From assembly GCA_009840625.1 (NCBI GenBank), contig VXNJ01000001.1, forward strand, positions 1 through 64,000: DNA of 64,000 bases, given 5' to 3'. The notes under the pieces were generated by a model. The model was not told the DNA's origin, did not search any database, and worked only from the letters and a program-made list of their open reading frames with translations. This DNA is from Chloroflexota bacterium. Its GTDB lineage: Bacteria; Chloroflexota; UBA11872; VXNJ01. Below, piece after piece: positions 1 through 64,000 of this stretch. Numbering within the stretch: the stretch's first letter is position 1; each line of letters starts with the position of its first letter. The position numbers and the translations under genes are program-made.

Positions 1-311
1 GGTTGGGGCGCCGGCGGGGACGTGGCCGGCGGGGCAGGTTCGCTGCTCGGCCGGGCCGCAATCTCCAGGATCGCGTCGCCGCTGCTGATCTGTTGGCCGG
101 GTGCGACCAGGAGTTTTAGGACCTTGCCCGAAAGATCCGATGGCACCTCGACGGTGGCTTTGTCGGTTTCGATTTCGATCACCGGTTGCTCGACGGCGAT
201 CTCATCACCTTCGGCGACCATCACCTTGAGGATGTCGGCTTCCCCGGCGCCGTCGCCGAGGTAGGGCATCTTCAGCCGCTTGGTCGCCGCGGCGGGATCT
301 TCGACAGTCAA
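1..311 (-). CDS. aceF: Pyruvate dehydrogenase E2 (dihydrolipoamide acetyltransferase), N-terminal fragment
   Basis: This is the first ~103 residues of a gene that runs off the left edge. The fragment is a lipoyl domain: after KMPYLGDG it reaches IETDKATVEV, where Lys51 is the expected lipoylation site, and then a Pro/Ala-rich linker typical of E2 begins. E2 transfers the acetyl group made by E1 to CoA within the pyruvate dehydrogenase complex. I place the start at TTG 309-311, which overlaps the E1 stop in a TTGA, implying translational coupling in an E1-E2 operon. The catalytic domain lies outside the window, so a related 2-oxoacid E2 cannot be excluded, but the AceE neighbour makes pyruvate the likely substrate. 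Confidence 0.85.
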   Translation of the reverse strand, partial: MTVEDPAAATKRLKMPYLGDGAGEADILKVMVAEGDEIAVEQPVIEIETDKATVEVPSDLSGKVLKLLVAPGQQISSGDAILEIAARPSSEPAPPATSPPAPQ

Positions 312-3001
312 CTCAACACCGGGTTGGCTTTTTCGGGATCAATCTGGAAATGCGCGATAGCAGCCCGCGCGACCGAATTTTCGACTTCACCGCGCTTGGC
401 CAGTGCCCCGAGAGCGGCCAGCACCATGTAGCGGTGATCGATTTCAAAGAAGTCGCGCAGCTCGGCCCGGGCCTCGGATCGCCCGAATCCGTCGGTCCCT
501 AGGGCGAGGAAGGGACCGGCGGTCCAGCGGCCGAGCGAATCGGCCATGGCCTTCACGTAATCCGACGAACTGACCGAGACCCGCGGAGCATCGCCCAGGC
601 AGCGCCGGACGTACGGGACTCGCGGCGGATCGTTGGGGTGGAGCATGTTCCAGCGCTCGATCGCGTCGGCGTCACTGCGCAGCAGACCCAGGCTGGTCGC
701 CGACCAGACGTCGGCGCCGATGTCGAAGCGGTCGGCAAGCTCGGCCTGGGCCGTCACCGCCTCGTTGAGCATCGGGCCGCTGCCAATCAGGTTCACTTGC
801 AGGGGCGCCTCTGGCAACGGCGACGTCGAGAACTTGTAGAGCCCCTTGACGATGCCTTCCCGCACGCCGGGATCGTCCGGCATGGGCGGCTGGCGGTAAT
901 TCTCGTTGCCGACCGTCAGGTAGTAGAAGACCTCCTGGTCGTCCTGGAACATCCGGCGGATGCCGTCCTGGATGATCACCGCAATCTCGTATGCGAAGGC
1001 TGGATCGTAACTGTAGAGGTTGGGCACCGCCGAGGCGAGCAGATGGCTGTGACCGTCCTGATGCTGCAGGCCCTCGCCGGCCAGGGTGGTGCGCCCGGCG
1101 GTCCCGCCCACCAGAAAACCACGGGTGCGCGAGTCGGCCGCCGCCCAAACCAGGTCTCCGACCCGCTGCATCCCGAACATCGAGTAGTAGGTGTAGAACG
1201 GGATCATCGGCTGACCGTAATTCATCAGCGAAGTCCCGGCGGCGATGAATGACGACATCGAGCCGGCTTCGTTGATTCCCTCTTGCAAGATCTGGCCGTC
1301 GACGGTTTCGCGGTAGGGCAGCAGGCTGGCCGAATCGACCGGCTCGTAGCGTTGCCCAACCGGTGAGAAGATCCCGCATTGCCGGAACAGGGCTTCCATG
1401 CCGAACGTGCGGGCTTCGTCGGGAACAATGGGCACGACGTAGCGGCCGAGCTCGGGGTCGCGCAGCAGCTTGGTCAGGATGCGGACGTAGGCCATCGTCG
1501 TCGAGGCAACGCGATCGCCCGAACCGGCCAGGAATTCCTCAATGAATTCATCGGACGGGGCCCGCAGCGAGCTGGCCGTGACCCTGCGCTCCGGGATGGA
1601 GCCGCCGAGCTGGCGCCTTCGCTCTTTCATGTAGACGACTTCGCGGCTGTCGGGACCCGGATGGTGGAAATCCAGATCCGATGCGACCTGGTCGGAAATC
1701 GGGATCTGGAAGCGGTCGCGGAACGCCAGCAGTTCGTCGGCGTTCAGCTTCTTCTGCTGGTGGGTGATGTTGCGGCCTTCGCCGGCCTCGCCGAGCCCGT
1801 AGCCCTTGATGGTCCGGGCCAGGATCACCGTCGGCGCGCCGCGATTGCGCATCGCCTGGTGGTAGGCGGCGTAGACCTTGATCGGATCGTGACCGCCTAG
1901 GGTCAACCGCCAGAGCTCGTCGTCGCTCTTGTCGGCGACCAGGGCCGCCAGTTCGGGGTCGGCGTTCCAGAAATGCGAGCGCAGGTAGGCACCGTCGGAG
2001 ACCGAATACTTCTGGAAGTCCCCGTCGACGACGGTGCGCAGGCGCCGCGCGATCAGTCCTTTCTGGTCGCGCTCGAACAATTCGTCCCAATCCGAACCCC
2101 AGAGCACCTTGATCACGTGCCAGCCGGCCCCGCGGAAAATGGCCTCCAGTTCCTGGATGATCTTGGAATTTCCGCGCACCGGCCCGTCCAGGCGCTGCAG
2201 ATTGCAGTTGACCACCCAGATGAGGTTGTCGAGCATCGCGCGGGTGGCCAGCGAAATGCCGGCCAGGCTCTCGGGTTCATCGATTTCGCCGTCGCCCACG
2301 AACGCCCACACCTTGCGCTCGGAGGGCGCCTCCAGCCCGCGGGCCTGCATGTAGCGCATGAAGCGGGCCTGGTAAATCGACATCAACGGACCCAGACCCA
2401 TCGAGACCGTCGGGTAGTTCCAGAAATCGGGCATCAGCCAGGGGTGCGGGTAGGAGGGCAGCCCGGGCTGGTCCTGCAGTTCGCGCCGGAAATTTGTCAA
2501 TTGCGTCTGGTTCAGACGTCCTTCAAGAAAGGCCCGCGCGTACATCCCCGGGGAGCCGTGGCCCTGGAAGTAGATGATGTCGCCCCCGGAGGGGTGATCG
2601 GGACCCTTGAAGAAGTGATTCTGGGCGACCTCGTACAGGGTCGCCGCCGAAGCGAACGTGGAAATGTGGCCGCCGATGCCGTCGGATTCCATGTTGGCTT
2701 TGACCACCATGGCCATCGCGTTCCAGCGGATGATGCTCTTGATCCGGCGTTCGAGAGCCTGGTTGCCGGGGTATTCGGATTGCAGGTGGACCGGAATCGT
2801 GTTTACATAAGGAGTATTGAGCGCCTCGGGTGACCACACTCCGGCGCGCTGGGCGTAGATCTGCAGGTCTTCAAGCAGCCGCTTGACCCTGTCGGGGCCG
2901 CGTGCGTGCAGCACGTCCTGCAGGGCCTGGGTCCAATCGAGCAGTTCAAGCTCGTCGATTGGGAGCTCGCCGTTGGCAACGGTCGCCGGGTCGGTGTGCA
3001 T
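308..3001 (-). CDS. aceE: Pyruvate dehydrogenase E1 component, homodimeric type
   Basis: This 897-residue protein has the length and order of homodimeric AceE rather than the alpha/beta E1. It decarboxylates pyruvate with thiamine diphosphate and acetylates the E2 lipoyl group. The TPP/Mg motif GDGEIDEPES lies near residue 235, followed by NLIWVVNCN. An FQGHGSPGMYARA segment near residue 145 and a transketolase-like central domain (GGTAGRTTLAGEGLQHQDG) are also typical. The ATG at 3001 is the natural start; no strong ribosome binding site precedes it. Its stop overlaps the downstream E2 start. It is divergent from lipB, whose product makes the lipoyl precursor needed by the complex, so the pair may share the 3002-3122 control region. 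Confidence 0.95.
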   Translation of the reverse strand: MHTDPATVANGELPIDELELLDWTQALQDVLHARGPDRVKRLLEDLQIYAQRAGVWSPEALNTPYVNTIPVHLQSEYPGNQALERRIKSIIRWNAMAMVVKANMESDGIGGHISTFASAATLYEVAQNHFFKGPDHPSGGDIIYFQGHGSPGMYARAFLEGRLNQTQLTNFRRELQDQPGLPSYPHPWLMPDFWNYPTVSMGLGPLMSIYQARFMRYMQARGLEAPSERKVWAFVGDGEIDEPESLAGISLATRAMLDNLIWVVNCNLQRLDGPVRGNSKIIQELEAIFRGAGWHVIKVLWGSDWDELFERDQKGLIARRLRTVVDGDFQKYSVSDGAYLRSHFWNADPELAALVADKSDDELWRLTLGGHDPIKVYAAYHQAMRNRGAPTVILARTIKGYGLGEAGEGRNITHQQKKLNADELLAFRDRFQIPISDQVASDLDFHHPGPDSREVVYMKERRRQLGGSIPERRVTASSLRAPSDEFIEEFLAGSGDRVASTTMAYVRILTKLLRDPELGRYVVPIVPDEARTFGMEALFRQCGIFSPVGQRYEPVDSASLLPYRETVDGQILQEGINEAGSMSSFIAAGTSLMNYGQPMIPFYTYYSMFGMQRVGDLVWAAADSRTRGFLVGGTAGRTTLAGEGLQHQDGHSHLLASAVPNLYSYDPAFAYEIAVIIQDGIRRMFQDDQEVFYYLTVGNENYRQPPMPDDPGVREGIVKGLYKFSTSPLPEAPLQVNLIGSGPMLNEAVTAQAELADRFDIGADVWSATSLGLLRSDADAIERWNMLHPNDPPRVPYVRRCLGDAPRVSVSSSDYVKAMADSLGRWTAGPFLALGTDGFGRSEARAELRDFFEIDHRYMVLAALGALAKRGEVENSVARAAIAHFQIDPEKANPVLS

Positions 3002-3059
3002 TGACTAAGGGTTCCCTAATCGCCCCACTGGGCGGAGCCGCCCTGGTCACCGGATACTG

Positions 3060-3073
3060 AATTAATGTTAATT
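3060..3073. promoter_or_regulatory. Small inverted repeat in the aceE/lipB divergent intergenic region
   Basis: AATTAA-TG-TTAATT is a perfect 6-bp-arm palindrome in the only A+T-rich patch between the divergent aceE and lipB starts. Its position suits an operator or a shared promoter element. It does not match the PdhR consensus as I remember it, and no regulator gene is adjacent, so function is inferred from position only. Confidence 0.3.
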
Positions 3074-3122
3074 GGGTAAGGGCCGGAGGCGCGCCGGCCG
3101 CTGCTGGAGCCTGGCTGATCCG

Positions 3123-3806
3123 ATGGCGCAATTGGACGTTCAGAATCTTGGCCGCATCGCTTATCGCGACGGGTTGGCGTGGCAGTACGAGACCGCCGAC
3201 CGGGTCCGGTCTGGCGACGGCCCGGACGTTCTCGGCCTGCTCGAACACGAGCCCGTGTACACGATGGGCGCCCGCGGAGGGCGGGCCAACCTGCTGACCC
3301 AAGAGTCCGAGCTGGGAGATCAGGGAATCGAAGTTGTCGACGTCGATCGCGGCGGCGACATCACCTACCACGGGCCTGGCCAGCTGGTGGCCTACCCGAT
3401 CCTGCTGCTGGAGCGAATCGGACTTGGTCCCTCGGACTACGTTCACCGCCTCGAGGACGTGATCGTTGACGTGCTGGCCGCCCGGGGCATCCCCGCGGCC
3501 GCCGATCCGGCCCGGCCTGGTGTCTGGGTCGACGGGGCCAAGATCGCGGCCGTCGGGGTCCGCTGCCAGCGCGGCGTTACCCGGCACGGGATCGCCATCA
3601 ACGTCAATCTCGATCTGCGCCCGTTCGAAGCCATCGTCGCCTGCGGGCTGCCCGGGGCGCCGGTTACCTCGATCAGCCGGCTTCAGGGTGGTTCGGTCGC
3701 CCTCGGAGCGGTGGCCGAAGAATTCGCGGGTGCCTTCGCCCGCGGGTTCGGGTTCGAGCTGAACCGCCGCCCCCCGCCGCAGACCCAAGGATCCGGGCAG
3801 GGCTGA
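3123..3806 (+). CDS. lipB: Octanoyltransferase (lipoyl(octanoyl) transferase)
   Basis: LipB moves octanoate from acyl carrier protein to lipoyl domains, the first step in making the lipoyl cofactor. The 227-residue product carries the family blocks RGGDITYHGPGQLV (from Arg76), GAKIAAVGVR with the conserved Lys140, and RHGIAINVN, followed by the candidate nucleophile Cys174 in VACGLPG. I start at ATG 3123 because the family similarity begins within a few residues; the frame stays open back to TTG 3072, but that extension is basic and unlike LipB. It is transcribed away from aceE, whose E2 partner carries its target lysine. No lipA is visible in the window. Confidence 0.95.
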   Translation: MAQLDVQNLGRIAYRDGLAWQYETADRVRSGDGPDVLGLLEHEPVYTMGARGGRANLLTQESELGDQGIEVVDVDRGGDITYHGPGQLVAYPILLLERIGLGPSDYVHRLEDVIVDVLAARGIPAAADPARPGVWVDGAKIAAVGVRCQRGVTRHGIAINVNLDLRPFEAIVACGLPGAPVTSISRLQGGSVALGAVAEEFAGAFARGFGFELNRRPPPQTQGSGQG

Positions 3807-3875
3807 GCCCGGTTCGGGATCGGCGACATTCAGGCCCCCGTTTGCGTGCAACGCCGGCCGGCGACCGGATAAACT

Positions 3876-3908
3876 TTGAAATACAAATGAGTTTGTGGTA
3901 CAAACTCA
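3876..3908 (+). promoter_or_regulatory. Candidate sigma-70 promoter with an overlapping palindromic operator
   Basis: TTGAAA (3876-3881) and TACAAA (3899-3904) are separated by exactly 17 bp. A perfect inverted repeat with 9-bp arms, TGAGTTTGT (3888-3896) and ACAAACTCA (3900-3908), fills the spacer and covers the -10 element. This is the usual geometry of a repressor operator of a dimeric TetR- or MarR-type regulator. It lies about 100 bp upstream of the ABC exporter operon. No regulator gene is adjacent, so the regulator is unknown. Confidence 0.5.
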
Positions 3909-4006
3909 ATATCTGGTAGGCCGGCGGAGGCGAACCCTTGGGGAGAGTCAGAACTCAATCCGGCGCTGACCTGCGGCCTTTCCCGGCACGCTAGCGGAGG
4001 TTCAAG

Positions 4007-4760
4007 TTGCGCTCAAGTCCACTGATATCGGTAGACGCGCTGGGCAAGAGCTTCGGTGCCCGCGTGGCCCTCGACGGAATCAGCCTTGAAGTTGCCGACG
4101 GAGGCATAACCGGGTTGCTTGGACCGAATGGGGCCGGCAAGACCACGTTTCTGCGCATCCTCACGACGATCCTCCCCGCCGACTCCGGCGACGTTTCGGT
4201 CGGTGGGGTTTCGGTGAGCGCCGACCCTGCCGCGGTCCGCGCCCAGTTGGGCGTGTGTCCGCAGGACCTTGCGATCTACGAAGACCTGACCGGTCAGGAA
4301 AATGTGGCGTTTTTCGGCCGTCTTTCGGGCCTCTCGCGCCGCCAGGCCCGGGCAAGCGCCGCCAGGCAGCTTGAGCTGGTGGGGCTCGCCGACCGGGCTT
4401 CCGACCGGGCCGGAACCTACTCCGGCGGCATGAAACGGCGCCTGAACATCGCGGTGGCCCTGGTCGCCAACCCCCGGCTGCTCCTGCTCGACGAACCGAC
4501 CGTAGGCGTCGACCCGCAGTCGCGCAACCGGATTTTCGAAGTGGTCGAATCGCTGCGCGACGAGGGGATGACGATCGTGTACACGACGCACTACATGGAA
4601 GAAGCCGACCGGCTCTGCGACCAAGTGGTGGTCATCGACCTCGGGCGGATCGTGGGCCCAGGGCACTCCGCGCGAGCTCAAGTCGGGTATCGGAGACCCG
4701 GAGGAAGTGACGCTGGAACAGGTCTTTCTGGGCCTGACCGGTCGCTCGCTGCGCGAATAG
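4007..4760 (+). CDS. ABC-2 exporter ATP-binding protein (frameshifted at 4654-4656)
   Basis: This is a drug/antibiotic-type ABC ATPase. It shows Walker A GPNGAGKTT (residues 39-47), the signature YSGGMKRR (138-145), Walker B LLLLDEPT (158-165) and the H-loop His195. The start is TTG 4007, six bases after GGAGG. After GRIV at residue 216 the zero frame becomes unlike any ATPase. Reading one base later (codons from GCC 4656) restores AQGTPRELK, then EEVTLEQVFLGLTG, and a TAG stop at 4758-4760. This is the ordinary C-terminus of DrrA-like ATPases, so one extra G in GTGGGCC explains the break. Without the correction the frame runs on into the next gene as an apparent 649-residue fusion. The insertion could be a sequencing error, a real mutation or a slippage site. 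Confidence 0.85.
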
Positions 4761-4765
4761 AGCCG

Positions 4766-5956
4766 ATGAGATTGTTGGCGCCGCTGGACCTCGGGATAAC
4801 CGAGATCAAGCGCTACGTTCGCGACCGCCAGGCGCTCTTGCTGTCGCTGGCCCTGCCGGTGGCGCTGCTGGCGGTGATGGTGGGGGCGTTCGGCGGCAGC
4901 GGCGATTTCTCGGCGACCGCCAGCATCGTCGATCTGGACAGCAGTCCCGAGTCCGAGGAATTGATTCGGACCATTGAAGATTGGCCCGGATTGACGGTTG
5001 AACTGCTCGAGGAGGATCGGGCCCGGCAGCTGCTCGAAGGTTCGCAGCGTCTTCTGGTAACCCACATCCAACCCGGCTACGGACAATCGCTGGCGTCGGG
5101 CCTATCGGCGCCGGCGGTCCAATTCCATTCCCGCGGCGGAGGCGGCGACGAAGGCCGCGTGGTGGCCGCTATCGTCCGCTCGCTGGCCGGGCAACAGGCG
5201 GCGACGGCCGCCGCGCTGGGCAGCATTCGGGCGGCGGCGGACGGGGTTCCGGGAGCCGATCCGGCGGCGGCCGAGACCGGATTCCTGGAGCAGTTGGCCG
5301 CCTGGGAAAGCCAACCGCTGATTGCGGTGGTCACTCCGGAGGGTGACGGCACCGCCGACGCCTTCGATCGCACGTTCAGCGGCATACTGACCATGATCGT
5401 GATGTTCACGGTGGCCACTTCGGTCGCCGCGATAGTCCTCGAACGCGAAAACGGGACGCTCGAGCGCCTGCTGATCACGCGGCTCGGGGCGACCGGGATT
5501 TTCCTGGGCAAGTACCTGGGGGCGCTGGCCCGCGGATTCGCCCCCGCGGTCCTGCTCACGGGACTGGCTTGGGCGATCAACCGCTCGTTTTCACCGGCCC
5601 AGTTCGCCCAGATTCTGCTGATCGGCCTGCTGATGGCCGCCGCCGCCGCCGCGATCGGCATGCTGATCGCCGGCCTCGCCCGCAGCCAGGCCCAGGCAAA
5701 CTGGGCCGGCGTGACCATCACCCTGGTCATGGCAACGCTCGGCGGATCGTTCTTCCAGGGCGATCTCGAAGGGGCCCTGGATCTTGTCGGATACGCCACC
5801 ATCAATCGCTACGCCAACGACGCGCTGCGGGGTCTGATCGAAGACGGCACCAGCCTGGCCGACCACGGCCTGGAAATGGCGGTGCTGGCGGGAATTGCGC
5901 TGGGGCTGCTGGTTCTGGGGCGGTTACTCTTTGCCACCGCACGACCGGGGGGCTGA
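4766..5956 (+). CDS. ABC-2 type exporter permease (first subunit)
   Basis: This 396-residue membrane protein begins at ATG 4766, five bases after the restored ATPase stop. It has an N-terminal membrane segment (LLLSLALPVALLAVMV), a large extracytoplasmic domain of about 190 residues, and a C-terminal block of five or six membrane segments with the ABC-2 feature RENGTLERLLITRLG before them. Such permeases pair with a cytoplasmic ATPase to export lipids, drugs or peptides. Because of the one-base insertion upstream, this gene is also in frame with the ATPase, so an automatic caller would report one fused protein. The next permease starts seven bases downstream, completing an ATPase-permease-permease operon. 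The substrate is not recognisable. Confidence 0.85.
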   Translation: MRLLAPLDLGITEIKRYVRDRQALLLSLALPVALLAVMVGAFGGSGDFSATASIVDLDSSPESEELIRTIEDWPGLTVELLEEDRARQLLEGSQRLLVTHIQPGYGQSLASGLSAPAVQFHSRGGGGDEGRVVAAIVRSLAGQQAATAAALGSIRAAADGVPGADPAAAETGFLEQLAAWESQPLIAVVTPEGDGTADAFDRTFSGILTMIVMFTVATSVAAIVLERENGTLERLLITRLGATGIFLGKYLGALARGFAPAVLLTGLAWAINRSFSPAQFAQILLIGLLMAAAAAAIGMLIAGLARSQAQANWAGVTITLVMATLGGSFFQGDLEGALDLVGYATINRYANDALRGLIEDGTSLADHGLEMAVLAGIALGLLVLGRLLFATARPGG

Positions 5957-5962
5957 CCAGCC

Positions 5963-7147
5963 ATGGCGAGCGTCCGGATGATCCTGGCGGTGGCCGGGAA
6001 AGACCTGCTGCGGTTGCGCCGGGACCGCTTCGGACTGGCGTTTGCATTGGGTTTCCCGGCGGCATTTGCGGTCGCATTCTTTTTCATGCTCGGACCGGGC
6101 CTTTCCGAGTCCGCCGAGGACGCGCCGCCCCCCACAATCACGCTCGCGACCGGGGAGCCCGGGGCGCAGTCCTTTAGCCGGGTGCTGATCGGTGCGCTGC
6201 TCGAATCACCGGTCCCGGGATTCGAAATCAGATCGGTCGACGAGGCGGCGGCCGGCGCCGAACTCGAATCCGGCGAGCTCACCGGCTACATCCTTTTCGC
6301 GCCGGACTTCGGCGAGGGCGTCTTTTCCGGCGCCGGAACCAGGCTTGAGGTAGTCGCCGATTCGGACCCGCAGCAACAGGCGGCGCTCGAGTCATTCGCC
6401 GGCTCGATCGCCCAGCAGATCCAGTTGCAGTCGGCGCTGGCGGCCGCCCTGGCCTCGCTAAACGCGCCGCTGGCGGCCTTTGCCGAGCCCCCCAGCGGTG
6501 GCGTGGAGTTCTCCGAAGTCGACGTCGGCCGCATCGAACCGCCCAACCCGGCCGATTTCACGATCCCGGGCTACCTTGTCATGTTCGTGTTCATGGCGGC
6601 GGCGTTTGCAGCCGCTGAACTCGCCCGCGAGCGCGCTTCGGGCACGCTTGCGCGGATGGTCGCGGCCGGCGCCGCCCCGGCCCAGGTCCTGTTTGGGAAA
6701 TTCCTGTCGGCCGCCGCCCTGGGGCTGTTGCAGGTCGCCGTGCTGGGGTTGTTCGGAGTGCTGGTCTTCGGCATGGACCTCGGTCTGTCCCCGCTGGTGA
6801 CGATCCTGGTGGCGCTGCTGATGGTCCTGGTCTCCTCGGCATTTGCGATCCTGCTGGCGAGTCTTGTGCGGACCGAGCGCGCCGCGACCCCGGCCGCAAT
6901 CCTGGCGGCGCTGGTCGCCGCGCCGCTCGGCGGATGCTGGTGGCCGCTTTTCATAACCCCGGACTGGATGCAGTCGCTGGCGTTGATAACCCCGCACGGC
7001 TGGGCAAACACCGCGTTCAACCGCCTGATGCTTTTCGGCGGTCAGTTCGAATCGGTCGCCGGCGAACTGATTGCCCTGCTCGGTTTCGCGGCCGTGTTTG
7101 CCGCGATCGCGGCCTGGCGGTTCCGCACTTCGCCGCTGATCGATTAG
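5963..7147 (+). CDS. ABC-2 type exporter permease (second subunit)
   Basis: This 394-residue protein has the same plan as its upstream neighbour: an N-terminal membrane helix after LLRLRRDRFG, an extracytoplasmic region with DSDPQQQA, and about five C-terminal helices preceded by ELARERASGTLARMVAAG, the usual ABC-2 coupling segment. It starts at ATG 5963, seven bases after the preceding stop, so the three genes form one operon and the permeases probably form a heterodimer. A GGCWWP stretch before the last helices is typical of ABC-2 exporters with a late CxW-like motif. The substrate is unknown. Confidence 0.85.
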   Translation: MASVRMILAVAGKDLLRLRRDRFGLAFALGFPAAFAVAFFFMLGPGLSESAEDAPPPTITLATGEPGAQSFSRVLIGALLESPVPGFEIRSVDEAAAGAELESGELTGYILFAPDFGEGVFSGAGTRLEVVADSDPQQQAALESFAGSIAQQIQLQSALAAALASLNAPLAAFAEPPSGGVEFSEVDVGRIEPPNPADFTIPGYLVMFVFMAAAFAAAELARERASGTLARMVAAGAAPAQVLFGKFLSAAALGLLQVAVLGLFGVLVFGMDLGLSPLVTILVALLMVLVSSAFAILLASLVRTERAATPAAILAALVAAPLGGCWWPLFITPDWMQSLALITPHGWANTAFNRLMLFGGQFESVAGELIALLGFAAVFAAIAAWRFRTSPLID

Positions 7148-7307
7148 GCCCGACCGGGGCGGCGGCCGGGGCCGCGGGTGCGGGTCCGGCCCAAACCGCC
7201 CGCGGGCGACATCGATAATCTGACCGATCGCCGCGCCGGCCGCATTTGCGTCAGGCACCGGGGCCGTTGGCGGCGGCGGAATCGTTCAGTCACCGGGAGC
7301 GGAAGAG

Positions 7308-8279
7308 TTGCCGACGGGCGTGAAATCGATCGGATCCCTGCCTCTATTTGATCCCGCCGCGGGAAAGGTAATCAAGCGGCCCGAGGTTGCCGCTGACGGG
7401 TACTGGGTGGGCGCCCCCAGCGCCTGGGTGGACGGCCGGAATATCTATCTGAGCACTCGCCATCGCCGCCCGCTGGACGATGGGCGCGGCTGGAAGTCGG
7501 CGATTAGCTTGTCCGACGGTGGCGACGATTTCGATGAGATTTGGGCGTGTTTTGCCGGGGACTTTGACACCTCTTCGATCGAGCGCAGCGCGCTGGTCCG
7601 GGCCCCGTCCGGAATTTGGCGCTACTACATTTCCTACGTGGATGCGGACCGACGGTGGGTGATCGACCTGCTGGAAGCCGATGACCCGCGCGCTTTCGAC
7701 CCGGCCACGCGGGTCAGGGTGCTCGATTCGGCTTCCACCCTGACCGAGGGCGTCAAGGACCCGGTGGTGCTCTACATCGGTGGGCTCACCTACATGTTCG
7801 TCCCGTACGCGCCGCGCGATTCGGTCGTACCCGGATCAAGCTACGAAGACCTGCACTCGACCGAGAACGTATTCACCACCGGATTGGTGCTCCATCCGAC
7901 CGGCCTGTGGACGTCGGCCTGCGGGCGCAGGTTTCAGTTTCAACGCGATATAACCGAGCCCGGCAACGGCTGGGACCGAAACGTGGCCCGAATCTCCTCG
8001 GTGGTCATGCACGAGCAGGGATTCGTCATCTTCTACGACGGCCGCGTGACCGACGGCGACGTCTACGAGGACAAGACCGGGGTCTGTTCGTCGCTGGACC
8101 TGGTCCACGTGGTCAAACACTCGGTCGACGGTCCGGTCCTGGAGGGGCCGTTCGGGACGGGCTGTCTGCGGTACCTTGAGTGCGTGCGGTACGGCGACGA
8201 ATTGCTTTACTTCTACGAGCTCGGGCGCGATGACGGCGCCCACGAACTGCGCCTGGCGAGGGTAGCCGCTCCCGGTTGA
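7308..8279 (+). CDS. Five-bladed beta-propeller glycosidase-like protein (GH43/GH130-like), uncertain
   Basis: This 323-residue protein has no signal peptide and looks like the five-bladed propeller fold of GH43/GH32/GH130 enzymes. There are repeated strand-rich blocks, a YWVGAPSAWVDGRNIYL opening blade, and TEGVKDPVVLYIGG, where the DP pair resembles the catalytic-site blade motif of those families. RNVARISSVV and FVIFYDGRV later resemble further blades. The start is TTG 7308 with GGAAGAG just upstream. It stands alone between the exporter operon and the sulfur operon. A role in glycoside cleavage or phosphorolysis is plausible, but I cannot assign a substrate and it could be a non-catalytic propeller. 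Confidence 0.6.
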   Translation: MPTGVKSIGSLPLFDPAAGKVIKRPEVAADGYWVGAPSAWVDGRNIYLSTRHRRPLDDGRGWKSAISLSDGGDDFDEIWACFAGDFDTSSIERSALVRAPSGIWRYYISYVDADRRWVIDLLEADDPRAFDPATRVRVLDSASTLTEGVKDPVVLYIGGLTYMFVPYAPRDSVVPGSSYEDLHSTENVFTTGLVLHPTGLWTSACGRRFQFQRDITEPGNGWDRNVARISSVVMHEQGFVIFYDGRVTDGDVYEDKTGVCSSLDLVHVVKHSVDGPVLEGPFGTGCLRYLECVRYGDELLYFYELGRDDGAHELRLARVAAPG

Positions 8280-8428
8280 GCGTGGTGCGGGCGCGGTTGG
8301 CCCGTCGATCGGAGCCGTCCAGCCTCCGCGCTTCCCGCTCGCGCGGGTCGGCGATCCCGATCCTGCCACCGGCGCGGGGCTACCGGATCCCCGGGCTGAA
8401 CCGGGCAGATGGACCGGCCCGGGGCAAA

Positions 8429-8463
8429 TTCCGGGGCGTCGCGCGACCCGCGACGCCCCGGAA
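8429..8463 (-). terminator. Transcription terminator hairpin of the sulfur operon
   Basis: A perfect 14-bp inverted repeat (8429-8442 and 8450-8463) with a 7-base loop starts six bases beyond the stop of the rhodanese gene on the minus strand. On that strand the stem ends in AATTTG, so the U-tract is short but the stem is very G+C-rich. It may also stop readthrough from the plus-strand propeller gene, whose side lacks a U-tract. Confidence 0.75.
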
Positions 8464-8468
8464 GAAAA

Positions 8469-9446
8469 CTAGTTTTCGATTGGCGAGTCGGCGCGGTTGC
8501 CGTACTCGGTCCACGATCCGTCGTAGACCTTCACGTCCGGGTATCCGAGCAGGTCGGAGAGGACGAACCACGAATGGGTGGCGCGCACCGCGGTCTGGCA
8601 GAGCGTGTAAACCGTACCTTCGGCCTCAACGCCTTCGCCCTGGTAGATGCCGCGCAGTTCGGCGGCAGTCAGGAAGCGTCCATCCTCATCGATCGCGCGG
8701 ACCCAGTCCACGTTCACGGATTCGGGAATGTGGCCGCCGCGCTCGGCGCGGATGTCGCGTCCGGCGTACTCTTCGGCCGAACGGGCGTCGCAGACCAGGA
8801 CGCTGGGGTCTTCAATCGATGCGATGATGTCGTCCCAGCTGGCGATGATGTCGTTGTTCGGCGTGCCGCTGAACTCGTAGTCGGAAGTCGAAACCGACGG
8901 GGTTGCGGTGCTGACCTCGCGACCCTCGGACTCCCAAAGCGGGAAATCGCCGTCGAGTATCCGCACGTCCTCGTGACCGTACACGTCGAGCACCCAGAGA
9001 CCGCGCGATGCCCAGAGCGAGGCACGCTGGTCGTAGATGACGATGGTCGTGTCGGGCTTGGCACCGACGCTGGAGAGCACTCCGGCAACGTGTGATGCCG
9101 GCGGAATCAGTCCGGCGACGCCGTTGATCTCCTGCTGGAAGGCCTCGTTGGGGGTCACCCGGATCGCGCCGGGAATATGACCCTCGGCGTACTGCTCTTC
9201 CTTGCGCACGTCCAGGAGAAGAACCCGGTCGTTGTCAAGGTTGTCCTCGATCCACTGGGTCGTGACTAGCCGTTCGGTGTTGGCGTAGCCACGGTCTTCC
9301 AGGCCGGTCGCCAGTTCAGGAGCTTCATCCTCGAAAGGATTGCAGGCCACCGCCAGGGCAGCCACCGACAGCATGACAAGGGCCAGCAAGCCGGTTTTGC
9401 GGCCAAGTCGCCCAAGGCCGCCAGAAATTCCAGACCAGATGTTCAT
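8469..9446 (-). CDS. Thiosulfate sulfurtransferase (tandem rhodanese), lipoprotein
   Basis: The N-terminus (LLALVMLSVAALAVAC) is a lipoprotein signal whose lipobox ends at Cys35, so the protein is probably anchored outside the membrane. Two rhodanese domains follow. The first (residues ~60-170, VLLLDVRKEEQYAEGHIPGA) lacks a catalytic cysteine loop. The second (~190-315) has the active-site loop LCQTAVRA and the structural motif GHIPESVNVDW. This is the usual inactive-active arrangement of thiosulfate or mercaptopyruvate sulfurtransferases. An AGAGAGG ribosome binding site lies just upstream of the ATG. It ends the operon that also encodes a YeeE-type transporter and TusA proteins, so it probably handles sulfane sulfur or thiosulfate outside the cell before uptake. 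Confidence 0.9.
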   Translation of the reverse strand: MNIWSGISGGLGRLGRKTGLLALVMLSVAALAVACNPFEDEAPELATGLEDRGYANTERLVTTQWIEDNLDNDRVLLLDVRKEEQYAEGHIPGAIRVTPNEAFQQEINGVAGLIPPASHVAGVLSSVGAKPDTTIVIYDQRASLWASRGLWVLDVYGHEDVRILDGDFPLWESEGREVSTATPSVSTSDYEFSGTPNNDIIASWDDIIASIEDPSVLVCDARSAEEYAGRDIRAERGGHIPESVNVDWVRAIDEDGRFLTAAELRGIYQGEGVEAEGTVYTLCQTAVRATHSWFVLSDLLGYPDVKVYDGSWTEYGNRADSPIEN

Positions 9447-9514
9447 AAAACCTCTCTATGTGTCTGTGGTTGTTGGGGGGACTGAGCCACCCCGTGAAGT
9501 TGAGTTGGGCAGGG

Positions 9515-9772
9515 TTATTTGTCGGCCGCCGCTTCGGCATTGAAGATGTGGATCTCCCACTCGCCGGCCCGGCGCTCGGAAATCTCGCAACCGTAACCGC
9601 GCTTGAATGCTTCCGGCGGAATGGTGGCCAGGGCCGGCGGATGGTCCGTCCAGACCAGCAGCTCGGGCGCCCCCGGACGCACGTTGTCGAGTTCGCGGGT
9701 GGTGCGCAGCATCGGGTACGGACAGATCTCGCCGCGTACATCGAGCACCGGCGTCTTGCTTTCTTGGGTCAT
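9515..9772 (-). CDS. tusA: TusA-family sulfur carrier protein
   Basis: This 85-residue protein has the defining TusA signature LDVRGEICPYPMLRT, with the persulfide-carrying Cys in CPYP. TusA proteins carry sulfane sulfur between enzymes; some partner YeeE-type thiosulfate transporters. The ATG overlaps the stop of the preceding TusA-like gene in ATGA, so the two are translationally coupled. The C-terminal half is the usual beta-alpha-beta fold and ends in a short charged tail. Its cysteine is intact, unlike its upstream paralogue, so it is the probable active carrier of this operon. Confidence 0.85.
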   Translation of the reverse strand: MTQESKTPVLDVRGEICPYPMLRTTRELDNVRPGAPELLVWTDHPPALATIPPEAFKRGYGCEISERRAGEWEIHIFNAEAAADK

Positions 9773-10041
9773 CGGACGGACTCCTCTTCCTTGCTTGGAA
9801 TTGCCGCCGCCGGGCGCTTGCCCGGCGAGATGGTTATTGTTCGCGCGCCGTCGGCGGGAGGTTCAACCCGGCCGACGAGGCCTTTCCCGGCCGCCGCCGC
9901 CAACACCGAGGTGGCGACGATTTCGAGGTCGGTGTTGATTTGCAGGGCCGAACCTGCGGCGGCCTTTCCGACCGCGGCCTGGGCCAGCCGGATCTGTTCG
10001 GGGGCCGGCCGACCCCGCAGATCGAGGGTCTGCACGCTCAC
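9769..10041 (-). CDS. TusA-like protein lacking the active-site cysteine
   Basis: The start is GTG 10039-10041, which overlaps the transporter stop in GTGA. The 90-residue product opens LDLRGRPAPEQIRLAQ, aligning with the TusA signature LDLRGxPCPEP but with the catalytic Cys replaced by Ala. The rest keeps the size and beta-alpha-beta pattern of TusA, then has a 20-residue Lys/Glu-rich tail. It cannot carry persulfide through the canonical cysteine, so a structural or regulatory role with the transporter or the intact TusA is more likely. The same frame is open far upstream (to 11523) as a shadow of the transporter gene, so an automatic caller could miss this start. Confidence 0.75.
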   Translation of the reverse strand: MSVQTLDLRGRPAPEQIRLAQAAVGKAAAGSALQINTDLEIVATSVLAAAAGKGLVGRVEPPADGARTITISPGKRPAAAIPSKEEESVR

Positions 10042-11288
10042 GGGAACCGCCTGATGAAGGCCGTCCCGGCATAGGCGCCGACGGCCAGCGCCAGCGCGTA
10101 TACCCAGCCGTTGAGGGCCAGCGAAGGGATTGCCGAAAAGAAAGCCCCGATCGTGCATCCCAGACCCAGTCCGGCGCCATAGCCCATCACGACCCCACCG
10201 GCGAGCGATTGCAGGTAGCGCCGGGGGCTGCGCGGGATGCGCAGGCGGAATTCCCGCGCCAGCAGCGCGGCCGTGAACGCGCCGGCGATGATGCCGGCGT
10301 TGAGCATGAACGCGTCGGTGAACCAGGTCCCCTCGACGAAGCGCGGCACGCAGCCAGGGAGGTCGTTGATCCCGTTGAGCTCGCCGACCCCGGCCCCGAC
10401 GCTGTCGGCGAGGTCGGAGACCCAGCGCGAGAGCTCGCCGACCACGCCCAGCGGGCGGTAGCGGATGAACAGGAGGATGTTGACTGCTGCGAGCGCGATT
10501 CCGCCGATCAGCGGAGTCCACTCGGCGCGGAATACTTTGCGGGCAACGGCCGCCAGCGTGGTGTCGGGTACGCTGCGTTCGGGTGCGGCGGAGCTGATCG
10601 GGATGGCGACCGACATTGCCGTGAACCCGCGGCGCTCCCACCAGGACACGGCGGCGAACGCGAGCGCCAGCAGCGCCAGTGTTAGCACGATCGCCCAGGT
10701 GTAGGTGAAGCTGGTAGGAATCCAGGCGATGATGTCGCCGCTGATCTGGTTGTCCCACCACCAGTTCCAGGTTCGGTTTAGAGCGTAAAGACCGATCAAC
10801 ACGCCCCCGATCGCCACCCAGGATCCGATGTACCCCTCGCCCATCCGGTAGAGCGATCCGCTCACGCAACCGCCAGCGATGACCATGCCGTAGCCAAACA
10901 GCAACCCTCCCAGCACGGTGGCGATTCCGAGCGGGAGGATATGGGCGTCGGAGGGCAGCACTCCCGACCCCGGGTTGGGGACGATGGTCGCCATGACCAT
11001 CGCAAACCCGGCGGTGGCGACAGCCAGGCCGGCTATGATGCCGCGCAGCATTCGTCCCTGACGCATCAGGAAGAGGTCGCGAAAACCGGCGACGAAGCAA
11101 AAGCGGCTTCGTTGGCAGATTGCCCCGAAGGCGACCCCGACGACCCAGAACACCGGCCATGCAGCGTCGGCACCCAGCGCGAGGAGGTAGACGACTGCGA
11201 GACCGACAAGCGATAACAGACCGCCGGCCGTCGAGCGATCCATCCCTCGGGCGGCGGCCGCAAGCGAACTCATTGCGAATCTTGGCAT
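10038..11288 (-). CDS. YeeE/YedE (TsuA-type) sulfur transporter
   Basis: This 416-residue protein has about ten membrane segments and the three cysteine-bearing motifs typical of YeeE/YedE proteins: CQRSRFC near residue 59, a GGCVSGSL loop near 140, and GLGCTIGAFFS near 380. E. coli YeeE/TsuA takes up thiosulfate by passing it along such cysteines, and TusA-like proteins partner it. The downstream genes here are two TusA-family proteins and an external rhodanese, which fits uptake of thiosulfate or another sulfane sulfur compound. The first ATG (11288) is used; a second ATG five codons in is also possible. The operon reads minus through to the terminator at 8429-8463. Confidence 0.88.
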   Translation of the reverse strand: MPRFAMSSLAAAARGMDRSTAGGLLSLVGLAVVYLLALGADAAWPVFWVVGVAFGAICQRSRFCFVAGFRDLFLMRQGRMLRGIIAGLAVATAGFAMVMATIVPNPGSGVLPSDAHILPLGIATVLGGLLFGYGMVIAGGCVSGSLYRMGEGYIGSWVAIGGVLIGLYALNRTWNWWWDNQISGDIIAWIPTSFTYTWAIVLTLALLALAFAAVSWWERRGFTAMSVAIPISSAAPERSVPDTTLAAVARKVFRAEWTPLIGGIALAAVNILLFIRYRPLGVVGELSRWVSDLADSVGAGVGELNGINDLPGCVPRFVEGTWFTDAFMLNAGIIAGAFTAALLAREFRLRIPRSPRRYLQSLAGGVVMGYGAGLGLGCTIGAFFSAIPSLALNGWVYALALAVGAYAGTAFIRRFP

Positions 11289-11642
11289 ATTCAGGTGATT
11301 TAGTCAAGAATGACAATTGGAGCGCGCCGGAATTAACCGCCTCCTCGCTTCGGAGCGCGGCTTCGCAGGCGCAGACCCGTTGCGCGGCGGTCGACGTCGA
11401 CTTGTGAATGACGGTCGCAACAACCCGGTTGACGGCAAGGCTCCCGCCATCCTGCCTCTCGCGCGGGTTATGCGGTCCTGCTAGCGGCGCTTCGCCGGAC
11501 CAATTCCATCTGGTGCCCGGCAATTCGGATGGGAGTTCGGATCAACCAGCCCGGTGAAAGCCGGCCCGGACCCGACCGGGCCTGGAATCGGGTGACTGCC
11601 CGCCCGCGTCGCCGCCGGTCAGGCCTGCCGGCCGCGCCGTCG
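11289..11642. other. Intergenic stretch between the sulfur operon and chrA
   Basis: These 354 bases precede the transporter start and follow the chrA stop, both on the minus strand. They should hold the sulfur-operon promoter. A small hairpin (CGGCG-CTT-CGCCG) lies near 11483 but has no U-tract. I see no convincing gene; the open plus-strand frame from 11529 is a shadow of chrA. Confidence 0.5.
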
Positions 11643-12821
11643 CTATACGACTTGCAACAACGCCCCGCCCGCCGCGGCGAGCAAGACCACCAGCCAGGGA
11701 GGGGTCCTCCAGAACGAAAGCAAAGCAAATGCCGCCGCCGCAAGGGCAAAATCCGTCGCCGATGCAATCGATCCGGAGAATACCGGATCGTAGAGCGCTG
11801 CCAGAAGGATCCCGACCACGGCGGCATTTACGCCCAGGAGCGCGCGGCGCACGGACTGGATCGTGCGGACCCGGTCCCAGAGCGGCAAGAGGCCCAGGAC
11901 CAGCAGGAAGGACGGCAGGAACACTGCCGCCAGCGCAATCAGACCGCCAAGCCACGCCGATTCGGTGATCCCCATGATCGTTCCCAGATACGCCGAGAAA
12001 GTAAAGAGCGGCCCCGGGATCGCCTGCGCGGCGCCGTACCCGGCGACGAAATCGTCGGCCGATACCCAACCCGGACCGACCACCTCGGCCTGCAGCAGCG
12101 GCAGGACCACGTGCCCTCCGCCGAACACCAGCGAACCGGAACGGTAAAAGCTTTCGAACGCCTGCAGAACCGGGTCGGCAAGGATCCGGCTGGCCACCGG
12201 CAGCAACACCAGCAGTCCCGCAAAAAGAACCAGCGCCAGCGCAGCCATGCCGACGCCGCGGCGCCGGACGGGAGGGGCCGCCGCTTCCGCGGTCCCGGGG
12301 CGCAGGAAAATCAACCCCAGGGCGGCGCCGGCGGCAATGACCGACAGCTGTGCCGCCACTCCTCCCAGCACCAGCAGCGCGATCGCCGCCAACACCGCAA
12401 TGGATATGCGTGGTCGGTCGGGGGCGAGTTGATTGGCCATCCCCCAGAGGGCGTTGGCCACGACCGCAACCACCACGATCTGCAGGCCGCGCAGCCAACC
12501 GGCGTCCTCGCCGCCGAATTCGGTTACGCCATAAGCGAAAAGGATCATCGCCGCGGCCGAAGGCAGGGTGAACCCCAGCCATGCCAGCAGCGCGCCCAGA
12601 TACCCGGCGCGACCGTAGCCAATCGCGATCCCCAGTTGCGAACTGGCCGGGCCGGGCAGGAACTGGCAAAGCGCCACCAGTTCGGCAAACCGCGCGTCGC
12701 TGAGCCATCGGCGTCGGACCACGTACTCTTCGCGGAAGTAGCCGATGTGGGCGATCGGGCCGCCGAAAGAGGTCAGTCCCAGGCGCGTCGCGACGAGCAG
12801 AACCTCCCAGACTTGCTTCAT
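11643..12821 (-). CDS. chrA: Chromate transporter, two-domain CHR family
   Basis: This 392-residue membrane protein has the long-chain ChrA plan: two homologous CHR domains of about 170 residues joined near residue 190. The N-terminal domain has LTSFGGPIAHIGYFREEYV and CQFLPGPASSQLGIAIGY. The C-terminal domain repeats them as SFYRSGSLVFGGGHVVLPLL and GYGAAQAIPGPLFTFSAYLG. Long-chain ChrA proteins export chromate, probably in exchange for sulfate; several homologues may move other oxyanions. It lies next to the sulfur operon in the same orientation but is separated by 354 bp, so it is probably its own unit. The start is ATG 12821. Confidence 0.92.
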   Translation of the reverse strand: MKQVWEVLLVATRLGLTSFGGPIAHIGYFREEYVVRRRWLSDARFAELVALCQFLPGPASSQLGIAIGYGRAGYLGALLAWLGFTLPSAAAMILFAYGVTEFGGEDAGWLRGLQIVVVAVVANALWGMANQLAPDRPRISIAVLAAIALLVLGGVAAQLSVIAAGAALGLIFLRPGTAEAAAPPVRRRGVGMAALALVLFAGLLVLLPVASRILADPVLQAFESFYRSGSLVFGGGHVVLPLLQAEVVGPGWVSADDFVAGYGAAQAIPGPLFTFSAYLGTIMGITESAWLGGLIALAAVFLPSFLLVLGLLPLWDRVRTIQSVRRALLGVNAAVVGILLAALYDPVFSGSIASATDFALAAAAFALLSFWRTPPWLVVLLAAAGGALLQVV

Positions 12822-13065
12822 TGCCTGCCTCGCTCGTCAATCGGCGCCAGTTTTATTGCCGGTCGCGCGTGGGCGCGAATTTCGGCCGCCGTGCGGCGGT
12901 GATCGTGCCGGGCTTCAATTAGGTTAGGTTCGCCGGCGATCACGACGGTGCGCGACCCCGGTTAGGTCAGATTCGGCAACCAACGAGCCGTGCGCAAAAA
13001 TGGGGAACGGCCGGACCAGGGAATGCCACAGTCCGAGATCCCCGCCACCGCGCCGGGAGCCCACC

Positions 13066-14328
13066 ATGGCCAATCCAAAAGTCACCATTTACGGAATCCG
13101 ATGGTGCCCCGACTGCCGTCGGACCAGGAAGTTCCTGGGCGAACACGGCGTCAGGTACCGATGGATCGACTTGGTCGAGCGACCGGCCGCGGCCGGTGAA
13201 TTCGAAAAGCTGGGAGACGGGCGACCGGTCCTGCCGACGGTCCTGATAGAGGGCGGAGCGACACTTTTCCGCCCCAGCAACTCGGAACTTGCGGGCGCGC
13301 TGGAAATCGAGATCGGCAGCGAACGCCGGTACTGGCCGCTGATCATCGTCGGCGGCGGGCCGGCCGGATTGACCGCGGCGATCTTTGCGACCCAGGACGG
13401 GATCGACACCCTGGTCATCGAGCGTGAGTTTGTCGGAGGCAACGCGAACGTTTCCGGCCAGGTTGAGAACATGCCCGGCTTCCCGGACCCAATCAGCGGT
13501 TTCGAGTTAAGCGACCGCCTGCGGGAACAGGCCCGGCGGGCAGAAGTCGAGATGATCCAGGCGGCCGAGGTGGTCGAAGTCGACAGCCTGGGCCGCTACC
13601 ACACCGTGGTTACTGCTGACGGAACCGAATACAGCTGCTTTGCCCTGATCATCGCCACCGGCAGCACCTACCGGCGCATGCGGGTCCCCGGGGAGTCGGA
13701 GTTCATCAACGGCGGGGTGCATTACTGCGCCGCCAGCGATGCGTTCGCCTACACCGGTGAAAAGGTGGCGGTGGTGGGCGGCGGAAACTCGGCCGCCGAG
13801 GCCGCGCTGGCGCTTTCCGAGCACGCGGCCAAGGTGAATCTGTTGGTGCGCGGTGACAGCCTTACCGCCAATTCCATCCTGGTCCAGCGCCTGCTCGAGG
13901 TGCCCAACGTGGAAGTGCAATACCACCTGGACGTGCGCGAATTCCGCGGCGGTGATCAGTTCGAATCGGTGCTCGTGCGGGACGAGATCAGCGGTTCGGT
14001 GCGCCAGATCGAGGCCCGCGGTGCGTTCGTTTTCATCGGAATGGTGCCCAATTCCGGCTTCCTCAGAGGCAGCGCCGTCGCGCTGGACGACTGGGGATTC
14101 GTCTGCACCGGCCCGGACGCGCCGCCGCCGGATGCGGAGGCGGCCGAATTGATGGCGCTGCTGGAGGAATCACCGGCCGCGCCACCGGGCCTGTTCGAGA
14201 CTTCGGTACCGGGGGTTTTCGCCGCCGGCGATATCCGCAAAAACAGTTCCAAGTACGTTGCCACCGCCGCCGGCGAGGGGGCCGCCGTTGCCATGTCGGC
14301 CGGCCAGTACCTGCGCGGGATGAGCTGA
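13066..14328 (+). CDS. Glutaredoxin-thioredoxin reductase fusion with an altered (CAAS) active site
   Basis: Residues 1-80 form a glutaredoxin-like domain with Cys14-Pro-Asp-Cys17. Residues ~90-415 form a thioredoxin-reductase-like flavoprotein: FAD motif IIVGGGPAGLTAA, NAD(P)H motif VAVVGGGNSAAEAALAL, and a late VFAAGDIR segment contacting FAD. The redox centre, normally CATC, is Cys221-Ala-Ala-Ser224, so the resolving cysteine is gone and the usual disulfide cannot form. The attached glutaredoxin may supply the missing thiol pair, or the enzyme may use a sulfenate or a different acceptor. I start at ATG 13066 because the glutaredoxin fold begins there with GGGAG upstream; the frame is open to 13000. 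It is the first of three plus-strand oxidoreductase-region genes. Confidence 0.88.
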   Translation: MANPKVTIYGIRWCPDCRRTRKFLGEHGVRYRWIDLVERPAAAGEFEKLGDGRPVLPTVLIEGGATLFRPSNSELAGALEIEIGSERRYWPLIIVGGGPAGLTAAIFATQDGIDTLVIEREFVGGNANVSGQVENMPGFPDPISGFELSDRLREQARRAEVEMIQAAEVVEVDSLGRYHTVVTADGTEYSCFALIIATGSTYRRMRVPGESEFINGGVHYCAASDAFAYTGEKVAVVGGGNSAAEAALALSEHAAKVNLLVRGDSLTANSILVQRLLEVPNVEVQYHLDVREFRGGDQFESVLVRDEISGSVRQIEARGAFVFIGMVPNSGFLRGSAVALDDWGFVCTGPDAPPPDAEAAELMALLEESPAAPPGLFETSVPGVFAAGDIRKNSSKYVATAAGEGAAVAMSAGQYLRGMS

Positions 14329-14468
14329 ACGCCAGGACCGCTTCGCACCCGTAAGGCTCCTTGCCCGAGCCACGATCGACTGCGAAAAAGGCGCCACGCG
14401 GTTCGCGGGGCAAAATCAGGGCGCGATTGCAAGCTAACGAACCCTTGTTGAGACGGCAGGTTGAGAAG

Positions 14469-15686
14469 ATGACCGCAGATTCGTCGCAGAAAGTCCTCTG
14501 CGTCCTTTACGAGGACCCGGTTGCCGGCTACCCGCCCGCCTACGCCCGCGACCAGATCCCGCAACTTTCCAATTACCCGGACGGGCAGTCGCTGCCCACG
14601 CCGGCCGGTCTAGACTTCACGCCCGGCGAGCTGCTGGGGTCCGTCTCCGGAGGCCTGGGACTGGGCCGGTTCCTGGCCGATGCCGGCCATCGACTGGTGG
14701 TCACTTCGGACAAGGACGGGCCGGATTCGGTGTTCGAACGCGAACTGGTCGACGCCGACGTGGTGATTTCGCAACCGTTCTGGCCCGGATACCTGACGGC
14801 CGAACGGATTGCCAAAGCCGAACGTCTCAAGCTCGCGATTACCGCCGGCATCGGCTCGGACCACGTCGACCTGCAGACCGCCATCGACCGCGGCATCACC
14901 GTGTGCGAGGTGACCTGGTGCAACAGCGTCAGCGTGTCCGAGCACGCCGTGATGCAGGTGCTGGCGCTGGTGCGCGACTACATACCCCAGTACGGCTGGG
15001 TAGTCCGGGGCGGCTGGAACATCGCCGACGCGATCTCGCGCTCTTATGACGTCGAGGGAATGGATGTCGGGGTCGTCGCGGCCGGGCGCATCGGTCTGGG
15101 CTTTCTGCGCCGCATGAAGCCATTCGACGTCAAGCTCCACTACAACGATCGCCACCGGCTCTCCCGGGAAGTCGAGGAAGAGCTTGACCTGACCTTCCAC
15201 GAATCAGTGGAATCCTTGGTCAGCGTGTGCGACGTGGTCAGCATTCACTGTCCGCTGCATCCCGAGACCGAGCACATGTTCGACGACGCGTTGATTGGCA
15301 AGATGAAGCGGGGGTCGTACATCGTCAACACGGCGCGGGGGAAGATCTGCGACCGCGACGCGATCGTTCGGGCGCTGGCCAGTGGTCAGCTGGCGGGCTA
15401 TGCCGGCGACGTCTGGTTCCCGCAGCCGCCGCCCAACGACCACCCCTGGCGCGCGATGCCGAACCACGCGATGACGCCGCATACCTCCGGCACATCCCTT
15501 TCGGCCCAGGCCCGCTACGCCGCCGGCGTGCGCGAGATCCTGGAGTGCTGGTTTTCGGGCCAGCCGATCCGCGACGAGTACCTGATCGTTCAGGGCGGCG
15601 CCCTGGCGGGCACAGGAGCCCACTCCTACAGCGAGGGAAACACCACCGGCGGTTCGGAGGAGGCGGCCGACTTTCAGGCCGGCTAG
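14469..15686 (+). CDS. fdh: NAD-dependent formate dehydrogenase
   Basis: This 405-residue member of the D-2-hydroxyacid dehydrogenase family matches the methylotroph-type formate dehydrogenase closely. It shares DKDGPDSVFERELVDADVV, ISQPFWPGYLT, WCNS with the substrate-binding Asn, the Rossmann motif VAAGRIGLGF, NTARGK with the substrate Arg, and PHTSGT with the catalytic His. It oxidises formate to CO2 with NAD+, without molybdenum. The length equals that of the Pseudomonas enzyme. The ATG at 14469 is preceded by a weak purine-rich site. The neighbours are catabolic oxidoreductases, so it may remove formate or supply NADH; no formate transporter is visible. Confidence 0.95.
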   Translation: MTADSSQKVLCVLYEDPVAGYPPAYARDQIPQLSNYPDGQSLPTPAGLDFTPGELLGSVSGGLGLGRFLADAGHRLVVTSDKDGPDSVFERELVDADVVISQPFWPGYLTAERIAKAERLKLAITAGIGSDHVDLQTAIDRGITVCEVTWCNSVSVSEHAVMQVLALVRDYIPQYGWVVRGGWNIADAISRSYDVEGMDVGVVAAGRIGLGFLRRMKPFDVKLHYNDRHRLSREVEEELDLTFHESVESLVSVCDVVSIHCPLHPETEHMFDDALIGKMKRGSYIVNTARGKICDRDAIVRALASGQLAGYAGDVWFPQPPPNDHPWRAMPNHAMTPHTSGTSLSAQARYAAGVREILECWFSGQPIRDEYLIVQGGALAGTGAHSYSEGNTTGGSEEAADFQAG

Positions 15687-15731
15687 GGGCCGCAGCGCGG
15701 AGATTGGCCGGCGGCCGGAGTTTCGGGTTAG

Positions 15732-16562
15732 CTAGGGCCGACTAGCTTCCTTAGCCGCGGCGACCGCGGCAAGCGGGTCGCGCCGCCCGCAGAGCAGGTC
15801 AAGCAGGATGTCGAATCCGGCCAGCTGCATCCGGATGCGCGCCTCTAGATCGATCACCCCCGGCGTTTCCAGGGTCACCCCCAGCCGCGCCAGGTTCACC
15901 ATCACGTAGAACGGCAGCGGCCAGTTTTCCCGCTCGCGCACCCAATCCTCGATTTCCTCGGTCAATGCGGCGTCATCCTCGTCGTCGCTCCGGTGCACCA
16001 CGCCGCCCACGACCGGCATTTCATCAACTTCCGGCTTCGAGAAGATCGGGCCGTGCTGACCGACCTCGGCCACCAGCGCGTCAGACCAGGGATTGGGGAG
16101 CTGCGAAAAACAGTAGAAACCGTCTTCGACCGGGTCCTCGTGGGCGTCAATCCACATTTCCAGCGGCTCGCGGCCAATCATCTCGGTCCCAACCCGCGAT
16201 TCGGGACTGTCGCCCAACTTAAAGGTTCGATTGACGTCCTGCCCGTCGATGTTTTCGCGGGTCCCAAGATCAAAACCGGTCGGATTTATGCACGGCATCA
16301 CCTTGAACCGGACCTGGGGCCAGGCGCGCCAGCGCTCCTCCTCGAGGAACTGCAGCACCGCGTGCACCGGGGCCGGCTCATCGCCGTGCGTTCCCGAGTA
16401 CATGGCTACGGTCAATCGCGGATCCGGCGCCGAAGTGAGCTCCAGGCGAACCAGATCGAGCCCGCGCTCGAGCAGGTTGTGTCGAATCAACCGCACGCCG
16501 GGCGCACCTTGCAGGGCAAGGTAGCGCTGGAAAAGCTCTTGGTAGTTTCGTGCTCTGGACAT
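15732..16562 (-). CDS. M14-family (AspA/AstE-like) zinc deacylase or carboxypeptidase, copy 1
   Basis: This 276-residue protein has the zinc site of the succinylglutamate desuccinylase/aspartoacylase branch of M14: SGTHGDEPAP supplies His and Glu, DVNRTF the substrate-binding Asn-Arg, and ETPG the catalytic Glu near the C-terminus. Such enzymes cleave amide bonds of acyl amino acids or short peptides. I choose ATG 16562 because it puts the family-aligned SYxxL region close to the N-terminus; the frame extends to TTG 16616. A close paralogue lies 1.4 kb away (17933-18763), sharing HGDEPAPV and EDPVEDGFYCFS, with an enolase-superfamily gene between them on the same strand. The substrate is unknown. 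Confidence 0.8.
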   Translation of the reverse strand: MSRARNYQELFQRYLALQGAPGVRLIRHNLLERGLDLVRLELTSAPDPRLTVAMYSGTHGDEPAPVHAVLQFLEEERWRAWPQVRFKVMPCINPTGFDLGTRENIDGQDVNRTFKLGDSPESRVGTEMIGREPLEMWIDAHEDPVEDGFYCFSQLPNPWSDALVAEVGQHGPIFSKPEVDEMPVVGGVVHRSDDEDDAALTEEIEDWVRERENWPLPFYVMVNLARLGVTLETPGVIDLEARIRMQLAGFDILLDLLCGRRDPLAAVAAAKEASRP

Positions 16563-16644
16563 GGGCCGGTTCGCCTTCAGCGGGGCGCGTTGATTATCGA
16601 AATCCGACGCCGGCAAGGGTTGACATTCAGCTTCCGCGGAAGAC

Positions 16645-17751
16645 TCAAATCGCCCATTTCTCGACCGCTTCGGGGACCAGCTCGAGCCCTAGCCCGGGCT
16701 TGTCGGGGAATGGAGCCCAGATGCCGTCCTTTTGCTGGGGGTACTCCTGGTACCAGATCCGGTCGGTCTCCAGGTTGGTGTTCATGTATTCGACGACTTT
16801 GAGGTTCGGCGCCGCACAGGTTACGTGCAGGTGGACGATCTGGACCGAGTGCGGGGCCACCGGAAGGTTGGCGCCATGAGCCAGGTGGGATATCTTCAAC
16901 CACTCAGTGATTCCGCCGCAGCGTCCCACGTCCGGCTGGCAGATGTCGGCCCCGCCACCGGCAATCAGCTCGGCAAATCCGAATTTGGTGTACTCGTGCT
17001 CGCCGGTGGCAACCGGTATGTTTACCGCGTCGCGGACCCGGGCCAAGCCGCGAATATCGTCAGGGATCAGCGGCTCTTCATACCAGCCGACATTGAATTC
17101 TTCAAATTCGCGCGCCATGTAAATGGCCTGCTTGGCGTTGTAGCCGTTGTTGGCATCGATGTAGATCTCGACTTCGTCGCCGACCGCGTCGCGGACCGCC
17201 TTCAGGCGGGCTATGTCCTCGCGTTCGGAGCGACCGAAGTCCTTGCCGACCTTCATCTTCACCCGCGGAATCCCTTGCTCGACATAATCGACCATCTCGG
17301 CGACCAACTCCTGCTCGTCGAAGTTGGTCCAGCCGCCGCTCCCGTAGATGGGCACCGATTCCTGGTAGGGCCCCAGCAGCTTGTAAACCGGCAGCCCGAG
17401 CGCCTTGGCCTTCAGGTCCCAGAGCCCGATGTCGACCGCCGAAATGGCGGCGATCGCGATGCCCTTGCGACCGTAACCGCGGATGTGCCAGAACATGTCG
17501 TCCCAGATTTGCTCGATGTTGAACGGATCTTTGCCGACCAGCAGCTTCCGGAACTGGGCGTCGATGATCTGCCTGACCCCGGGGTACGCGAGGCCGACGC
17601 CCAGTCCCTCCACCCCTTCGTCGGTGTGGATGTGCACGAAAACGTTGCCGCGTCCGCCCGCCCACGACGGCGGATCGGGAATGGTCGCATCCTGAATCGG
17701 CCGGGCGTGCGGATAGAAGAGATGAGTGGTGGTGATGTCGGTGATCTGCAT
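16645..17751 (-). CDS. Mandelate racemase/muconate lactonizing enzyme family (enolase superfamily) dehydratase
   Basis: This 368-residue protein has an N-terminal capping domain and a C-terminal TIM barrel. The catalytic set is readable: RVKMKVG provides the KxK base pair, YIDANNGY the first metal-binding Asp, WYEEP and ATGEHE the two metal-binding Glu, and APHSVQIVH the second-face His. This pattern is that of the mandelate racemase subgroup, mostly acid-sugar dehydratases. It lies between two paralogous M14-type deacylases and upstream, on the same strand, of a zinc alcohol dehydrogenase, which fits a pathway for an acylated or amidated sugar acid or similar compound. The exact substrate cannot be read from sequence. 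Confidence 0.88.
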   Translation of the reverse strand: MQITDITTTHLFYPHARPIQDATIPDPPSWAGGRGNVFVHIHTDEGVEGLGVGLAYPGVRQIIDAQFRKLLVGKDPFNIEQIWDDMFWHIRGYGRKGIAIAAISAVDIGLWDLKAKALGLPVYKLLGPYQESVPIYGSGGWTNFDEQELVAEMVDYVEQGIPRVKMKVGKDFGRSEREDIARLKAVRDAVGDEVEIYIDANNGYNAKQAIYMAREFEEFNVGWYEEPLIPDDIRGLARVRDAVNIPVATGEHEYTKFGFAELIAGGGADICQPDVGRCGGITEWLKISHLAHGANLPVAPHSVQIVHLHVTCAAPNLKVVEYMNTNLETDRIWYQEYPQQKDGIWAPFPDKPGLGLELVPEAVEKWAI

Positions 17752-17932
17752 CCGGGCGGCGCCTTGTCAGTGCGGTTGGTAGACAAGATTTTTACGTTAG
17801 CGAGTTGCCGGCGCCCCGCAGTCGAAACACCGTTGACTACTACTTAGCCCGCCAGCGAACCGGTCACATACGAATCGCGCGCGAGGGGCAGTATCCGCGG
17901 AACCGCGGTGCCGCGCCCGGCGGCGGGCGCCG

Positions 17933-18763
17933 CTAGCGCTTGGTCGCCAGGTCGAGCAGGGCCGAATACGCGGCCAGCTGCATCCGGATCCTGGTCTCGA
18001 GTTCAATCACGCCCGGAGTCTCCAGCGTGACCGACTTGTCGGAAATCTGGGCATCGATGTGCCCCGAAAGCCCCCATGATCCACTCTCGCGCATCCGCCG
18101 CCGCCGCTCGCTCTGCCGGTCGGCGTCGAACTGCACGATCCCTTCCCTGACGGTCATTTCATCCACTTCCGGGCGCGGGTAAATTGGCCCCTCGGCGCCT
18201 ACGGCCGCCACCAGCGGCGGGCCCCAATCTTCGGGCAGGCGCGAAAAGCAGTAGAACCCGTCTTCGACCGGGTCCTCGTGGGCGTCTATCCAGAGATCGA
18301 CCCTTTCCAGGCCGATCAGCACCATCGCCGCCAGCGACTCGGGGCTGTTGCCCCACTTGAAAGTCCGATTGACGTCCTGTCCCTTGTCGTTCTCCCTGGT
18401 CCGCAGGTCGAACCCGGTCGGATTCAGGCAAGGCAGAATCCGCATCTTCACGTTCGGCCAGGCCCGCCAGCGCTCTTCCTCAAGGAACTGGAGCGTAGCC
18501 TGGACCGGCGCCGGTTCGTCGCCGTGCGCGCCGGCGCTCAGACCAACCGACATCTCCGCTCCTTCGGCCGGGCCGACGCTGATCCCCAGAATCTGGTGCG
18601 AACGGTCAGGCACCCGGAACCGGTCGATGCGGACTCCGGGAAGGGTGCCCAACTGCTCGTAGCGGGGCATCAACTGGGCGTAAGACTGCGGGCGCAAGCA
18701 ACGGTCCGTTGGGCGTGCGGATTCCGCGGCGATTATCCGCGCCTCCGCGTTTGGATCTGGCAA
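17933..18763 (-). CDS. M14-family (AspA/AstE-like) zinc deacylase or carboxypeptidase, copy 2
   Basis: This 276-residue paralogue of the protein at 15732-16562 keeps the zinc and catalytic residues: AGAHGDEPAP, DVNRTF and ETPG. The two share almost identical blocks (LQFLEEERWRAWP, EDPVEDGFYCFS), which indicates a duplication followed by divergence in the N-terminus and in the linker before ETPG. The start is TTG 18763; no better start lies inside before the conserved region. The last residues after the ETPG Glu form the same helical tail as in copy 1. It precedes the enolase-superfamily gene by 181 bp on the same strand. It probably acts on a related but not identical acyl or amide substrate. 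Confidence 0.8.
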   Translation of the reverse strand: MPDPNAEARIIAAESARPTDRCLRPQSYAQLMPRYEQLGTLPGVRIDRFRVPDRSHQILGISVGPAEGAEMSVGLSAGAHGDEPAPVQATLQFLEEERWRAWPNVKMRILPCLNPTGFDLRTRENDKGQDVNRTFKWGNSPESLAAMVLIGLERVDLWIDAHEDPVEDGFYCFSRLPEDWGPPLVAAVGAEGPIYPRPEVDEMTVREGIVQFDADRQSERRRRMRESGSWGLSGHIDAQISDKSVTLETPGVIELETRIRMQLAAYSALLDLATKR

Positions 18764-18808
18764 TCAATAGCGCCCAGCCCGTCCGGGCCCGGGCAGGACC
18801 GCAGTCGG

Positions 18809-19828
18809 TCAGGGAATGATCATCACCTTGCAGTGCCGTTCGGGGTCCTCCAGGGCCTCGAATGCCGTCGCGACCTGATCCAATCCGATCCGCCCGCTGA
18901 TCAGCGGGATGGGGTCGATCTCGCCGCGAGAGATTTCCTCGAGCGTCGCCTCAAATTCGGCCTCCGAATAGGCGAGGACGAACTTGAGTTCGAGCTCCTT
19001 TTCGATTCCGGCCATCGGGGCGATCCGGTCCTGCTGCAGGCAGGCCCCCACCACGACGATTCGGGCCCCCCGCAGCGGCGCCTCGCGCATCAGCAGGGCT
19101 AGCGAGCCCGGAACCCCGATCGCGTCGAACATCACTACGTCCTGGCCCGGCTCGAAGCCGTCCGCGTCAACGAGCGATTCCATCGGTGGAGATTTGCGCG
19201 GATCGACCGTGATGTCGGCCCCCATGACTGAGGCCAGAGCCCGTCGCGATGCGGCCAATTCGCTGGCGATGATCAATCCCGCGCCGGCGGCGCGCAGGTT
19301 TGCAATGACGGCCAAGCCGATCGGTCCGCAGCCGTAGACGATCGCCGGTTCGCCGCCTTTGAATCCCGCCGCCGCGACCGCATGGCGGCCCACCGCCAGT
19401 GGTTCGGTCATGGCGGCCAGTTCCGACGGGACGTGGTCGGGAACCCTTAGGGCCTGGTGCTCATTTACGAGCATGAATTCGGCGTAAGCGCCGGTGTAGT
19501 CGTTGCTGAAGGCCCCGTGCGGAGGCACCGAAGTAACCCGTTCGCCGGGCAGCAGAACCCCGTCGCCGCCGGGGCCGCTGGCAACGACCTGCCCGCAGAA
19601 CTCGTGGCCCATAACCACGTCGCGCGAAAGGTCGAGAGCGAATCGGCCGCCGATTTCGGCCGAAGTGCGAACAAATTCCTCTCCGTGCGCGAGGAAGTGA
19701 ATATCGGATGTGCAGATTCCGCAGGCCAGGATCCTGACCAGCGCTTCGCCTTCTCCCGGCTCCGGCCGGGGGATATCCACCAGCTCTAGCCGGCCGGCAC
19801 GAGCGGCAACCGCGCGCATCAGCGGCAT
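18809..19828 (-). CDS. Zinc-dependent alcohol dehydrogenase (MDR superfamily)
   Basis: This 339-residue medium-chain dehydrogenase has the catalytic zinc ligands Cys (CGICTSD), His-Glu (VMGHEFCG) and a late Glu/Cys position in AAMTEPLAVGRHAV, and a Rossmann motif YGCGPIGL. The lobe that normally carries four structural-zinc cysteines is replaced by VTSVPPHGAFSNDYTGAYAEF, so the structural zinc is absent, as in some sorbitol/threonine dehydrogenase-like relatives. It oxidises an alcohol or sugar acid with NAD(P)+; the substrate is unknown. The start is ATG 19828. It lies upstream of copy 2 of the M14 deacylase on the same strand with a 45-bp gap, so the four minus-strand genes 19.8-15.7 kb may form one transcription unit. 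Confidence 0.87.
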   Translation of the reverse strand: MPLMRAVAARAGRLELVDIPRPEPGEGEALVRILACGICTSDIHFLAHGEEFVRTSAEIGGRFALDLSRDVVMGHEFCGQVVASGPGGDGVLLPGERVTSVPPHGAFSNDYTGAYAEFMLVNEHQALRVPDHVPSELAAMTEPLAVGRHAVAAAGFKGGEPAIVYGCGPIGLAVIANLRAAGAGLIIASELAASRRALASVMGADITVDPRKSPPMESLVDADGFEPGQDVVMFDAIGVPGSLALLMREAPLRGARIVVVGACLQQDRIAPMAGIEKELELKFVLAYSEAEFEATLEEISRGEIDPIPLISGRIGLDQVATAFEALEDPERHCKVMIIP

Positions 19829-19991
19829 GCCGGCGACCGCCCTTTCGAATTGGCCAAAGCAGGCAGCCGCCCCGATGAGGGATCAGCGGTTCGCCATAAC
19901 ATCGATTGCGGCAATCCAGATTGCACCGCTACTCCTTCCGGCGGAATAGATCGGCCGGACGCGGAGGGTTTTCGGGCCAGATCATGGGTCG

Positions 19992-20870
19992 GTGGCGATG
20001 GGCTTTCCAAATATCACCATCATCGGGTGCGGCACCCCGACCCCGACCCCGGACCGGTTCGGTACTGCCTACGCGGTCGAAATCGACGGCGAGAAGCTGC
20101 TTTTTGACTGCGGTCCGGCCACCACGTTCAAGCTGGCCAAAGCCGGAATCTCGCCGGCCGAATTCGACCACGTTTTTTTCACCCATCACCACTTTGACCA
20201 CGACGCCGACTTTCCGACATTCGTGCTTTCCCGCTGGGACCAGCTCGTACCGACCGATCGAACGTTGCACGTCTACGGGCCGCCACCGACGGTCAGGTTC
20301 GCAAACGGAATCGTAGACGCCGAAAACGGGCTATTCGCCCACGATTGGCTGGCGCGGGTGAACCACCCTTTAAGCCAGGTGACCTACCGCGACCGGGGCG
20401 GGCGGCTGCCGCGCTCCAAACCCAGGATCGCCGCCCAGGATGTGGGTCCGGATTTTGTCCTGCGGGGGTCCTCCTGGGAAATTACCGCGGCCCGGGCCGA
20501 GCATGTCCAGCCCTATCTTGAATCACTCGCCTATCGCCTCGAAACCGCGGACGGATCGATCGTGATTGCGGGCGACTCGCGCCCCTGCGATTCGATCACC
20601 GACCTTGCCCGCGGGGCCGACATCCTTTTGATGATGTGCTGGGAGACCGGCGAGGTGGTCGACGGAAGCGATCTCGCCCAGGGGACCTGTTCGATCAGGG
20701 GTGCCGCCGAGACCGCCGCCGCGGCCGGCGTGCGCCAGCTCGTCATGGTCCACATCGGCGAGCGGCTGACCCGGCCGGAGATGCGGGATGCCCGCGAACT
20801 GGAGGCCCGCCGGGCCTGGGAAGGTCGGATCATCTGGGGCGAGGAGCTGATGCGGGTCCCCTGGCCGTGA
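19992..20870 (+). CDS. Metallo-beta-lactamase-fold hydrolase (RNase Z-like)
   Basis: This 292-residue protein has the metallo-beta-lactamase signature THHHFDHDADF near residue 55, VIAGDSRPCDS as the Asp-bearing strand, and VMVHIGERL as the final metal His. The layout is closest to the RNase Z/AtsA branch, which includes tRNA 3' processing nucleases and arylsulfatase-like hydrolases. The exosite arm of a true RNase Z is not evident, so a small-molecule esterase or phosphodiesterase is equally likely. The first possible start is GTG 19992; ATG 19998 is two codons in. It is divergent from the alcohol dehydrogenase and convergent with the TcuA-like gene, with a 28-bp gap. Confidence 0.8.
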   Translation: MAMGFPNITIIGCGTPTPTPDRFGTAYAVEIDGEKLLFDCGPATTFKLAKAGISPAEFDHVFFTHHHFDHDADFPTFVLSRWDQLVPTDRTLHVYGPPPTVRFANGIVDAENGLFAHDWLARVNHPLSQVTYRDRGGRLPRSKPRIAAQDVGPDFVLRGSSWEITAARAEHVQPYLESLAYRLETADGSIVIAGDSRPCDSITDLARGADILLMMCWETGEVVDGSDLAQGTCSIRGAAETAAAAGVRQLVMVHIGERLTRPEMRDARELEARRAWEGRIIWGEELMRVPWP

Positions 20871-20898
20871 GTCGGGCGTCAGGTACCGCCGGAGCGGC

Positions 20899-22371
20899 CT
20901 AGACGCCGGCGAAGCGCCCCGCCGCGCGGCCGGCTATGCGCCCGAAGACCGCGCCGGCCATCATCCCGCCGCCGGAGGGGTAGTTCCAGGCCCACAGTCC
21001 CCCGACCATTTCGCCGGCTGCGTAAAGGCCGGGAATCGGCCTGTCCAGGGTGTGCAGCACTTCGCCCTCGGATGAGATTTGCAGACCCCCGTAGCAAAAG
21101 GTCATACCGCAGGTGACCGCGTAACCCTCGAACGGTGGCGAATCGATCGGCAGCGCCCAGTTGCACCGCGGCGGATCGATGTTCGCCGCCGCCTTGCCGT
21201 CGGGCCTGAACGCATCGAATTCACCCGGCTGGACGGCGGCGTTGTACTCGCGAAGAGTTGCGACAAAGGATTCGACGTCGCGAATACCTAGTCCGCGCCC
21301 CAGCGCTTCCAGCGAACCGGCCCTGACGACCTCGGCGTCTTGGTAGCGCTCCAGAAGGCCCATGTCGCGGTGCTTGGCGTCGAATACCTGGAAGGCCTTC
21401 GCCTCCGGCTGGGCCAGGATCGCGCGTCCCATCCTGGCGTAAGTGAGCCCGCGCCAGGTCGCGCCCTCGTCGACGAAGCGCCGGCCGTCGAGATTGACCA
21501 TCACCGAATACGGATATGCGTAGCGGCTCCAGTAGTCGCCGGCAACCCCGGGTCCGGGTAGATCGTAGGCCGGCCGATTGAAATCTTGCGGCGAGGCGTG
21601 GCAGGTTGTCCAGGAGCCGTACGGCAACGCGCCGATTCCCAGCGCCATCAGCAGGCCGTCGCCGGTGTTGTAGGGAACCCCGCGCAGCTTGACCGAGTCC
21701 CAGCCCGTTCCCAGGTACCGGGCGCGCATTTCGGGACTTGATTCAAAGCTTCCGCAGGCCAGCACCACCGCGACGGCGTGGTAGGTGTGGAATCCCGACG
21801 GGCGCAGGACCCGAACGCCGGTCACGATTCCCCGCGAGTCCTGAATGAGCTCGGTCGCCCGGGCCTCGTAGTGGATCTCGATCCCCCGCCGCCGGCCGGC
21901 CGCGAACCAACGTTCGAGCAGGTTGTAGCCGCCGCCGGCAAAGGAGACCGCGTTGGCCGAGAGCGGGTTCTTGAACGTCGGTTCCCATTCGTGACCCAGG
22001 CCGCGCATCCACTCAACGGTCGGGTGGGCCTGCCGCACGAGCGTGCCGGCCAGGGCCTTGTCGCTGAGGCCTTCGGTCACCGACATGATGTCGTCCCAGT
22101 ACTCCTGCTCGCTGTAGCCGGCGATCTGCTCGCGCATTTCGCCCTCTTCACTTGCGGACAAGTCCGGAATCAGGGGCAAAAGATCATCCACCCCCGAATA
22201 CGGGAATCGCATCTGGATGGTCAAAGCGCTGTTGCCGCCGCGGTGAGTCCGCGGGGCTTTTTCAAGGACGACCACTTCCGCCCCCGTTTCGCGGGCGGCC
22301 ACCGCCGCGGCCATGGCCGCGTTGCCGGCGCCTACCACGACCACCTGGGTGCGAATCTCCCGATCGGTCAT
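20899..22371 (-). CDS. FAD-dependent dehydrogenase of the fumarate reductase/tricarballylate dehydrogenase family
   Basis: This 490-residue flavoprotein begins with the dinucleotide motif VVVVGAGNAAMAAAVAA and VVVLEKAPRTHRGGNSA, and ends with GLYAAGEMVGGLWAWNYPSGGGMMAGAVFGRIAG, the FAD-binding close of the SdhA/FrdA/TcuA family (shown here in two parts: GLYAAGEMVGG and SGGGMMAGAVFG). Tricarballylate dehydrogenase TcuA is the nearest named relative I recognise. The family oxidises or reduces C4-C6 dicarboxylates or 3-keto substrates. It has no signal peptide, so it is cytoplasmic. No TcuB or quinone-linked partner is adjacent. It is divergent from the TPP enzyme gene, 278 bp away. Confidence 0.85.
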   Translation of the reverse strand: MTDREIRTQVVVVGAGNAAMAAAVAARETGAEVVVLEKAPRTHRGGNSALTIQMRFPYSGVDDLLPLIPDLSASEEGEMREQIAGYSEQEYWDDIMSVTEGLSDKALAGTLVRQAHPTVEWMRGLGHEWEPTFKNPLSANAVSFAGGGYNLLERWFAAGRRRGIEIHYEARATELIQDSRGIVTGVRVLRPSGFHTYHAVAVVLACGSFESSPEMRARYLGTGWDSVKLRGVPYNTGDGLLMALGIGALPYGSWTTCHASPQDFNRPAYDLPGPGVAGDYWSRYAYPYSVMVNLDGRRFVDEGATWRGLTYARMGRAILAQPEAKAFQVFDAKHRDMGLLERYQDAEVVRAGSLEALGRGLGIRDVESFVATLREYNAAVQPGEFDAFRPDGKAAANIDPPRCNWALPIDSPPFEGYAVTCGMTFCYGGLQISSEGEVLHTLDRPIPGLYAAGEMVGGLWAWNYPSGGGMMAGAVFGRIAGRAAGRFAGV

Positions 22372-22649
22372 CGGCTCAATCTGTCGGACCCGGCAACGCG
22401 CACCTCAGAAATGTATCCCGGATTCCACCGACTCAATATATGGGCCAGTTCGCGCATCGAGGCGGCGCGCTTCGATCCGGTCGCAAGTCGCCGGGAAGGG
22501 CGGGCCGCCGACGGGGTCGTTTCGGCCGGTATTACCCGCGGCCTCCGGTAACCGAAAGTTAGGGACGAAGCATCAAGTGCCAGAACCGGATGCCAGGACG
22601 CGGCGTCCGGACCGGAATCGGCGGCTTGAAATTCCCGGGAGCGGGCACC

Positions 22650-24320
22650 ATGAGCATTACCGGCAGCCACCTAATCGCCCGTGCCCTGAAACGGGAAGGC
22701 GTCCGTACCGTATTCACCCTGGCGGGCGACCACATCCTGCCGGTCCTGGACGTGATGGAGGATTTCGATTTTCAATTCATCGACGGCCGTCACGAACAGG
22801 CCGTCGTGCACATGGCCGACGCGTGGGCGCGGATCAACAACCAGGTCGGAGTGTGCATGGTTACCACCCCGGGTCACGCCAACGCGCTGCCGGGCCTGGT
22901 TCACGCGATGGCCACCGAAGCGCCGGTGCTCAACATAAGCGGCTCCGACAAGCTCTCCAACTACGACCGCGGGATGATGCAGGAGATCGACCAGGTCGGG
23001 ATGGCCAAGGCGACCTGCAAGGCCGCCTGGCTGGTGCGCGACCCCGATCGCCTACCCGAGTACATATCGATGGCAATCCGGACCGCTCTCTCCGGCCGTC
23101 GCGGCCCGGTGCACCTGACCATTCCGATCGACGTTCAGGAGGCGGTGGTCGACGAGGATTCCATTCATTTGCCGGATCCGGCGACCTCGCGCCGTTCAGG
23201 GCCTTCGGTCACCAACCGCGATCAGGTCCGCCGGGCGGTCCAATTGCTGCACCGTTCGCAGCGGCCAATGGTCGTTGCTTCGAATCCAGCCGGTTACGAG
23301 GACGCTGCCTCCGAGTCCTTGCAGCGGTTTCTGGAGTTGACTCGCATCCCGCTGTTTACCGAAGGGACGGCGCGGGGAATAGTCGCCGACGACCACCCTG
23401 ACTGCTTCGGTTTCTTCGATCTCGGCCTGAACAGGGCGGCGGCCATGATTCGCGACGCCGACGCGGTGCTGATGCTGGGCAAAAAATTCGACTATTCGAT
23501 CGGGTATGCCCTGCCTCCAGTCATAGCGGCGGACGCGACCGTGATCCAGGTGGATCCGGCGCCGGAGCAGATCGGACGCAACCGGGAAGCCGCGGTCGGG
23601 ATCGTGGGCGACGTGGCCGGCGTGGTCGATCAACTTGCCGAAGAAGCCTCCGCGCACAGCTGGCCCGAGCGCCCCTGGTTGCAATCCCTGCATGCCCGGC
23701 TGGCGGAACAGGCCGAATGGGCGGAACGGGTTGCAGACCCGGGCCCGCCGATGCATCCGCTGTTCGTGCTCAAACGCCTGGAGCGCGTCCTGCGGCCGGA
23801 CGATGTCTTGGTTTTCGACGGCGGCGATTTCTGCCATTTCGCCAAGCTCAACTTGCCGGCCCGCGCCAGGAGCTGGTGGTCGTTGCCCGATCTCGGCATG
23901 CTCGGATCGGCCATGCCGACCGCGATCGCCGCCAAGGCTTCGCGGCCCAACGCGCGAGTCGTCCTGATCACCGGCGACGGCAGCTTCGGTTTCAACGGGA
24001 TGGAATTCGACACGGCGGTCCGCCACGGATTGGAAATCGTGACCGTGCTGGGAAACGACTCGGCGTGGGGGATCGACCGCCAGATCCAGCTCGCCGCCTA
24101 CGGGCGCGCGGTCGCGACCGACCTGCTGCCTTCCCGCTACGACCTGGTCGCCGAGGGGCTCGGCGGCCATGGCGAATTCGTTCAGCGTCCGGACGAACTG
24201 GAACCGGCCCTGGAGCGCGCGTTCGGAGCCGGCAGACCGGCCCTAGTGAACGTGTTGACCCGGCGCGTGTCGAGCCCAAGAGGGGAGCGAGCCATCGCCC
24301 GGCGCAAGGCGGGCGATTAG
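22650..24320 (+). CDS. Thiamine diphosphate-dependent decarboxylase, acetolactate-synthase-like
   Basis: This 556-residue protein has the three-domain ALS plan: the PYR domain with the catalytic Glu in DGRHEQAVVHMADA, a central Rossmann-like domain, and the PP domain with the TPP/Mg motif GDGSFGFNGMEFDT ending at GND. Relatives include acetolactate synthase, oxalyl-CoA decarboxylase, benzoylformate decarboxylase and glyoxylate carboligase; I see no motif that separates them here. ATG 22650 follows a GGGAG sequence and matches the family N-terminus. No ALS small subunit is adjacent, which argues for a catabolic role. An oxalyl-CoA decarboxylase role would yield a formyl group usable by the formate dehydrogenase at 14.5 kb, but this link is only suggestive. 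Confidence 0.88.
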   Translation: MSITGSHLIARALKREGVRTVFTLAGDHILPVLDVMEDFDFQFIDGRHEQAVVHMADAWARINNQVGVCMVTTPGHANALPGLVHAMATEAPVLNISGSDKLSNYDRGMMQEIDQVGMAKATCKAAWLVRDPDRLPEYISMAIRTALSGRRGPVHLTIPIDVQEAVVDEDSIHLPDPATSRRSGPSVTNRDQVRRAVQLLHRSQRPMVVASNPAGYEDAASESLQRFLELTRIPLFTEGTARGIVADDHPDCFGFFDLGLNRAAAMIRDADAVLMLGKKFDYSIGYALPPVIAADATVIQVDPAPEQIGRNREAAVGIVGDVAGVVDQLAEEASAHSWPERPWLQSLHARLAEQAEWAERVADPGPPMHPLFVLKRLERVLRPDDVLVFDGGDFCHFAKLNLPARARSWWSLPDLGMLGSAMPTAIAAKASRPNARVVLITGDGSFGFNGMEFDTAVRHGLEIVTVLGNDSAWGIDRQIQLAAYGRAVATDLLPSRYDLVAEGLGGHGEFVQRPDELEPALERAFGAGRPALVNVLTRRVSSPRGERAIARRKAGD

Positions 24321-24358
24321 ATTCAATTCCGCGCCTAGGCTAACCGGCGCGCCGTTTG

Positions 24359-25543
24359 ATGCTCGCGGGAGGACGCTTGGCGGTTAACCAGCGTGCGGCC
24401 GATTCCGGCCCGATTAGCGAATCCGGGCGGATAACCAGCCTCGATCTAATTCGCGGCGTTGCGGTGCTCGGGATCCTGCTCATGAATGCGGTCGCGTTCA
24501 AATTCGACTGGCCCGGGTATCTGAACCTGAGCGCCGCCGGGTCGGAGTCGGCCCTGGACTGGGCGGTAGGCATCTCCGGCGAAATATTCGTCGATCAGAA
24601 GTTCATGGGATTGTTCTCCCTGCTCTTCGGGGCCGGGATGATCCTCTTCGTTGACCGGGCCGCGAGCAGAGGTAGGCGGGCGCTCGTTTTGTACCTGTGG
24701 CGAAACGCGCTGCTGCTGGCCATCGGCCTTCTCCACTTCGCCCTCTGGGAAGGCGACATCCTCATGGTCTATGCGGTCTGCTCGGTTTTCCTGATCGTGG
24801 CGCGAAAGCTGCGCAATTGGATCCTGGTAGCGGCCGGGGTATCGGCCTTTGCGCTATCGGTCCCCTTGGCGCTGCTGGCCCAGGCGTACGCGGATTCATC
24901 CGGCATGTCTTTGGCGGGCATCTGGACCCCGGGCAGCTCCTCCGAGAACGAAGATCTCGCCGGACTCGCACTGCTGGCCTATTTCCCGCGGGCGCTCGGA
25001 ATGATGCTGTTGGGCGCGGGAATCTACCGAGCCGGTTTCCTCAGCGGTGAATGGCCGGTCGCCAGGTACCGGGCAGCGGCCGCGCTGGGGCTGACCATCG
25101 GCCTAGGGTTGGCCACACTCGGGGTCGTGGTCACCGCCGCCAACGACTATGGACCCGGCGTGGCGTTTGTCGGCCAAGTCCCGAACACGGTCGGCACGAT
25201 ACCGGCGTCCTTGGGCTATCTGAGCCTTATCGTTCTGTGGAACAATGGCGCGGATTCGCGGCCGAAGCGACTATTGCGCGCCGTCGGCCGACTCGCGCTG
25301 ACGAACTACTTGGCGCAATCGGTCCTCGGCGTACTCGTCCTAACCTATTGGCTCGGGGATTCCGACGAGGTCAATCGGACCGCGATCCTGGTATTCGTGG
25401 CGGGGGTTTGGGTCCTGCAGATCTGGTGGTCGCAGCTGTGGCTGAGCCACTTCCGGTACGGACCCGCCGAATGGCTGTGGCGGTGCGCCACCTACCGGAA
25501 TCTGCAACCAATCCGCCGGAATCCGCGGCAGGCCGGCGACTAG
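24359..25543 (+). CDS. DUF418-type membrane protein (YeiB-like)
   Basis: This is a polytopic membrane protein of about 394 residues with roughly ten helices and the DUF418/YeiB signatures: SLDLIRGVAVLGILLMN near the N-terminus, FSLLFGAGM, GRLALTNYLAQS in the second half, and FRYGPAEWLWRC at the C-terminal end. The family is linked to acyltransferase-3-like or transport roles, but its biochemical function is unknown. The start is uncertain: ATG 24359 has no clear ribosome site, while the in-frame TTG at 24377 sits three bases after GGGAGGA. It follows the TPP enzyme by 38 bp. Confidence 0.8.
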   Translation: MLAGGRLAVNQRAADSGPISESGRITSLDLIRGVAVLGILLMNAVAFKFDWPGYLNLSAAGSESALDWAVGISGEIFVDQKFMGLFSLLFGAGMILFVDRAASRGRRALVLYLWRNALLLAIGLLHFALWEGDILMVYAVCSVFLIVARKLRNWILVAAGVSAFALSVPLALLAQAYADSSGMSLAGIWTPGSSSENEDLAGLALLAYFPRALGMMLLGAGIYRAGFLSGEWPVARYRAAAALGLTIGLGLATLGVVVTAANDYGPGVAFVGQVPNTVGTIPASLGYLSLIVLWNNGADSRPKRLLRAVGRLALTNYLAQSVLGVLVLTYWLGDSDEVNRTAILVFVAGVWVLQIWWSQLWLSHFRYGPAEWLWRCATYRNLQPIRRNPRQAGD

Positions 25544-25759
25544 TCGCCGGCGCCAGAAAAAACCGGCCGCGGGGAGTTGCGCAATTCCAATTGCGAAATA
25601 CCCGATGGCCCCGATCGCTGCAGGGACCGCCCGCATACGGCGCCTGATCGGCCGGTTTCCCACCCGGCGGCGCTGGACCGGCCCGCAATGACCGGCACCG
25701 GCGGCACCGGCCGGGGTGTTTCAATTGGCATAGGGCATTGCAAGGAAAGGACGGGGACG

Positions 25760-26080
25760 ATGCCGAAATTCTTGTTCAGCGCCGGCTACACAACGGCCGG
25801 AATCGAAGGGCTGCAGCGTGAAGGCGGGACCGGCCGCAAAGCAATGTTCTCCGCCATGATCGAGAAGTTGGGCGGCAGCCTCGAAGCGTTCTACTACGCA
25901 TTCGGGCCGGACGATCTGATCATGATCGCCGATCTACCCGACGACGAGTCAGCGGTGGCGATGTCGATGGAGGTCGCCAAGGCAGGCGCTATCGGGATTC
26001 GAACGGTGGTATTGGTTTCGCCCGAGACCCTGGACCGAGCCGGAAACATCGAGGTCGATTACCGAGTGCCTGGCGCCTAG
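25760..26080 (+). CDS. GYD-domain protein
   Basis: This 106-residue protein has the GYD domain pattern: an N-terminal strand with SAGYTTAGIEGLQREGGTGRK, a helix, LEAFYYAFGPDDLIMIADLPDDESAVAMSM, and a closing TVVLVSPET strand. The GYD family is a small ferredoxin-like alpha/beta fold that commonly forms dimers; its function is not established. The ATG is preceded by AAAGGACGGGG. It stands alone, 216 bp after the DUF418 gene. Confidence 0.8.
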   Translation: MPKFLFSAGYTTAGIEGLQREGGTGRKAMFSAMIEKLGGSLEAFYYAFGPDDLIMIADLPDDESAVAMSMEVAKAGAIGIRTVVLVSPETLDRAGNIEVDYRVPGA

Positions 26081-26280
26081 GGGGTCGCGCTTCGCCGGGG
26101 GCGCGCATTCGGCCGCAACCTCGTCTTGCGTGATGCGGTCGCGGCCGGATAGGCGTACGCGCAAAATCTGGCCGGGGCGCACTGTAGCACCGAAAATTGC
26201 CTGCATCCGATGATTCCGGGTGACCGTTGGCGCCCTGATGTAGGCCCCGCACCGCAACTGGAAGTTGTCAGGCAAGACGC

Positions 26281-27783
26281 ATGATCCGGCGAAATGGCCT
26301 CAGCCGAAGAAGGCGCGAATTAGGTGTGCGTCTGGCGGTGCTGCTGGGATTGGCCGCGCTGCTTTTGGCCGCGCAACCTCTGGCCGCCCAGGACTGCTCC
26401 TTTCAATTGGGATTCAAGGCCCTGCGCGACCTGATTCCGGACGTGGTCGGCGAGTGCCTCGAGAACGAGCACCACGATCCGGAAACGGGACTGACCCAAC
26501 AGGCAACCAGCAACGGCCTGCTCACCTGGCGCAAAGCCGACAACTGGACCGGATTCTTCGATCATCGACACACTTGGGTCCGCGGCCCCGCCGGGGTCCG
26601 GCCATGGCCAAATGACGAGTACTTCCCTTGGGAAGCGTGGGACCCACCAGACCGATCGTTGCGTCGAATCACCCTCGACCAACTGCTGAACGCCGAATAC
26701 CGGCTGCCGTTGCTGGGCGGAGAGGACACCCCGATCCGGCTGGCAGACGGCGAGGCCTCGATCGCGTCCGAACGGGAGCCGAGCGTCCGGGAATATGCGG
26801 GTGTCATCGCGGACACCGTTGCTTTCAGCGATCTGAACGGCGACGGTTACACCGATGCCGCGATCGTCGCCTTCACCTCCGGGGGCGGAAGCGGGACGTT
26901 CATCCATCTGGTCGCGTTCCTCGACCGCGGCGGAGAACCGGTGCAGGCGGCGCGCGCCTTTCTGGGCGACCGCGTGCGGGTTGAACGCCTTGCCGCCGCA
27001 CGCGGCGGAATCGTCGCCGATACCGTTTCGCATGGCCCGGGCGACGGGCTCTGTTGCCCGAGTTTGTCGGTTGCCCGCAGGTATTTGCTCCGCGGAGACC
27101 GGCTGATTTCGCGGCAGGCTTTGGTGATCGGCGCGCCGCTCCCGGGAGAGTCGGTAGCAAGCGGAATCCAGGTCCGCGGCACTGCGAGCACGACTCCTGG
27201 CTCTGGTTCACTCACCTATCTCGTTTACGATGCCCGCGGAGGAGTGATCGGCACCGGAACAATCCCGGTCGCAGAAGGGTCGGAGTCGGACTACCCGACG
27301 ACGTTCGCCGCGCCGATCGAATTCTTCGCCGCCAGAGATGAGCCGGGACGAATCGAAATCATAGACCCTGCCGTGGCGAGGGGAATGGAACCGGCCCGCA
27401 CGAGCGTCGGGGTGATCCTGCAGGCCGCCCCGCTTACCGACGGAAGGGAACGCCGCGAACCCGTCTCCGAACTGGTCCTGGAGCTCCCGGCAAGCGGCTC
27501 GACTGTTTTCGGCTCCCTGGAATTGCGAGGCCGGATCAGCTCGCTGCCGTTTGAGAAGAATCTCTCGTACCGGCTTTACGACCGGGCCGGAGCAAACGTC
27601 GGCGAAGGCTACATAACTGTGCAGGGCGAATTCGGCGGGCCGGGCACATTCGCAAAGTCAGTCGAATTGCCGGAAATCATTGCACCAAGATTCATTCGCG
27701 TCGAGATCAGGGAGGAAAGCCCCGTAGATGGCGCGCTTATCGTCAGTGCTTCCGCCGAGTTTTACTTTGCCGGCAGCGCTTGA
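26281..27783 (+). CDS. Secreted protein with a CLENE/WRKADNWT region and two Gmad2-like Ig domains
   Basis: The 500-residue protein has a signal peptide (RLAVLLGLAALLLAAQPLAAQ). A conserved region, residues ~37-105, reads GFKALRDLIPDVVGECLENE and then WRKADNWTGFFD; I associate this pattern with secreted proteins of Chloroflexota. A calcium-loop-like DLNGDGYTDAAIVAF near residue 182 resembles FG-GAP/VCBS repeats. The C-terminal half holds two copies of an Ig-like domain of the Gmad2 type, each opening with a PxPGxxV-like turn and ending near a membrane-distal strand. It probably acts outside the cell in binding or envelope maintenance, with no catalytic motif visible. The start is ATG 26281; the neighbours share no obvious pathway with it. 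Confidence 0.75.
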   Translation: MIRRNGLSRRRRELGVRLAVLLGLAALLLAAQPLAAQDCSFQLGFKALRDLIPDVVGECLENEHHDPETGLTQQATSNGLLTWRKADNWTGFFDHRHTWVRGPAGVRPWPNDEYFPWEAWDPPDRSLRRITLDQLLNAEYRLPLLGGEDTPIRLADGEASIASEREPSVREYAGVIADTVAFSDLNGDGYTDAAIVAFTSGGGSGTFIHLVAFLDRGGEPVQAARAFLGDRVRVERLAAARGGIVADTVSHGPGDGLCCPSLSVARRYLLRGDRLISRQALVIGAPLPGESVASGIQVRGTASTTPGSGSLTYLVYDARGGVIGTGTIPVAEGSESDYPTTFAAPIEFFAARDEPGRIEIIDPAVARGMEPARTSVGVILQAAPLTDGRERREPVSELVLELPASGSTVFGSLELRGRISSLPFEKNLSYRLYDRAGANVGEGYITVQGEFGGPGTFAKSVELPEIIAPRFIRVEIREESPVDGALIVSASAEFYFAGSA

Positions 27784-27907
27784 CCGGTGCGGCGAGCCCT
27801 GACCTTGCCAGAGTCAGCACCGTTAGCAGCAACAGTCATTGCGCCACCCCCGATCGGAAAACGAACTTAGGTCGGTCACGGTGGCCGGCCGGACCCGGTA
27901 AATTGAC

Positions 27908-28636
27908 GTGGCGTTGACCGGAGGCCAACCGGGCAGGCCCTTTCTCACCGCCGAATGGCGTGATCTGGCCATCGTCAATTTCGAAGTCGACCCCGAAATG
28001 CTGGAGCGATTCGTCCCGAATGGGACCGAGCTCAGCCTGTGGCGGGGCCGGTGCTTCGTCAGCCTCGTAGCCTTCCGGTTCCTGAACACTCGCCTCCTGG
28101 GCGTCCCGGTGCCGTTTCATCGGGATTTCGAAGAAATGAATCTTCGCTTTTACGTAAGCCGCACGGTCGGCGGCGAATTGCGAAGAGGGGTCGTGTTCGT
28201 TAAGGAAATAGTCCCCAAGCGGGCTGTGACTCTGGTCGCGCGAGCGGTCTACAACGAGAACTATCACACCTTGCCGATGCGTCACGAGGTCGGTTCAGGA
28301 TTTGCCCGCTATGAATGGCGTATGGGCGGGCAATGGGGCAACCTGTCCGTTCAGGCGACCGGACCGGCGGAGATTCCTGATATCGATTCCAATACTTCGT
28401 TCGTTGCCGAACACCATTGGGGGTACGTGATCCAACGCGACGGCGCAACGGTGGAGTACCGCGTCGATCGGCCCCGGTGGCGGGTCGCCCCGGCATCAAT
28501 CGTTTCGTGGAAGCTCGACGCTCGGTCCATGTATGGAGATGTCTTTGCCGGGTACCTTGAAAGCGTTCCGGCGTCGGTCTTCCTGGCGGAAGGGTCGGCC
28601 GTATCGGTCGGTCGCTCCAGGCGCTTGGTCTCCTAA
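27908..28636 (+). CDS. DUF2071 family protein (YqjF-like)
   Basis: This 242-residue protein has the DUF2071 pattern: FLTAEWRDLAIVNFEVDPEML, a hydrophobic VPFHRDFEEMNLRFYVSR block, RRGVVFVKEIVPKRAV, and PASVFLAEGSAVSV at the end. It is soluble, without signal peptide or membrane helices, and the biochemical role of the family is unknown. The start is GTG 27908, with no strong ribosome site. It is convergent with the ABC ATPase gene, which ends 90 bp further on. Confidence 0.82.
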   Translation: MALTGGQPGRPFLTAEWRDLAIVNFEVDPEMLERFVPNGTELSLWRGRCFVSLVAFRFLNTRLLGVPVPFHRDFEEMNLRFYVSRTVGGELRRGVVFVKEIVPKRAVTLVARAVYNENYHTLPMRHEVGSGFARYEWRMGGQWGNLSVQATGPAEIPDIDSNTSFVAEHHWGYVIQRDGATVEYRVDRPRWRVAPASIVSWKLDARSMYGDVFAGYLESVPASVFLAEGSAVSVGRSRRLVS

Positions 28637-28725
28637 AAAATCGCGTTCGATTCCGGCGGCGGTAACGGTCGGATCGGTCCTGAAGAACCCGGCGGTCGAG
28701 GCCGGCTAATGCTCGACAGACTGGA

Positions 28726-29667
28726 CTATTCGGTGCGATTCCCAATGACGTGGAGGTAAACCTCCTCCAGGCTGGGTCGCGATGTATTGATCGCGGAAAC
28801 CCCGGCGCTCACCAGGACTTCAAGTACCTGGCGCGAGGCCGATTCGCTTTCCAGTTCAACGCGGTGGCGGCCGTCCGGCATAAGCTTCGCGGACGCGACT
28901 CCCGGCACCGAAGCCAGTATTTGCAGCAGATCGTCCGTGCCCCCTTGGAAGTCGATCCGCTCGAATTGCGCGACCATCCGGCCCAGCGAATTCGGGGTTT
29001 CGACGGCCAGGATTTTTCCGCGATCTATCAAGGTCACGCGGTCGCAAACGGCCTCGGCCTCAGCCATATCGTGAGTGGTCAGCAGTATTGTCTTGCCCTG
29101 CGCCCGCAGGTCCGTCACCAGGCGCCGGAATTCAAGAGCGGCGACCGGGTCCATGCCGGAAGTAGGTTCATCGAGAAACAGGACCTGGGGATCCCCAACG
29201 AGTCCGCGCGCGAGGTGCAGCCGTTGCTTCATTCCCCGCGAATACCCTTCAACCAGGTGGTCGGCGCGATCGGCAAGGCCGACCATTCGCAGGAGCTCCG
29301 TCACCCGGCGTTTGGCCGTTCGCGCCGGCACCTTGTACAGTGCCGACCAGTACTCGAGGTTTTCGCGGCCGGTCAGCCGCCAGTAAACTCCGCGGTCCCC
29401 GCCCAGGACGACGCCGATCATTTGGCGGACCCGGTTCGTGTCGCGGACCACGTCGAAGCCGAGCACCGATGCGGTGCCGCTGGTGGGCAGCAACACGGTG
29501 GAAAGCACCTTTACCAGGGTCGTCTTGCCGGCGCCATTGGGGCCCAGCAAACCGTGGATCTCGCCTTCCTCGACATTCATCGATACATGGTCCAGGGCAA
29601 GCACGTCGGGGTTCGCGCCCCTGATCTTGTAAACCCTCGTCAGGTCTTTGGTCGCTACCGAAATCAA
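28726..29667 (-). CDS. ABC-2 exporter ATP-binding protein (second system)
   Basis: This 313-residue ATPase has Walker A GPNGAGKTT, the signature YSRGMKQR (Arg in place of the first Gly of SGGMK), Walker B LFLDEPTSGMDP and a His switch in LTTHDMAEAE. A C-terminal regulatory domain of about 80 residues ends in SLEEVYLHV, a segment common to DrrA/NatA-like ATPases. The start is TTG 29667, after an AAGG sequence. It is the last gene of a permease-permease-ATPase operon on the minus strand; the 25-bp gap to the second permease supports co-expression. The ATPase probably powers export of a lipid, drug or pigment. Confidence 0.9.
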   Translation of the reverse strand: MISVATKDLTRVYKIRGANPDVLALDHVSMNVEEGEIHGLLGPNGAGKTTLVKVLSTVLLPTSGTASVLGFDVVRDTNRVRQMIGVVLGGDRGVYWRLTGRENLEYWSALYKVPARTAKRRVTELLRMVGLADRADHLVEGYSRGMKQRLHLARGLVGDPQVLFLDEPTSGMDPVAALEFRRLVTDLRAQGKTILLTTHDMAEAEAVCDRVTLIDRGKILAVETPNSLGRMVAQFERIDFQGGTDDLLQILASVPGVASAKLMPDGRHRVELESESASRQVLEVLVSAGVSAINTSRPSLEEVYLHVIGNRTE

Positions 29668-29692
29668 GCCTTGACCCTAACCGCGCCGCGAT

Positions 29693-30481
29693 TCACACGA
29701 ATTCAATTGAACCGTCGGCCCTTCCGGCATTCGCCATTCGATCCATCGCAATGAGGGCGAGGGTGATCCAGCCCAGCGCGACCGCCAACTCCAGGGATGC
29801 CGATATAAGCACCTGGGTGGCGGGCGCTTCATCGAACAGCAGTCGAATCGCTTGCAAACCGTGGGTAATCGGAAGAACCTGCACCACGATTTGCACCCCT
29901 TCCGGCCAGAAAGAAACCGGGACGCTGACGCCGCAAAAAGCGCGGGCGCCGATCGTTATGACCGAATGTATGAAGTTGCGTGCCCCGGGGATTCGGATGA
30001 CCAGCGCCCCTAGGAACAACGAAAAACAATAGGTGCTGAGCGATGTCAACACGACGAGCGGCACCACGGCGATTGCGGCCGGCCATGGCAATGCCAGATC
30101 GAATACGATCGCCATAAACGACAACGTCAACAAGGTGGTTGCCACTCCCGCCGGCAACCAAATGGACGTGCGGCCCATCACCGCCGGCGCCAGGCTCGAT
30201 GGCGCGATCACCAGCAGCGGATAGGTGCCCATCCATCGATCCCAGGCAGTGGATTGGATCGTCCAGGCGACGTTTGCGGCGCCGACCGCGACCGCATAGC
30301 CGATCAGAAGGAACCGTTCCTGGTCCGGCGATTCGAACAACCTGGCCAAGAGCGAGAAAAAGACTGCCTGGGCGATCATTTGGACCATCCAGCCGCCGAA
30401 CCACGACTTCCAGCCCCAAAAACTCGTGAAGTCACGTACCCCCACGAAAAAGCCGAATCTGAATGTGCGCAGGGCGGTCAA
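29693..30481 (-). CDS. ABC-2 type permease (second system, downstream subunit)
   Basis: I start this 262-residue permease at TTG 30479-30481, which overlaps the stop of the upstream permease in TTGA. The longer open frame to 30781 is antisense-like sequence without membrane segments. The product has six predicted helices: FFVGVRDF, a helix at SFWGWKSWFGGW, the long GYAVAVGAANVAWTIQ segment, and a C-terminal set with TGHLQAI-like loops (PITHGLQAIRLLF). It is typical of the ABC-2 family and pairs with the next permease and the ATPase. Spacing and overlap show the three genes are one operon. Confidence 0.85.
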   Translation of the reverse strand: MTALRTFRFGFFVGVRDFTSFWGWKSWFGGWMVQMIAQAVFFSLLARLFESPDQERFLLIGYAVAVGAANVAWTIQSTAWDRWMGTYPLLVIAPSSLAPAVMGRTSIWLPAGVATTLLTLSFMAIVFDLALPWPAAIAVVPLVVLTSLSTYCFSLFLGALVIRIPGARNFIHSVITIGARAFCGVSVPVSFWPEGVQIVVQVLPITHGLQAIRLLFDEAPATQVLISASLELAVALGWITLALIAMDRMANAGRADGSIEFV

Positions 30482-31239
30482 AACACCCCCAGCCGGCCTT
30501 CGCGCCGAAGGTATCCGATCATCCGCCTGAGCAGAACTGCACCCAGGAGCGTCGAGCCGATCCCAAGTCCGGCGAGTGCCGCCAGCGCCAGGTTGGCACC
30601 CTGCGGGATCTCGGGCTGCATCGATGCCCTGAGCAGGTCCGCGGACCAGTAGAGGAATACGGCCCGGCTGATCGGCTCCAGCCAGTCGGGAAACGCCGTG
30701 ACGGGTACCAAGACCCCGGAAAAAAGAAGCAGCGGGAACGTGATTGAGTTTTGAAAGGTCCTGACCTCCTCCGCGAAACAAAACACCGCCGCGGCGATCA
30801 GCGCGGTACCCGCGGACGCGATCGTGGTCAACAGGATCGCCGCAGCGAACGTGCCCGGATGATGGATCGCAATATCAATTCCAAACCCGAACCGAACGAT
30901 CAGCCAGCTCTCAACGATCCCGACCATCGATATCGCGGTAATGACCAGGATTCTTGAAAAGATGACTGCCGGAAACGGCACTGGACAAATGACCGAAACC
31001 TCTAGGGTTTGATCCCTCCGCTCGCGCATGACCAGCTCGCCGGCGACGAAAGCCGCCGTCCCGACAACTCCCATCAGCATCGGAGCCACCAGCGCATAGG
31101 ACGCAAGATCCTCGCGCCCGACGTGGACGAATATCGCCATGAATATCAGCGCGTAAACAGGGTGGGAAATCGCCATGAAGAGGTCCCCTATGTCGCGACG
31201 GCTCATTCGGAACTGCGCGCGCAACGAGGCGACGAACAT
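30478..31239 (-). CDS. ABC-2 type permease (second system, upstream subunit)
   Basis: This 253-residue protein opens the operon at ATG 31239. It has six predicted helices, beginning at HPVYALIFMAIFVHVG, and a central ELVMRERRDQTLEVSVICPVP block, which resembles the ABC-2 coupling region that contacts the ATPase. Its sequence and that of the downstream permease are clearly distinct, so the transporter is likely a heterodimer. The stop overlaps the next start by four bases. The substrate is unknown. Confidence 0.85.
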   Translation of the reverse strand: MFVASLRAQFRMSRRDIGDLFMAISHPVYALIFMAIFVHVGREDLASYALVAPMLMGVVGTAAFVAGELVMRERRDQTLEVSVICPVPFPAVIFSRILVITAISMVGIVESWLIVRFGFGIDIAIHHPGTFAAAILLTTIASAGTALIAAAVFCFAEEVRTFQNSITFPLLLFSGVLVPVTAFPDWLEPISRAVFLYWSADLLRASMQPEIPQGANLALAALAGLGIGSTLLGAVLLRRMIGYLRREGRLGVF

Positions 31240-31628
31240 CCACCCGAGAGCGGGTAATGGGGAGACCTTTTGGATTTGCTCGCTCAGTCGGGCTGGGTGC
31301 GGGTTACCAAAATAGGGACAGATTATCGGCGACTGGTCGTTGAATTCTTTCCGCCGTCGATGCTGTGCGGACTTCCGCCGCTACTCCCAACCGCCCGGAT
31401 CGAACGCAGCCGCGATGCGCCCGGACACACGGGCCCGGATTGAATTCGCGGAAACATCGACCTCCGGCTGTAGTCCAGGCCCGTCCGCCAATTCCGATGC
31501 AATCCCTCCGGGCGGCGCCGGGACGCGTCGCCGGGCGCGCTTAGAACTCCGCCCTTGCAAGTCCGCTGCTCGGGCAAGGGTTCGGGCCAACAAGCTTCAA
31601 AACCCGGCGCGCGCCCGAACCGTGCAAT
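31240..31628. other. Intergenic stretch upstream of the second ABC operon
   Basis: These 389 bases separate the ABC operon start (31239) from the stop of the first sterol-reductase-like gene, both on the minus strand. They should hold the ABC operon promoter. I found no convincing -35/-10 pair, hairpin or small gene; the open frames here have no recognisable pattern. Confidence 0.5.
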
Positions 31629-32774
31629 TCAATAGATGCCGGGAATGATCCGGTACTGAACCCGGGCCTGGTACTCCGCCCACTTCTCGTCGCCGTATTT
31701 TTCGGCGCAGTAGTGATCGTCTTCGCGTTGACGAACCGTGAAAAGAGTTACCACGTACACGAGGTAAATCCACGACCAGGGATTGGCGAAATACCCAAAA
31801 GCCAGCACGATCGCCAGCCCCATGACGAATTCGCCGAAGTAGTTGAGGTGGCGGGCCAATCCCCAAAGCCCGCTGCACAGGATCTTGCGGTCCCCCGCCT
31901 GGATGTATTCGGGCTCGATGATCCCTAGGAATTTGCGTTCCGGCCAGCGCTTGAACGTGTATTTCTGCATGTTCGTGGCCCGTGCAATCCCATTACCGGT
32001 CAAGTACAAGACGGGCGCCGCGATGAGCCATATGAGTGCCCACGGCGAATGGAATTCCGGGCTCGGGTGGGCAGCCATGCCCCACAGCGGGAGGATGAAC
32101 AACCACCCGAAGACGACCATGCCACCCCAGAACATCTTGAATCCCAGCTTTTCGTGAATCACGTCAAAGGTGTAAAGCTGGACACGCTCGAAAACAAAGT
32201 AATCCAGCACGTAGTACGTAAGGAATCCCGCGTAAAGGAATACCCCAGGGTTGAAGTCGTCACCGAATCGCTGGTAGTGATAGGCGGCCCCGGATAGGGC
32301 GTTTAGCGAAAGCATGGTGCCGCCCACGACATAGAAATACATCTTCAGGTCCACGCGGTCCCGGAAGAACGACAGCTCCCGGACCCTCCCGCTCCACAGC
32401 GCCGCCAGCAGTCCCTTCGACGATTCCGCCGGCTGGGTGAGCACCGCGATGGCGGTAAAGCTAGCGGTAAAGACTGTTCCCCCGGCCACGGCGTAAACGG
32501 AGGATCTGTAAAACCAGTCCCGGGGCATTCCGGTGAGCTCGAATCCCCACACCGCCAGAGCGATCGCAAAGACCAGGATCCCGTTCAGGCGGTACTTGCG
32601 GGTCTGCCCGGTGCGCGGATCTATGACGTAGCCGGGTACGCGTACGCCCGGCAAAACGAGCTGCGCCAGAAAAAACGCTACGAAGATCGCCAAAGGCGTG
32701 AAGAACCCGGCTGCGGCCTCCGCCGGCGAAAGCTCGAGCAGGTGGCCTATTCCGAGCCCGTCAATCACGATCAC
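31629..32774 (-). CDS. ERG4/ERG24-family sterol reductase-like membrane protein, copy 1
   Basis: This 381-residue protein has about eight membrane helices and the diagnostic C-terminal region of the sterol C14/C24/C7 reductase family: KILCSGLWGLARHLNYFGEF, then YCAEKYGDEKW and YRIIPGIY. In eukaryotes such enzymes reduce sterol double bonds using NADPH. The N-terminal half also fits, with a GYVIDPRTGQTRKYRLNG loop. The start is GTG 32774, with a second in-frame GTG two codons later. It has a tandem paralogue just upstream (32968-34107). Bacterial members may act on sterols, hopanoid-related lipids or polyprenoids; the substrate here is unknown. Confidence 0.82.
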   Translation of the reverse strand: MIVIDGLGIGHLLELSPAEAAAGFFTPLAIFVAFFLAQLVLPGVRVPGYVIDPRTGQTRKYRLNGILVFAIALAVWGFELTGMPRDWFYRSSVYAVAGGTVFTASFTAIAVLTQPAESSKGLLAALWSGRVRELSFFRDRVDLKMYFYVVGGTMLSLNALSGAAYHYQRFGDDFNPGVFLYAGFLTYYVLDYFVFERVQLYTFDVIHEKLGFKMFWGGMVVFGWLFILPLWGMAAHPSPEFHSPWALIWLIAAPVLYLTGNGIARATNMQKYTFKRWPERKFLGIIEPEYIQAGDRKILCSGLWGLARHLNYFGEFVMGLAIVLAFGYFANPWSWIYLVYVVTLFTVRQREDDHYCAEKYGDEKWAEYQARVQYRIIPGIY

Positions 32775-32967
32775 TCGCCTTACCCGAATTTAGCGGCCGT
32801 TGTGGCCAAGGCGCCCGGACTATCAACGGGCGCGAAGTTCGACCGGGATCGACCAAAATGTTGCCTGAACTCGAACGCCAGGTGAGCGATATCGAAACGC
32901 CGGGCGAATTCAATTGCATGACTTGGGCGGACGCGGAGGGAGCCCACACGAGCTGCGCCGGGACTCT

Positions 32968-34107
32968 CTAGTAGATGCCCGGGAAAATCCGGTACTTGAC
33001 CCTGGCCTTGTACTCCGCCCATTTTTCTTCGCCATATTTCTCGGCGCAGACAGATTCGTCCAGGCGTTGCCGCCAGGTGAAAAGCGAGACGATGAATACG
33101 AAATAGGTCCAGGCCCAGGGATTGGTGAAGTAGCCGAAAACAAGACCGATCGAAATGCAAATGAACCCCTCACCCAGGTAGTTCAAGTGGCGAGCGAGGC
33201 CCCAGTAGCCGCTGCAAAGGATCTTGCGGTCTCCGGCCTGGATGTACTGGGGTTCGATGATCCCCAGGAACTTCCTGTCCGGCCAGCGCTTGAACGTGTA
33301 CTTCTGCAGGTTTCCGCCGCGCGAAATGCTCCACCCGAACAGAAACAGGACGGTGGTGCCGATCAGCCAAACGTACGTCCAGGCCGTCGAAAAACCCGGA
33401 TCGGGATGGACTGCCATCCCCCAGATCGGAAGGATGTAAAGCCAGCCGTAGATGACCAGTCCGCCCCAGATGAGCTTGAACCCGAGCATTTCATGGATCA
33501 GGTCGTACGTGTAGAGCTGGACTCGCTCGAAGACCATGTAATCGAATATGTAGAACGTGAAAAAGGCCGCGTAGAGGAATACGCCCGGATTGGAATCATC
33601 GCCAAAGAGTTCGTAGTGGTACGCCGCGCCGGACAGGGCGTTGAGCACAAGCATGGTCCCACCGACCACGTAGAGGTACATCTTCACGTCGAAGCGCTCG
33701 TTGAAGAACGGCAGTTCGAGCGCGCGCCCCTCCCACAAGGCCAGGAATGAATTCTTGATCTCGCCCTGCGGTTGGCTGAAAACCGCGAACAATGAAAACA
33801 CCAGACAAAAAACGGTGCCCCCGGCAACGGCATAAATTGCCGAGCGGTAGAACCAATCGCGCGGCATGCCGGTGAGTTCGAATGCCCACACGACCAACGC
33901 GATCAAAAAAACGATCACACCGTTTAGCCGGTAATTGCGCGGCTCGCCAGTGGCCGGATTCTGGACATATCCCGGAACTCGGCGCGCGGGCAGGATGACC
34001 TGGGCAAGAAAAAACACCGCGAATACCGCCAGCGGCGTAAGAAACCCCGCAATGGCTTCGGTCCCGGAGAGATCAAACAGATGGTCGATTCCGAGCCAAT
34101 CAATCAC
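32968..34107 (-). CDS. ERG4/ERG24-family sterol reductase-like membrane protein, copy 2
   Basis: This 379-residue paralogue of the protein at 31629-32774 shares the same helix pattern and motifs: KILCSGYWGLARHLNYLGEG, VCAEKYGEEKW and YRIFPGIY. Identity looks high throughout, including GIIEPxYIQAGDRK, so the pair arose by tandem duplication. It is upstream of copy 1 with a 193-bp gap on the same strand and may be co-transcribed. The start is GTG 34107, nine bases after GAAGGGA. The NADPH- and substrate-binding residues of the family appear in both copies, so neither is an obvious pseudogene. Loss or change of specificity in one copy is possible. Confidence 0.82.
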   Translation of the reverse strand: MIDWLGIDHLFDLSGTEAIAGFLTPLAVFAVFFLAQVILPARRVPGYVQNPATGEPRNYRLNGVIVFLIALVVWAFELTGMPRDWFYRSAIYAVAGGTVFCLVFSLFAVFSQPQGEIKNSFLALWEGRALELPFFNERFDVKMYLYVVGGTMLVLNALSGAAYHYELFGDDSNPGVFLYAAFFTFYIFDYMVFERVQLYTYDLIHEMLGFKLIWGGLVIYGWLYILPIWGMAVHPDPGFSTAWTYVWLIGTTVLFLFGWSISRGGNLQKYTFKRWPDRKFLGIIEPQYIQAGDRKILCSGYWGLARHLNYLGEGFICISIGLVFGYFTNPWAWTYFVFIVSLFTWRQRLDESVCAEKYGEEKWAEYKARVKYRIFPGIY

Positions 34108-34466
34108 GGCCGCACGTCCCTTCAGCTGGTGGCGTGACCATTATTGATAAAGACCCGGGCGGGTGTCGAAGATACGCGGCGTGATTACCTGCTGCACCCG
34201 ATCGAATTGCGGGCCAAAACGCACGGCGATGGGATCTTCGGAACTGTTTCCCTGTCCTCCGGGCCCACGGATGGTCGGGGATCGATGCCGGAACGGCAGG
34301 CACTATGGAAGTAGACATAAATGTGAAGACGTTTACTGGAATTCGGCTCGGGCGAGCGCGGAGCTGCGGCTCGCTGGAGCCGGCGAACATTGAGTGGTTG
34401 CAACAAAAATGGACTCGCCCTCTGCGGGCGCGAATTTGGATGCACCGCGTGCCGCGAGCGGAAAGA
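34108..34466. other. Intergenic stretch upstream of the intradiol dioxygenase-like gene
   Basis: These 359 bases lie between the divergent sterol-reductase-like and dioxygenase-like starts and should hold both promoters. A GACATAA element lies at 34314-34320. The dioxygenase frame is open back to 34305, but that extension shows no conserved pattern. No RNA gene or clear promoter was recognised. Confidence 0.5.
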
Positions 34467-35264
34467 ATGACGGGACTGGAAACAGACAGACTCTCCCTCC
34501 ACCGGCGAGTATCAGAAGATCCATGTCCGGATCCCAATTTCGGCACCCGAAGAAGGTTGATTCGGAAGTTGGGCCTATTGGGAGCGGCGGTGCTCACCGG
34601 GTGCCAGTTCCGCGCGCCGATCGGATCTGGTAGCCGGGAGAACACTCTGGCTACCTCCGTGCCGATTCCGGCGCCGATCGTGGACGATCCAGTCTGCGTG
34701 CTTACACCCGAGGCGACGGAGGGACCGTTTTACTTCGATACCGATCAGGTACGGCGTGACATCGTCGAAGACCGCGTCGGGACCCCACTGCAAATGTCCG
34801 TCCGGGTGGTCAGGGTCGACGAAAAATGCGAGCCGCTCAAGGACGCATACGTGGATATTTGGCACGCGGACGCCGCCGGCACCTATTCCGGGTATCCCGA
34901 CCAGCTGGGCGGGCTGGACACGTCCGGGCAGACTTTTCTGCGTGGGACCCAGTTAACTGATGTCGATGGAATTGCCCGGTTCGACACCATTTATCCGGGT
35001 TGGTACCCCGGCCGCGCGGTCCATATTCACTTCAAGGTCCACTACCAGGGGAATTCCTTCCTGACTTCCCAGTTCTATTTCCCGGACGACGTGAGCGATC
35101 GCGTGTTCGAGCAGCCTCCGTACAGCGAACGGCCAAATCGCGCAACCCGCAACGGCAACGACTCGGTTTTGCGAGAGGATCCCTCCGACGGCAACCTGCT
35201 CGCGACGATCACCGGAGACACGGCGGGTTATTCCGGCGCCATCACCGTCGGCGTGGTGCTTTAG
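34467..35264 (+). CDS. Intradiol ring-cleavage dioxygenase-like lipoprotein (Tat-type signal)
   Basis: The product is 265 residues from ATG 34467. It opens with a Tat-type signal (RRRLIRKLGLLGAAVLTGC), and the Cys ending that stretch is a likely lipobox. The rest is an intradiol dioxygenase-like beta-sandwich with the iron ligands of the family: Tyr in DAAGTYSGYP, Tyr in YPGWYPGR and the His pair in AVHIHFKV. Family members cleave catechol or protocatechuate, but secreted members with this layout have mostly unknown substrates. The Tat signal suggests folding with iron in the cytoplasm before export. Confidence 0.82.
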   Translation: MTGLETDRLSLHRRVSEDPCPDPNFGTRRRLIRKLGLLGAAVLTGCQFRAPIGSGSRENTLATSVPIPAPIVDDPVCVLTPEATEGPFYFDTDQVRRDIVEDRVGTPLQMSVRVVRVDEKCEPLKDAYVDIWHADAAGTYSGYPDQLGGLDTSGQTFLRGTQLTDVDGIARFDTIYPGWYPGRAVHIHFKVHYQGNSFLTSQFYFPDDVSDRVFEQPPYSERPNRATRNGNDSVLREDPSDGNLLATITGDTAGYSGAITVGVVL

Positions 35265-35332
35265 CCGAATTTGGAATGTCTTCGCCGGTTGTCTCGGCCG
35301 GGCGCTCGGGCGACGGACGGAAGCCTGTGCTG

Positions 35333-37048
35333 TTAGCCGTCATCTCCCGAGTTCAGCCGGGCGATTTCGGCGGCAAACCAAAGCGCCATTGCACCGGTAC
35401 GGTCGTCGTAACCGGAATTGGCGGGACGATCAAGATAGCTCCGCAATCCGTCCATGACCCCGGTGCTCGCGCACCCGTCAACTATGTTTCCGGCAGCGTC
35501 TATGCGCTCGGTCGCGGCGCGCCAGGCGCTTCCGACAGACTGCCGAAATCGGTCATCTAGGACGCCCAGCCGGATTCCGCGGGCCATGGCGTAACCGATC
35601 ATGCAGGTGGCGGTCAGCTCTTGATACGAACCCGGGAAGTCGAGGACCTGCAGGTACATCCCGGAAGGTTGCTGCAAGGGTCGGAGCGCTTCCATATGCC
35701 GGCGGAATCTCGATACCAACTCTCCGCCATCGCGCCGCCCGTCTTCGGGTATGTACGTCAGGTACTCCGCCAGGCCCATTGCGGCGAACCCGTTGCCGCG
35801 TCCCCAGTAAACCGGTCCGTGCCGACTGTGCCTGAAAAGGCCGTTCGGGTCTTGGATCTCCGCATTCAGCAAGAAGTCGGTGAGCAGTTTCACGTAATTG
35901 GCGGAATTGGAGTCCCGACTAACGCGTGCACCCCTGCCTATAACCGCGGATGCGAGGAAATGATCTTCGGCGATGAAGTTAGGGTCCAGCGGAAAAGGCG
36001 GTTCATCATCGCCGCGGGCTTCGAATGCGCGCATTGCGCTCGCGAGCACGTTTCCGTAGCGGGCGTCCCTGGTCAGCGCGAGCATCTCTTCAGCCCAGAC
36101 CACCGTCGCCACTGCGGGCGCTCCCGCGTTGGCGCCAAGAACGCTAGCCGGATCCGCGGTCAAAGGTTCAACGAGTGAAGCGACGTCGCCCACGATGCCC
36201 ATTGGGGTCGGCTCCAGCATGGCAAGCCGCAACCTGCCGCTAATCGCCACGCCCTGCGTGTAATTGATCGGGTCCAGCGTTCGACCGTTCGTTCTTGCCA
36301 GATCGCGCCCAACTTCGGTTGGATCGCGGGCAGCCCGCGACTCGATAACTTGTCGGGACCGGGAGGGGCCCGGCGGTTCATCGGACAGCAGATCGAGCAA
36401 GCGCCCGAGCTCCCGGTTGAGCGAATCTGCGCCCGCCGTGAGGCGGACCCCGGGAATGGGACCCGGATCAACTTGGCCGTCATCGCCGAGGGCGGCAATG
36501 AATGAGTCGTGCGGCGTCGCCGGTTTGGCCGCAAGGCGGTTGCGCAACGTGCCTGCTGCCAAATTCGTTTCCCAGTCCGTGCCGTGCCCGGATCGAACTT
36601 CGATTACGACGTCCGGAGCCTGGTAGCAAGTCCAACGCCACAGATAGCGGGATTCAGGACTGGTCGCATGATTGAAGAATCCGCCGGCCGGCGGGTAACC
36701 GCGGTCAACCCGACCGCCCGCTCCATTCGCCGGCCCGGATCCCAAAGCCAACCCGCCGGGATTGGCGCACGGTACGGAAATCACGGCGATGCGGGACCGA
36801 TCGGACTTACATGCAATGGCCCGCACAGCGAGTAGCGCAATTTCGACGTCTTCTGGGGTTCCTGACAGCCCGCCGACCAGCGCTACTCGGATCCGATTGC
36901 ATTCCTTGTCGTAGAAATCCGGACCCTCCAGAGTGACGATTTCTCGCCCGGGGCGGGTCACGCCGCAAGCCGCTCGCCGCCAATCGACATCCGGCTCACA
37001 CGCTAATTCGCGGACGGCGGTTTCAAACTGCTCGATTGATAACGGCAT
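35333..37048 (-). CDS. Zinc-site-less M14-like domain fused to a GH88/GH105-type hydrolase domain
   Basis: Residues 1-~210 resemble the alpha/beta fold of M14 peptidases: VALVGGLSGTPEDVEIALLA, then a VISVPCANPGGLALG segment that aligns with the PxxNPxG block of deacylases. The His-x-x-Glu zinc ligands are replaced by Leu-Ser-Gly-Thr, so no zinc site is visible. Residues ~285-571 look like the alpha/alpha barrel of GH88/GH105 unsaturated glucuronyl or rhamnogalacturonyl hydrolases, with FRHSRHGPVYWGRGNGFAAMG and SGMYLQV. No signal peptide is seen, so it would act in the cytoplasm. The ATG is at 37048; a GGAGG lies 13 bases upstream. It may combine binding and cleavage of an acidic glycan fragment. 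Confidence 0.65.
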   Translation of the reverse strand: MPLSIEQFETAVRELACEPDVDWRRAACGVTRPGREIVTLEGPDFYDKECNRIRVALVGGLSGTPEDVEIALLAVRAIACKSDRSRIAVISVPCANPGGLALGSGPANGAGGRVDRGYPPAGGFFNHATSPESRYLWRWTCYQAPDVVIEVRSGHGTDWETNLAAGTLRNRLAAKPATPHDSFIAALGDDGQVDPGPIPGVRLTAGADSLNRELGRLLDLLSDEPPGPSRSRQVIESRAARDPTEVGRDLARTNGRTLDPINYTQGVAISGRLRLAMLEPTPMGIVGDVASLVEPLTADPASVLGANAGAPAVATVVWAEEMLALTRDARYGNVLASAMRAFEARGDDEPPFPLDPNFIAEDHFLASAVIGRGARVSRDSNSANYVKLLTDFLLNAEIQDPNGLFRHSRHGPVYWGRGNGFAAMGLAEYLTYIPEDGRRDGGELVSRFRRHMEALRPLQQPSGMYLQVLDFPGSYQELTATCMIGYAMARGIRLGVLDDRFRQSVGSAWRAATERIDAAGNIVDGCASTGVMDGLRSYLDRPANSGYDDRTGAMALWFAAEIARLNSGDDG

Positions 37049-37089
37049 GGTGGTTCTGGCGCCCTCCGGCCTCGACCGTGGCTAGAAGA

Positions 37090-37109
37090 AGTGGACATAA
37101 AGGTCCACT
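37090..37109 (-). promoter_or_regulatory. Inverted repeat upstream of the M14/GH105 fusion gene
   Basis: AGTGGAC and GTCCACT (7-bp perfect arms) flank ATAAAG, 42 bp upstream of the ATG at 37048 on the minus strand. This suits an operator near the promoter or a leader hairpin. The loop holds the GACATAA word that also appears elsewhere in the window. The binding protein is unknown. Confidence 0.35.
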
Positions 37110-37134
37110 ACTTTGTTGCATCGAACAATTGTCT

Positions 37135-37164
37135 TTGCGACTGCGGAGCTGGACCGCCTTTATA
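37135..37164 (+). promoter_or_regulatory. Candidate promoter of the hypothetical gene at 37218
   Basis: TTGCGA (37135-37140) and TTTATA (37159-37164) are 18 bp apart, followed by TATATAGG, in an A+T-rich patch 54 bp upstream of the TTG start. The -10 match is fair and the -35 match moderate, so this is a plausible but unproven sigma-70 promoter. Confidence 0.35.
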
Positions 37165-37217
37165 TATAGGAAAGCGTTGAGCGGTTAATTTGCTAACGAT
37201 TCAAGGACCGCGAATTC

Positions 37218-37769
37218 TTGAAAGAAAAACTTCGTGACAAGACGCGAGACGACCTGGAGTTCGCGCTTCGGAGAGCGGGTGTCGACGCGGTTATGGCCAA
37301 TCGCGGCCGCCGGGAAGAAGAAGTGTGCAAATCGCTGTTTCGCCGTTCACTGGGCATAATTGACATAAGAGGAGGCCCAGTAGCGTCGATCAACGTACTC
37401 AAGATTGACGGGTCTCAATACAGTCCGCCGCAATGGTGGACGGCGTTGCTGGTTCCTGCCCAACTTCCTGGCGCGGCGCACCACCCGGTTAAGGTTTCCA
37501 CCCGGAGGACCAAATCCTTTCCCCTGTTTGGCAAAGTCACTTCGGTCGATTGGCGGGGCGAGGACTACGGATCCGGATTGATTGAATCTCTCAATGGACA
37601 ACACGAATTGACGGACCTTATTCGCCACATGGGCGATGTTGAAATCGAGAGCCATGCGGACGATTTTTCCGGGTGGACGATTGAGGTCAAAACCCGAATG
37701 AAGCCCAGCGTGAATCAATGGCAGACGCTCGTGGGGTTGGCTGAACAATTGCGCCGCCTTACGTATTGA
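37218..37769 (+). CDS. Hypothetical protein
   Basis: This 183-residue protein matches no family I recognise. It is soluble with no signal peptide or membrane helix. The N-terminus is basic and helical (KEKLRDKTRDDLEFALRRAG); the middle has a WWTALLVPAQLPG segment and strand-rich sections; the C-terminus (EVKTRMKPSVNQWQTL) is mixed. EVK appears at the start of that last stretch, but no nuclease core is evident. The start is TTG 37218. Lower G+C than nearby metabolic genes suggests possible acquisition. The coding call rests on length and amino-acid pattern. Confidence 0.55.
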   Translation: MKEKLRDKTRDDLEFALRRAGVDAVMANRGRREEEVCKSLFRRSLGIIDIRGGPVASINVLKIDGSQYSPPQWWTALLVPAQLPGAAHHPVKVSTRRTKSFPLFGKVTSVDWRGEDYGSGLIESLNGQHELTDLIRHMGDVEIESHADDFSGWTIEVKTRMKPSVNQWQTLVGLAEQLRRLTY

Positions 37770-37869
37770 ATCCAATTCAAGTGCAGTCGCAATCCCAAAT
37801 TCAAGCCGCAAAAAGAATCAGCCACTTTGAAGAGGCACTTTGAGTCAGAAATGGCGGATTCAGTTCACG

Positions 37870-37913
37870 GGCTCCTTTTGGAGCCATTAGACATAATCAT
37901 TATTATGTCTAAT
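37870..37913. promoter_or_regulatory. Adjacent hairpin and 12-bp-arm palindrome upstream of the GNAT gene
   Basis: Two abutting inverted repeats occur here. GGCTCC-TTTT-GGAGCC (37870-37885) forms a tight hairpin. Directly after it, a perfect 12-bp-arm palindrome runs from 37886 to 37913 (ATTAGACATAAT, CATT, ATTATGTCTAAT). The second is A+T-rich and resembles a MarR- or TetR-type operator, about 78 bp before the GNAT start. A terminator for the upstream hypothetical gene is an alternative for the first. Confidence 0.45.
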
Positions 37914-37990
37914 TCTGATGACTCAGGCGGCCAAACCGGGAGCAGCCTGGACCGATTCGTCCGTAATGTCGCCTTGCCAGGAGCACGACT

Positions 37991-38425
37991 TTGAATCGCA
38001 TCATCGTCAAACTGGCCGAATCGCAAGCCGAGCTGCAGCGCGCCCTGCAAGTCCGCCACCGGGTGTTTGTCGATGAGCAGCAGATTCCAGTGGAAATTGA
38101 ACGCGATGAACACGACGTCACCGCGCTTCACGCGATCGCACTCGTTCAGGGAAATGTTGTGGGAACCGGCCGGGTAGTCCGCCAGGACGATGGGTTTGCC
38201 CGGATCGGTCGCATGGCGGTGGACCAGGCCTTCCGCGAACGTGGAATCGGTGGGCGGATCCTGGCGCAGCTGGAAGAAGAATCGCGCGACCGCGGTTCCG
38301 AGTGGGCGGTGCTGCACGCCCAGCAATACATTGAAGAGTTTTATGTAAAGCGGGGATATGCACGTCATGGTGACGTGTTCCTGGAAGCGGACATTCCGCA
38401 CGTGGAAATGCGCAAGCGCCTGTAA
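37991..38425 (+). CDS. GNAT-family N-acetyltransferase
   Basis: This 144-residue protein has the GNAT acetyl-CoA-binding motif, RERGIGGRIL, after a RIGRMAVDQ strand. It also has a conserved N-terminal RHRVFVDEQQIP and the C-terminal FYVKRGYARHGDVFLEADIPH, both typical of the ElaA/YjcF-like branch. The substrate is not recognisable. The start is TTG 37991 with AGGAG upstream. A palindrome at 37870-37913 may regulate it. It precedes the hydantoinase-type genes by 103 bp on the same strand, but no functional link is clear. Confidence 0.85.
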   Translation: MNRIIVKLAESQAELQRALQVRHRVFVDEQQIPVEIERDEHDVTALHAIALVQGNVVGTGRVVRQDDGFARIGRMAVDQAFRERGIGGRILAQLEEESRDRGSEWAVLHAQQYIEEFYVKRGYARHGDVFLEADIPHVEMRKRL

Positions 38426-38528
38426 CGCCGGTTCCCAACAGAATCCCGACCACCCGGCGGGAAAATAAGCTGCAAACCGACGGGCCCGACCTGCCGATCC
38501 GTTTCTCCTGTCCCTCTGAAATACTTCG

Positions 38529-40562
38529 TTGCCTCAACCGACCAGACGCTATCGACTGGCCGCCGACATAGGCGGCACGTTCACCGACATCGTGGCGCAG
38601 GACGTGGTTACCGGTGAATGTCGCGCGACCAAAGTTCTCTCGATTCCGAGTGACCCAGCTCGCGCGGTGGTCGAAGGCATCGAAGCCGCAATCGCCAAGA
38701 CCGACGAAATCGATTTCTTCGTTCACGGCACCACCGTCGGCCTCAATGCGGTCCTTACCCGATCCGGCGCCCGCGTAGCGTTGCTGACCACCCGATATTT
38801 CCGGGACATCTACACGATCCAGGGGAACGACCGGGGCGAGATCTTCTCGATTCGGTGGAACAAACCCGAGCCGCTCGTCCCGCTCGAGAACACCTACACC
38901 GCGAGAGAGCGCATCGCCGCCGACGGCGAAGTAGTCGAACCGCTCAATCCGGATGACGTTGAAGCATTTGCCGACACGGTCGAGGCCGGCGAGTTCGATT
39001 CGATTGCAATCTGTTTTCTCTTTTCCTTCCAGAACCCGGCACACGAGCTGGCGGCGGAAGAGATCCTGCGCCGGCGGCTGCCGGGCATCGACATCGCCCT
39101 TTCGCATCGCGTTTCGCCTGAGTGGCGCGAATTCGAACGTACCTCGACGACGGTCATGGACAGTTATGTAGCCCCGGTCATCCGCGGTTACCTCCAGCGA
39201 CTGGCCGTTCGAATAGGGGACCGCCTGCCGGAGGGTCGCGCCCTGCATGTGATGGAGTCCAATGGCGGAGTTATGTCAACTTCAGCGGCAAGCACCTCGC
39301 CACTGCAGACGCTGCTTTCCGGGCCGGTGGGGGGCGCGATCGGCGGCCGCGCCCTGGCGGCTTCGACCGGGAGAAAAAACCTCATTTGCATCGACATGGG
39401 CGGAACGTCCTTCGATGCCAGTCTGATCATTGACGGTTCGCCTTCGACGTCCAACGAAGCCAGGATCGAGGGCCTGCCGGTGCAGATGTCGATCGTAGAC
39501 ATCAACGTTATTGGCGCCGGCGGCGGTTCCATCGCCTGGGAAGAGGCTGGAGCCATTCGGGTCGGGCCGCAATCGGCGGGCTCCGAACCTGGTCCGATCT
39601 GTTACGGATTGGGCGGCGATAGACCGACCGTAAGCGATGCCAATTTGGTGCTCGGGCGCCTCGACGGCGCAAATTTTGCCGGCAGCCGGGTAACTCTGGA
39701 CGCCGAGGGGGCCGAACAAGCGATGCAATCGATGGGCGCCCGCTTCGGACTGGATGCCTGCGCCATGGCCCAGGGAATCGTTGACATCATCAACGCCAAG
39801 ATGGCGGACGCGATCCGTACCATCACGGTTCGTCGTGGCATCGATCCGCGGGACTTTACGCTGGTCGCATTCGGCGGCGCCGGGCCGTCCCAGGCGGCGG
39901 CGCTGGCCGACGAGCTTGGCACCAAGGATGTGGTCATCCCAGTATTCCCGGGCGCGTTCTCGGCTTGGGGCATGCTGCAAACCGACGTTCGCCACGACTT
40001 CAAGAGCACTCATTACGGTTTCTGGGACCAGTTGGCGGTAGCCGAAATCCAGGAGAGGTTTTCGGATCTCGAGCGCGAAGGGCTCAATGAGCTCGTTGCC
40101 GACGGCGTATCGAAGGACGAAATTTCCTTCGAGCGCGCGATCGATTTCCGCTATCACGGCCAGGAATACGTATTAACGATCGCACTTCCGCCAGGATTGA
40201 TCGATTTGGCCAAGATCCGCGCGTCGTTTGATGATGCTTACGCGCGCCAGTACGGGCACAACAACCCGGAAGCCAGGGTCGAGATGACCAACCTCCGAGT
40301 TGCCGCCCTGGGCAAACTCGACCGGCCCCCGGCGGCCGAGCCGGGCGATGCCGAGCCCTCCCCGGAGCGAAGCCGAAGCGTGTACTTCTCAGGCAAGGCA
40401 GTCCCGACAGCGATATTGCAACGAGCGGCGATCGGCGCGAAGGAGACCGTCTGCGGCCCGTCCATCATCGAAGAAGGAACCGCAACCACCCTGGTTCCGC
40501 CCGGATGGATCGCAACGACCATTGCCGGCGGGCACTTGCTGCTCAGTCGATTGGAGCGATAG
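38529..40562 (+). CDS. hyuA: Hydantoinase/oxoprolinase family subunit A
   Basis: This 677-residue protein carries the ATP-binding ASKHA-type elements of HyuA/acetone carboxylase beta-like subunits: ADIGGTFTDIVAQ at the N-terminus, VHGTTVGLNAVLTR, LLSGPVGG and CIDMGGTSFDAS, with GGGSIAWEEAGAIRVGPQSAG following. The family cleaves 5-oxoproline- or hydantoin-type rings or carboxylates ketones, using ATP, together with subunit B. The start is TTG 38529. It ends three bases before the ATG of the B subunit, so the two are co-translated. I cannot tell hydantoinase from oxoprolinase or acetone carboxylase by sequence; no gamma subunit of acetone carboxylase is visible, which favours hydantoin or oxoproline-type substrates. 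Confidence 0.9.
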   Translation: MPQPTRRYRLAADIGGTFTDIVAQDVVTGECRATKVLSIPSDPARAVVEGIEAAIAKTDEIDFFVHGTTVGLNAVLTRSGARVALLTTRYFRDIYTIQGNDRGEIFSIRWNKPEPLVPLENTYTARERIAADGEVVEPLNPDDVEAFADTVEAGEFDSIAICFLFSFQNPAHELAAEEILRRRLPGIDIALSHRVSPEWREFERTSTTVMDSYVAPVIRGYLQRLAVRIGDRLPEGRALHVMESNGGVMSTSAASTSPLQTLLSGPVGGAIGGRALAASTGRKNLICIDMGGTSFDASLIIDGSPSTSNEARIEGLPVQMSIVDINVIGAGGGSIAWEEAGAIRVGPQSAGSEPGPICYGLGGDRPTVSDANLVLGRLDGANFAGSRVTLDAEGAEQAMQSMGARFGLDACAMAQGIVDIINAKMADAIRTITVRRGIDPRDFTLVAFGGAGPSQAAALADELGTKDVVIPVFPGAFSAWGMLQTDVRHDFKSTHYGFWDQLAVAEIQERFSDLEREGLNELVADGVSKDEISFERAIDFRYHGQEYVLTIALPPGLIDLAKIRASFDDAYARQYGHNNPEARVEMTNLRVAALGKLDRPPAAEPGDAEPSPERSRSVYFSGKAVPTAILQRAAIGAKETVCGPSIIEEGTATTLVPPGWIATTIAGGHLLLSRLER

Positions 40563-40565
40563 GCG

Positions 40566-42236
40566 ATGCGAGCAACCGCCGATCCCGTAACGACCGAGGT
40601 TGTCCGCAATTTCGTCCTCTCCTGCGCCGAGGACATGAATGCGGCGCTGTGGCGTTCGGCCTATTCGGCGGTCATCTATGAGGGTCGCGACAGCGCCGTG
40701 GCACTGCTCGATTCAGACGGCAACATGCTCGGCCAATCGACCGGGGTTCCGTTATTTATCGGCGCCATCGACGCTTGCGTTCACCATGTCCGTGATTACT
40801 ACGGTGAAGACATCGCGCCCGGCGACATCTTCATCATGAATGACAGTTACCTCCAGGGCACGCACTTGCACGACATCACCGCGGTCGGCCCCATCTTCTA
40901 TGAAGGCGATCTGGTCGGTTTCGGTGCGGCCCGGGCGCATTGGGGGGACATTGGAGCGATCGACCCCGGGTCCGTAATGGGATCGACAAACATCTACCAG
41001 GAAGGCCTCAGGTTGGGTCCGACCCGTATCGTCCGCGCGGGCGAACCGATCCGGGAATGGTTCGATCACCTGCGGCTCAATACCAGGTTGCCGGAAGTGT
41101 CGATCGGCGATCTGAATGCGCAGATCGCCTCAATCCGAACCGGACAGCAAAGGTTGGCACAGTTGCTCGACCGGATCGGCACGGAGGTTTACCGTTCGGC
41201 GTGCCAAAACATATTCGAACAGGCTCGCAGGCTTGACCGGGAAGCCATTGCGGAGCTCGCCGACGGCACTTACTACCGCGAGGGATTCCTTGACGATGAC
41301 GGCGTTGGGAACGGGCCGATCAAGATCGCCCTCGCCCTGACCATCAGTGGCGAAGAGATGTTGATCGACCTGTCTGGCACGTCGGGTCCGGTCCCGGGGT
41401 CGGTAAATTGCGGCGCAGTGCAAACCGAATCCCTGCTGCGACTTGCCTACAAGACGATGATCAACCCGGACCGGGCCATCACCGGCGGGTCGTTCGAAAC
41501 CATGAAGGTCAAGATCCCCCGGTCTTGCCTCTTCAACGCCCAGGAGCCGGTGGCCTGCGAGTGGTACTTCACCGGTCTCGGGTTGTTGGCCGACCTGATG
41601 ATCTCGTGCATGTCGGAAGCGGTTCCGGATCGAGCCACGGCCGCCCACTACGGGGATTCGATGGTTTCCTGCTTTTTCTCTGTCGATCCAAGCCGCGGTC
41701 AATGGATCGCGATTGAACCTACCGCCGGCGGATGGGGAGCACGTGTCGACGGCGACGGCGAAAGCGCTCTGATCAATCTCGTGAATGGGTCTTTTCGGAA
41801 TATTTCGGCGGAGGTATACGAGACCAAATTCCCGATCAGAGTGGAAGAGTTTGCGTTACGTCGAGACTCCGGCGGTGCGGGAAAGTGGCGCGGCGGTTGT
41901 GGCGTTGTCCGGCGCTTCAAATTGCTCGAGAGTTGTTTCGGCGCGCTCTGGTTTGATCGTTCCGTGACGACGGCCTGGGGACTTGCCGGCGGCGGCGATG
42001 GAGCAGCCCCCAATAACACCATCAGTTTTCCTGATGGAACTGAGGAACACCCCTTGAAGATGAGGGCCCGCGAATTGCCCAGCGGGACGGTCGTCGAAAC
42101 CAGGACTGGCGGCGGCGGGGGTTACGGCGACCCACTTGAGCGTGCTCGAGAGCTCGTTATGCGTGACGTCCGGCAAGGATTCGTTTCTGAGGAAGCGGCC
42201 CGTAAGGAATACGGATTAGATGACGGCGAACGGTAG
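40566..42236 (+). CDS. hyuB: Hydantoinase/oxoprolinase family subunit B
   Basis: This 556-residue protein is the HyuB partner: it opens DPVTTEVVRNFVLSCAEDMN, has IFIMNDSYLQGTHLHDITAVGP near residue 90, and the conserved DLSGTSGPVPGSVNCG and GGAGKWRGGCGVVRRF blocks. It forms the active complex with HyuA. Its length is normal for the family. The start is ATG 40566, just after the HyuA stop. It is convergent with an alpha/beta hydrolase gene 66 bp away. Confidence 0.92.
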   Translation: MRATADPVTTEVVRNFVLSCAEDMNAALWRSAYSAVIYEGRDSAVALLDSDGNMLGQSTGVPLFIGAIDACVHHVRDYYGEDIAPGDIFIMNDSYLQGTHLHDITAVGPIFYEGDLVGFGAARAHWGDIGAIDPGSVMGSTNIYQEGLRLGPTRIVRAGEPIREWFDHLRLNTRLPEVSIGDLNAQIASIRTGQQRLAQLLDRIGTEVYRSACQNIFEQARRLDREAIAELADGTYYREGFLDDDGVGNGPIKIALALTISGEEMLIDLSGTSGPVPGSVNCGAVQTESLLRLAYKTMINPDRAITGGSFETMKVKIPRSCLFNAQEPVACEWYFTGLGLLADLMISCMSEAVPDRATAAHYGDSMVSCFFSVDPSRGQWIAIEPTAGGWGARVDGDGESALINLVNGSFRNISAEVYETKFPIRVEEFALRRDSGGAGKWRGGCGVVRRFKLLESCFGALWFDRSVTTAWGLAGGGDGAAPNNTISFPDGTEEHPLKMRARELPSGTVVETRTGGGGGYGDPLERARELVMRDVRQGFVSEEAARKEYGLDDGER

Positions 42237-42301
42237 TTGCCAGGCGAAGGGTAATCCAGATTCAGGAGCGCTTGACAGGTTCAGTTAGACGCGTTTCTGG
42301 T

Positions 42302-43210
42302 CTAAAGGATCCCCAAATTCTTCAGAAATCCCCGAACGGCTTCCGTGCACGCATGGGGTTTTTCGAGAGGAAGCAGATGCGTAGTTTCTGGCAGCACCTG
42401 CCGGCAAACATCAGCTTTTCTAAAGTTGAAAACAGGGTCTTCCAGATCCTGAGCGGTGGCGTCCGGCAAAACAATCTTTACGGGGCATCTCAGCGCTCCG
42501 AAGTCAACCGAAGCCGCATATTCGGAGGCGTGGTCCCAGATCCTTGCCTCGAACTGGGAGGGACATCGGAGCTCGAAACCTTTTCCGGTCGGCGATTCCT
42601 TGAGGGTTGTCCTCGCCAATAGTTCCAAGGTTCCCGGAACCGACCGGCGGAAATACGGCAAATACGTGTGAAGATCCGCGAGCTCTTCCCGGGACCGAAA
42701 CCATCGAGCCCTGCGCCTGAGCATGCTTGCCGTTTCTCTGGATCGCGTCTCGAGTTTCCTGGTTCCAGAAGCGGTGTTCGAGATGGGCGGATCAAATAGA
42801 ACCAAAGCGGAGTAGTTTTCTCCCTTCGACGGTGTGTGGAGGCTTGCAAGCGCCGAAATTGAGTGGAAAACGCCAACGGTCGGCTTTTGTCCGTAGTGAC
42901 TGGAGATTGCGGAAGCAATCCGGTCCTGATCGCGCGCAAACGCATCAACGCTGTGGCCCTCCAATTCGCCAGTTTCATTCCACCCGTGATTCCTGAGGTC
43001 GTGCACAAGCACGTCAAAGTCGCCGGCGAGGAGGGACCAAAACGGGTAGTAAAGGTCGATGGCGAGACCGTTCCCGTGACTCACAATCAATCTGGGGCCA
43101 TTCGGGTTTCCGTGACGCCGCAACGTGATTGACTTGCCATCTTCCACCTGAACCTGCAGCAAGGACGATGGCTTGGGAACCTCCCAGATGGCTGCTGAAT
43201 TCCCTTTCAC
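42302..43210 (-). CDS. Alpha/beta-hydrolase family protein
   Basis: This 302-residue protein has the alpha/beta-hydrolase core. IVSHGNGLAIDLYYPF carries the oxyanion region, and GVFHSISALASL holds a nucleophile Ser in a GxHSxS elbow, in place of the usual GxSxGG. An acid in VKIVLPDATAQDLEDP and a late His in ETTHLLPLEKPHAC complete the likely triad. It is soluble with no signal peptide. The start is GTG 43208-43210, with AGGAAG eight bases upstream. It lies at the edge of the A+T-richer region at 43.2-47.6 kb. It could be an esterase, lactonase or haloalkane-type hydrolase; the substrate is unknown. Confidence 0.82.
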   Translation of the reverse strand: MKGNSAAIWEVPKPSSLLQVQVEDGKSITLRRHGNPNGPRLIVSHGNGLAIDLYYPFWSLLAGDFDVLVHDLRNHGWNETGELEGHSVDAFARDQDRIASAISSHYGQKPTVGVFHSISALASLHTPSKGENYSALVLFDPPISNTASGTRKLETRSRETASMLRRRARWFRSREELADLHTYLPYFRRSVPGTLELLARTTLKESPTGKGFELRCPSQFEARIWDHASEYAASVDFGALRCPVKIVLPDATAQDLEDPVFNFRKADVCRQVLPETTHLLPLEKPHACTEAVRGFLKNLGIL

Positions 43211-43778
43211 GCATTACTTCCTGCTGGCAAGGCGATCGACGAGCCGCAAAGTGAATGATGAGTTTGCGGGATATTTGCCACGATTCACTCCAACTCGGAG
43301 GCGACGACGCGTTTCTCTTGAAATCCAATTTTGAAACGCAGCCTGCAACCAATCCGTGTGCTGCTGAACTGCACGCTGGCCGAAAAAGCTACTCAGAATC
43401 TGGCGTCGCCAGTCTCCCGTGGCTGTGACATTTCATCGGGGTACAGCGCGTTGAGACTGGACATATTCCCAATTATGTTGAGTGCGCGCTTAGCCCGATC
43501 CGAGGGTGATCGATATCCCTACCGCAAAAACGTGGAATCGAATTGGCGAGATGTCATGGATATTCGGCTAATCCGAATTGCACATATGGAATATGGTGCC
43601 CACGAGACATCCGTTGCCCACGATATGTAGTAGTCGATCTTAGAATCCCTCGGTTGAATTCCGAAGGCTCATTGCTACGGCAGCGCGGCAATAAGTACGA
43701 ACGACGAGATGGAATCAGTGACGCATCCTCTTGGGTGAGAGAACGTTCGGCCTATGAAATCGGGTTGAGGCGCAATCA
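43211..43778. other. A+T-richer gene-free stretch before the TPR-PIN gene
   Basis: These 568 bases show no recognisable gene: the short open frames have no conserved pattern. The G+C content is visibly lower than that of the metabolic genes on the left, matching the following large gene and suggesting an insertion boundary. I found no insertion-sequence ends, tRNA or clear direct repeats. Confidence 0.45.
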
Positions 43779-46700
43779 ATGGCGGAAGAAGCAATGCTAA
43801 ATGTCGGCGTGCAATTCGTCCAGGCAATATTGCCGATCGCCGCGAAATACGGATTTGGTCGGATCAGGGAGGTTTTTCGGCCTGACGTTGGAATTGCCCA
43901 ACAAGCCGTCTCGGTCACCGTGCCCGAATTTGCACATATCCCAGGTGCCGAAATAGCCCTTGGAACGTGGATTTCGAGTGATGAGTTCAATCAATTCATC
44001 GTCAGGCTTGAACAAGGGGAAAGAGACCTGGGCCATGCGGAAATCGTTGCGTCTTTCACCGACGTCGGAGGCTTTCACTTCGATGACCAAGACCTACTCG
44101 AAAAGACTGCAGCGGCAGTCTTGTCCAGATTCATTGGCCACTTGTCGAACGAATTGCTTCGAAGCGAAAACGGACTATTGGTACATGACGCTCGCGAAGA
44201 AGACCGCAAGAACGAAATACTTTCCGCACTTGGCGACGCCACAACCGAGATTAAGTCGTCACTCTCCGCCCTTTCAGCGCAATCGGACAAGGGCAACGAT
44301 TCAGTCTCGGAAGACCCGGCGCTCGTTGCATTAAGCGGACAAGTCGATTTGGCGCGCGACTTATTTAATCAGTTCCAGATCCGTTCGGCCCGAACCGCTC
44401 TGCAGCAGATCCAGGAAAGTGAAACACCGTTACCGCCAGCAATTAAATTTCGGATTTGCACGTACTTGGCTTACTGCTATTTGGCTGAAGATGAAATCGA
44501 TCGTGCTTGCGAGTTGATCGATGACGCATTGGGGCACTCGCCAAACAGTGAGATCGCGTTAGCGAATGCAGCACTTGCTGCAGAAATCAGGGAAGACCCG
44601 GAACTGGCTGAGAAATTGGCCCGTAAAGCAATCAAGATAGATGCACGCAATTCCCGTGCATTCGGCGTACTGCTACGAGCATATTGGCGACAGAACCAGG
44701 TCGATGATTTAGAACTCTTGATTTCTTCGCATGAGTGGATGACCAAGGACGTATATTGCGCGTCAATATTGGCGGAGATCAGATCACTGCAACAAAGGCA
44801 TCCCGAAGCGATCGGAATCATGCGCGAGATCACGGAATCAGAATCCGTTGATCCAAATGTTTTTCTCGCGCAAGCGTCGATCGAAATTGCGTCGGTGGAG
44901 CACCACTTTCAATCTGGGAAGAAATTTATTGACGCTCGGCCGAACCTCTTGTCGGCAGTTCGCGCTGCATCGTGCGCGATCGATTCCCTGAATCCCGGTG
45001 AATTGGATAGCACTTACCACTCAGCTTTAGTGATCAGGGGACAAGCGCATGCAATGCTTGGATCCGATCAGATGGCTTTAGAAGATCTTGATGCAGTCCT
45101 GTCGCGAGATCCAACCAATAGGGCGGCACGCTTAATCAAAGGGATGCTTCTGATCGATGATGACCGGACCCTGGAAGCCGTTTCCCTTCTTCGTCCGGTA
45201 GTGGAGTCGAAACCTGACCCGACTGCGAAAGTCGCTCTTGCTGAAGCCGAACTTGCCAATGGAAATCCGCGCGCAGCCATTGACCTACTGGGGGGTGAAA
45301 TCGATTTTTGCGAACCGAATTGGAGCGACGTTAGGAGAGCGGAATTGCTCATCAGGGCCGAGGTCGCTGACGGACTTAGCGAAACCGCGTGTAAGGAAAT
45401 TGCTTATTCAATAAGAAGATCTTCAAACAACCCTCGTCTATTCGCAATGGCGGCGCTTTACAAAGATGCGCGCAATGATTTGGATGCCGCTATGCGGTGG
45501 AGCCAGCGAGCGGCTGGTCATTCAACCCAATTAGACACCTTGCAAGTTGGAATGCTCAGAGGGGTGCTACTGAGAAAGCGTGGCCGATTCGGAGAGGCCG
45601 CGGATGAAATTGCTGTAGTAGTGGATGGGGATGCGCAGCACTTGCTTGCTACGGATCTGCTCATTTGTTTGGTGAACTCGAAGCGCTTCAAGTGCGCGCT
45701 CGATTGGGCGAGAGCAATCAGGGCAAACGCAGCCGAGCCAACGCGTTTGGTATTGGAGGTGGAAGCGAAGCTGTACGAATTGGTCGGCGATATGCCGTTG
45801 GCAATTGAACGCCGCTCTGAGATTTGTGCTCTTCCAGACTCGACTGCCGAGGACGAGATTGATTTAGCAATCGCATTGATTCGCGATGGAAACAAATGCG
45901 GCTGCGTGGATCACCTGAATCGCATTGATCGGTGGTCATTGTCAGGAAATCCCAATGCGCTCATGCGAGTAGCACATTTAAAGAGACACCTTCAAATCCA
46001 GGGGTACTTGGATGATGCGTATTTGGCTCGCCGTATGGGGCTTCACGACGCGAACGTGCATATGGGTTACTTTGCGCTGATTGGTAGCGATGATGGGGAA
46101 ATCTCGGAAGAGACTGAAGTAACGGTCGGGAGCGCAGTGAGGTTGAGGGTCGGCCAAATTGAGCAGTGGTGGCAAATATTTGAAGACGAGAGATTTGCTA
46201 ACGGATCCCGCGATATTGGCCCGGATAGCGAGATGGCGCAACTCCTCATAGGGAAGAAAGTCGGTGATGAAATTGAAATCGAAAGAGGCTTCGAGACTCT
46301 GAAATATGAAGTCATTGAAATCCAAAGCAAATTTGTTCGCGCGTTCCAAGAAACCACGGCCGAGTTCTCTACGCGATTCCCAACAAACTTGGGCATTAAC
46401 GCCATCGAAATCGCCGGCGATGATTTTTCGAATTTTTTCCGGGTCGTGAATGAACACAGCCGATATGCAGAGGAAGTTGGGCGCGTCTATGAAGACGGGA
46501 TGCTCCCTTTCACAATTTTTTGTGCACGTTTAGGACGCTCGATTGCCGAAGTTTGGCGGGCTTTTTCCAAGGACGACAGTCACCAAATCCAATTTGCAAC
46601 TGGATCCGAAGAGGAAGCGGAAACTGCCGCTAATTCGTTAGCGAATGCGGACGCCGTCGTAGTGGATGCGCTGGCGCTCATTGCGATCCATGAGTTAGGA

Positions 46701-47570
46701 ATTGCTGACGATTTACGAAACCGGTTTGCCAGGGTTTTGGTTCCACAGCATGTAGTTGACGAGTTTGTTCGCAGCGCAGCTGAAGCGAGCCTCAAGGCGC
46801 CTGCCGGCCATGTCGGCGTCGCTCAGGACGGGAGGTACTTCTTAACCGAAGTGGACAGGTCATATTGGGATGAATGGAGGGAATTTGTTAATTCACTGGC
46901 CGAGTTTTCCGGGTCACTGGGCAAAACGCCCTGTTACCCGTTACTTGCTGAAAACGACGCTGAAGAGTGTTTTTCGGTACTACGTGCCCCTGGAGTGGGT
47001 GTCGTCTTTTCCGGGTGCGAAATCGGACATTCGGAAAAAACCGTAATAGTCTGCGATGACCTGATCCTCGGAAGATTGGCAGTTGCGCGCGGCAGAAGTG
47101 TCGCCAATACTCAGTCTCTCCTAGAGGAGCTCAATCGCACTCAAATCCTGTCCGACGACCGGTACTCTGCCGCAATTGAGAGCCTCGCTACCTTCGGCTA
47201 CAAACACATTCGCGTGGGCGTAAGCGACGTCGTTTACAGCTACCGTGAAAACGGTTTTGCTTCAAATTCTGGGACTAGAGCTCTCTTGGGCGCGTTGTCT
47301 TTCAATGAATGCCCGGCAGCAATTGCAGCGTCAATTGGTGCCGGCATCATCCTCGAGTTGGTTTCAGAAGTCCCGCCCCGACAACTGCAACTCTTTCTGA
47401 TGTCAGTGGTAACCGAACTAAGAAAGCGCCCTGACGCCGAAGAAGCGACAGAAAGATTCAAGGCCGCAATAGTATCCGGCATGCCATTTAATCGCGGCGT
47501 GGCGGATCACTTAAACAACACCGTCGATTTGTTGGTCCACTTCGGGAATTCATTCATAGTTCGCAATTGA
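43779..47570 (+). CDS. TPR, GreAB-C-like and PIN domain protein (candidate conflict-system effector)
   Basis: The 1263-residue protein appears to have four parts. Residues 1-~180 are unassigned. About 185-770 are TPR-like helical repeats. About 775-850 match a GreA/GreB C-terminal-like domain, with GSAVRLRVG, DSEMAQLLIGKKVGDEIEIE. About 955-1110 read as a PIN domain: acidic DALALIAIHELGI, VPQHVVDEFV and VIVCDDLILGRLAVARG provide the acidic positions. I recall this TPR-GreAB-C-PIN architecture from predicted prokaryotic biological-conflict systems; PIN domains are usually RNases. GAGG precedes ATG 43779. The gene stands alone in DNA with visibly lower G+C than its neighbours, consistent with transfer. 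No antitoxin or second component is recognisable beside it. Confidence 0.75.
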   Translation: MAEEAMLNVGVQFVQAILPIAAKYGFGRIREVFRPDVGIAQQAVSVTVPEFAHIPGAEIALGTWISSDEFNQFIVRLEQGERDLGHAEIVASFTDVGGFHFDDQDLLEKTAAAVLSRFIGHLSNELLRSENGLLVHDAREEDRKNEILSALGDATTEIKSSLSALSAQSDKGNDSVSEDPALVALSGQVDLARDLFNQFQIRSARTALQQIQESETPLPPAIKFRICTYLAYCYLAEDEIDRACELIDDALGHSPNSEIALANAALAAEIREDPELAEKLARKAIKIDARNSRAFGVLLRAYWRQNQVDDLELLISSHEWMTKDVYCASILAEIRSLQQRHPEAIGIMREITESESVDPNVFLAQASIEIASVEHHFQSGKKFIDARPNLLSAVRAASCAIDSLNPGELDSTYHSALVIRGQAHAMLGSDQMALEDLDAVLSRDPTNRAARLIKGMLLIDDDRTLEAVSLLRPVVESKPDPTAKVALAEAELANGNPRAAIDLLGGEIDFCEPNWSDVRRAELLIRAEVADGLSETACKEIAYSIRRSSNNPRLFAMAALYKDARNDLDAAMRWSQRAAGHSTQLDTLQVGMLRGVLLRKRGRFGEAADEIAVVVDGDAQHLLATDLLICLVNSKRFKCALDWARAIRANAAEPTRLVLEVEAKLYELVGDMPLAIERRSEICALPDSTAEDEIDLAIALIRDGNKCGCVDHLNRIDRWSLSGNPNALMRVAHLKRHLQIQGYLDDAYLARRMGLHDANVHMGYFALIGSDDGEISEETEVTVGSAVRLRVGQIEQWWQIFEDERFANGSRDIGPDSEMAQLLIGKKVGDEIEIERGFETLKYEVIEIQSKFVRAFQETTAEFSTRFPTNLGINAIEIAGDDFSNFFRVVNEHSRYAEEVGRVYEDGMLPFTIFCARLGRSIAEVWRAFSKDDSHQIQFATGSEEEAETAANSLANADAVVVDALALIAIHELGIADDLRNRFARVLVPQHVVDEFVRSAAEASLKAPAGHVGVAQDGRYFLTEVDRSYWDEWREFVNSLAEFSGSLGKTPCYPLLAENDAEECFSVLRAPGVGVVFSGCEIGHSEKTVIVCDDLILGRLAVARGRSVANTQSLLEELNRTQILSDDRYSAAIESLATFGYKHIRVGVSDVVYSYRENGFASNSGTRALLGALSFNECPAAIAASIGAGIILELVSEVPPRQLQLFLMSVVTELRKRPDAEEATERFKAAIVSGMPFNRGVADHLNNTVDLLVHFGNSFIVRN

Positions 47571-47833
47571 TTTCGCGCGGACTCCCTTGAGAATCAATTC
47601 GAAGGATTTGCGGCCAATTCATCCTCTAAACCTTCGTTGTTGAGCGCAATCTAATCGGCGGCAACGAATAGTTGGTTCAGTATTCCGGTTGCCACCTTCT
47701 GAAGACCAAGAATCACGCCACAGCGTGCGGATTCGATCTTGGATTAACATATTCGCCATTATGTCCAGTGAAATTTCGCCGATCGGCGCAGGCACCTAAC
47801 GCGAATTCAGACTTCCCCTGCCCAGGGATCCAA

Positions 47834-49138
47834 CTAAAACCCTCTCTCGGCACATTGGCGTTTGATTTCGTCAATGATTTCGCAGACGTGGATTGAATTG
47901 CCGACAGTGAATTGGGGCATTTCCTTGAGCCCGGCCTCCATGCAGCGGTGCACGGCCCGCGCCTGATAAGTGAATCCGTGCTGGTTTCCGTGACCCCAAG
48001 TCCATCCCTTGTAGGTAATCAGCTTTTCGCCGGTCCAACGTGACCCTGCCGGATAACCTGCATGGATTGGCGCGGGGTTGGGAACCGGATATTCGAAGCG
48101 CTCCACATGATTGAAGGCGCCGCTCGAGGGATTCTGGTCCTGGTTCCAGTGCGTCGGCAGCCAGTCGCCGACCCGGCCTCCACCAGACGTGTATTCCATA
48201 TCCGGCTTGCCTTCAGCCGCCCGGCTCCCTCGCCGCGGAGGACGCCCGGTGGCAACGGTCAGTGCGGTCGGGTGATGGGCGGGAGTTTCGACGGTGATTC
48301 GCCCTTCTGTCCCCACGAAAAGAGTCTCCTCCTTGAATCTGGCGGTTGGCATACTGGCGGTTGGCATAGTAACGACACCGATGCCCCGCTGCCGGGGGTA
48401 TTGCAGGACGGCGGCGCAGGGATGGCCGACCGAATAGCCTTCGGAAAAAACGCCTTGCCCGGTCTCGGCCATGGCCTGGTCCCGGAGCATGGGTTTCCCA
48501 CCGGCAGCGGCGATTACCGGGAATTCACTCGTCCCGAACCCGGCTACAACAGGATTTAGCGCATAGACCGGATCCGGGTAGTCCGATTGCACAACTTGCA
48601 ATTCGCCGATGTCGCCGCGTTCAATTGCGGCCCTGGCGTGTTCGATCGCCGGAAAAAAGCTCGTCCACATGCCTTCCCAGCAAACGACTCCGGCCTTTTC
48701 GGCGGCGGCGTACGCTTCTTTCGCCTGATCCGCGGTATCGGTGAACGGCTTTTCACACAACACGTGCTTGCCGGCGGCTATCGCCATCATCAGGTCGCGG
48801 TGGTGATGCCAGGTTTTAGACGAGATGTAGACGATGTCGACGTTGGGGTCGTTGCAAAGCGCTTCGTAAGAGTCGTATGACGTAGGAATACCATGGGCGT
48901 CAGCGTATGCGCTCGCCCGATCCTTATCCCGGGCAGCAATTGCGACCACGGATGCTCCAGGCACGTCCTGCAGAGATTTGACCCAATCCGATGAAATTGC
49001 CGATGCGGCGATGATGCCCCAGCGCAATCGGTGGTGGATTCCGTCTTCGTTGGTCAGACCGAGCCGAATGTCCATGGGGGTATTCATGGGAAACCCGTTG
49101 TACATGTAAGGGTCGGCGTTGGCGGGATCTGCGTCCAT
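47834..49138 (-). CDS. Gfo/Idh/MocA-family NAD(P)-dependent oxidoreductase
   Basis: This 434-residue protein has the N-terminal Rossmann fold (RWGIIAASAISSDWV), the DIVYISSKTWHHHRDLMMAIAAGKHVLCEKPF region with the conserved EKP, and a C-terminal substrate domain, as in inositol dehydrogenase or glucose-fructose oxidoreductase relatives. It oxidises or reduces a sugar or cyclitol; the substrate cannot be read. I start at ATG 49138, because the frame is open to 49204 without pattern; internal ATGs near residues 11 and 17 are alternatives. It has no signal peptide. It is the first G+C-rich gene after the A+T-richer TPR-PIN region. Confidence 0.85.
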   Translation of the reverse strand: MDADPANADPYMYNGFPMNTPMDIRLGLTNEDGIHHRLRWGIIAASAISSDWVKSLQDVPGASVVAIAARDKDRASAYADAHGIPTSYDSYEALCNDPNVDIVYISSKTWHHHRDLMMAIAAGKHVLCEKPFTDTADQAKEAYAAAEKAGVVCWEGMWTSFFPAIEHARAAIERGDIGELQVVQSDYPDPVYALNPVVAGFGTSEFPVIAAAGGKPMLRDQAMAETGQGVFSEGYSVGHPCAAVLQYPRQRGIGVVTMPTASMPTARFKEETLFVGTEGRITVETPAHHPTALTVATGRPPRRGSRAAEGKPDMEYTSGGGRVGDWLPTHWNQDQNPSSGAFNHVERFEYPVPNPAPIHAGYPAGSRWTGEKLITYKGWTWGHGNQHGFTYQARAVHRCMEAGLKEMPQFTVGNSIHVCEIIDEIKRQCAERGF

Positions 49139-49524
49139 GTTGTCCACTTTCAGTTGTCGATAAAAGCGCCGGCAACTTGCGCCCCGCGCTCGAGTTCTAG
49201 GCAACTAGAAATCTGCGGAATCAGCAAATAGTTACCAGGAGCCATTATGTCAATACAGCTGCGCCCGGTGTCGCGCACGGAGGTACCCCGCCGCAGGCTT
49301 TGATTCAATTCGAGCAGGGCCGCGGGGTGGAATGCTTCGCTGCGGTGGAAGCTCCACGCGCGAAAAAGCGGGGTTGCCTCGGTTGATGCTTCTCGGCCCT
49401 TGGAATCCAACTGCGGGCCCGTGGTGCCGACGGCGCGAGATCGTTATGAGGTGGCGCACCCTTGCGGGGCCCTTATCCAGTGCGGAACCGAGAAACACCG
49501 GCTCCCTAAAACCGTCGAATTCGG
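49139..49524. other. Intergenic stretch between the oxidoreductase and the AraC-MGMT gene
   Basis: These 386 bases lie upstream of the oxidoreductase start and downstream of the AraC-MGMT stop, both on the minus strand. An ATTATGTC word occurs at 49244-49251. I see no gene, RNA or convincing terminator; the short open frames look like chance. Confidence 0.45.
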
Positions 49525-50379
49525 TTAGCTGCGCCTGCCCGCGATGGATTGGCGACTTGCCTCCCACGCCAGCATGCAACGTTTACGCGTGGCTCCACCG
49601 GCGTAGCCACCCGTAATCCCGCCCGCGCGGATAACGCGGTGACATGGGATGAGAAAGGCAATCGGGTTTCTGCCCACCGCGCCCCCCGTCGCGCGAGACG
49701 CTTGTTTGTTGCCGATTTCTGCTGCCAGGCGGCCGTAGCTGACGACCTGCCCAAAGGGAACGCGGAGCAAGGCGCGCCAGACGGCCAGTTGGAAATTCGT
49801 CCCGCGTACGTGCACGGTCAATGGGCGACTATCGGCTTCCAATGGCGCTGAGAAGATAGACCGCGCCAACGCTTCGGCCATCTGTTCGTCGCATTCCAAC
49901 GACGCATGCTCCCACGTCCGCTGGAGCGCCTCAATCTCGGCGGAAACATCTCCATCTGTCGTGAATCCGACCCGGCATACGCCGCGCTCGGTCCGGGCGA
50001 CAAACACAGGACCGAATGGAGAATCTCCAGTGCCGAAGCGAATTGTTAAGCCCGCACCTTTGTTTCGGTACTCGCCGGGTGTGACGGCTTCAACAGTGAC
50101 GAAATGATCGTGCAACCTTCCCGGCCCGGTCAATCCGCTCCCGTAGGCCGCGCCGAGCACGGATTCTGAACGGTCAAGCAGCTGCTTCGCGTGCTGCACG
50201 GTGAGGTACTCGAGGAAGCGCTTTGGCGTGACGCCGGCCCAACGCAAAAAAAGTCTGTGCAGATGACTTTGGCTAAGTCCGATATGGGCAGCCAAATCGG
50301 CGAGTTCCGGCTGGCGCTCGCGATTCATTGCCAAATATCGAATGGAGGCCTCGACTCTCTCGTAGTCGTTCGAGGACAT
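49525..50379 (-). CDS. AraC-type HTH fused to O6-methylguanine-DNA methyltransferase (Ada-like)
   Basis: The product is 284 residues from ATG 50379, which has GGAG seven bases upstream. The frame opens further to 50670, but that stretch has no conserved pattern. Residues 1-110 form an AraC-type DNA-binding domain (LADLAAHIGLSQSHLHRLFLRW and VTPKRFLEYLTVQHAKQLL). The C-terminal half is an MGMT domain, with FQLAVWRALLRVPFGQVVSYG and the acceptor motif IPCHRVIRAGG, so the active Cys is present. It repairs O6-alkylguanine and probably regulates an adaptive alkylation response. The N-terminal zinc methylphosphotriester domain of full-length Ada is missing. Confidence 0.9.
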   Translation of the reverse strand: MSSNDYERVEASIRYLAMNRERQPELADLAAHIGLSQSHLHRLFLRWAGVTPKRFLEYLTVQHAKQLLDRSESVLGAAYGSGLTGPGRLHDHFVTVEAVTPGEYRNKGAGLTIRFGTGDSPFGPVFVARTERGVCRVGFTTDGDVSAEIEALQRTWEHASLECDEQMAEALARSIFSAPLEADSRPLTVHVRGTNFQLAVWRALLRVPFGQVVSYGRLAAEIGNKQASRATGGAVGRNPIAFLIPCHRVIRAGGITGGYAGGATRKRCMLAWEASRQSIAGRRS

Positions 50380-50729
50380 GCATTTCTCCGGAGCTGGCTG
50401 CCGTTTGATGGTCTCTTGAAACGTATACGCTAATGGCGTTGAGCGCGACCCGATCCTTGCCATTGCGCCGTCGACGCAAGAAGTAGCCAACGGCTCGTTC
50501 GCTCGAATTCGGCGCGGAAGTTTCCAAGAAGTCGCGATCCGCAGCCACGATCGCGAATGGAATTTGGCGGCAGTTTGTGATGGTTTCCATCCTCGTGGCT
50601 TAACCCAAATCAATGATGTCGGGTGCTTTGGGTCGTAGCTTCCACGCGAAATCACGTTTTCACGGTACAAATGCCCGGAGATTGGCTGCGCAACAATTCA
50701 TCACCCCGAAGGCATCAAGGAGATTGAGC
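50380..50729. other. Divergent intergenic region between the AraC-MGMT and formamidase genes
   Basis: These 350 bases separate two divergent starts and should hold both promoters. I see no clear -35/-10 pair, hairpin or RNA gene. The open frames on both strands are upstream extensions of the two neighbouring genes without conserved sequence. Confidence 0.45.
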
Positions 50730-51629
50730 GTGCAGAAAGCTACCAAAGAAGTCTTGTACTTTGAGATCGGCCCGGACAATGAACCGACTCTCCGGGTTGA
50801 ACCCGGTGAGGAAATCGAAGTCGAGACGCAGGTCAACCGCGGCCCCTGGCTCGATGACCATCCTGATCGCGAAGATCTGAGCCGCAAACTTCGCGGCGGC
50901 AATCCCTCCAGCGGATGTGTGTACGTCGAGGGTGCCCGACCCGGTCAGGTCCTCGTAGTGCGCGTGGGCGAGATTGACCTCGATCCAATTGGCTTCACCC
51001 AATTCAGGGGGGCCAACGGTGCAATGCCTGGCTGGCTTGGCGGCACCGGGATCGGTCACCAGCAAAAGGTCGTCGAAATAAGGGAAAACCACATCCTCTG
51101 GGACGATCGGTTGAAACTGCCAATTGCACCCATGCTCGGAGTTGTGGGCGTGGCGCAAGAACACTCGCGCTGGACTAATGCCTGGGCCGGCGAGTGGGGC
51201 GGCAATTTCGACATCCAGGAGATCACGACCGGAGCTTCGGTCTATCTGCCCGTTGCGGTCCCCGGCGCCCTACTCCACGTCGGCGATATGCACGCCCGCC
51301 AGGGGGACGGTGAAATCTGCGGCGCCGGCGGAATCGAAGCCGGCGGCCGCGTCCGGATCACCTGCGAGCTGGAACCCAAACCCGCGTCGATGACCTGGCC
51401 CCGGATCACCAACGAAACCCACATCATGACGACCGCGATGGCCAGGCCGGCCGAAGACGCGTTTCGCGCGGCCTTGGCGGAGATGATTCTTTGGCTCGAA
51501 GACAGCTACGGCTTCACCAGGGGCGAAGCCTACCTTTTCCTGGGCCAAGTGCTCGAAGCCCGGTGCACCCAATTCGTAAACCCGACCTTCACCTACGTGG
51601 CCAAGGTGAACAGGGAATTCCTCCCGTAA
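50730..51629 (+). CDS. Acetamidase/formamidase family protein
   Basis: This 299-residue protein matches the FmdA/AmdA family: VLYFEIGPDNEPTLRVEPGEEI at the N-terminus, NPSSGCVYVEGARPGQVLVV, HIGDMHARQGDGEICG-like elements (here HVGDMHARQGDGEICGAGGIE, shown as two parts: HVGDMHARQG and GEICGAGGIE), and SYGFTRGEAYLFLGQV at the end. It hydrolyses formamide or acetamide to ammonia and the acid. I choose GTG 50730, seven bases after AAGGAG; the frame is open to 50613. If formamide is the substrate, the formate could feed the formate dehydrogenase at 14.5 kb, but they are not clustered. Confidence 0.88.
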   Translation: MQKATKEVLYFEIGPDNEPTLRVEPGEEIEVETQVNRGPWLDDHPDREDLSRKLRGGNPSSGCVYVEGARPGQVLVVRVGEIDLDPIGFTQFRGANGAMPGWLGGTGIGHQQKVVEIRENHILWDDRLKLPIAPMLGVVGVAQEHSRWTNAWAGEWGGNFDIQEITTGASVYLPVAVPGALLHVGDMHARQGDGEICGAGGIEAGGRVRITCELEPKPASMTWPRITNETHIMTTAMARPAEDAFRAALAEMILWLEDSYGFTRGEAYLFLGQVLEARCTQFVNPTFTYVAKVNREFLP

Positions 51630-51925
51630 CGCGTCCGATTGCGAGACATTTACGACTGCGCCATTCGATCCAGATCTATTGCGGGTAGATCTCCATGCCC
51701 AGATACGGCGGACACCTCGATTGCCGGGGCTCGCGAGCTATGCGGGATAGGGCAATTCGCGCCAACAGCGGCCGTTTAGATTCGACGACATTCGGCGTTC
51801 CGGAGCCGAGTTGCAAATCGCGATCGGCCGCCCGGACGCCGGATCGACCGACTGGCAATATGCTGTTAGCAAGGGATCGATTTCCCGTGTAATCCGCGCG
51901 TGTTCAGGATCGGAAGGCGGCTGAA

Positions 51926-54397
51926 GTGGGTCGGATTTGGGACTTTGTCAGCGCTGCGATTACTGCCCGGCCCTGGTGGACGCTGGGGGTGCTATTTGTA
52001 ATCACGTTGCTGCTCGGCTCGGGAATTGCGCTACGCGCACCATTCGCGGGCTCCGACGCATTCCTGACGGACAGCAGCGAGGTGGCCCAGGCCTCTCAGG
52101 ATGTCGAGAACTTGTTCTCCGACAACGCGGGAGTCGCCAGGACCACGATCTTGTTCGAGGGCGACGTACTTTCGCCGGCCGGGCTGGCCCAGATGGACGA
52201 AGTGTTAGCCGGCGTCACGTCCGACCCCGACGTCGCGGCCGTGCAATCAAGGTCCAACCCGGCCGTTGCCCCATCTACCGTGATCGCGGCGGTGGCCGGA
52301 ATCGGTGATTTGGGCAGCGCAACCCCCGCCCAGATCGAGTCCGCCGTAGCTTCGATCGAGGCAATCCCGAGGGCAAAGCGCGCCTTCGACCGCCTGTACG
52401 GAACCGACGATGACGGGGCGCCGCTCGGCATCGCCGCCGTCTACCTCGATTCGTCGGACCGGGAGCGGATGCTTGCGGCGCAGGAAAACGTCGAGACCAT
52501 TGCCGACGCTACGCCCGGCCCGTTGAGCACTACCACGGTGTCGACTGCGTCCCTGAACCGGGACTTCAGGCAAGGCACTACCCGCTTGTCGGCCCCGTTC
52601 TTCGGCCTGGCGGTGATATTGATCGGGGCGCTGATCTTTCTTTTCCTGCGCCGGCTGTCTGATCTGGTGGTTACGATGCTGGGAATCATCGTATCAGTCG
52701 TCTGGATCATCGGGGCCGAAGGGTGGCTCGGACCGAACGGGCTGGCATTAATCGGTGCTCCAAACGCGTTGACCGCTATGGTTCCGATCATCCTGGTGAG
52801 CCTTTCGGTCGACTATTCCATCCAAGCCGTGGCCAGATACCGAGAGCACCGAATCGCCGGCGAACCGGCCGCCCAGGCCGTGCGGAACGGACTGCGCCGC
52901 GTGCTGATTCCGCTTACATTGGCCGCGCTTACGACCGCCATCAGCTTCGCCACCAGCGCGCTGTCACCAGTGGATGCCATCGGCAATTTCGGGGTCGTGT
53001 CCGGATTGGGCGTCGCGCTGAGCCTCGTCGTAATGCTCTCGCTGGGACCGGCGGTCAAGGTGATCATCGACCGACGCAAAGAAGCCGAGGGGACGCTGAC
53101 GGCTCCGCGTCCGGTTTCGGAAGCCCTGCCGGGCATGCGAAAAGCGGCCGAACGGCTGGGCATCTCGGTCGCACGCAACTCCACGCCCTATATCGTGGGC
53201 GTTGTCGCGGTCAGCGTCGGGTTCGCATTCGCCGCCACCGGCCTGACCAGTGAATTCAGTCCGCGCGACGTATTGCCGGGCGGGAGCCAGACCGCCCAGG
53301 CGATTGATTCGATCGAAGCCGCCGTTGGCGAAGCGAGCGAGCACGTGAACGTCGTGATTAAGGCGGAAATCACCGACACCCGCACGTTCCTGAACGTCTT
53401 TGAAATCACCGAGACATTTGACGACCCCGAAGCCCGACCACCTGGCGCTGCCAGCCCGATGGAGGCTTCGCTCGGTTTGCTTGTCCGCGATGTGATCACG
53501 CCCGGAAGCGGCGAATACGACTCCGAGGTAGAAGCCGCATTCGAAGAAGCGACAGCTGGACTAATCCTGGATCCGGCGAAGATCCAGTCGTTCCTCGACC
53601 TCCTCGCCGCCAAGAACCCAGACGGCTTACGCCGGGTGCTGGTCAACAATCCCGCGGGAGAAGACACGATGCTGCTGCGATTCAGCGGGGCAACCACCGA
53701 CAACGTCGAAACCCAGGCGTTGCTGGACGACTTGGATGACCTCTGGTTCGGAGCCGAAGAGGAAGTCCAGGTCACTTCGACCAGAATCCGGTCGCTGGAA
53801 ATCCTGGAATCGGTGGCGGATCTTCAAACCGCGGCGATTCTCACCACCGTGGCCGCGGCCCTTATCGTCCTGGCCGCCTTCTTCTGGGCGACAGATCGCG
53901 AGCCGGTCTTGGCGGTCATCGCAGTCGTCCCGGTCGTGATCGTGCTCGTCTGGGTGCTCGGGACCATGGCGTTGCTGCGAATCCCGTTTTCGCCCGTAAC
54001 TTCGCTCATCACCGCGCTCTGTATCGGCATCGGCGTCGATTACACGATCCACGTGATCCACCGATATCGGGAGCAGTTCACGGCAAATCGCAACCCGGAA
54101 TCCGCCGCCGCGCAGACCCTCGCCACCACCGGGGCGGCGTTGGTCGGCTCGGCGGTCACGACCGCGATCGGATTCGGCGTAATGGCGCTGTCGCCGGCTG
54201 CCACGATCGCGCAATTCGGCATCGTAGCGGCGATTACCATCGCCTACTCGCTTGTCGTTTCAGTGCTGCTCGTGCCCCCGGCGATGGCCGTATGGGGCGC
54301 ATTCCGAAACATGCGGTTGCAGTCAATGGTGGAGCGAATGTGGAGCGACCTGGATGTGGCAATCGACGCAACCATGGAGGATTCCGCGGGCGCCTGA
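51926..54397 (+). CDS. MMPL/RND-family transporter
   Basis: The 823-residue protein has the RND plan: two halves, each with a large extracytoplasmic domain followed by a helix bundle of six segments. The conserved acidic positions of the transmembrane core are visible as SVDYSIQAVARYREHR in the first half and GIGVDYTIHVIHRYRE in the second. It resembles MmpL and SecDF-like exporters that use the proton gradient to move lipids or hydrophobic compounds. It starts at GTG 51926 after a GGAAGGCGG sequence and stands alone; a terminator-like hairpin follows at 54403. The cargo is unknown. Confidence 0.88.
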   Translation: MGRIWDFVSAAITARPWWTLGVLFVITLLLGSGIALRAPFAGSDAFLTDSSEVAQASQDVENLFSDNAGVARTTILFEGDVLSPAGLAQMDEVLAGVTSDPDVAAVQSRSNPAVAPSTVIAAVAGIGDLGSATPAQIESAVASIEAIPRAKRAFDRLYGTDDDGAPLGIAAVYLDSSDRERMLAAQENVETIADATPGPLSTTTVSTASLNRDFRQGTTRLSAPFFGLAVILIGALIFLFLRRLSDLVVTMLGIIVSVVWIIGAEGWLGPNGLALIGAPNALTAMVPIILVSLSVDYSIQAVARYREHRIAGEPAAQAVRNGLRRVLIPLTLAALTTAISFATSALSPVDAIGNFGVVSGLGVALSLVVMLSLGPAVKVIIDRRKEAEGTLTAPRPVSEALPGMRKAAERLGISVARNSTPYIVGVVAVSVGFAFAATGLTSEFSPRDVLPGGSQTAQAIDSIEAAVGEASEHVNVVIKAEITDTRTFLNVFEITETFDDPEARPPGAASPMEASLGLLVRDVITPGSGEYDSEVEAAFEEATAGLILDPAKIQSFLDLLAAKNPDGLRRVLVNNPAGEDTMLLRFSGATTDNVETQALLDDLDDLWFGAEEEVQVTSTRIRSLEILESVADLQTAAILTTVAAALIVLAAFFWATDREPVLAVIAVVPVVIVLVWVLGTMALLRIPFSPVTSLITALCIGIGVDYTIHVIHRYREQFTANRNPESAAAQTLATTGAALVGSAVTTAIGFGVMALSPAATIAQFGIVAAITIAYSLVVSVLLVPPAMAVWGAFRNMRLQSMVERMWSDLDVAIDATMEDSAGA

Positions 54398-55126
54398 TGC
54401 AGATCGCCGCCGCTGGCGGCGGCGATTGGATTGCGCAAGGATCGGACCAGGACCCCCGTCGGAGGATCTGCGCCGGTGGGACCGTCGCCGGCGAAGCGTC
54501 ACCCGCTGAATGCGAGTTTGCGCTCAGCGCCGGGCCCCTAGCGACGGCGGAACTTTCGGCAGATTCTTGGAGTTGGGATTCGCCAAGGGTTTTGCAATCG
54601 GCCGAGGCTGGCGCGATAGATCCGTCGCTTCCCGACTCCGTCTTTATGCCTCCGCCCGGCTGAAATGTCGGAGACGCCCGGTACCGTAACGCCGTCCGGC
54701 CCGTCTCCACGGCGACAGTTCGCCCCGGCAAGCGTTCAACCTGCGACAATCTCAACGCGCAATTGGCTAGACAAACGGACAACAACCAGCGCCGTAGCCT
54801 CAACCGCGTACGCGTATCGGGTCATTGGCGGCGAGTGATCGCAAACCTTCACCCGTGGCGATAGAAACTGAGGCCTGCAAAATCGCTGGACATCAGAGCG
54901 TCGACTCCGCGCCGCGCGGCGGACAACACCGCCGATCGCAACATTCTTGGTGACCGGATCCTTGTCAATCCATCGAATTCCACCGATTCGATAGGGCGCC
55001 CTGCGCGCGTTACATTGCCGACGTCCTGATTGACATCGGCGCTCGAATCCGCCCATATCACATTTGCTCGCCGGGCTCGCGCCCGACGACACATGGACCT
55101 GAATGCAATCAGGAAGCAGCGTCTAC
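54398..55126. other. Gene-free stretch between the MMPL and DEAD-box genes
   Basis: These 729 bases hold a terminator-like hairpin at their left end and the upstream region of the helicase at their right end. The open frames on both strands lack recognisable patterns. I see no RNA gene, repeat or regulatory motif with confidence. Confidence 0.45.
54403..54426 (+). terminator. Hairpin after the MMPL transporter gene
   Basis: A perfect inverted repeat with 11-bp arms (54403-54413 and 54416-54426), or about 10 bp with a 4-base loop, begins five bases beyond the TGA of the MMPL gene. There is no U-tract, so it may act as a Rho-type barrier or mRNA 3' stabiliser rather than as a classic intrinsic terminator. 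Confidence 0.4.
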
Positions 55127-56563
55127 ATGCCCCCAGTTACCGCCCCGGTCCGGCGCAGGTCGCCGCGTCGTTCGTTCCGACAGAACATAGTCTGCACGGA
55201 CTGCGGCGCAACGGCGACGGTTCCGTTCCGGCCCAGTCCGGGCCGTCCGGTCTATTGCGCGGAGTGCTTCGAAACACGCCGCGCCGCGCCAGAGAAGATC
55301 CCGTCGCGAGAGTCGCTCGGCGCGGTTTCGTCCGCCAACGGTCAAGCTGCGCCCGCAGCAACGTTCGCGGCGATGGGCCTGAGCCCGACCGCGCACGCCG
55401 CCCTCGAGTCGATGAAGATTTCGGTCCCCACTCCCATCCAGGAGCAGGCGATCCCGCTGGCGCTGGCCGGGCGCGACGTGATCGCGCAGGCGCGAACCGG
55501 GTCCGGCAAGACGCTGGCTTTCGCACTCCCCATAACCGAGTGCTGCGATCCGTCCGTGCGCGAGGTGCAGGCTCTGGTCCTTACCCCGACCCGCGAACTT
55601 GCGATTCAGATTGCCGGCGTCATCGAGAATTTTGCGGATTCGCACCGACTGCGCACAACGCTGCTCTACGGTGGTCGCTCGGCGCGCTCGGACTTCCATG
55701 CCCTGCGACGCGGGCCGCAGATCGTGGTCGGCACCCCGGGCCGAACACTTGATCATCTCCGCCAGGGAACCCTCGACCTTCGCGGACTCCGCTTATTCGT
55801 CCTCGACGAGGCCGACGAGATGCTGGACCAGGGATTTGCCCGTGACGTGGAGGCGATCCTCGCCCGCACGCCGGCCGACAGCCAGACCGGGTTATATTCG
55901 GCGACGATGCCGGATTGGGTGGCGAAGACCGCGGCCAAACACCTCACGAATCCGGCCACCGTCAAGGTGGACGCGGACCTGAAGGCGTTGCCCAGCGTTA
56001 CCCACTTGGTATACACGATCGATCGCGATGAAAAGCTAGACGCCCTGCAGACGTTGTTGGACGAACGCGATGGGGAATCGATCATCGTGTTCGGCCGGAC
56101 CAAGCACGGCGTAAAGAAACTTGCCCGCAAGCTCGATGCGCTCGGCTACCGGGTCGGGGCCCTGCAGGGAAACCTGAGTCAAAACGCGCGCGAGCGCGTG
56201 ATGGCCAGGTTTCGATCCGGCGAAACGCCGATCCTGTTGGCCACCAACGTGGCTGCCCGCGGCCTGGATTTCGACGGAATCGGCCGTGTGATCAACTTCG
56301 ACCTCCCCGATTCGGCGCAGCTGTTTACCCACCGCGTGGGGCGTACCGGGCGAATGGGCCGCAACGGGGAAGCGATCACCTTCGTTACGCAAGATGAAGC
56401 GTCCAAATGGCGGGAAATTACTCGGCGCTTGGGGTTCGAATTTCGCCAAAGATCCTGGAGAAAGAGGCACTCCGAAGATCCGAGCTGCGATGAGCGGCAA
56501 CGGTCACGCGGTCGGGGCAATCGCACCGGTCGAGTTCGCAACTCTCGCCACGTGATTTGCTGA
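55127..56563 (+). CDS. DEAD-box RNA helicase with an N-terminal zinc ribbon
   Basis: The product is 478 residues from ATG 55127 (AGGAAG upstream); ATG 55103 is an alternative. Residues ~20-50 form a zinc ribbon, VCTDCG and YCAEC giving two CxxC pairs, of a type often attached to Chloroflexota proteins. The DEAD-box core follows with Q-motif PTPIQEQAIP, ARTGSGKT, PTRELA, TPGR, VLDEADE, SATM, then helicase-C ARGLD and HRVGRTGR. These unwind RNA duplexes in ribosome assembly or mRNA decay. A basic tail (RQRSWRKRH, RGRGNRTGR) may bind RNA. It appears monocistronic. Confidence 0.93.
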   Translation: MPPVTAPVRRRSPRRSFRQNIVCTDCGATATVPFRPSPGRPVYCAECFETRRAAPEKIPSRESLGAVSSANGQAAPAATFAAMGLSPTAHAALESMKISVPTPIQEQAIPLALAGRDVIAQARTGSGKTLAFALPITECCDPSVREVQALVLTPTRELAIQIAGVIENFADSHRLRTTLLYGGRSARSDFHALRRGPQIVVGTPGRTLDHLRQGTLDLRGLRLFVLDEADEMLDQGFARDVEAILARTPADSQTGLYSATMPDWVAKTAAKHLTNPATVKVDADLKALPSVTHLVYTIDRDEKLDALQTLLDERDGESIIVFGRTKHGVKKLARKLDALGYRVGALQGNLSQNARERVMARFRSGETPILLATNVAARGLDFDGIGRVINFDLPDSAQLFTHRVGRTGRMGRNGEAITFVTQDEASKWREITRRLGFEFRQRSWRKRHSEDPSCDERQRSRGRGNRTGRVRNSRHVIC

Positions 56564-56685
56564 CCAAGCCCTCGGAATGCGGCGGGCCCAAACAACCGAT
56601 TCGTTTTGCCCGTCCGGATCGGCGGGATGATCACCAACGCCGCGCCATGGGGACACCAGCAGCGACCGCTTTGCGCGCTCCCGTC

Positions 56686-58446
56686 CTACTGGTACAAACC
56701 TTCGAGGTTCTCCAGAAGATTTCGCCACCACCCCCGATCCGATCCATGGTCCGGAACGAAGTCGACCGCGTACGTCCCGTCCTCCTCCACCCTGAGCCAT
56801 CCAGCCAGCGTCACCACGCTGTCCGGGGAGAAACTGCCGAAGGCCCCAGTAGGTACGCGGACGTTTACCTGCTGCGCGTACTCTCCCCGGTTCACCTCCA
56901 TGACCAATTCGTCGACGTCCTGGAACACGACCATGCCACGGACGCTCACGCAACCATCGCGCCAAAGGTCGCCGGCCACGGCGATCTGTGCGGGCGTAGG
57001 AATCGGGATGGAGTTCAAAGGACACGGCTTTTCGCGCGGCGAGACCACATCGAGGCTTAAGAGGACGACCAGGACCACAACCCCCGTCCCCAATAGGCTC
57101 AACGCGGCCCCGAAGCAACTGCGGAAGCAGCCGCCACCCTTTTTCTCCTCGGCGGAACCTTCTCCCTCGAGCTGCCGATGCTCCATCGCCGCCGCTTCGG
57201 CCGGGCCTGCCGCAGGTTCGCCAAGTTCCTCAGGATCACCAGTTGTCTCTGCAGATTCGGCGGCGGTTCCGTACTGGGCAACCGGCCCGGCATCCAGTGA
57301 CTCCATTTCGAGTGCCTCGAGCTCGACCTCGTACCCGTGCGCGGCCTCCTTTGCCGCGTCTTCCGATCGCCCGCTGAGCGACCATTCCGGTGCGTGCATG
57401 AAAGCGCGATAGGCCGCGTTGAGGTCGGCGGCACGCAGGGGGGATTCCCCACCGGAGCCAAACCACGGTGGAGCTGATCCCGCGCTTTCGAGCCATGGTT
57501 GTGCAACATCGAGCGCGACCGCGTAGGGGAGCATGGTATCTCGTAGGTGGCGGGCGAGAGGCCGGCCGGTTCCAGCCATGGATGCTTGCCATCCGAACCA
57601 CTGACCTATCTCAAGCTCGCCTGCCGGCGTCGGTTTAAGCATGCCGGTCCGTATACCCGTCGTCACGGTGGCAAACGAGTACAAGAGAGCTGCGAATGCG
57701 CCAATCAGGGCGTTTGCCCACCACGGCTCCAGCCAAAGCGCCGCCCAGAGCCCGGCGCCAACGCCCGTCAGGGCGGAGGCACCCATCCACCAATCGCCCC
57801 CGTCGCCGGAATTCCCCCTCCTGACCAGCACCGGGTTGTCAAGGTAGAGCCCGCGCCGCTGCAGGTATTCCCCAATCTGGTCGCCGATGGTCTCCTCGCG
57901 CTGCTTAATCGCTTCACGAAGCCCATTAATCGTTGTGGCGCGCGCCGGAAGCCGATCGGCAATTGTTCTTTCCCAACCATGCCGCATCGGGCCTTGCCGA
58001 GTCAACCGGTAAAAGAATCCGACCGTAGTGCCGACGACCTCGATGCGCAACGCGCCGCGTTGGCACATTTCGATGATTGAGGCCAGGAGCGTCGGGCTCC
58101 AAATCATGTGCCCCTGCAAGGCGGACACTGCCGCCGCAGGCATCGATCCGGGTTGGGGAGACCCCAATCCGGTGCTCGCCTGGGGTTGACGGTACTTGGG
58201 CCACAGCCACATCGCGATGATGATGATCTGCGCTACAGCCACGCCGATTGTGCGGAAACCCCAGGCAATCAGCCGCTTCCAGTCCATTTCCTGGTAATTT
58301 GGGAAACCGCTGTCGACGATGGCGCCGCCCGGGTCCATCGCGAAAAGCAGGCCGATGGCGGCGAGGACCGCTCCTGCCGTCACCACGCTCACGATGGCCC
58401 GCTTTCGTTCTCGGGATTCGCTGCCCGACCGCTCTGCGCCGGGCAA
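56686..58446 (-). CDS. DUF2207-like predicted membrane protein
   Basis: This 586-residue protein has two N-terminal membrane segments (VVTAGAVLAAIGLLFAMD and TIGVAVAQIIIIAMWLW). A cytoplasmic region with AVSALQGHMIWSPTLLASIIEMCQRGALRIEVV follows, matching the DUF2207 winged region (shown here in part: LLASIIEMCQRGALRIE). Two further helices near residue 230 precede a charged Glu/Ala-rich linker and a last helix, ending in a domain with VRVPTGAFGSFSPDSVVTLAGWLR. The function of DUF2207 is unknown. The start is TTG 58446. The N-terminal extracytoplasmic half common in DUF2207 proteins is missing. It lies 122 bp from the convergent helicase gene. Confidence 0.7.
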   Translation of the reverse strand: MPGAERSGSESRERKRAIVSVVTAGAVLAAIGLLFAMDPGGAIVDSGFPNYQEMDWKRLIAWGFRTIGVAVAQIIIIAMWLWPKYRQPQASTGLGSPQPGSMPAAAVSALQGHMIWSPTLLASIIEMCQRGALRIEVVGTTVGFFYRLTRQGPMRHGWERTIADRLPARATTINGLREAIKQREETIGDQIGEYLQRRGLYLDNPVLVRRGNSGDGGDWWMGASALTGVGAGLWAALWLEPWWANALIGAFAALLYSFATVTTGIRTGMLKPTPAGELEIGQWFGWQASMAGTGRPLARHLRDTMLPYAVALDVAQPWLESAGSAPPWFGSGGESPLRAADLNAAYRAFMHAPEWSLSGRSEDAAKEAAHGYEVELEALEMESLDAGPVAQYGTAAESAETTGDPEELGEPAAGPAEAAAMEHRQLEGEGSAEEKKGGGCFRSCFGAALSLLGTGVVVLVVLLSLDVVSPREKPCPLNSIPIPTPAQIAVAGDLWRDGCVSVRGMVVFQDVDELVMEVNRGEYAQQVNVRVPTGAFGSFSPDSVVTLAGWLRVEEDGTYAVDFVPDHGSDRGWWRNLLENLEGLYQ

Positions 58447-58726
58447 CCGTCTTTCACGTTAATACGGAGGGCAATGGGCGTGTTGGTATTGCCACGTCCA
58501 GATGTAGCGAAAGCGTCGACTGATCAATGTCATTAATCTGGCCAGTTCACATCGCCACACCAGAAGACGTAACCGCTTACGGGCTTTTTATCGCGGCGGC
58601 CGTTCTCTGAGTTCGATTCGGCGTTGGAAAAATCGCCGCCCCCGGATGCCGGCGGATCAGGCCTGGGAGCCGGTGTGTATTTGGCGCTCGTGCCAACCGC
58701 ATCGGGCCGCCCCTGAAGACGCGCGA

Positions 58727-59482
58727 TTACCCGATTCGGTAAGTGCCGGGACTGAATCCGGAACTATGGTCTTCGTTGCGCTCGCACATCGCTACGAACA
58801 ATTGCGCGACCGCCATCGCGTCCTGCTTAGCCCGATGGCCGCCGCTTAAGTAGACACCGTAGCGGCGACAAGCATCGGCCAGTTTGTGGGACCGCTCGTT
58901 GGCGTCGAATTGGCGCGACATTTGCAGCGTGTCTATTCCCCGGTTGGTAGGCACCGCAAGGCCACAGCGCCGGAATTCGGCATGGAGAAAACCGGCATCA
59001 AATCTGAGATTGTGTGCAAGCAGGACCTTTTCCGCTAGCAACGCCTCCACGGCGCCAGAAACTTCGGAAAAAACCGGCGCATTAACCAAATCGCTGTCTC
59101 GGATGCCGTGAATTTGCGTTGCCGAAAGCGGTACCGGCCGCTCCGGATTGATCAGCGATTCCCATTGCCAAGCGAGATCACCCTCTCCTGTCAATCCGAC
59201 CAGGGCCAGTTCGACGATCCGATCGCGCCTGGAGTCGAGGCCGGTGGTTTCGACATCAATTGCGACTACGTCTTCAAGCCCCGTTGGGGAGATTTGACCG
59301 CCCTGCGGATCCGCATCGTTGAAGTCGACTTGATCTTGGTCGCCGAGCAGACGCCGCGCCAGAAATCCGATCAGGAATTCCACTTTGGCCAATCCCCCAA
59401 CCCGAAACTCGACGGAATCCAACACGGCGGCCCCTACTGCGGCGCGCTGGCGCCAACCCGTTTGATTGAGTTTTCTGCGCAA
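58727..59482 (-). CDS. DEDDh-type 3'-5' exonuclease (DnaQ/RNase T-like)
   Basis: This 251-residue protein has the full DEDDh set: VVAIDVETTGLDS (Asp and Glu), LLAHNLRFDAGFLHAEF (second Asp) and GGHRAKQDAMAVAQLF (His and last Asp spaced by four). It is a 3'-5' exonuclease of the DnaQ epsilon/RNase T family. It is not an epsilon subunit, since no polymerase-binding C-terminus follows. About 70 N-terminal residues precede the core and lack a recognised domain. The start is ATG 59482. It opens a right-hand stretch rich in nuclease genes (58.7-64 kb). Confidence 0.87.
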   Translation of the reverse strand: MRRKLNQTGWRQRAAVGAAVLDSVEFRVGGLAKVEFLIGFLARRLLGDQDQVDFNDADPQGGQISPTGLEDVVAIDVETTGLDSRRDRIVELALVGLTGEGDLAWQWESLINPERPVPLSATQIHGIRDSDLVNAPVFSEVSGAVEALLAEKVLLAHNLRFDAGFLHAEFRRCGLAVPTNRGIDTLQMSRQFDANERSHKLADACRRYGVYLSGGHRAKQDAMAVAQLFVAMCERNEDHSSGFSPGTYRIG

Positions 59483-59955
59483 GGCCGCTCGATACGCGAC
59501 GGTCGCACCGCTTTTCGATGCTTGATATTTTCGGCCTCCGAACTTGCCGGAAATATAGAGTTGCGTCCGGCATCAGAAGAGATCGAAAAAGCAACTACCG
59601 TTTGCGCGTGATCCGATGTCTAAATCAGCCACTTGGAGCGATGCTTAGCTACTTATCCAAATCAACCCGGGACCACAAGCGCCTAGTAATTCCCGACGGT
59701 TTGTCTGGCGATTGCACGGCGGCAGATCTCGATTCGATCGGCTATCAACGAGACCAACTCAACGTCACCGTGTCAAGAGCTTTATTCCGAGTAGAACGGT
59801 TCGCCCAACTTTTGACCTGGTGGGGCCGGAAAGCCATCTTCCACTCGTAGCAAAAGCAATGATTGCGCTAAACCTAATGAGCATTATGTCTACGGTCCGT
59901 GACTATGTCGGCGCTCGAATTCCAGTTCTTTGGAGGCGTTTGGAGTGTTTGCAAT
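59483..59955. other. Intergenic stretch between two minus-strand nuclease genes
   Basis: These 473 bases should include the promoter of the exonuclease. An ATTATGTC word lies at 59883-59890. I find no credible gene: the plus-strand frame at 59518-59850 shows no recognisable pattern. No hairpin or RNA gene was recognised. Confidence 0.45.
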
Positions 59956-60549
59956 TCAATCCGGTGGCTTTGCCCCAATCTCCAATTGATTTGGAAATGC
60001 GGTGGCGATTGCGTCAGGAAGCTCTCCGATGCGGCAACTCGAGTACGAGCGCTTCAAGACTTGCAGTCCGATCGTTTTTTGTAAACATGGCAGCTCGGAT
60101 TCGGCCACGACGAAGAATCGCCACTGCGCGGGATCACTTTGGTCAGCAAATTCCCGCCGCCTTTCACCGTGCCACGCAAATACGTACACGTCGGCTGGCC
60201 GGGAAGGTGATTGAAAGGGAATCCAGTCGCCGCCATTTTTGAGCCAATATCCCGTGCGGGGGGCGATGTCAAACCTTGCAATAGCCTGCCGATCAGGAGC
60301 TTCCGCCGCCCGATCCCAAGACTGCCTTGCTGAGGATTGCTTAACTTCAACGCGGACACCGGTTCGGTGCTCAATGTCCCAAACGGCCCAATTCCAGCCA
60401 TTTATCCACGTGAGTTGCCAATCATGGCCCAATGCGTGCGCCACCATGCATTCGACATAGTCGCCCCGGTAAACGTTTTCCATGACTCTCGCCTCAAATC
60501 GCCGCATGAGAAGGTTTTGAATTCGGTGGCTGATTAACGCAGATTTCAT
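59956..60549 (-). CDS. Small PD-(D/E)XK nuclease-fold protein, uncharacterised
   Basis: The 197-residue protein has a plausible PD-(D/E)XK core: Glu33 in RGDYVECMVAHAL on the first helix, Asp58 in WAVWDIEHRTG, and Glu68-Val-Lys70 in VRVEVKQSS, the order and spacing expected of the fold. WNWAVWD and YVFAWHGE suggest a strand-rich core. I cannot name its family. The start is ATG 60549; an internal Met at residue 23 is an alternative. It is divergent from the HEPN gene (241 bp apart) and downstream, on the same strand, of a region of open DNA. Its role may be DNA cleavage or binding in a defence or repair system. Confidence 0.6.
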   Translation of the reverse strand: MKSALISHRIQNLLMRRFEARVMENVYRGDYVECMVAHALGHDWQLTWINGWNWAVWDIEHRTGVRVEVKQSSARQSWDRAAEAPDRQAIARFDIAPRTGYWLKNGGDWIPFQSPSRPADVYVFAWHGERRREFADQSDPAQWRFFVVAESELPCLQKTIGLQVLKRSYSSCRIGELPDAIATAFPNQLEIGAKPPD

Positions 60550-60790
60550 AGGTGTTTTCCCTTGACCGATGGAACCGGGGGGGGGCTAACGATTGGGATT
60601 CGAGAACTGAGTCTTTGCGCGATCAATTGGCGCACAGCGAGATGAGGATAGAGGAAAGTCCATGGGTTCACTCCAATTCAACGTTGATCTTGCGTACGAC
60701 CGGCCATGTTCATCGGCGGGAACACCAGGTAGGCGCCCACAATTGGGGGTTGGTACTTACTTACGGGAAACGCTGAGACGAGGCAGTCAA

Positions 60791-61636
60791 TTGAGTAAGT
60801 CACGCGATCGACGTCGACGACAAAAGCGGCAATCAGCGCGGCAGGGTCGCCACCGCAAGCAAGACCGCCCTCGGGGGGAGATCAGGACTGTAGATGCTCA
60901 GGAATTCATCAACAAAAGGATTGAGCACGGGGCCCGCCTGGTTGACGACAGTCGCGAATTGGTCGATGAGGCCGAGATTATATGGAGCATTAATCCTGGC
61001 GAGGATCTCGTTTCCCAATTGTGTGTCGAGTGCCTGGAATTTATGAACCTCGCAGCGAGGAACTCCGGCAGAGCAGTCGAATTACTTGAAGACCCCCGTA
61101 CAGAAGGTGATCACCATCGATCTACCGCTCTGAAGAAATACGTTGAAGACACGGGGCAAGCCCTCAAGGAGATCGACAATCGCCTGAAAGTGCGAGGGTC
61201 TTCGCTAATCGCTCTTTTCCCAGAGTTGCCCAAAGAAATCTGGCGCGACCTATTGGCCCGCCGGAATGTAATTGCACACCGGATACTCAGCGTCGATGAC
61301 AAGAGAGTCCGTGAGGAAGCCGGGAGGTACTTCAGGGATTTATATCGGTTGGTCCGGCGCATCGAGTTTTCCCCCGTAATGGTCAATTTGAAGACCGGTC
61401 TGATTCCCGGGCCGCAATTCAAGGGTTCAGTACTGCTCGATTTGCCGTTGGTGGCGCCCGGAATGCAGCCAAAACTCGGCGAAGCATTAATAGTCGTTTA
61501 TGAGACGGAAAAGGGTGTTTTGGCATTGCGATTTGGGCGCACGAATGCAAACACACTTGCCATCGCCTCTTCAATTCCAGGTGAGTTTGATTTCAAGCTG
61601 TACAAAGTTCAATTTGGAGGCGACAACGCGAATTAA
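60791..61636 (+). CDS. HEPN-like domain protein with an RNxxxH motif
   Basis: The product is 281 residues from TTG 60791, which has GAGG eight bases upstream; the open frame extends to 60662 but lacks pattern and is very Arg-rich. Residues ~60-185 resemble HEPN proteins of the HepT/DUF86 kind: helices SRELVDEAEIIWS and NLAARNSGRAVELLED are followed by the RNase motif Arg158-Asn159-x3-His163 in ARRNVIAHRI. HEPN domains with RNxxxH commonly act as RNases in toxin-antitoxin and abortive infection systems. No MNT nucleotidyltransferase partner is adjacent. The Arg-rich N-terminus before the HEPN region may contact nucleic acid. Confidence 0.6.
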   Translation: MSKSRDRRRRQKRQSARQGRHRKQDRPRGEIRTVDAQEFINKRIEHGARLVDDSRELVDEAEIIWSINPGEDLVSQLCVECLEFMNLAARNSGRAVELLEDPRTEGDHHRSTALKKYVEDTGQALKEIDNRLKVRGSSLIALFPELPKEIWRDLLARRNVIAHRILSVDDKRVREEAGRYFRDLYRLVRRIEFSPVMVNLKTGLIPGPQFKGSVLLDLPLVAPGMQPKLGEALIVVYETEKGVLALRFGRTNANTLAIASSIPGEFDFKLYKVQFGGDNAN

Positions 61637-61920
61637 ATCGCGTAATTGAACTTTTGGTACGTTCGCTCAAGCCGCGACCTCGACTTTTCACCGACGCTGG
61701 ATCACCCTTCTAATCGCCCAGCGATGGAAATCGGGGCCGAAGCGTAGTTACCTATTGGGCAACTGTGCTTTCACTTTTTGTCCGCCCACCACCGATTACT
61801 TCAACATTGATCGTCTGCTGCTTCGAATCCAAATGCCGAGGCACCGTCCGAGCAATTGGGCCTCGCAATAAGCGAACGCCAATCAGCATCAATTCGCGAT
61901 TTGAATGTTCTTGCTGCGAA

Positions 61921-63279
61921 TCAAGTGTTTTGCTTTGCGCGGGCCATCAACGTGCCTGAGGAAAGTCGCTGGCCGACCGCAGCTTTACCCCCTGGGAATT
62001 GCACGCCTTCATCAATCAATACTCGTTTAGGGTCTCGCGTATCTTGAGGGTCGGACCAGGAAAAATGTTCCGAAACCGAACCGTCGGCATTCAGCACTCT
62101 GTACCCTTTTGAGCAATCACCGCATGAGGCAATGTGCCTCCCTACCGCAATGGGTGAACTTTCGACCAACTTGGCCAAGTCACCATAGGTTGTCCACTCC
62201 CCAGGACGCACAAAACCTAACAATTCGTGCAGGGCGCCCCAATCCCGCCGAACTCCCCGGGCCCAACTAAATCCTGCCAATTCGGCAAGCGACTTCCCGC
62301 TCCTAGACTGCCAAGCTTCGGGCCCATTGATTACAGCGAGCATTTCACCCGTTGCCTTCAACCCGATTTCTTTTGCTAGTCCGGTCGGGCTCCAATGTGC
62401 GCCATCAATCGCCCACTTCAAAGGCAAGCGAGAGTGATTACGCCAGGTCGCTATGGCTCGCTCAGGCGTTTCTGCCAGCCATCTAGAGATTGGTTGCCGC
62501 ATTCGGACCGGGAACGCCTCAACTACTACGTCTACGTGCACACCGTCGTCAAGCAATCCGCCGTCAACGATTTTTTTGGTCGCGGTAGCTTCTCGACGAT
62601 TGCGCGTTCTTTCCCGTAATCCCCCAGGCGGCGCCGGTGTAACCACGAAATCTTCGGCGTCGGGAATCGGCCAGGTTTGCGATACGGTGATCACGATCTG
62701 TTTACCGGTATCCCAAGCGCTGAATTCAATCAGCGACACGTCTATTCCCATTTCTGTCAGCCACACTGCGCTCGTCGAGACTTGTGATGGGAATCCTTCC
62801 GCCATCAAGATGATCCTGGGGCGTTTCAGCAATTCAGGATCGAAGTCACCACCAATGTGATCCTCAAGGAGTCCGAGGGCCTCGTTTTCACTGACAGTCG
62901 ATTCGCCAACATCGGTCAAGTACCGGGAGTGACTGACGGCGAGCGTCGAAGAATCGAATCTGCTTGCCATGGCCGCGTATTTGATTGCCTGAGTCTCTAC
63001 GAAATCAGGTGCCACCCCGCGCTTCAGTTCGGCAATCACGAGTCTCCCATCCTCGTCGACACCCAAAAGATCCAGACGATCAAGTGGACGGTTGTTGCGA
63101 CCCTGCCATGAACTGAATTCGAAGGTAACTATGCGTACCGAATCTCCGAGGATTTTGGGGTTTTTTCTGACCCACTCTTGCAAATGTGTCCGTTCGCGAA
63201 ATCCCGCGTCTGCTAGCGAAATCCGCTGTGCAGGTAGAGCATTTCCCGATTCAACAGTGAAGACTTGCTCGTCTCCCAA
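61921..63279 (-). CDS. Fusion of a NucS/DUF91-like PD-(D/E)XK nuclease, a RAMA-like region and an ATL-like domain
   Basis: The 452-residue protein combines three regions. Residues ~25-150 match the NucS/DUF91-like core, with HLQEWVRKNPKILG, Asp70 in RLDLLGVDEDG and Glu84-Leu-Lys86 in VIAELKRG. Residues ~236-335 look RAMA-like: GGLLDDG, then IDGAHWSPTGLAKEI, NGPEAWQ and SGKSLAEL. Residues ~348-432 resemble alkyltransferase-like (ATL/MGMT C-terminal) domains: LLGFVRPGEWTTYGDLAKLV and GYRVLNADG. The acceptor motif PCHR of MGMT is replaced by KGYR, so no alkyl transfer is expected; ATL proteins bind and flip O6-alkylguanine. TTG 63279 follows AGGGG six bases upstream. The combination suggests a nuclease directed by damaged or modified bases. 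Partners are not evident beyond nearby nuclease genes. Confidence 0.7.
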   Translation of the reverse strand: MGDEQVFTVESGNALPAQRISLADAGFRERTHLQEWVRKNPKILGDSVRIVTFEFSSWQGRNNRPLDRLDLLGVDEDGRLVIAELKRGVAPDFVETQAIKYAAMASRFDSSTLAVSHSRYLTDVGESTVSENEALGLLEDHIGGDFDPELLKRPRIILMAEGFPSQVSTSAVWLTEMGIDVSLIEFSAWDTGKQIVITVSQTWPIPDAEDFVVTPAPPGGLRERTRNRREATATKKIVDGGLLDDGVHVDVVVEAFPVRMRQPISRWLAETPERAIATWRNHSRLPLKWAIDGAHWSPTGLAKEIGLKATGEMLAVINGPEAWQSRSGKSLAELAGFSWARGVRRDWGALHELLGFVRPGEWTTYGDLAKLVESSPIAVGRHIASCGDCSKGYRVLNADGSVSEHFSWSDPQDTRDPKRVLIDEGVQFPGGKAAVGQRLSSGTLMARAKQNT

Positions 63280-63548
63280 ATCAATCCCCTATTGGCCAAT
63301 AACACGGAGGTTTCAACTAGCAGGAATTCTTCGCCAAATCGATTGTTGGCGACTGCGTTGGCTTCATTTTGAGCATTGAATCATGCACAATAACTCCGTT
63401 CGATAGGAACGCGAAATCTACTTACGATTCATATAGAGTCTTGGCGTTCCCGGTAAGGGGTTGGTTTAGTCAGCCAGTCGGTGGTTCGTGCCGATTCGGC
63501 GAAGCTAAACAAGACCTCCCCAGAACGCGATCGTGAAGGCGATTCCAA

Positions 63549-64000
63549 GTGCGAAATATCTGGATCGTTAGAGCTGGCGGCGGCGGCGTGTTTGCTGATT
63601 CGTACTGGGAGGCGGGGATTATCGCGATCGGGTTTGCACGCACTGGTGATATCTCCCACCTGAAGACCCCAAAGGAGATCATGGACGCGATGAGAGGCGA
63701 ACATCCAAACGTGAAGGACCGCCGGCTACACGCTAGAGCGAGTCAGCTCCTTCGATTTGTTCACGTAATCAAGGAGGGCGACTTAATCCTCACGCCGATA
63801 AGGGATTCGCGCGAAATCATGATCGGGGTCTGCGATGGACCATACAAGTACGAGTCCGGACGACATGACAATAACCCTCATATCCGATCAGTCGATTGGA
63901 AGAAGCGTATTGCGCGGGAAAAGTTGTCCAACCGCGCAAGGAACAGCGCCGGCGGTGCGCAAACACTTTTCTCGATGAATGAACACCGGGCGGAAATCGA
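63549..64000 (+). CDS. Restriction-type protein, N-terminal EVE/PUA-like domain (partial)
   Basis: The gene starts at GTG 63549, the first possible start after an in-frame TGA at 63534, and runs off the right edge after ~150 residues. The fragment reads IWIVRAGGGG, YWEAGIIAIGF, DISHLKTPKEI, then ASQLLRFVHVIKEGDLIL and a late HIRSVDWKKRI. I recognise this pattern from N-terminal domains of predicted Mrr-type restriction endonucleases, where it may read modified bases. The catalytic part lies outside the window, so the identity is provisional. It is divergent from the nuclease-RAMA-ATL gene, 269 bp away, and continues the nuclease-rich stretch. Confidence 0.6.
   Translation, partial: MRNIWIVRAGGGGVFADSYWEAGIIAIGFARTGDISHLKTPKEIMDAMRGEHPNVKDRRLHARASQLLRFVHVIKEGDLILTPIRDSREIMIGVCDGPYKYESGRHDNNPHIRSVDWKKRIAREKLSNRARNSAGGAQTLFSMNEHRAEI

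Follow-up and report, generated by a model that had tools for sequence, protein, structure and literature searches.

A NucS-like nuclease joined to a RAMA-fold domain and a cysteine-less alkyltransferase-like module: a candidate modification-dependent restriction endonuclease from Chloroflexota

Background

What might be cut by a protein that carries a nuclease domain at one end and, at the other, a relative of the DNA alkyltransferases that lacks the acceptor cysteine? The question is raised by a gene close to the end of a 64,000-nucleotide stretch of a Chloroflexota genome (contig VXNJ01000001.1, assembly GCA_009840625.1; hereafter the window), for which an initial annotation proposed a nuclease, a RAMA-like region and an alkyltransferase-like (ATL) module within a single polypeptide, and cleavage at alkylated or otherwise modified bases. 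The choice of which modified phage DNA to destroy falls to type IV restriction enzymes, and to our knowledge only a few of their reader folds have been recognised.

Gene and domain architecture

The gene lies at 61921..63279 on the minus strand and encodes 452 amino acids from a TTG start, 6 nt 5' of which a Shine-Dalgarno-like AGGGG can be read in the sequence (63286..63290, minus strand). The ORF call agrees with two homologues (L068 and L069) that begin at the same point, the first of which is from Chloroflexota. From N- to C-terminus the protein consists of a NucS-like PD-(D/E)XK nuclease, a RAMA-fold domain and an ATL-like winged helix; the position of the reading frame and the three-module order initially proposed are thus borne out by profiles, fold matches and 17 other loci. 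A spurious ORF is ruled out by conservation, and the domain order is not due to chance, because it recurs in those 17 loci at about 40-55% identity. The AlphaFold model of the whole protein has a mean pLDDT of 90.3 and a pTM of 0.57, such that its predicted domain folds can be considered reliable, but not their mutual arrangement. Foldseek matches to this model are NucS (2vld, E=2.8e-4), EndoMS, 2kif and Atl1, followed by Hachiman HamA and Shedu SduA. When the three regions were compared with domain profiles, as had been suggested, the nuclease and the ATL-like module were matched, whereas the RAMA region of the window protein was not.

For the nuclease domain (residues 1-205; 62665..63279, minus strand), the whole-protein model, with a pLDDT of about 90, gives a Foldseek match to NucS. 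It matches the PADLOC profile PDC-S11 (E=2.3e-45, residues 6-233), a candidate family derived from guilt-by-embedding, yet the match covers the profile only to position 219 of 347; what is held in common is therefore the N-terminal nuclease region (1-214/237, E 2e-45), and not the RAMA-ATL C-terminal part of the window protein. The catalytic motifs D70, E84-x-K86 and Q97 (62989..63072, minus strand) fall within a segment, residues 68-102, that aligns with Pyrococcus NucS (2vld), D70, E84 and K86 corresponding to D160, E174 and K176. When 18 proteins (the window protein included) are aligned, all four residues fall among the near-invariant positions, and they are invariant in a 16-protein alignment. 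Profile, alignment with 2vld, conservation and fold consequently uphold the proposed NucS-like PD-(D/E)XK core. The catalytic fold and D/E/K/Q residues are shared with the mismatch endonuclease NucS/EndoMS, but in the window protein the nuclease domain is N-terminal and is followed by RAMA and ATL-like modules. NucS/EndoMS proper was rejected as an identity on account of this position and of scores under the curated cut-offs, both for Pfam NucS_C (residues 31-88, E=0.0097, 16.3 bits against a cut-off of 24) and for NCBIfam NucS (E=9e-5, 21.7 against 216).

The RAMA-fold middle domain

Evidence for the middle domain (residues 225-341; 62257..62607, minus strand) comes from structure prediction and profile alignment. 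A search of the window protein with the RAMA profile (PF18755) gave no match, and among 17 homologues of the domain the profile matched one (E=0.13), with DUF4357 matched in one (E=0.02). Alignment of profiles against 13 RAMA domains is colinear over the full length, and its global hhalign score (18.0) exceeds the maximum reached by 60 column permutations (7.6), whereas the local score (18.9) falls below the permuted maximum (20.6). AlphaFold models residues 225-341 at a pLDDT of 94.7 and a pTM of 0.87, and the top PDB match to this model in Foldseek is the RAMA domain of MPND (7ydw; probability 0.66, TM 0.55/0.66, E 0.7), which is the only credible one, given that the remaining 21 matches have probabilities of at most 0.03. 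RAMA sequences are known to diverge while the fold is kept (PMC9963953). The proposal of a RAMA-like region therefore stands as to predicted fold and not as to profile, and we describe the modelled domain as RAMA-fold rather than as a member of PF18755. The RAMA domain of MPND binds double-stranded DNA without a clear preference for 6mA, through backbone contacts that are independent of sequence (PMC9963953).

The ATL-like module

The C-terminal module (residues 346-445; 61945..62244, minus strand) is a cysteine-less winged helix of the MGMT type. PF01035 is matched at residues 354-408 with E=2e-4, which is under the curated cut-off, although the cut-off is exceeded in homologues L068 and L069. 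Compared with solved structures, the profile of the module finds Atl1 best (3gva, E=1.4e-7), then 2kif, with the true alkyltransferases behind, and Foldseek likewise matches 2kif and 3gva. The features of ATL proteins that are present comprise the MGMT-type winged helix, the absence of the acceptor cysteine and a tyrosine, Y365 (62185..62187, minus strand), aligned with the base-flipping tyrosine of Atl1 (Y25) and of the human protein (Y114). In place of PCHR the module has KGYR (residues 391-394; 62098..62109, minus strand), as the initial annotation had noted; it is on this ground that an O6-alkylguanine-DNA alkyltransferase was rejected. The acceptor position is occupied by Ala, Pro, Gly or Thr, and by Cys in none of 81 modules.

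Other elements of the module depart from the ATL pattern. In ATLs, according to a review of the family, the arginine finger is retained and the cysteine is mostly replaced by Trp (PMC10779285), whereas the equivalents of Atl1 R39, W56 and R69 in the window protein are I377, G392 and H405. The arginine-finger position, here Ile, is Gln or Val in most modules and Arg in 3 of the 81. Classical ATL membership was accordingly rejected despite the shared fold, for want of the arginine finger, the Trp and the R69-type lesion contact. What the module has instead is a pocket loop with F406-x-W408 (62056..62064, minus strand) and R394-V-L, in which F, W and R are invariant in 81 of 81 modules; the F-x-W signature lies outside the pattern used to find relatives, unlike Y365, whose conservation within the motif holds by construction. 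A pair of cysteines, C386-x2-C389 (62113..62124, minus strand), marks every one of the 19 S11-type modules as well as one module attached to a GmrSD protein (L070); the remainder lack it. Judged from the three replacements (R39 to I377, W56 to G392, R69 to H405), the module offers no support for specific sensing of O6-alkylguanine, as first suggested; canonical PCHRV-type MGMTs are present elsewhere in the genome. Two Glycomyces proteins (L138 and L147; 126-134 aa) consist of the ATL-like module on its own and have Arg where the arginine finger would lie.

Distribution and exchange of the module

When 84,980 species genomes were scanned with the module alignment, 193 relatives emerged, 80 of which were kept; counts are lower bounds, since the scan relied on the pattern WT[TS]YGDLA. 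The S11-middle-ATL order is found in 17 of the 80, from Actinomycetota and from a single Chloroflexi bin, whose protein L068 is 62%, 49% and 55% identical to the window protein over the three parts, and an eighteenth relative of this order, L079, has a truncated frame. The initial annotation knew of no described protein with the exact order, but the order is not unique, given these 17 further loci. Within the phylum, a search with the C-terminal half recovered the full order in 1 of 400 genomes, namely the window's own, and pattern scans of viral contigs and of phages found no relative of the module.

Most of the 80 relatives are GmrSD proteins (DUF262-DUF1524) with the module on the C-terminal side. 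The presence of PF01035 in GmrSD proteins was reported from Streptomyces in 2015 (PMC4619093); the module of these type IV enzymes is about 40-50% identical, but their cutter is DUF262-DUF1524 rather than the PD-(D/E)XK of S11, and most lack the C-x2-C pair. One of the 80 relatives, the GmrSD protein L070, also carries a RAMA domain (E=1.1e-17), so that the RAMA-ATL pair occurs on a different cutter. A further seven relatives start with an Mrr_N-like domain. In two of these an AAA_5 McrB-like motor follows (L123, which was profiled, and L140, by its grouping with L123), and the other five (L102, L115, L121, L127 and L135) tentatively have a weak HEPN-like region, for which the HEPN profile gives E 0.04-0.07 in L102 and L127, with the sequence RRNNIAH; PADLOC searches of these two gave no match. 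The ATL-like module sits between the Mrr_N-like domain and the McrB-like motor or HEPN-like region. In total, the module is fused to four types of effector (S11 nuclease, GmrSD, Mrr_N-McrB-like AAA and Mrr_N-HEPN-like), and its occurrence on GmrSD, McrB-like and HEPN-like proteins indicates that it behaves as a shared reader.

The window protein and L068 cluster in trees of both the ATL module (97/95), a tree built on few columns with many open forks, and the nuclease (98/98). The nuclease clade of ATL-bearing proteins also includes L045, in which DUF4268 takes the place of ATL, as well as two shorter proteins encoded on plasmids (L040 and L041), S11-RAMA relatives from which a C-terminal module is absent. 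As this clade mixes ATL, DUF4268 and module-free proteins, its history includes exchange or loss of the C-terminal module.

Genomic setting

In the window, a gene with a PDC-S02 N-terminus and an Mrr_cat restriction endonuclease domain, identified by profiles (63549..64000, plus strand, running on to 64550), diverges from the S11-RAMA-ATL gene across a gap of 270 bp. Elsewhere, in a raw, unnormalised listing, defence genes adjoin several members: a GmrSD gene 11 bp upstream of L101 and, within 4.5 kb, HsdR and HsdS beside L076, an AAA_5-McrC pair beside L078 and ZacB/ZacC beside L083, with similar genes adjoining L074. UvrD-type helicases, which are less specific, adjoin L072 and L087. No partner gene is conserved across the 18 loci, the widest shared cluster of neighbours being that of metG (named from sequence), which adjoins several Streptomyces copies that are not in an obvious island. 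A motif scan and profiles of selected neighbours recognised no methyltransferase directly beside members of the same architecture. A stand-alone gene without an adjacent methyltransferase is characteristic of type IV enzymes, and the gene has this property among the neighbours profiled.

The host genome has five methyltransferase matches (two of C5 type, two of N6/N4 type and a Dam-like one), of which the two C5 and the Dam-like are clustered at C1:84881-93958, about 21-31 kb from the nuclease gene. On a Kocuria rosea plasmid, the S11-RAMA protein without ATL (L041) adjoins an MT-A70 methyltransferase gene. Several other genes may be mentioned. An Ada-like protein whose alkyltransferase domain, PCHRV included, is intact (PF01035 E=3.5e-30) is encoded at 49525-50670 of the window (minus strand), and a second PCHRV-type MGMT at C1:747191-747433. 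Adjoining the nuclease gene is a 324 aa HepT-like/HEPN protein (60662-61636, plus strand; E=1.2e-5) with weak Csx1/Csm6 similarity, and a 197 aa protein bearing a VEVKQ motif reminiscent of nucleases lies at 59956-60549 (minus strand), without a confident match in Pfam, NCBIfam or PADLOC. Two DnaQ-type exonucleases that resemble each other are encoded about 24 kb apart, at 58727-59482 of the window (minus strand; RNase_T E=2.4e-30) and at C1:82675-83592 (minus strand). Just beyond the window, C1:67006-80285 carries type IV secretion-like (VirB4/VirD4-like) and Tad-type pilus genes, which, as named from their sequence, suggest a mobile element adjoining the nuclease.

Proposed function and alternatives

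More probably than not, in our view, the window protein acts on its own as a modification-dependent (type IV-like) restriction endonuclease directed against invading DNA; of the functions considered, the cleavage at modified DNA initially proposed is the best supported, as judged from the domain families. The N-terminal NucS-type PD-(D/E)XK domain would be the cutter, while the RAMA-fold domain would grip double-stranded DNA and the ATL-like winged helix would probe the helix by means of the conserved Tyr365. A flipped modified base may then enter a pocket remodelled from that for O6-alkylguanine (without Cys or arginine finger, and with the new F-x-W loop, in which F406 and W408 presumably play a part), such that cleavage would be confined to modified DNA. 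This reading draws support from the PDC-S11 match, the conserved D70/E84/K86/Q97 and the NucS fold; from the RAMA fold and the ATL-like fold and sequence; from the sharing of the module among four effector types, GmrSD-RAMA-ATL included, and the S11-RAMA relatives that bear DUF4268 or no C-terminal module; and from the defence neighbours (GmrSD, HsdR/HsdS, McrBC, ZacBC and, in the window, the Mrr-type gene), the lack of a recognised adjacent methyltransferase, the patchy occurrence and the absence from viral contigs. Counting against it are the study in which the RAMA domain of MPND showed no 6mA preference (PMC9963953), the Streptomyces copies beside metG outside any obvious island and the host methyltransferases, whose marks the enzyme would have to spare if those methyltransferases are active.

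These same observations bear on other functions. Since RAMA backbone contacts are independent of sequence (PMC9963953), and the ATL-like module has lost its arginine finger along with further lesion contacts, the two modules might merely grip double-stranded DNA regardless of modification, in a defence nuclease that senses invaders by structure, ends or sequence; the nuclease domains of Shedu SduA and Hachiman HamA in the fold search are in keeping with this. However, the pocket signature invariant in 81 of 81 modules suggests that ligand binding is retained, and several partners of the module (GmrSD and the McrB type) come from families that act on modified DNA, and we thus regard such a nuclease as unlikely. 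A repair nuclease incising at alkylated bases would have counterparts in the archaeal ATL-EndoV and AGT-EndoV fusions (PMC10779285), and NucS, itself a repair nuclease, provides the top folds (2vld and 5gke). Those fusions resemble the window protein in joining an alkyltransferase-type domain to an endonuclease, but differ in nuclease fold, in their repair rather than restriction setting and in having no RAMA domain. With R39, W56 and R69 replaced, two PCHRV-type MGMTs already in the genome, patchy occurrence and some members lying among defence genes, a role in repair seems quite improbable. A restriction component of a conventional, methyltransferase-protected R-M pair or multi-subunit system is very improbable: the MT-A70 gene beside the Kocuria plasmid relative that has RAMA but no ATL, and the methyltransferases about 21-31 kb off in the window's genome would fit it, but the 18 loci have no conserved partner gene and no methyltransferase was recognised directly beside members of the same architecture by the motif scan and selected-neighbour profiles.

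Among described enzymes of the preferred, modification-dependent kind, the 6mA-dependent type IV winged-helix fusion endonucleases likewise join a nuclease to a winged-helix reader, usually as stand-alone genes, but their winged helix is of the DpnI type, as opposed to the MGMT type here (PMC11037411). That paper mentions RAMA-nuclease fusions, and a term search of it found no MGMT or alkyltransferase modules. The module of the window protein shares with Atl1 and bacterial ATL proteins the winged-helix fold, the base-flipping Tyr and the missing acceptor Cys, but lacks the Trp at the Cys position, the arginine finger and R69, possesses the F-x-W loop and C-x2-C and is fused to a nuclease.

Conclusions

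Open-access literature, to which our search was confined, yielded no description of an S11-RAMA-ATL protein, nor of an ATL-like module in McrB-like or HEPN-like proteins. A broader proposal, which we advance tentatively and at somewhat less than even confidence, is that the ATL-like module is a base-flipping reader of a class not yet described, recognising a modification other than O6-alkylguanine and interchangeable among at least four defence effectors in Actinomycetota and Chloroflexota, of which the window protein would be the NucS-RAMA version. If this is true, a repair-protein fold has been reused as a reader on four effector types, adding one fold to those through which modified DNA is recognised. 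The F-x-W pocket would offer a concrete handle for finding the base that is read, and such readers may prove to be potential tools for mapping DNA modifications.
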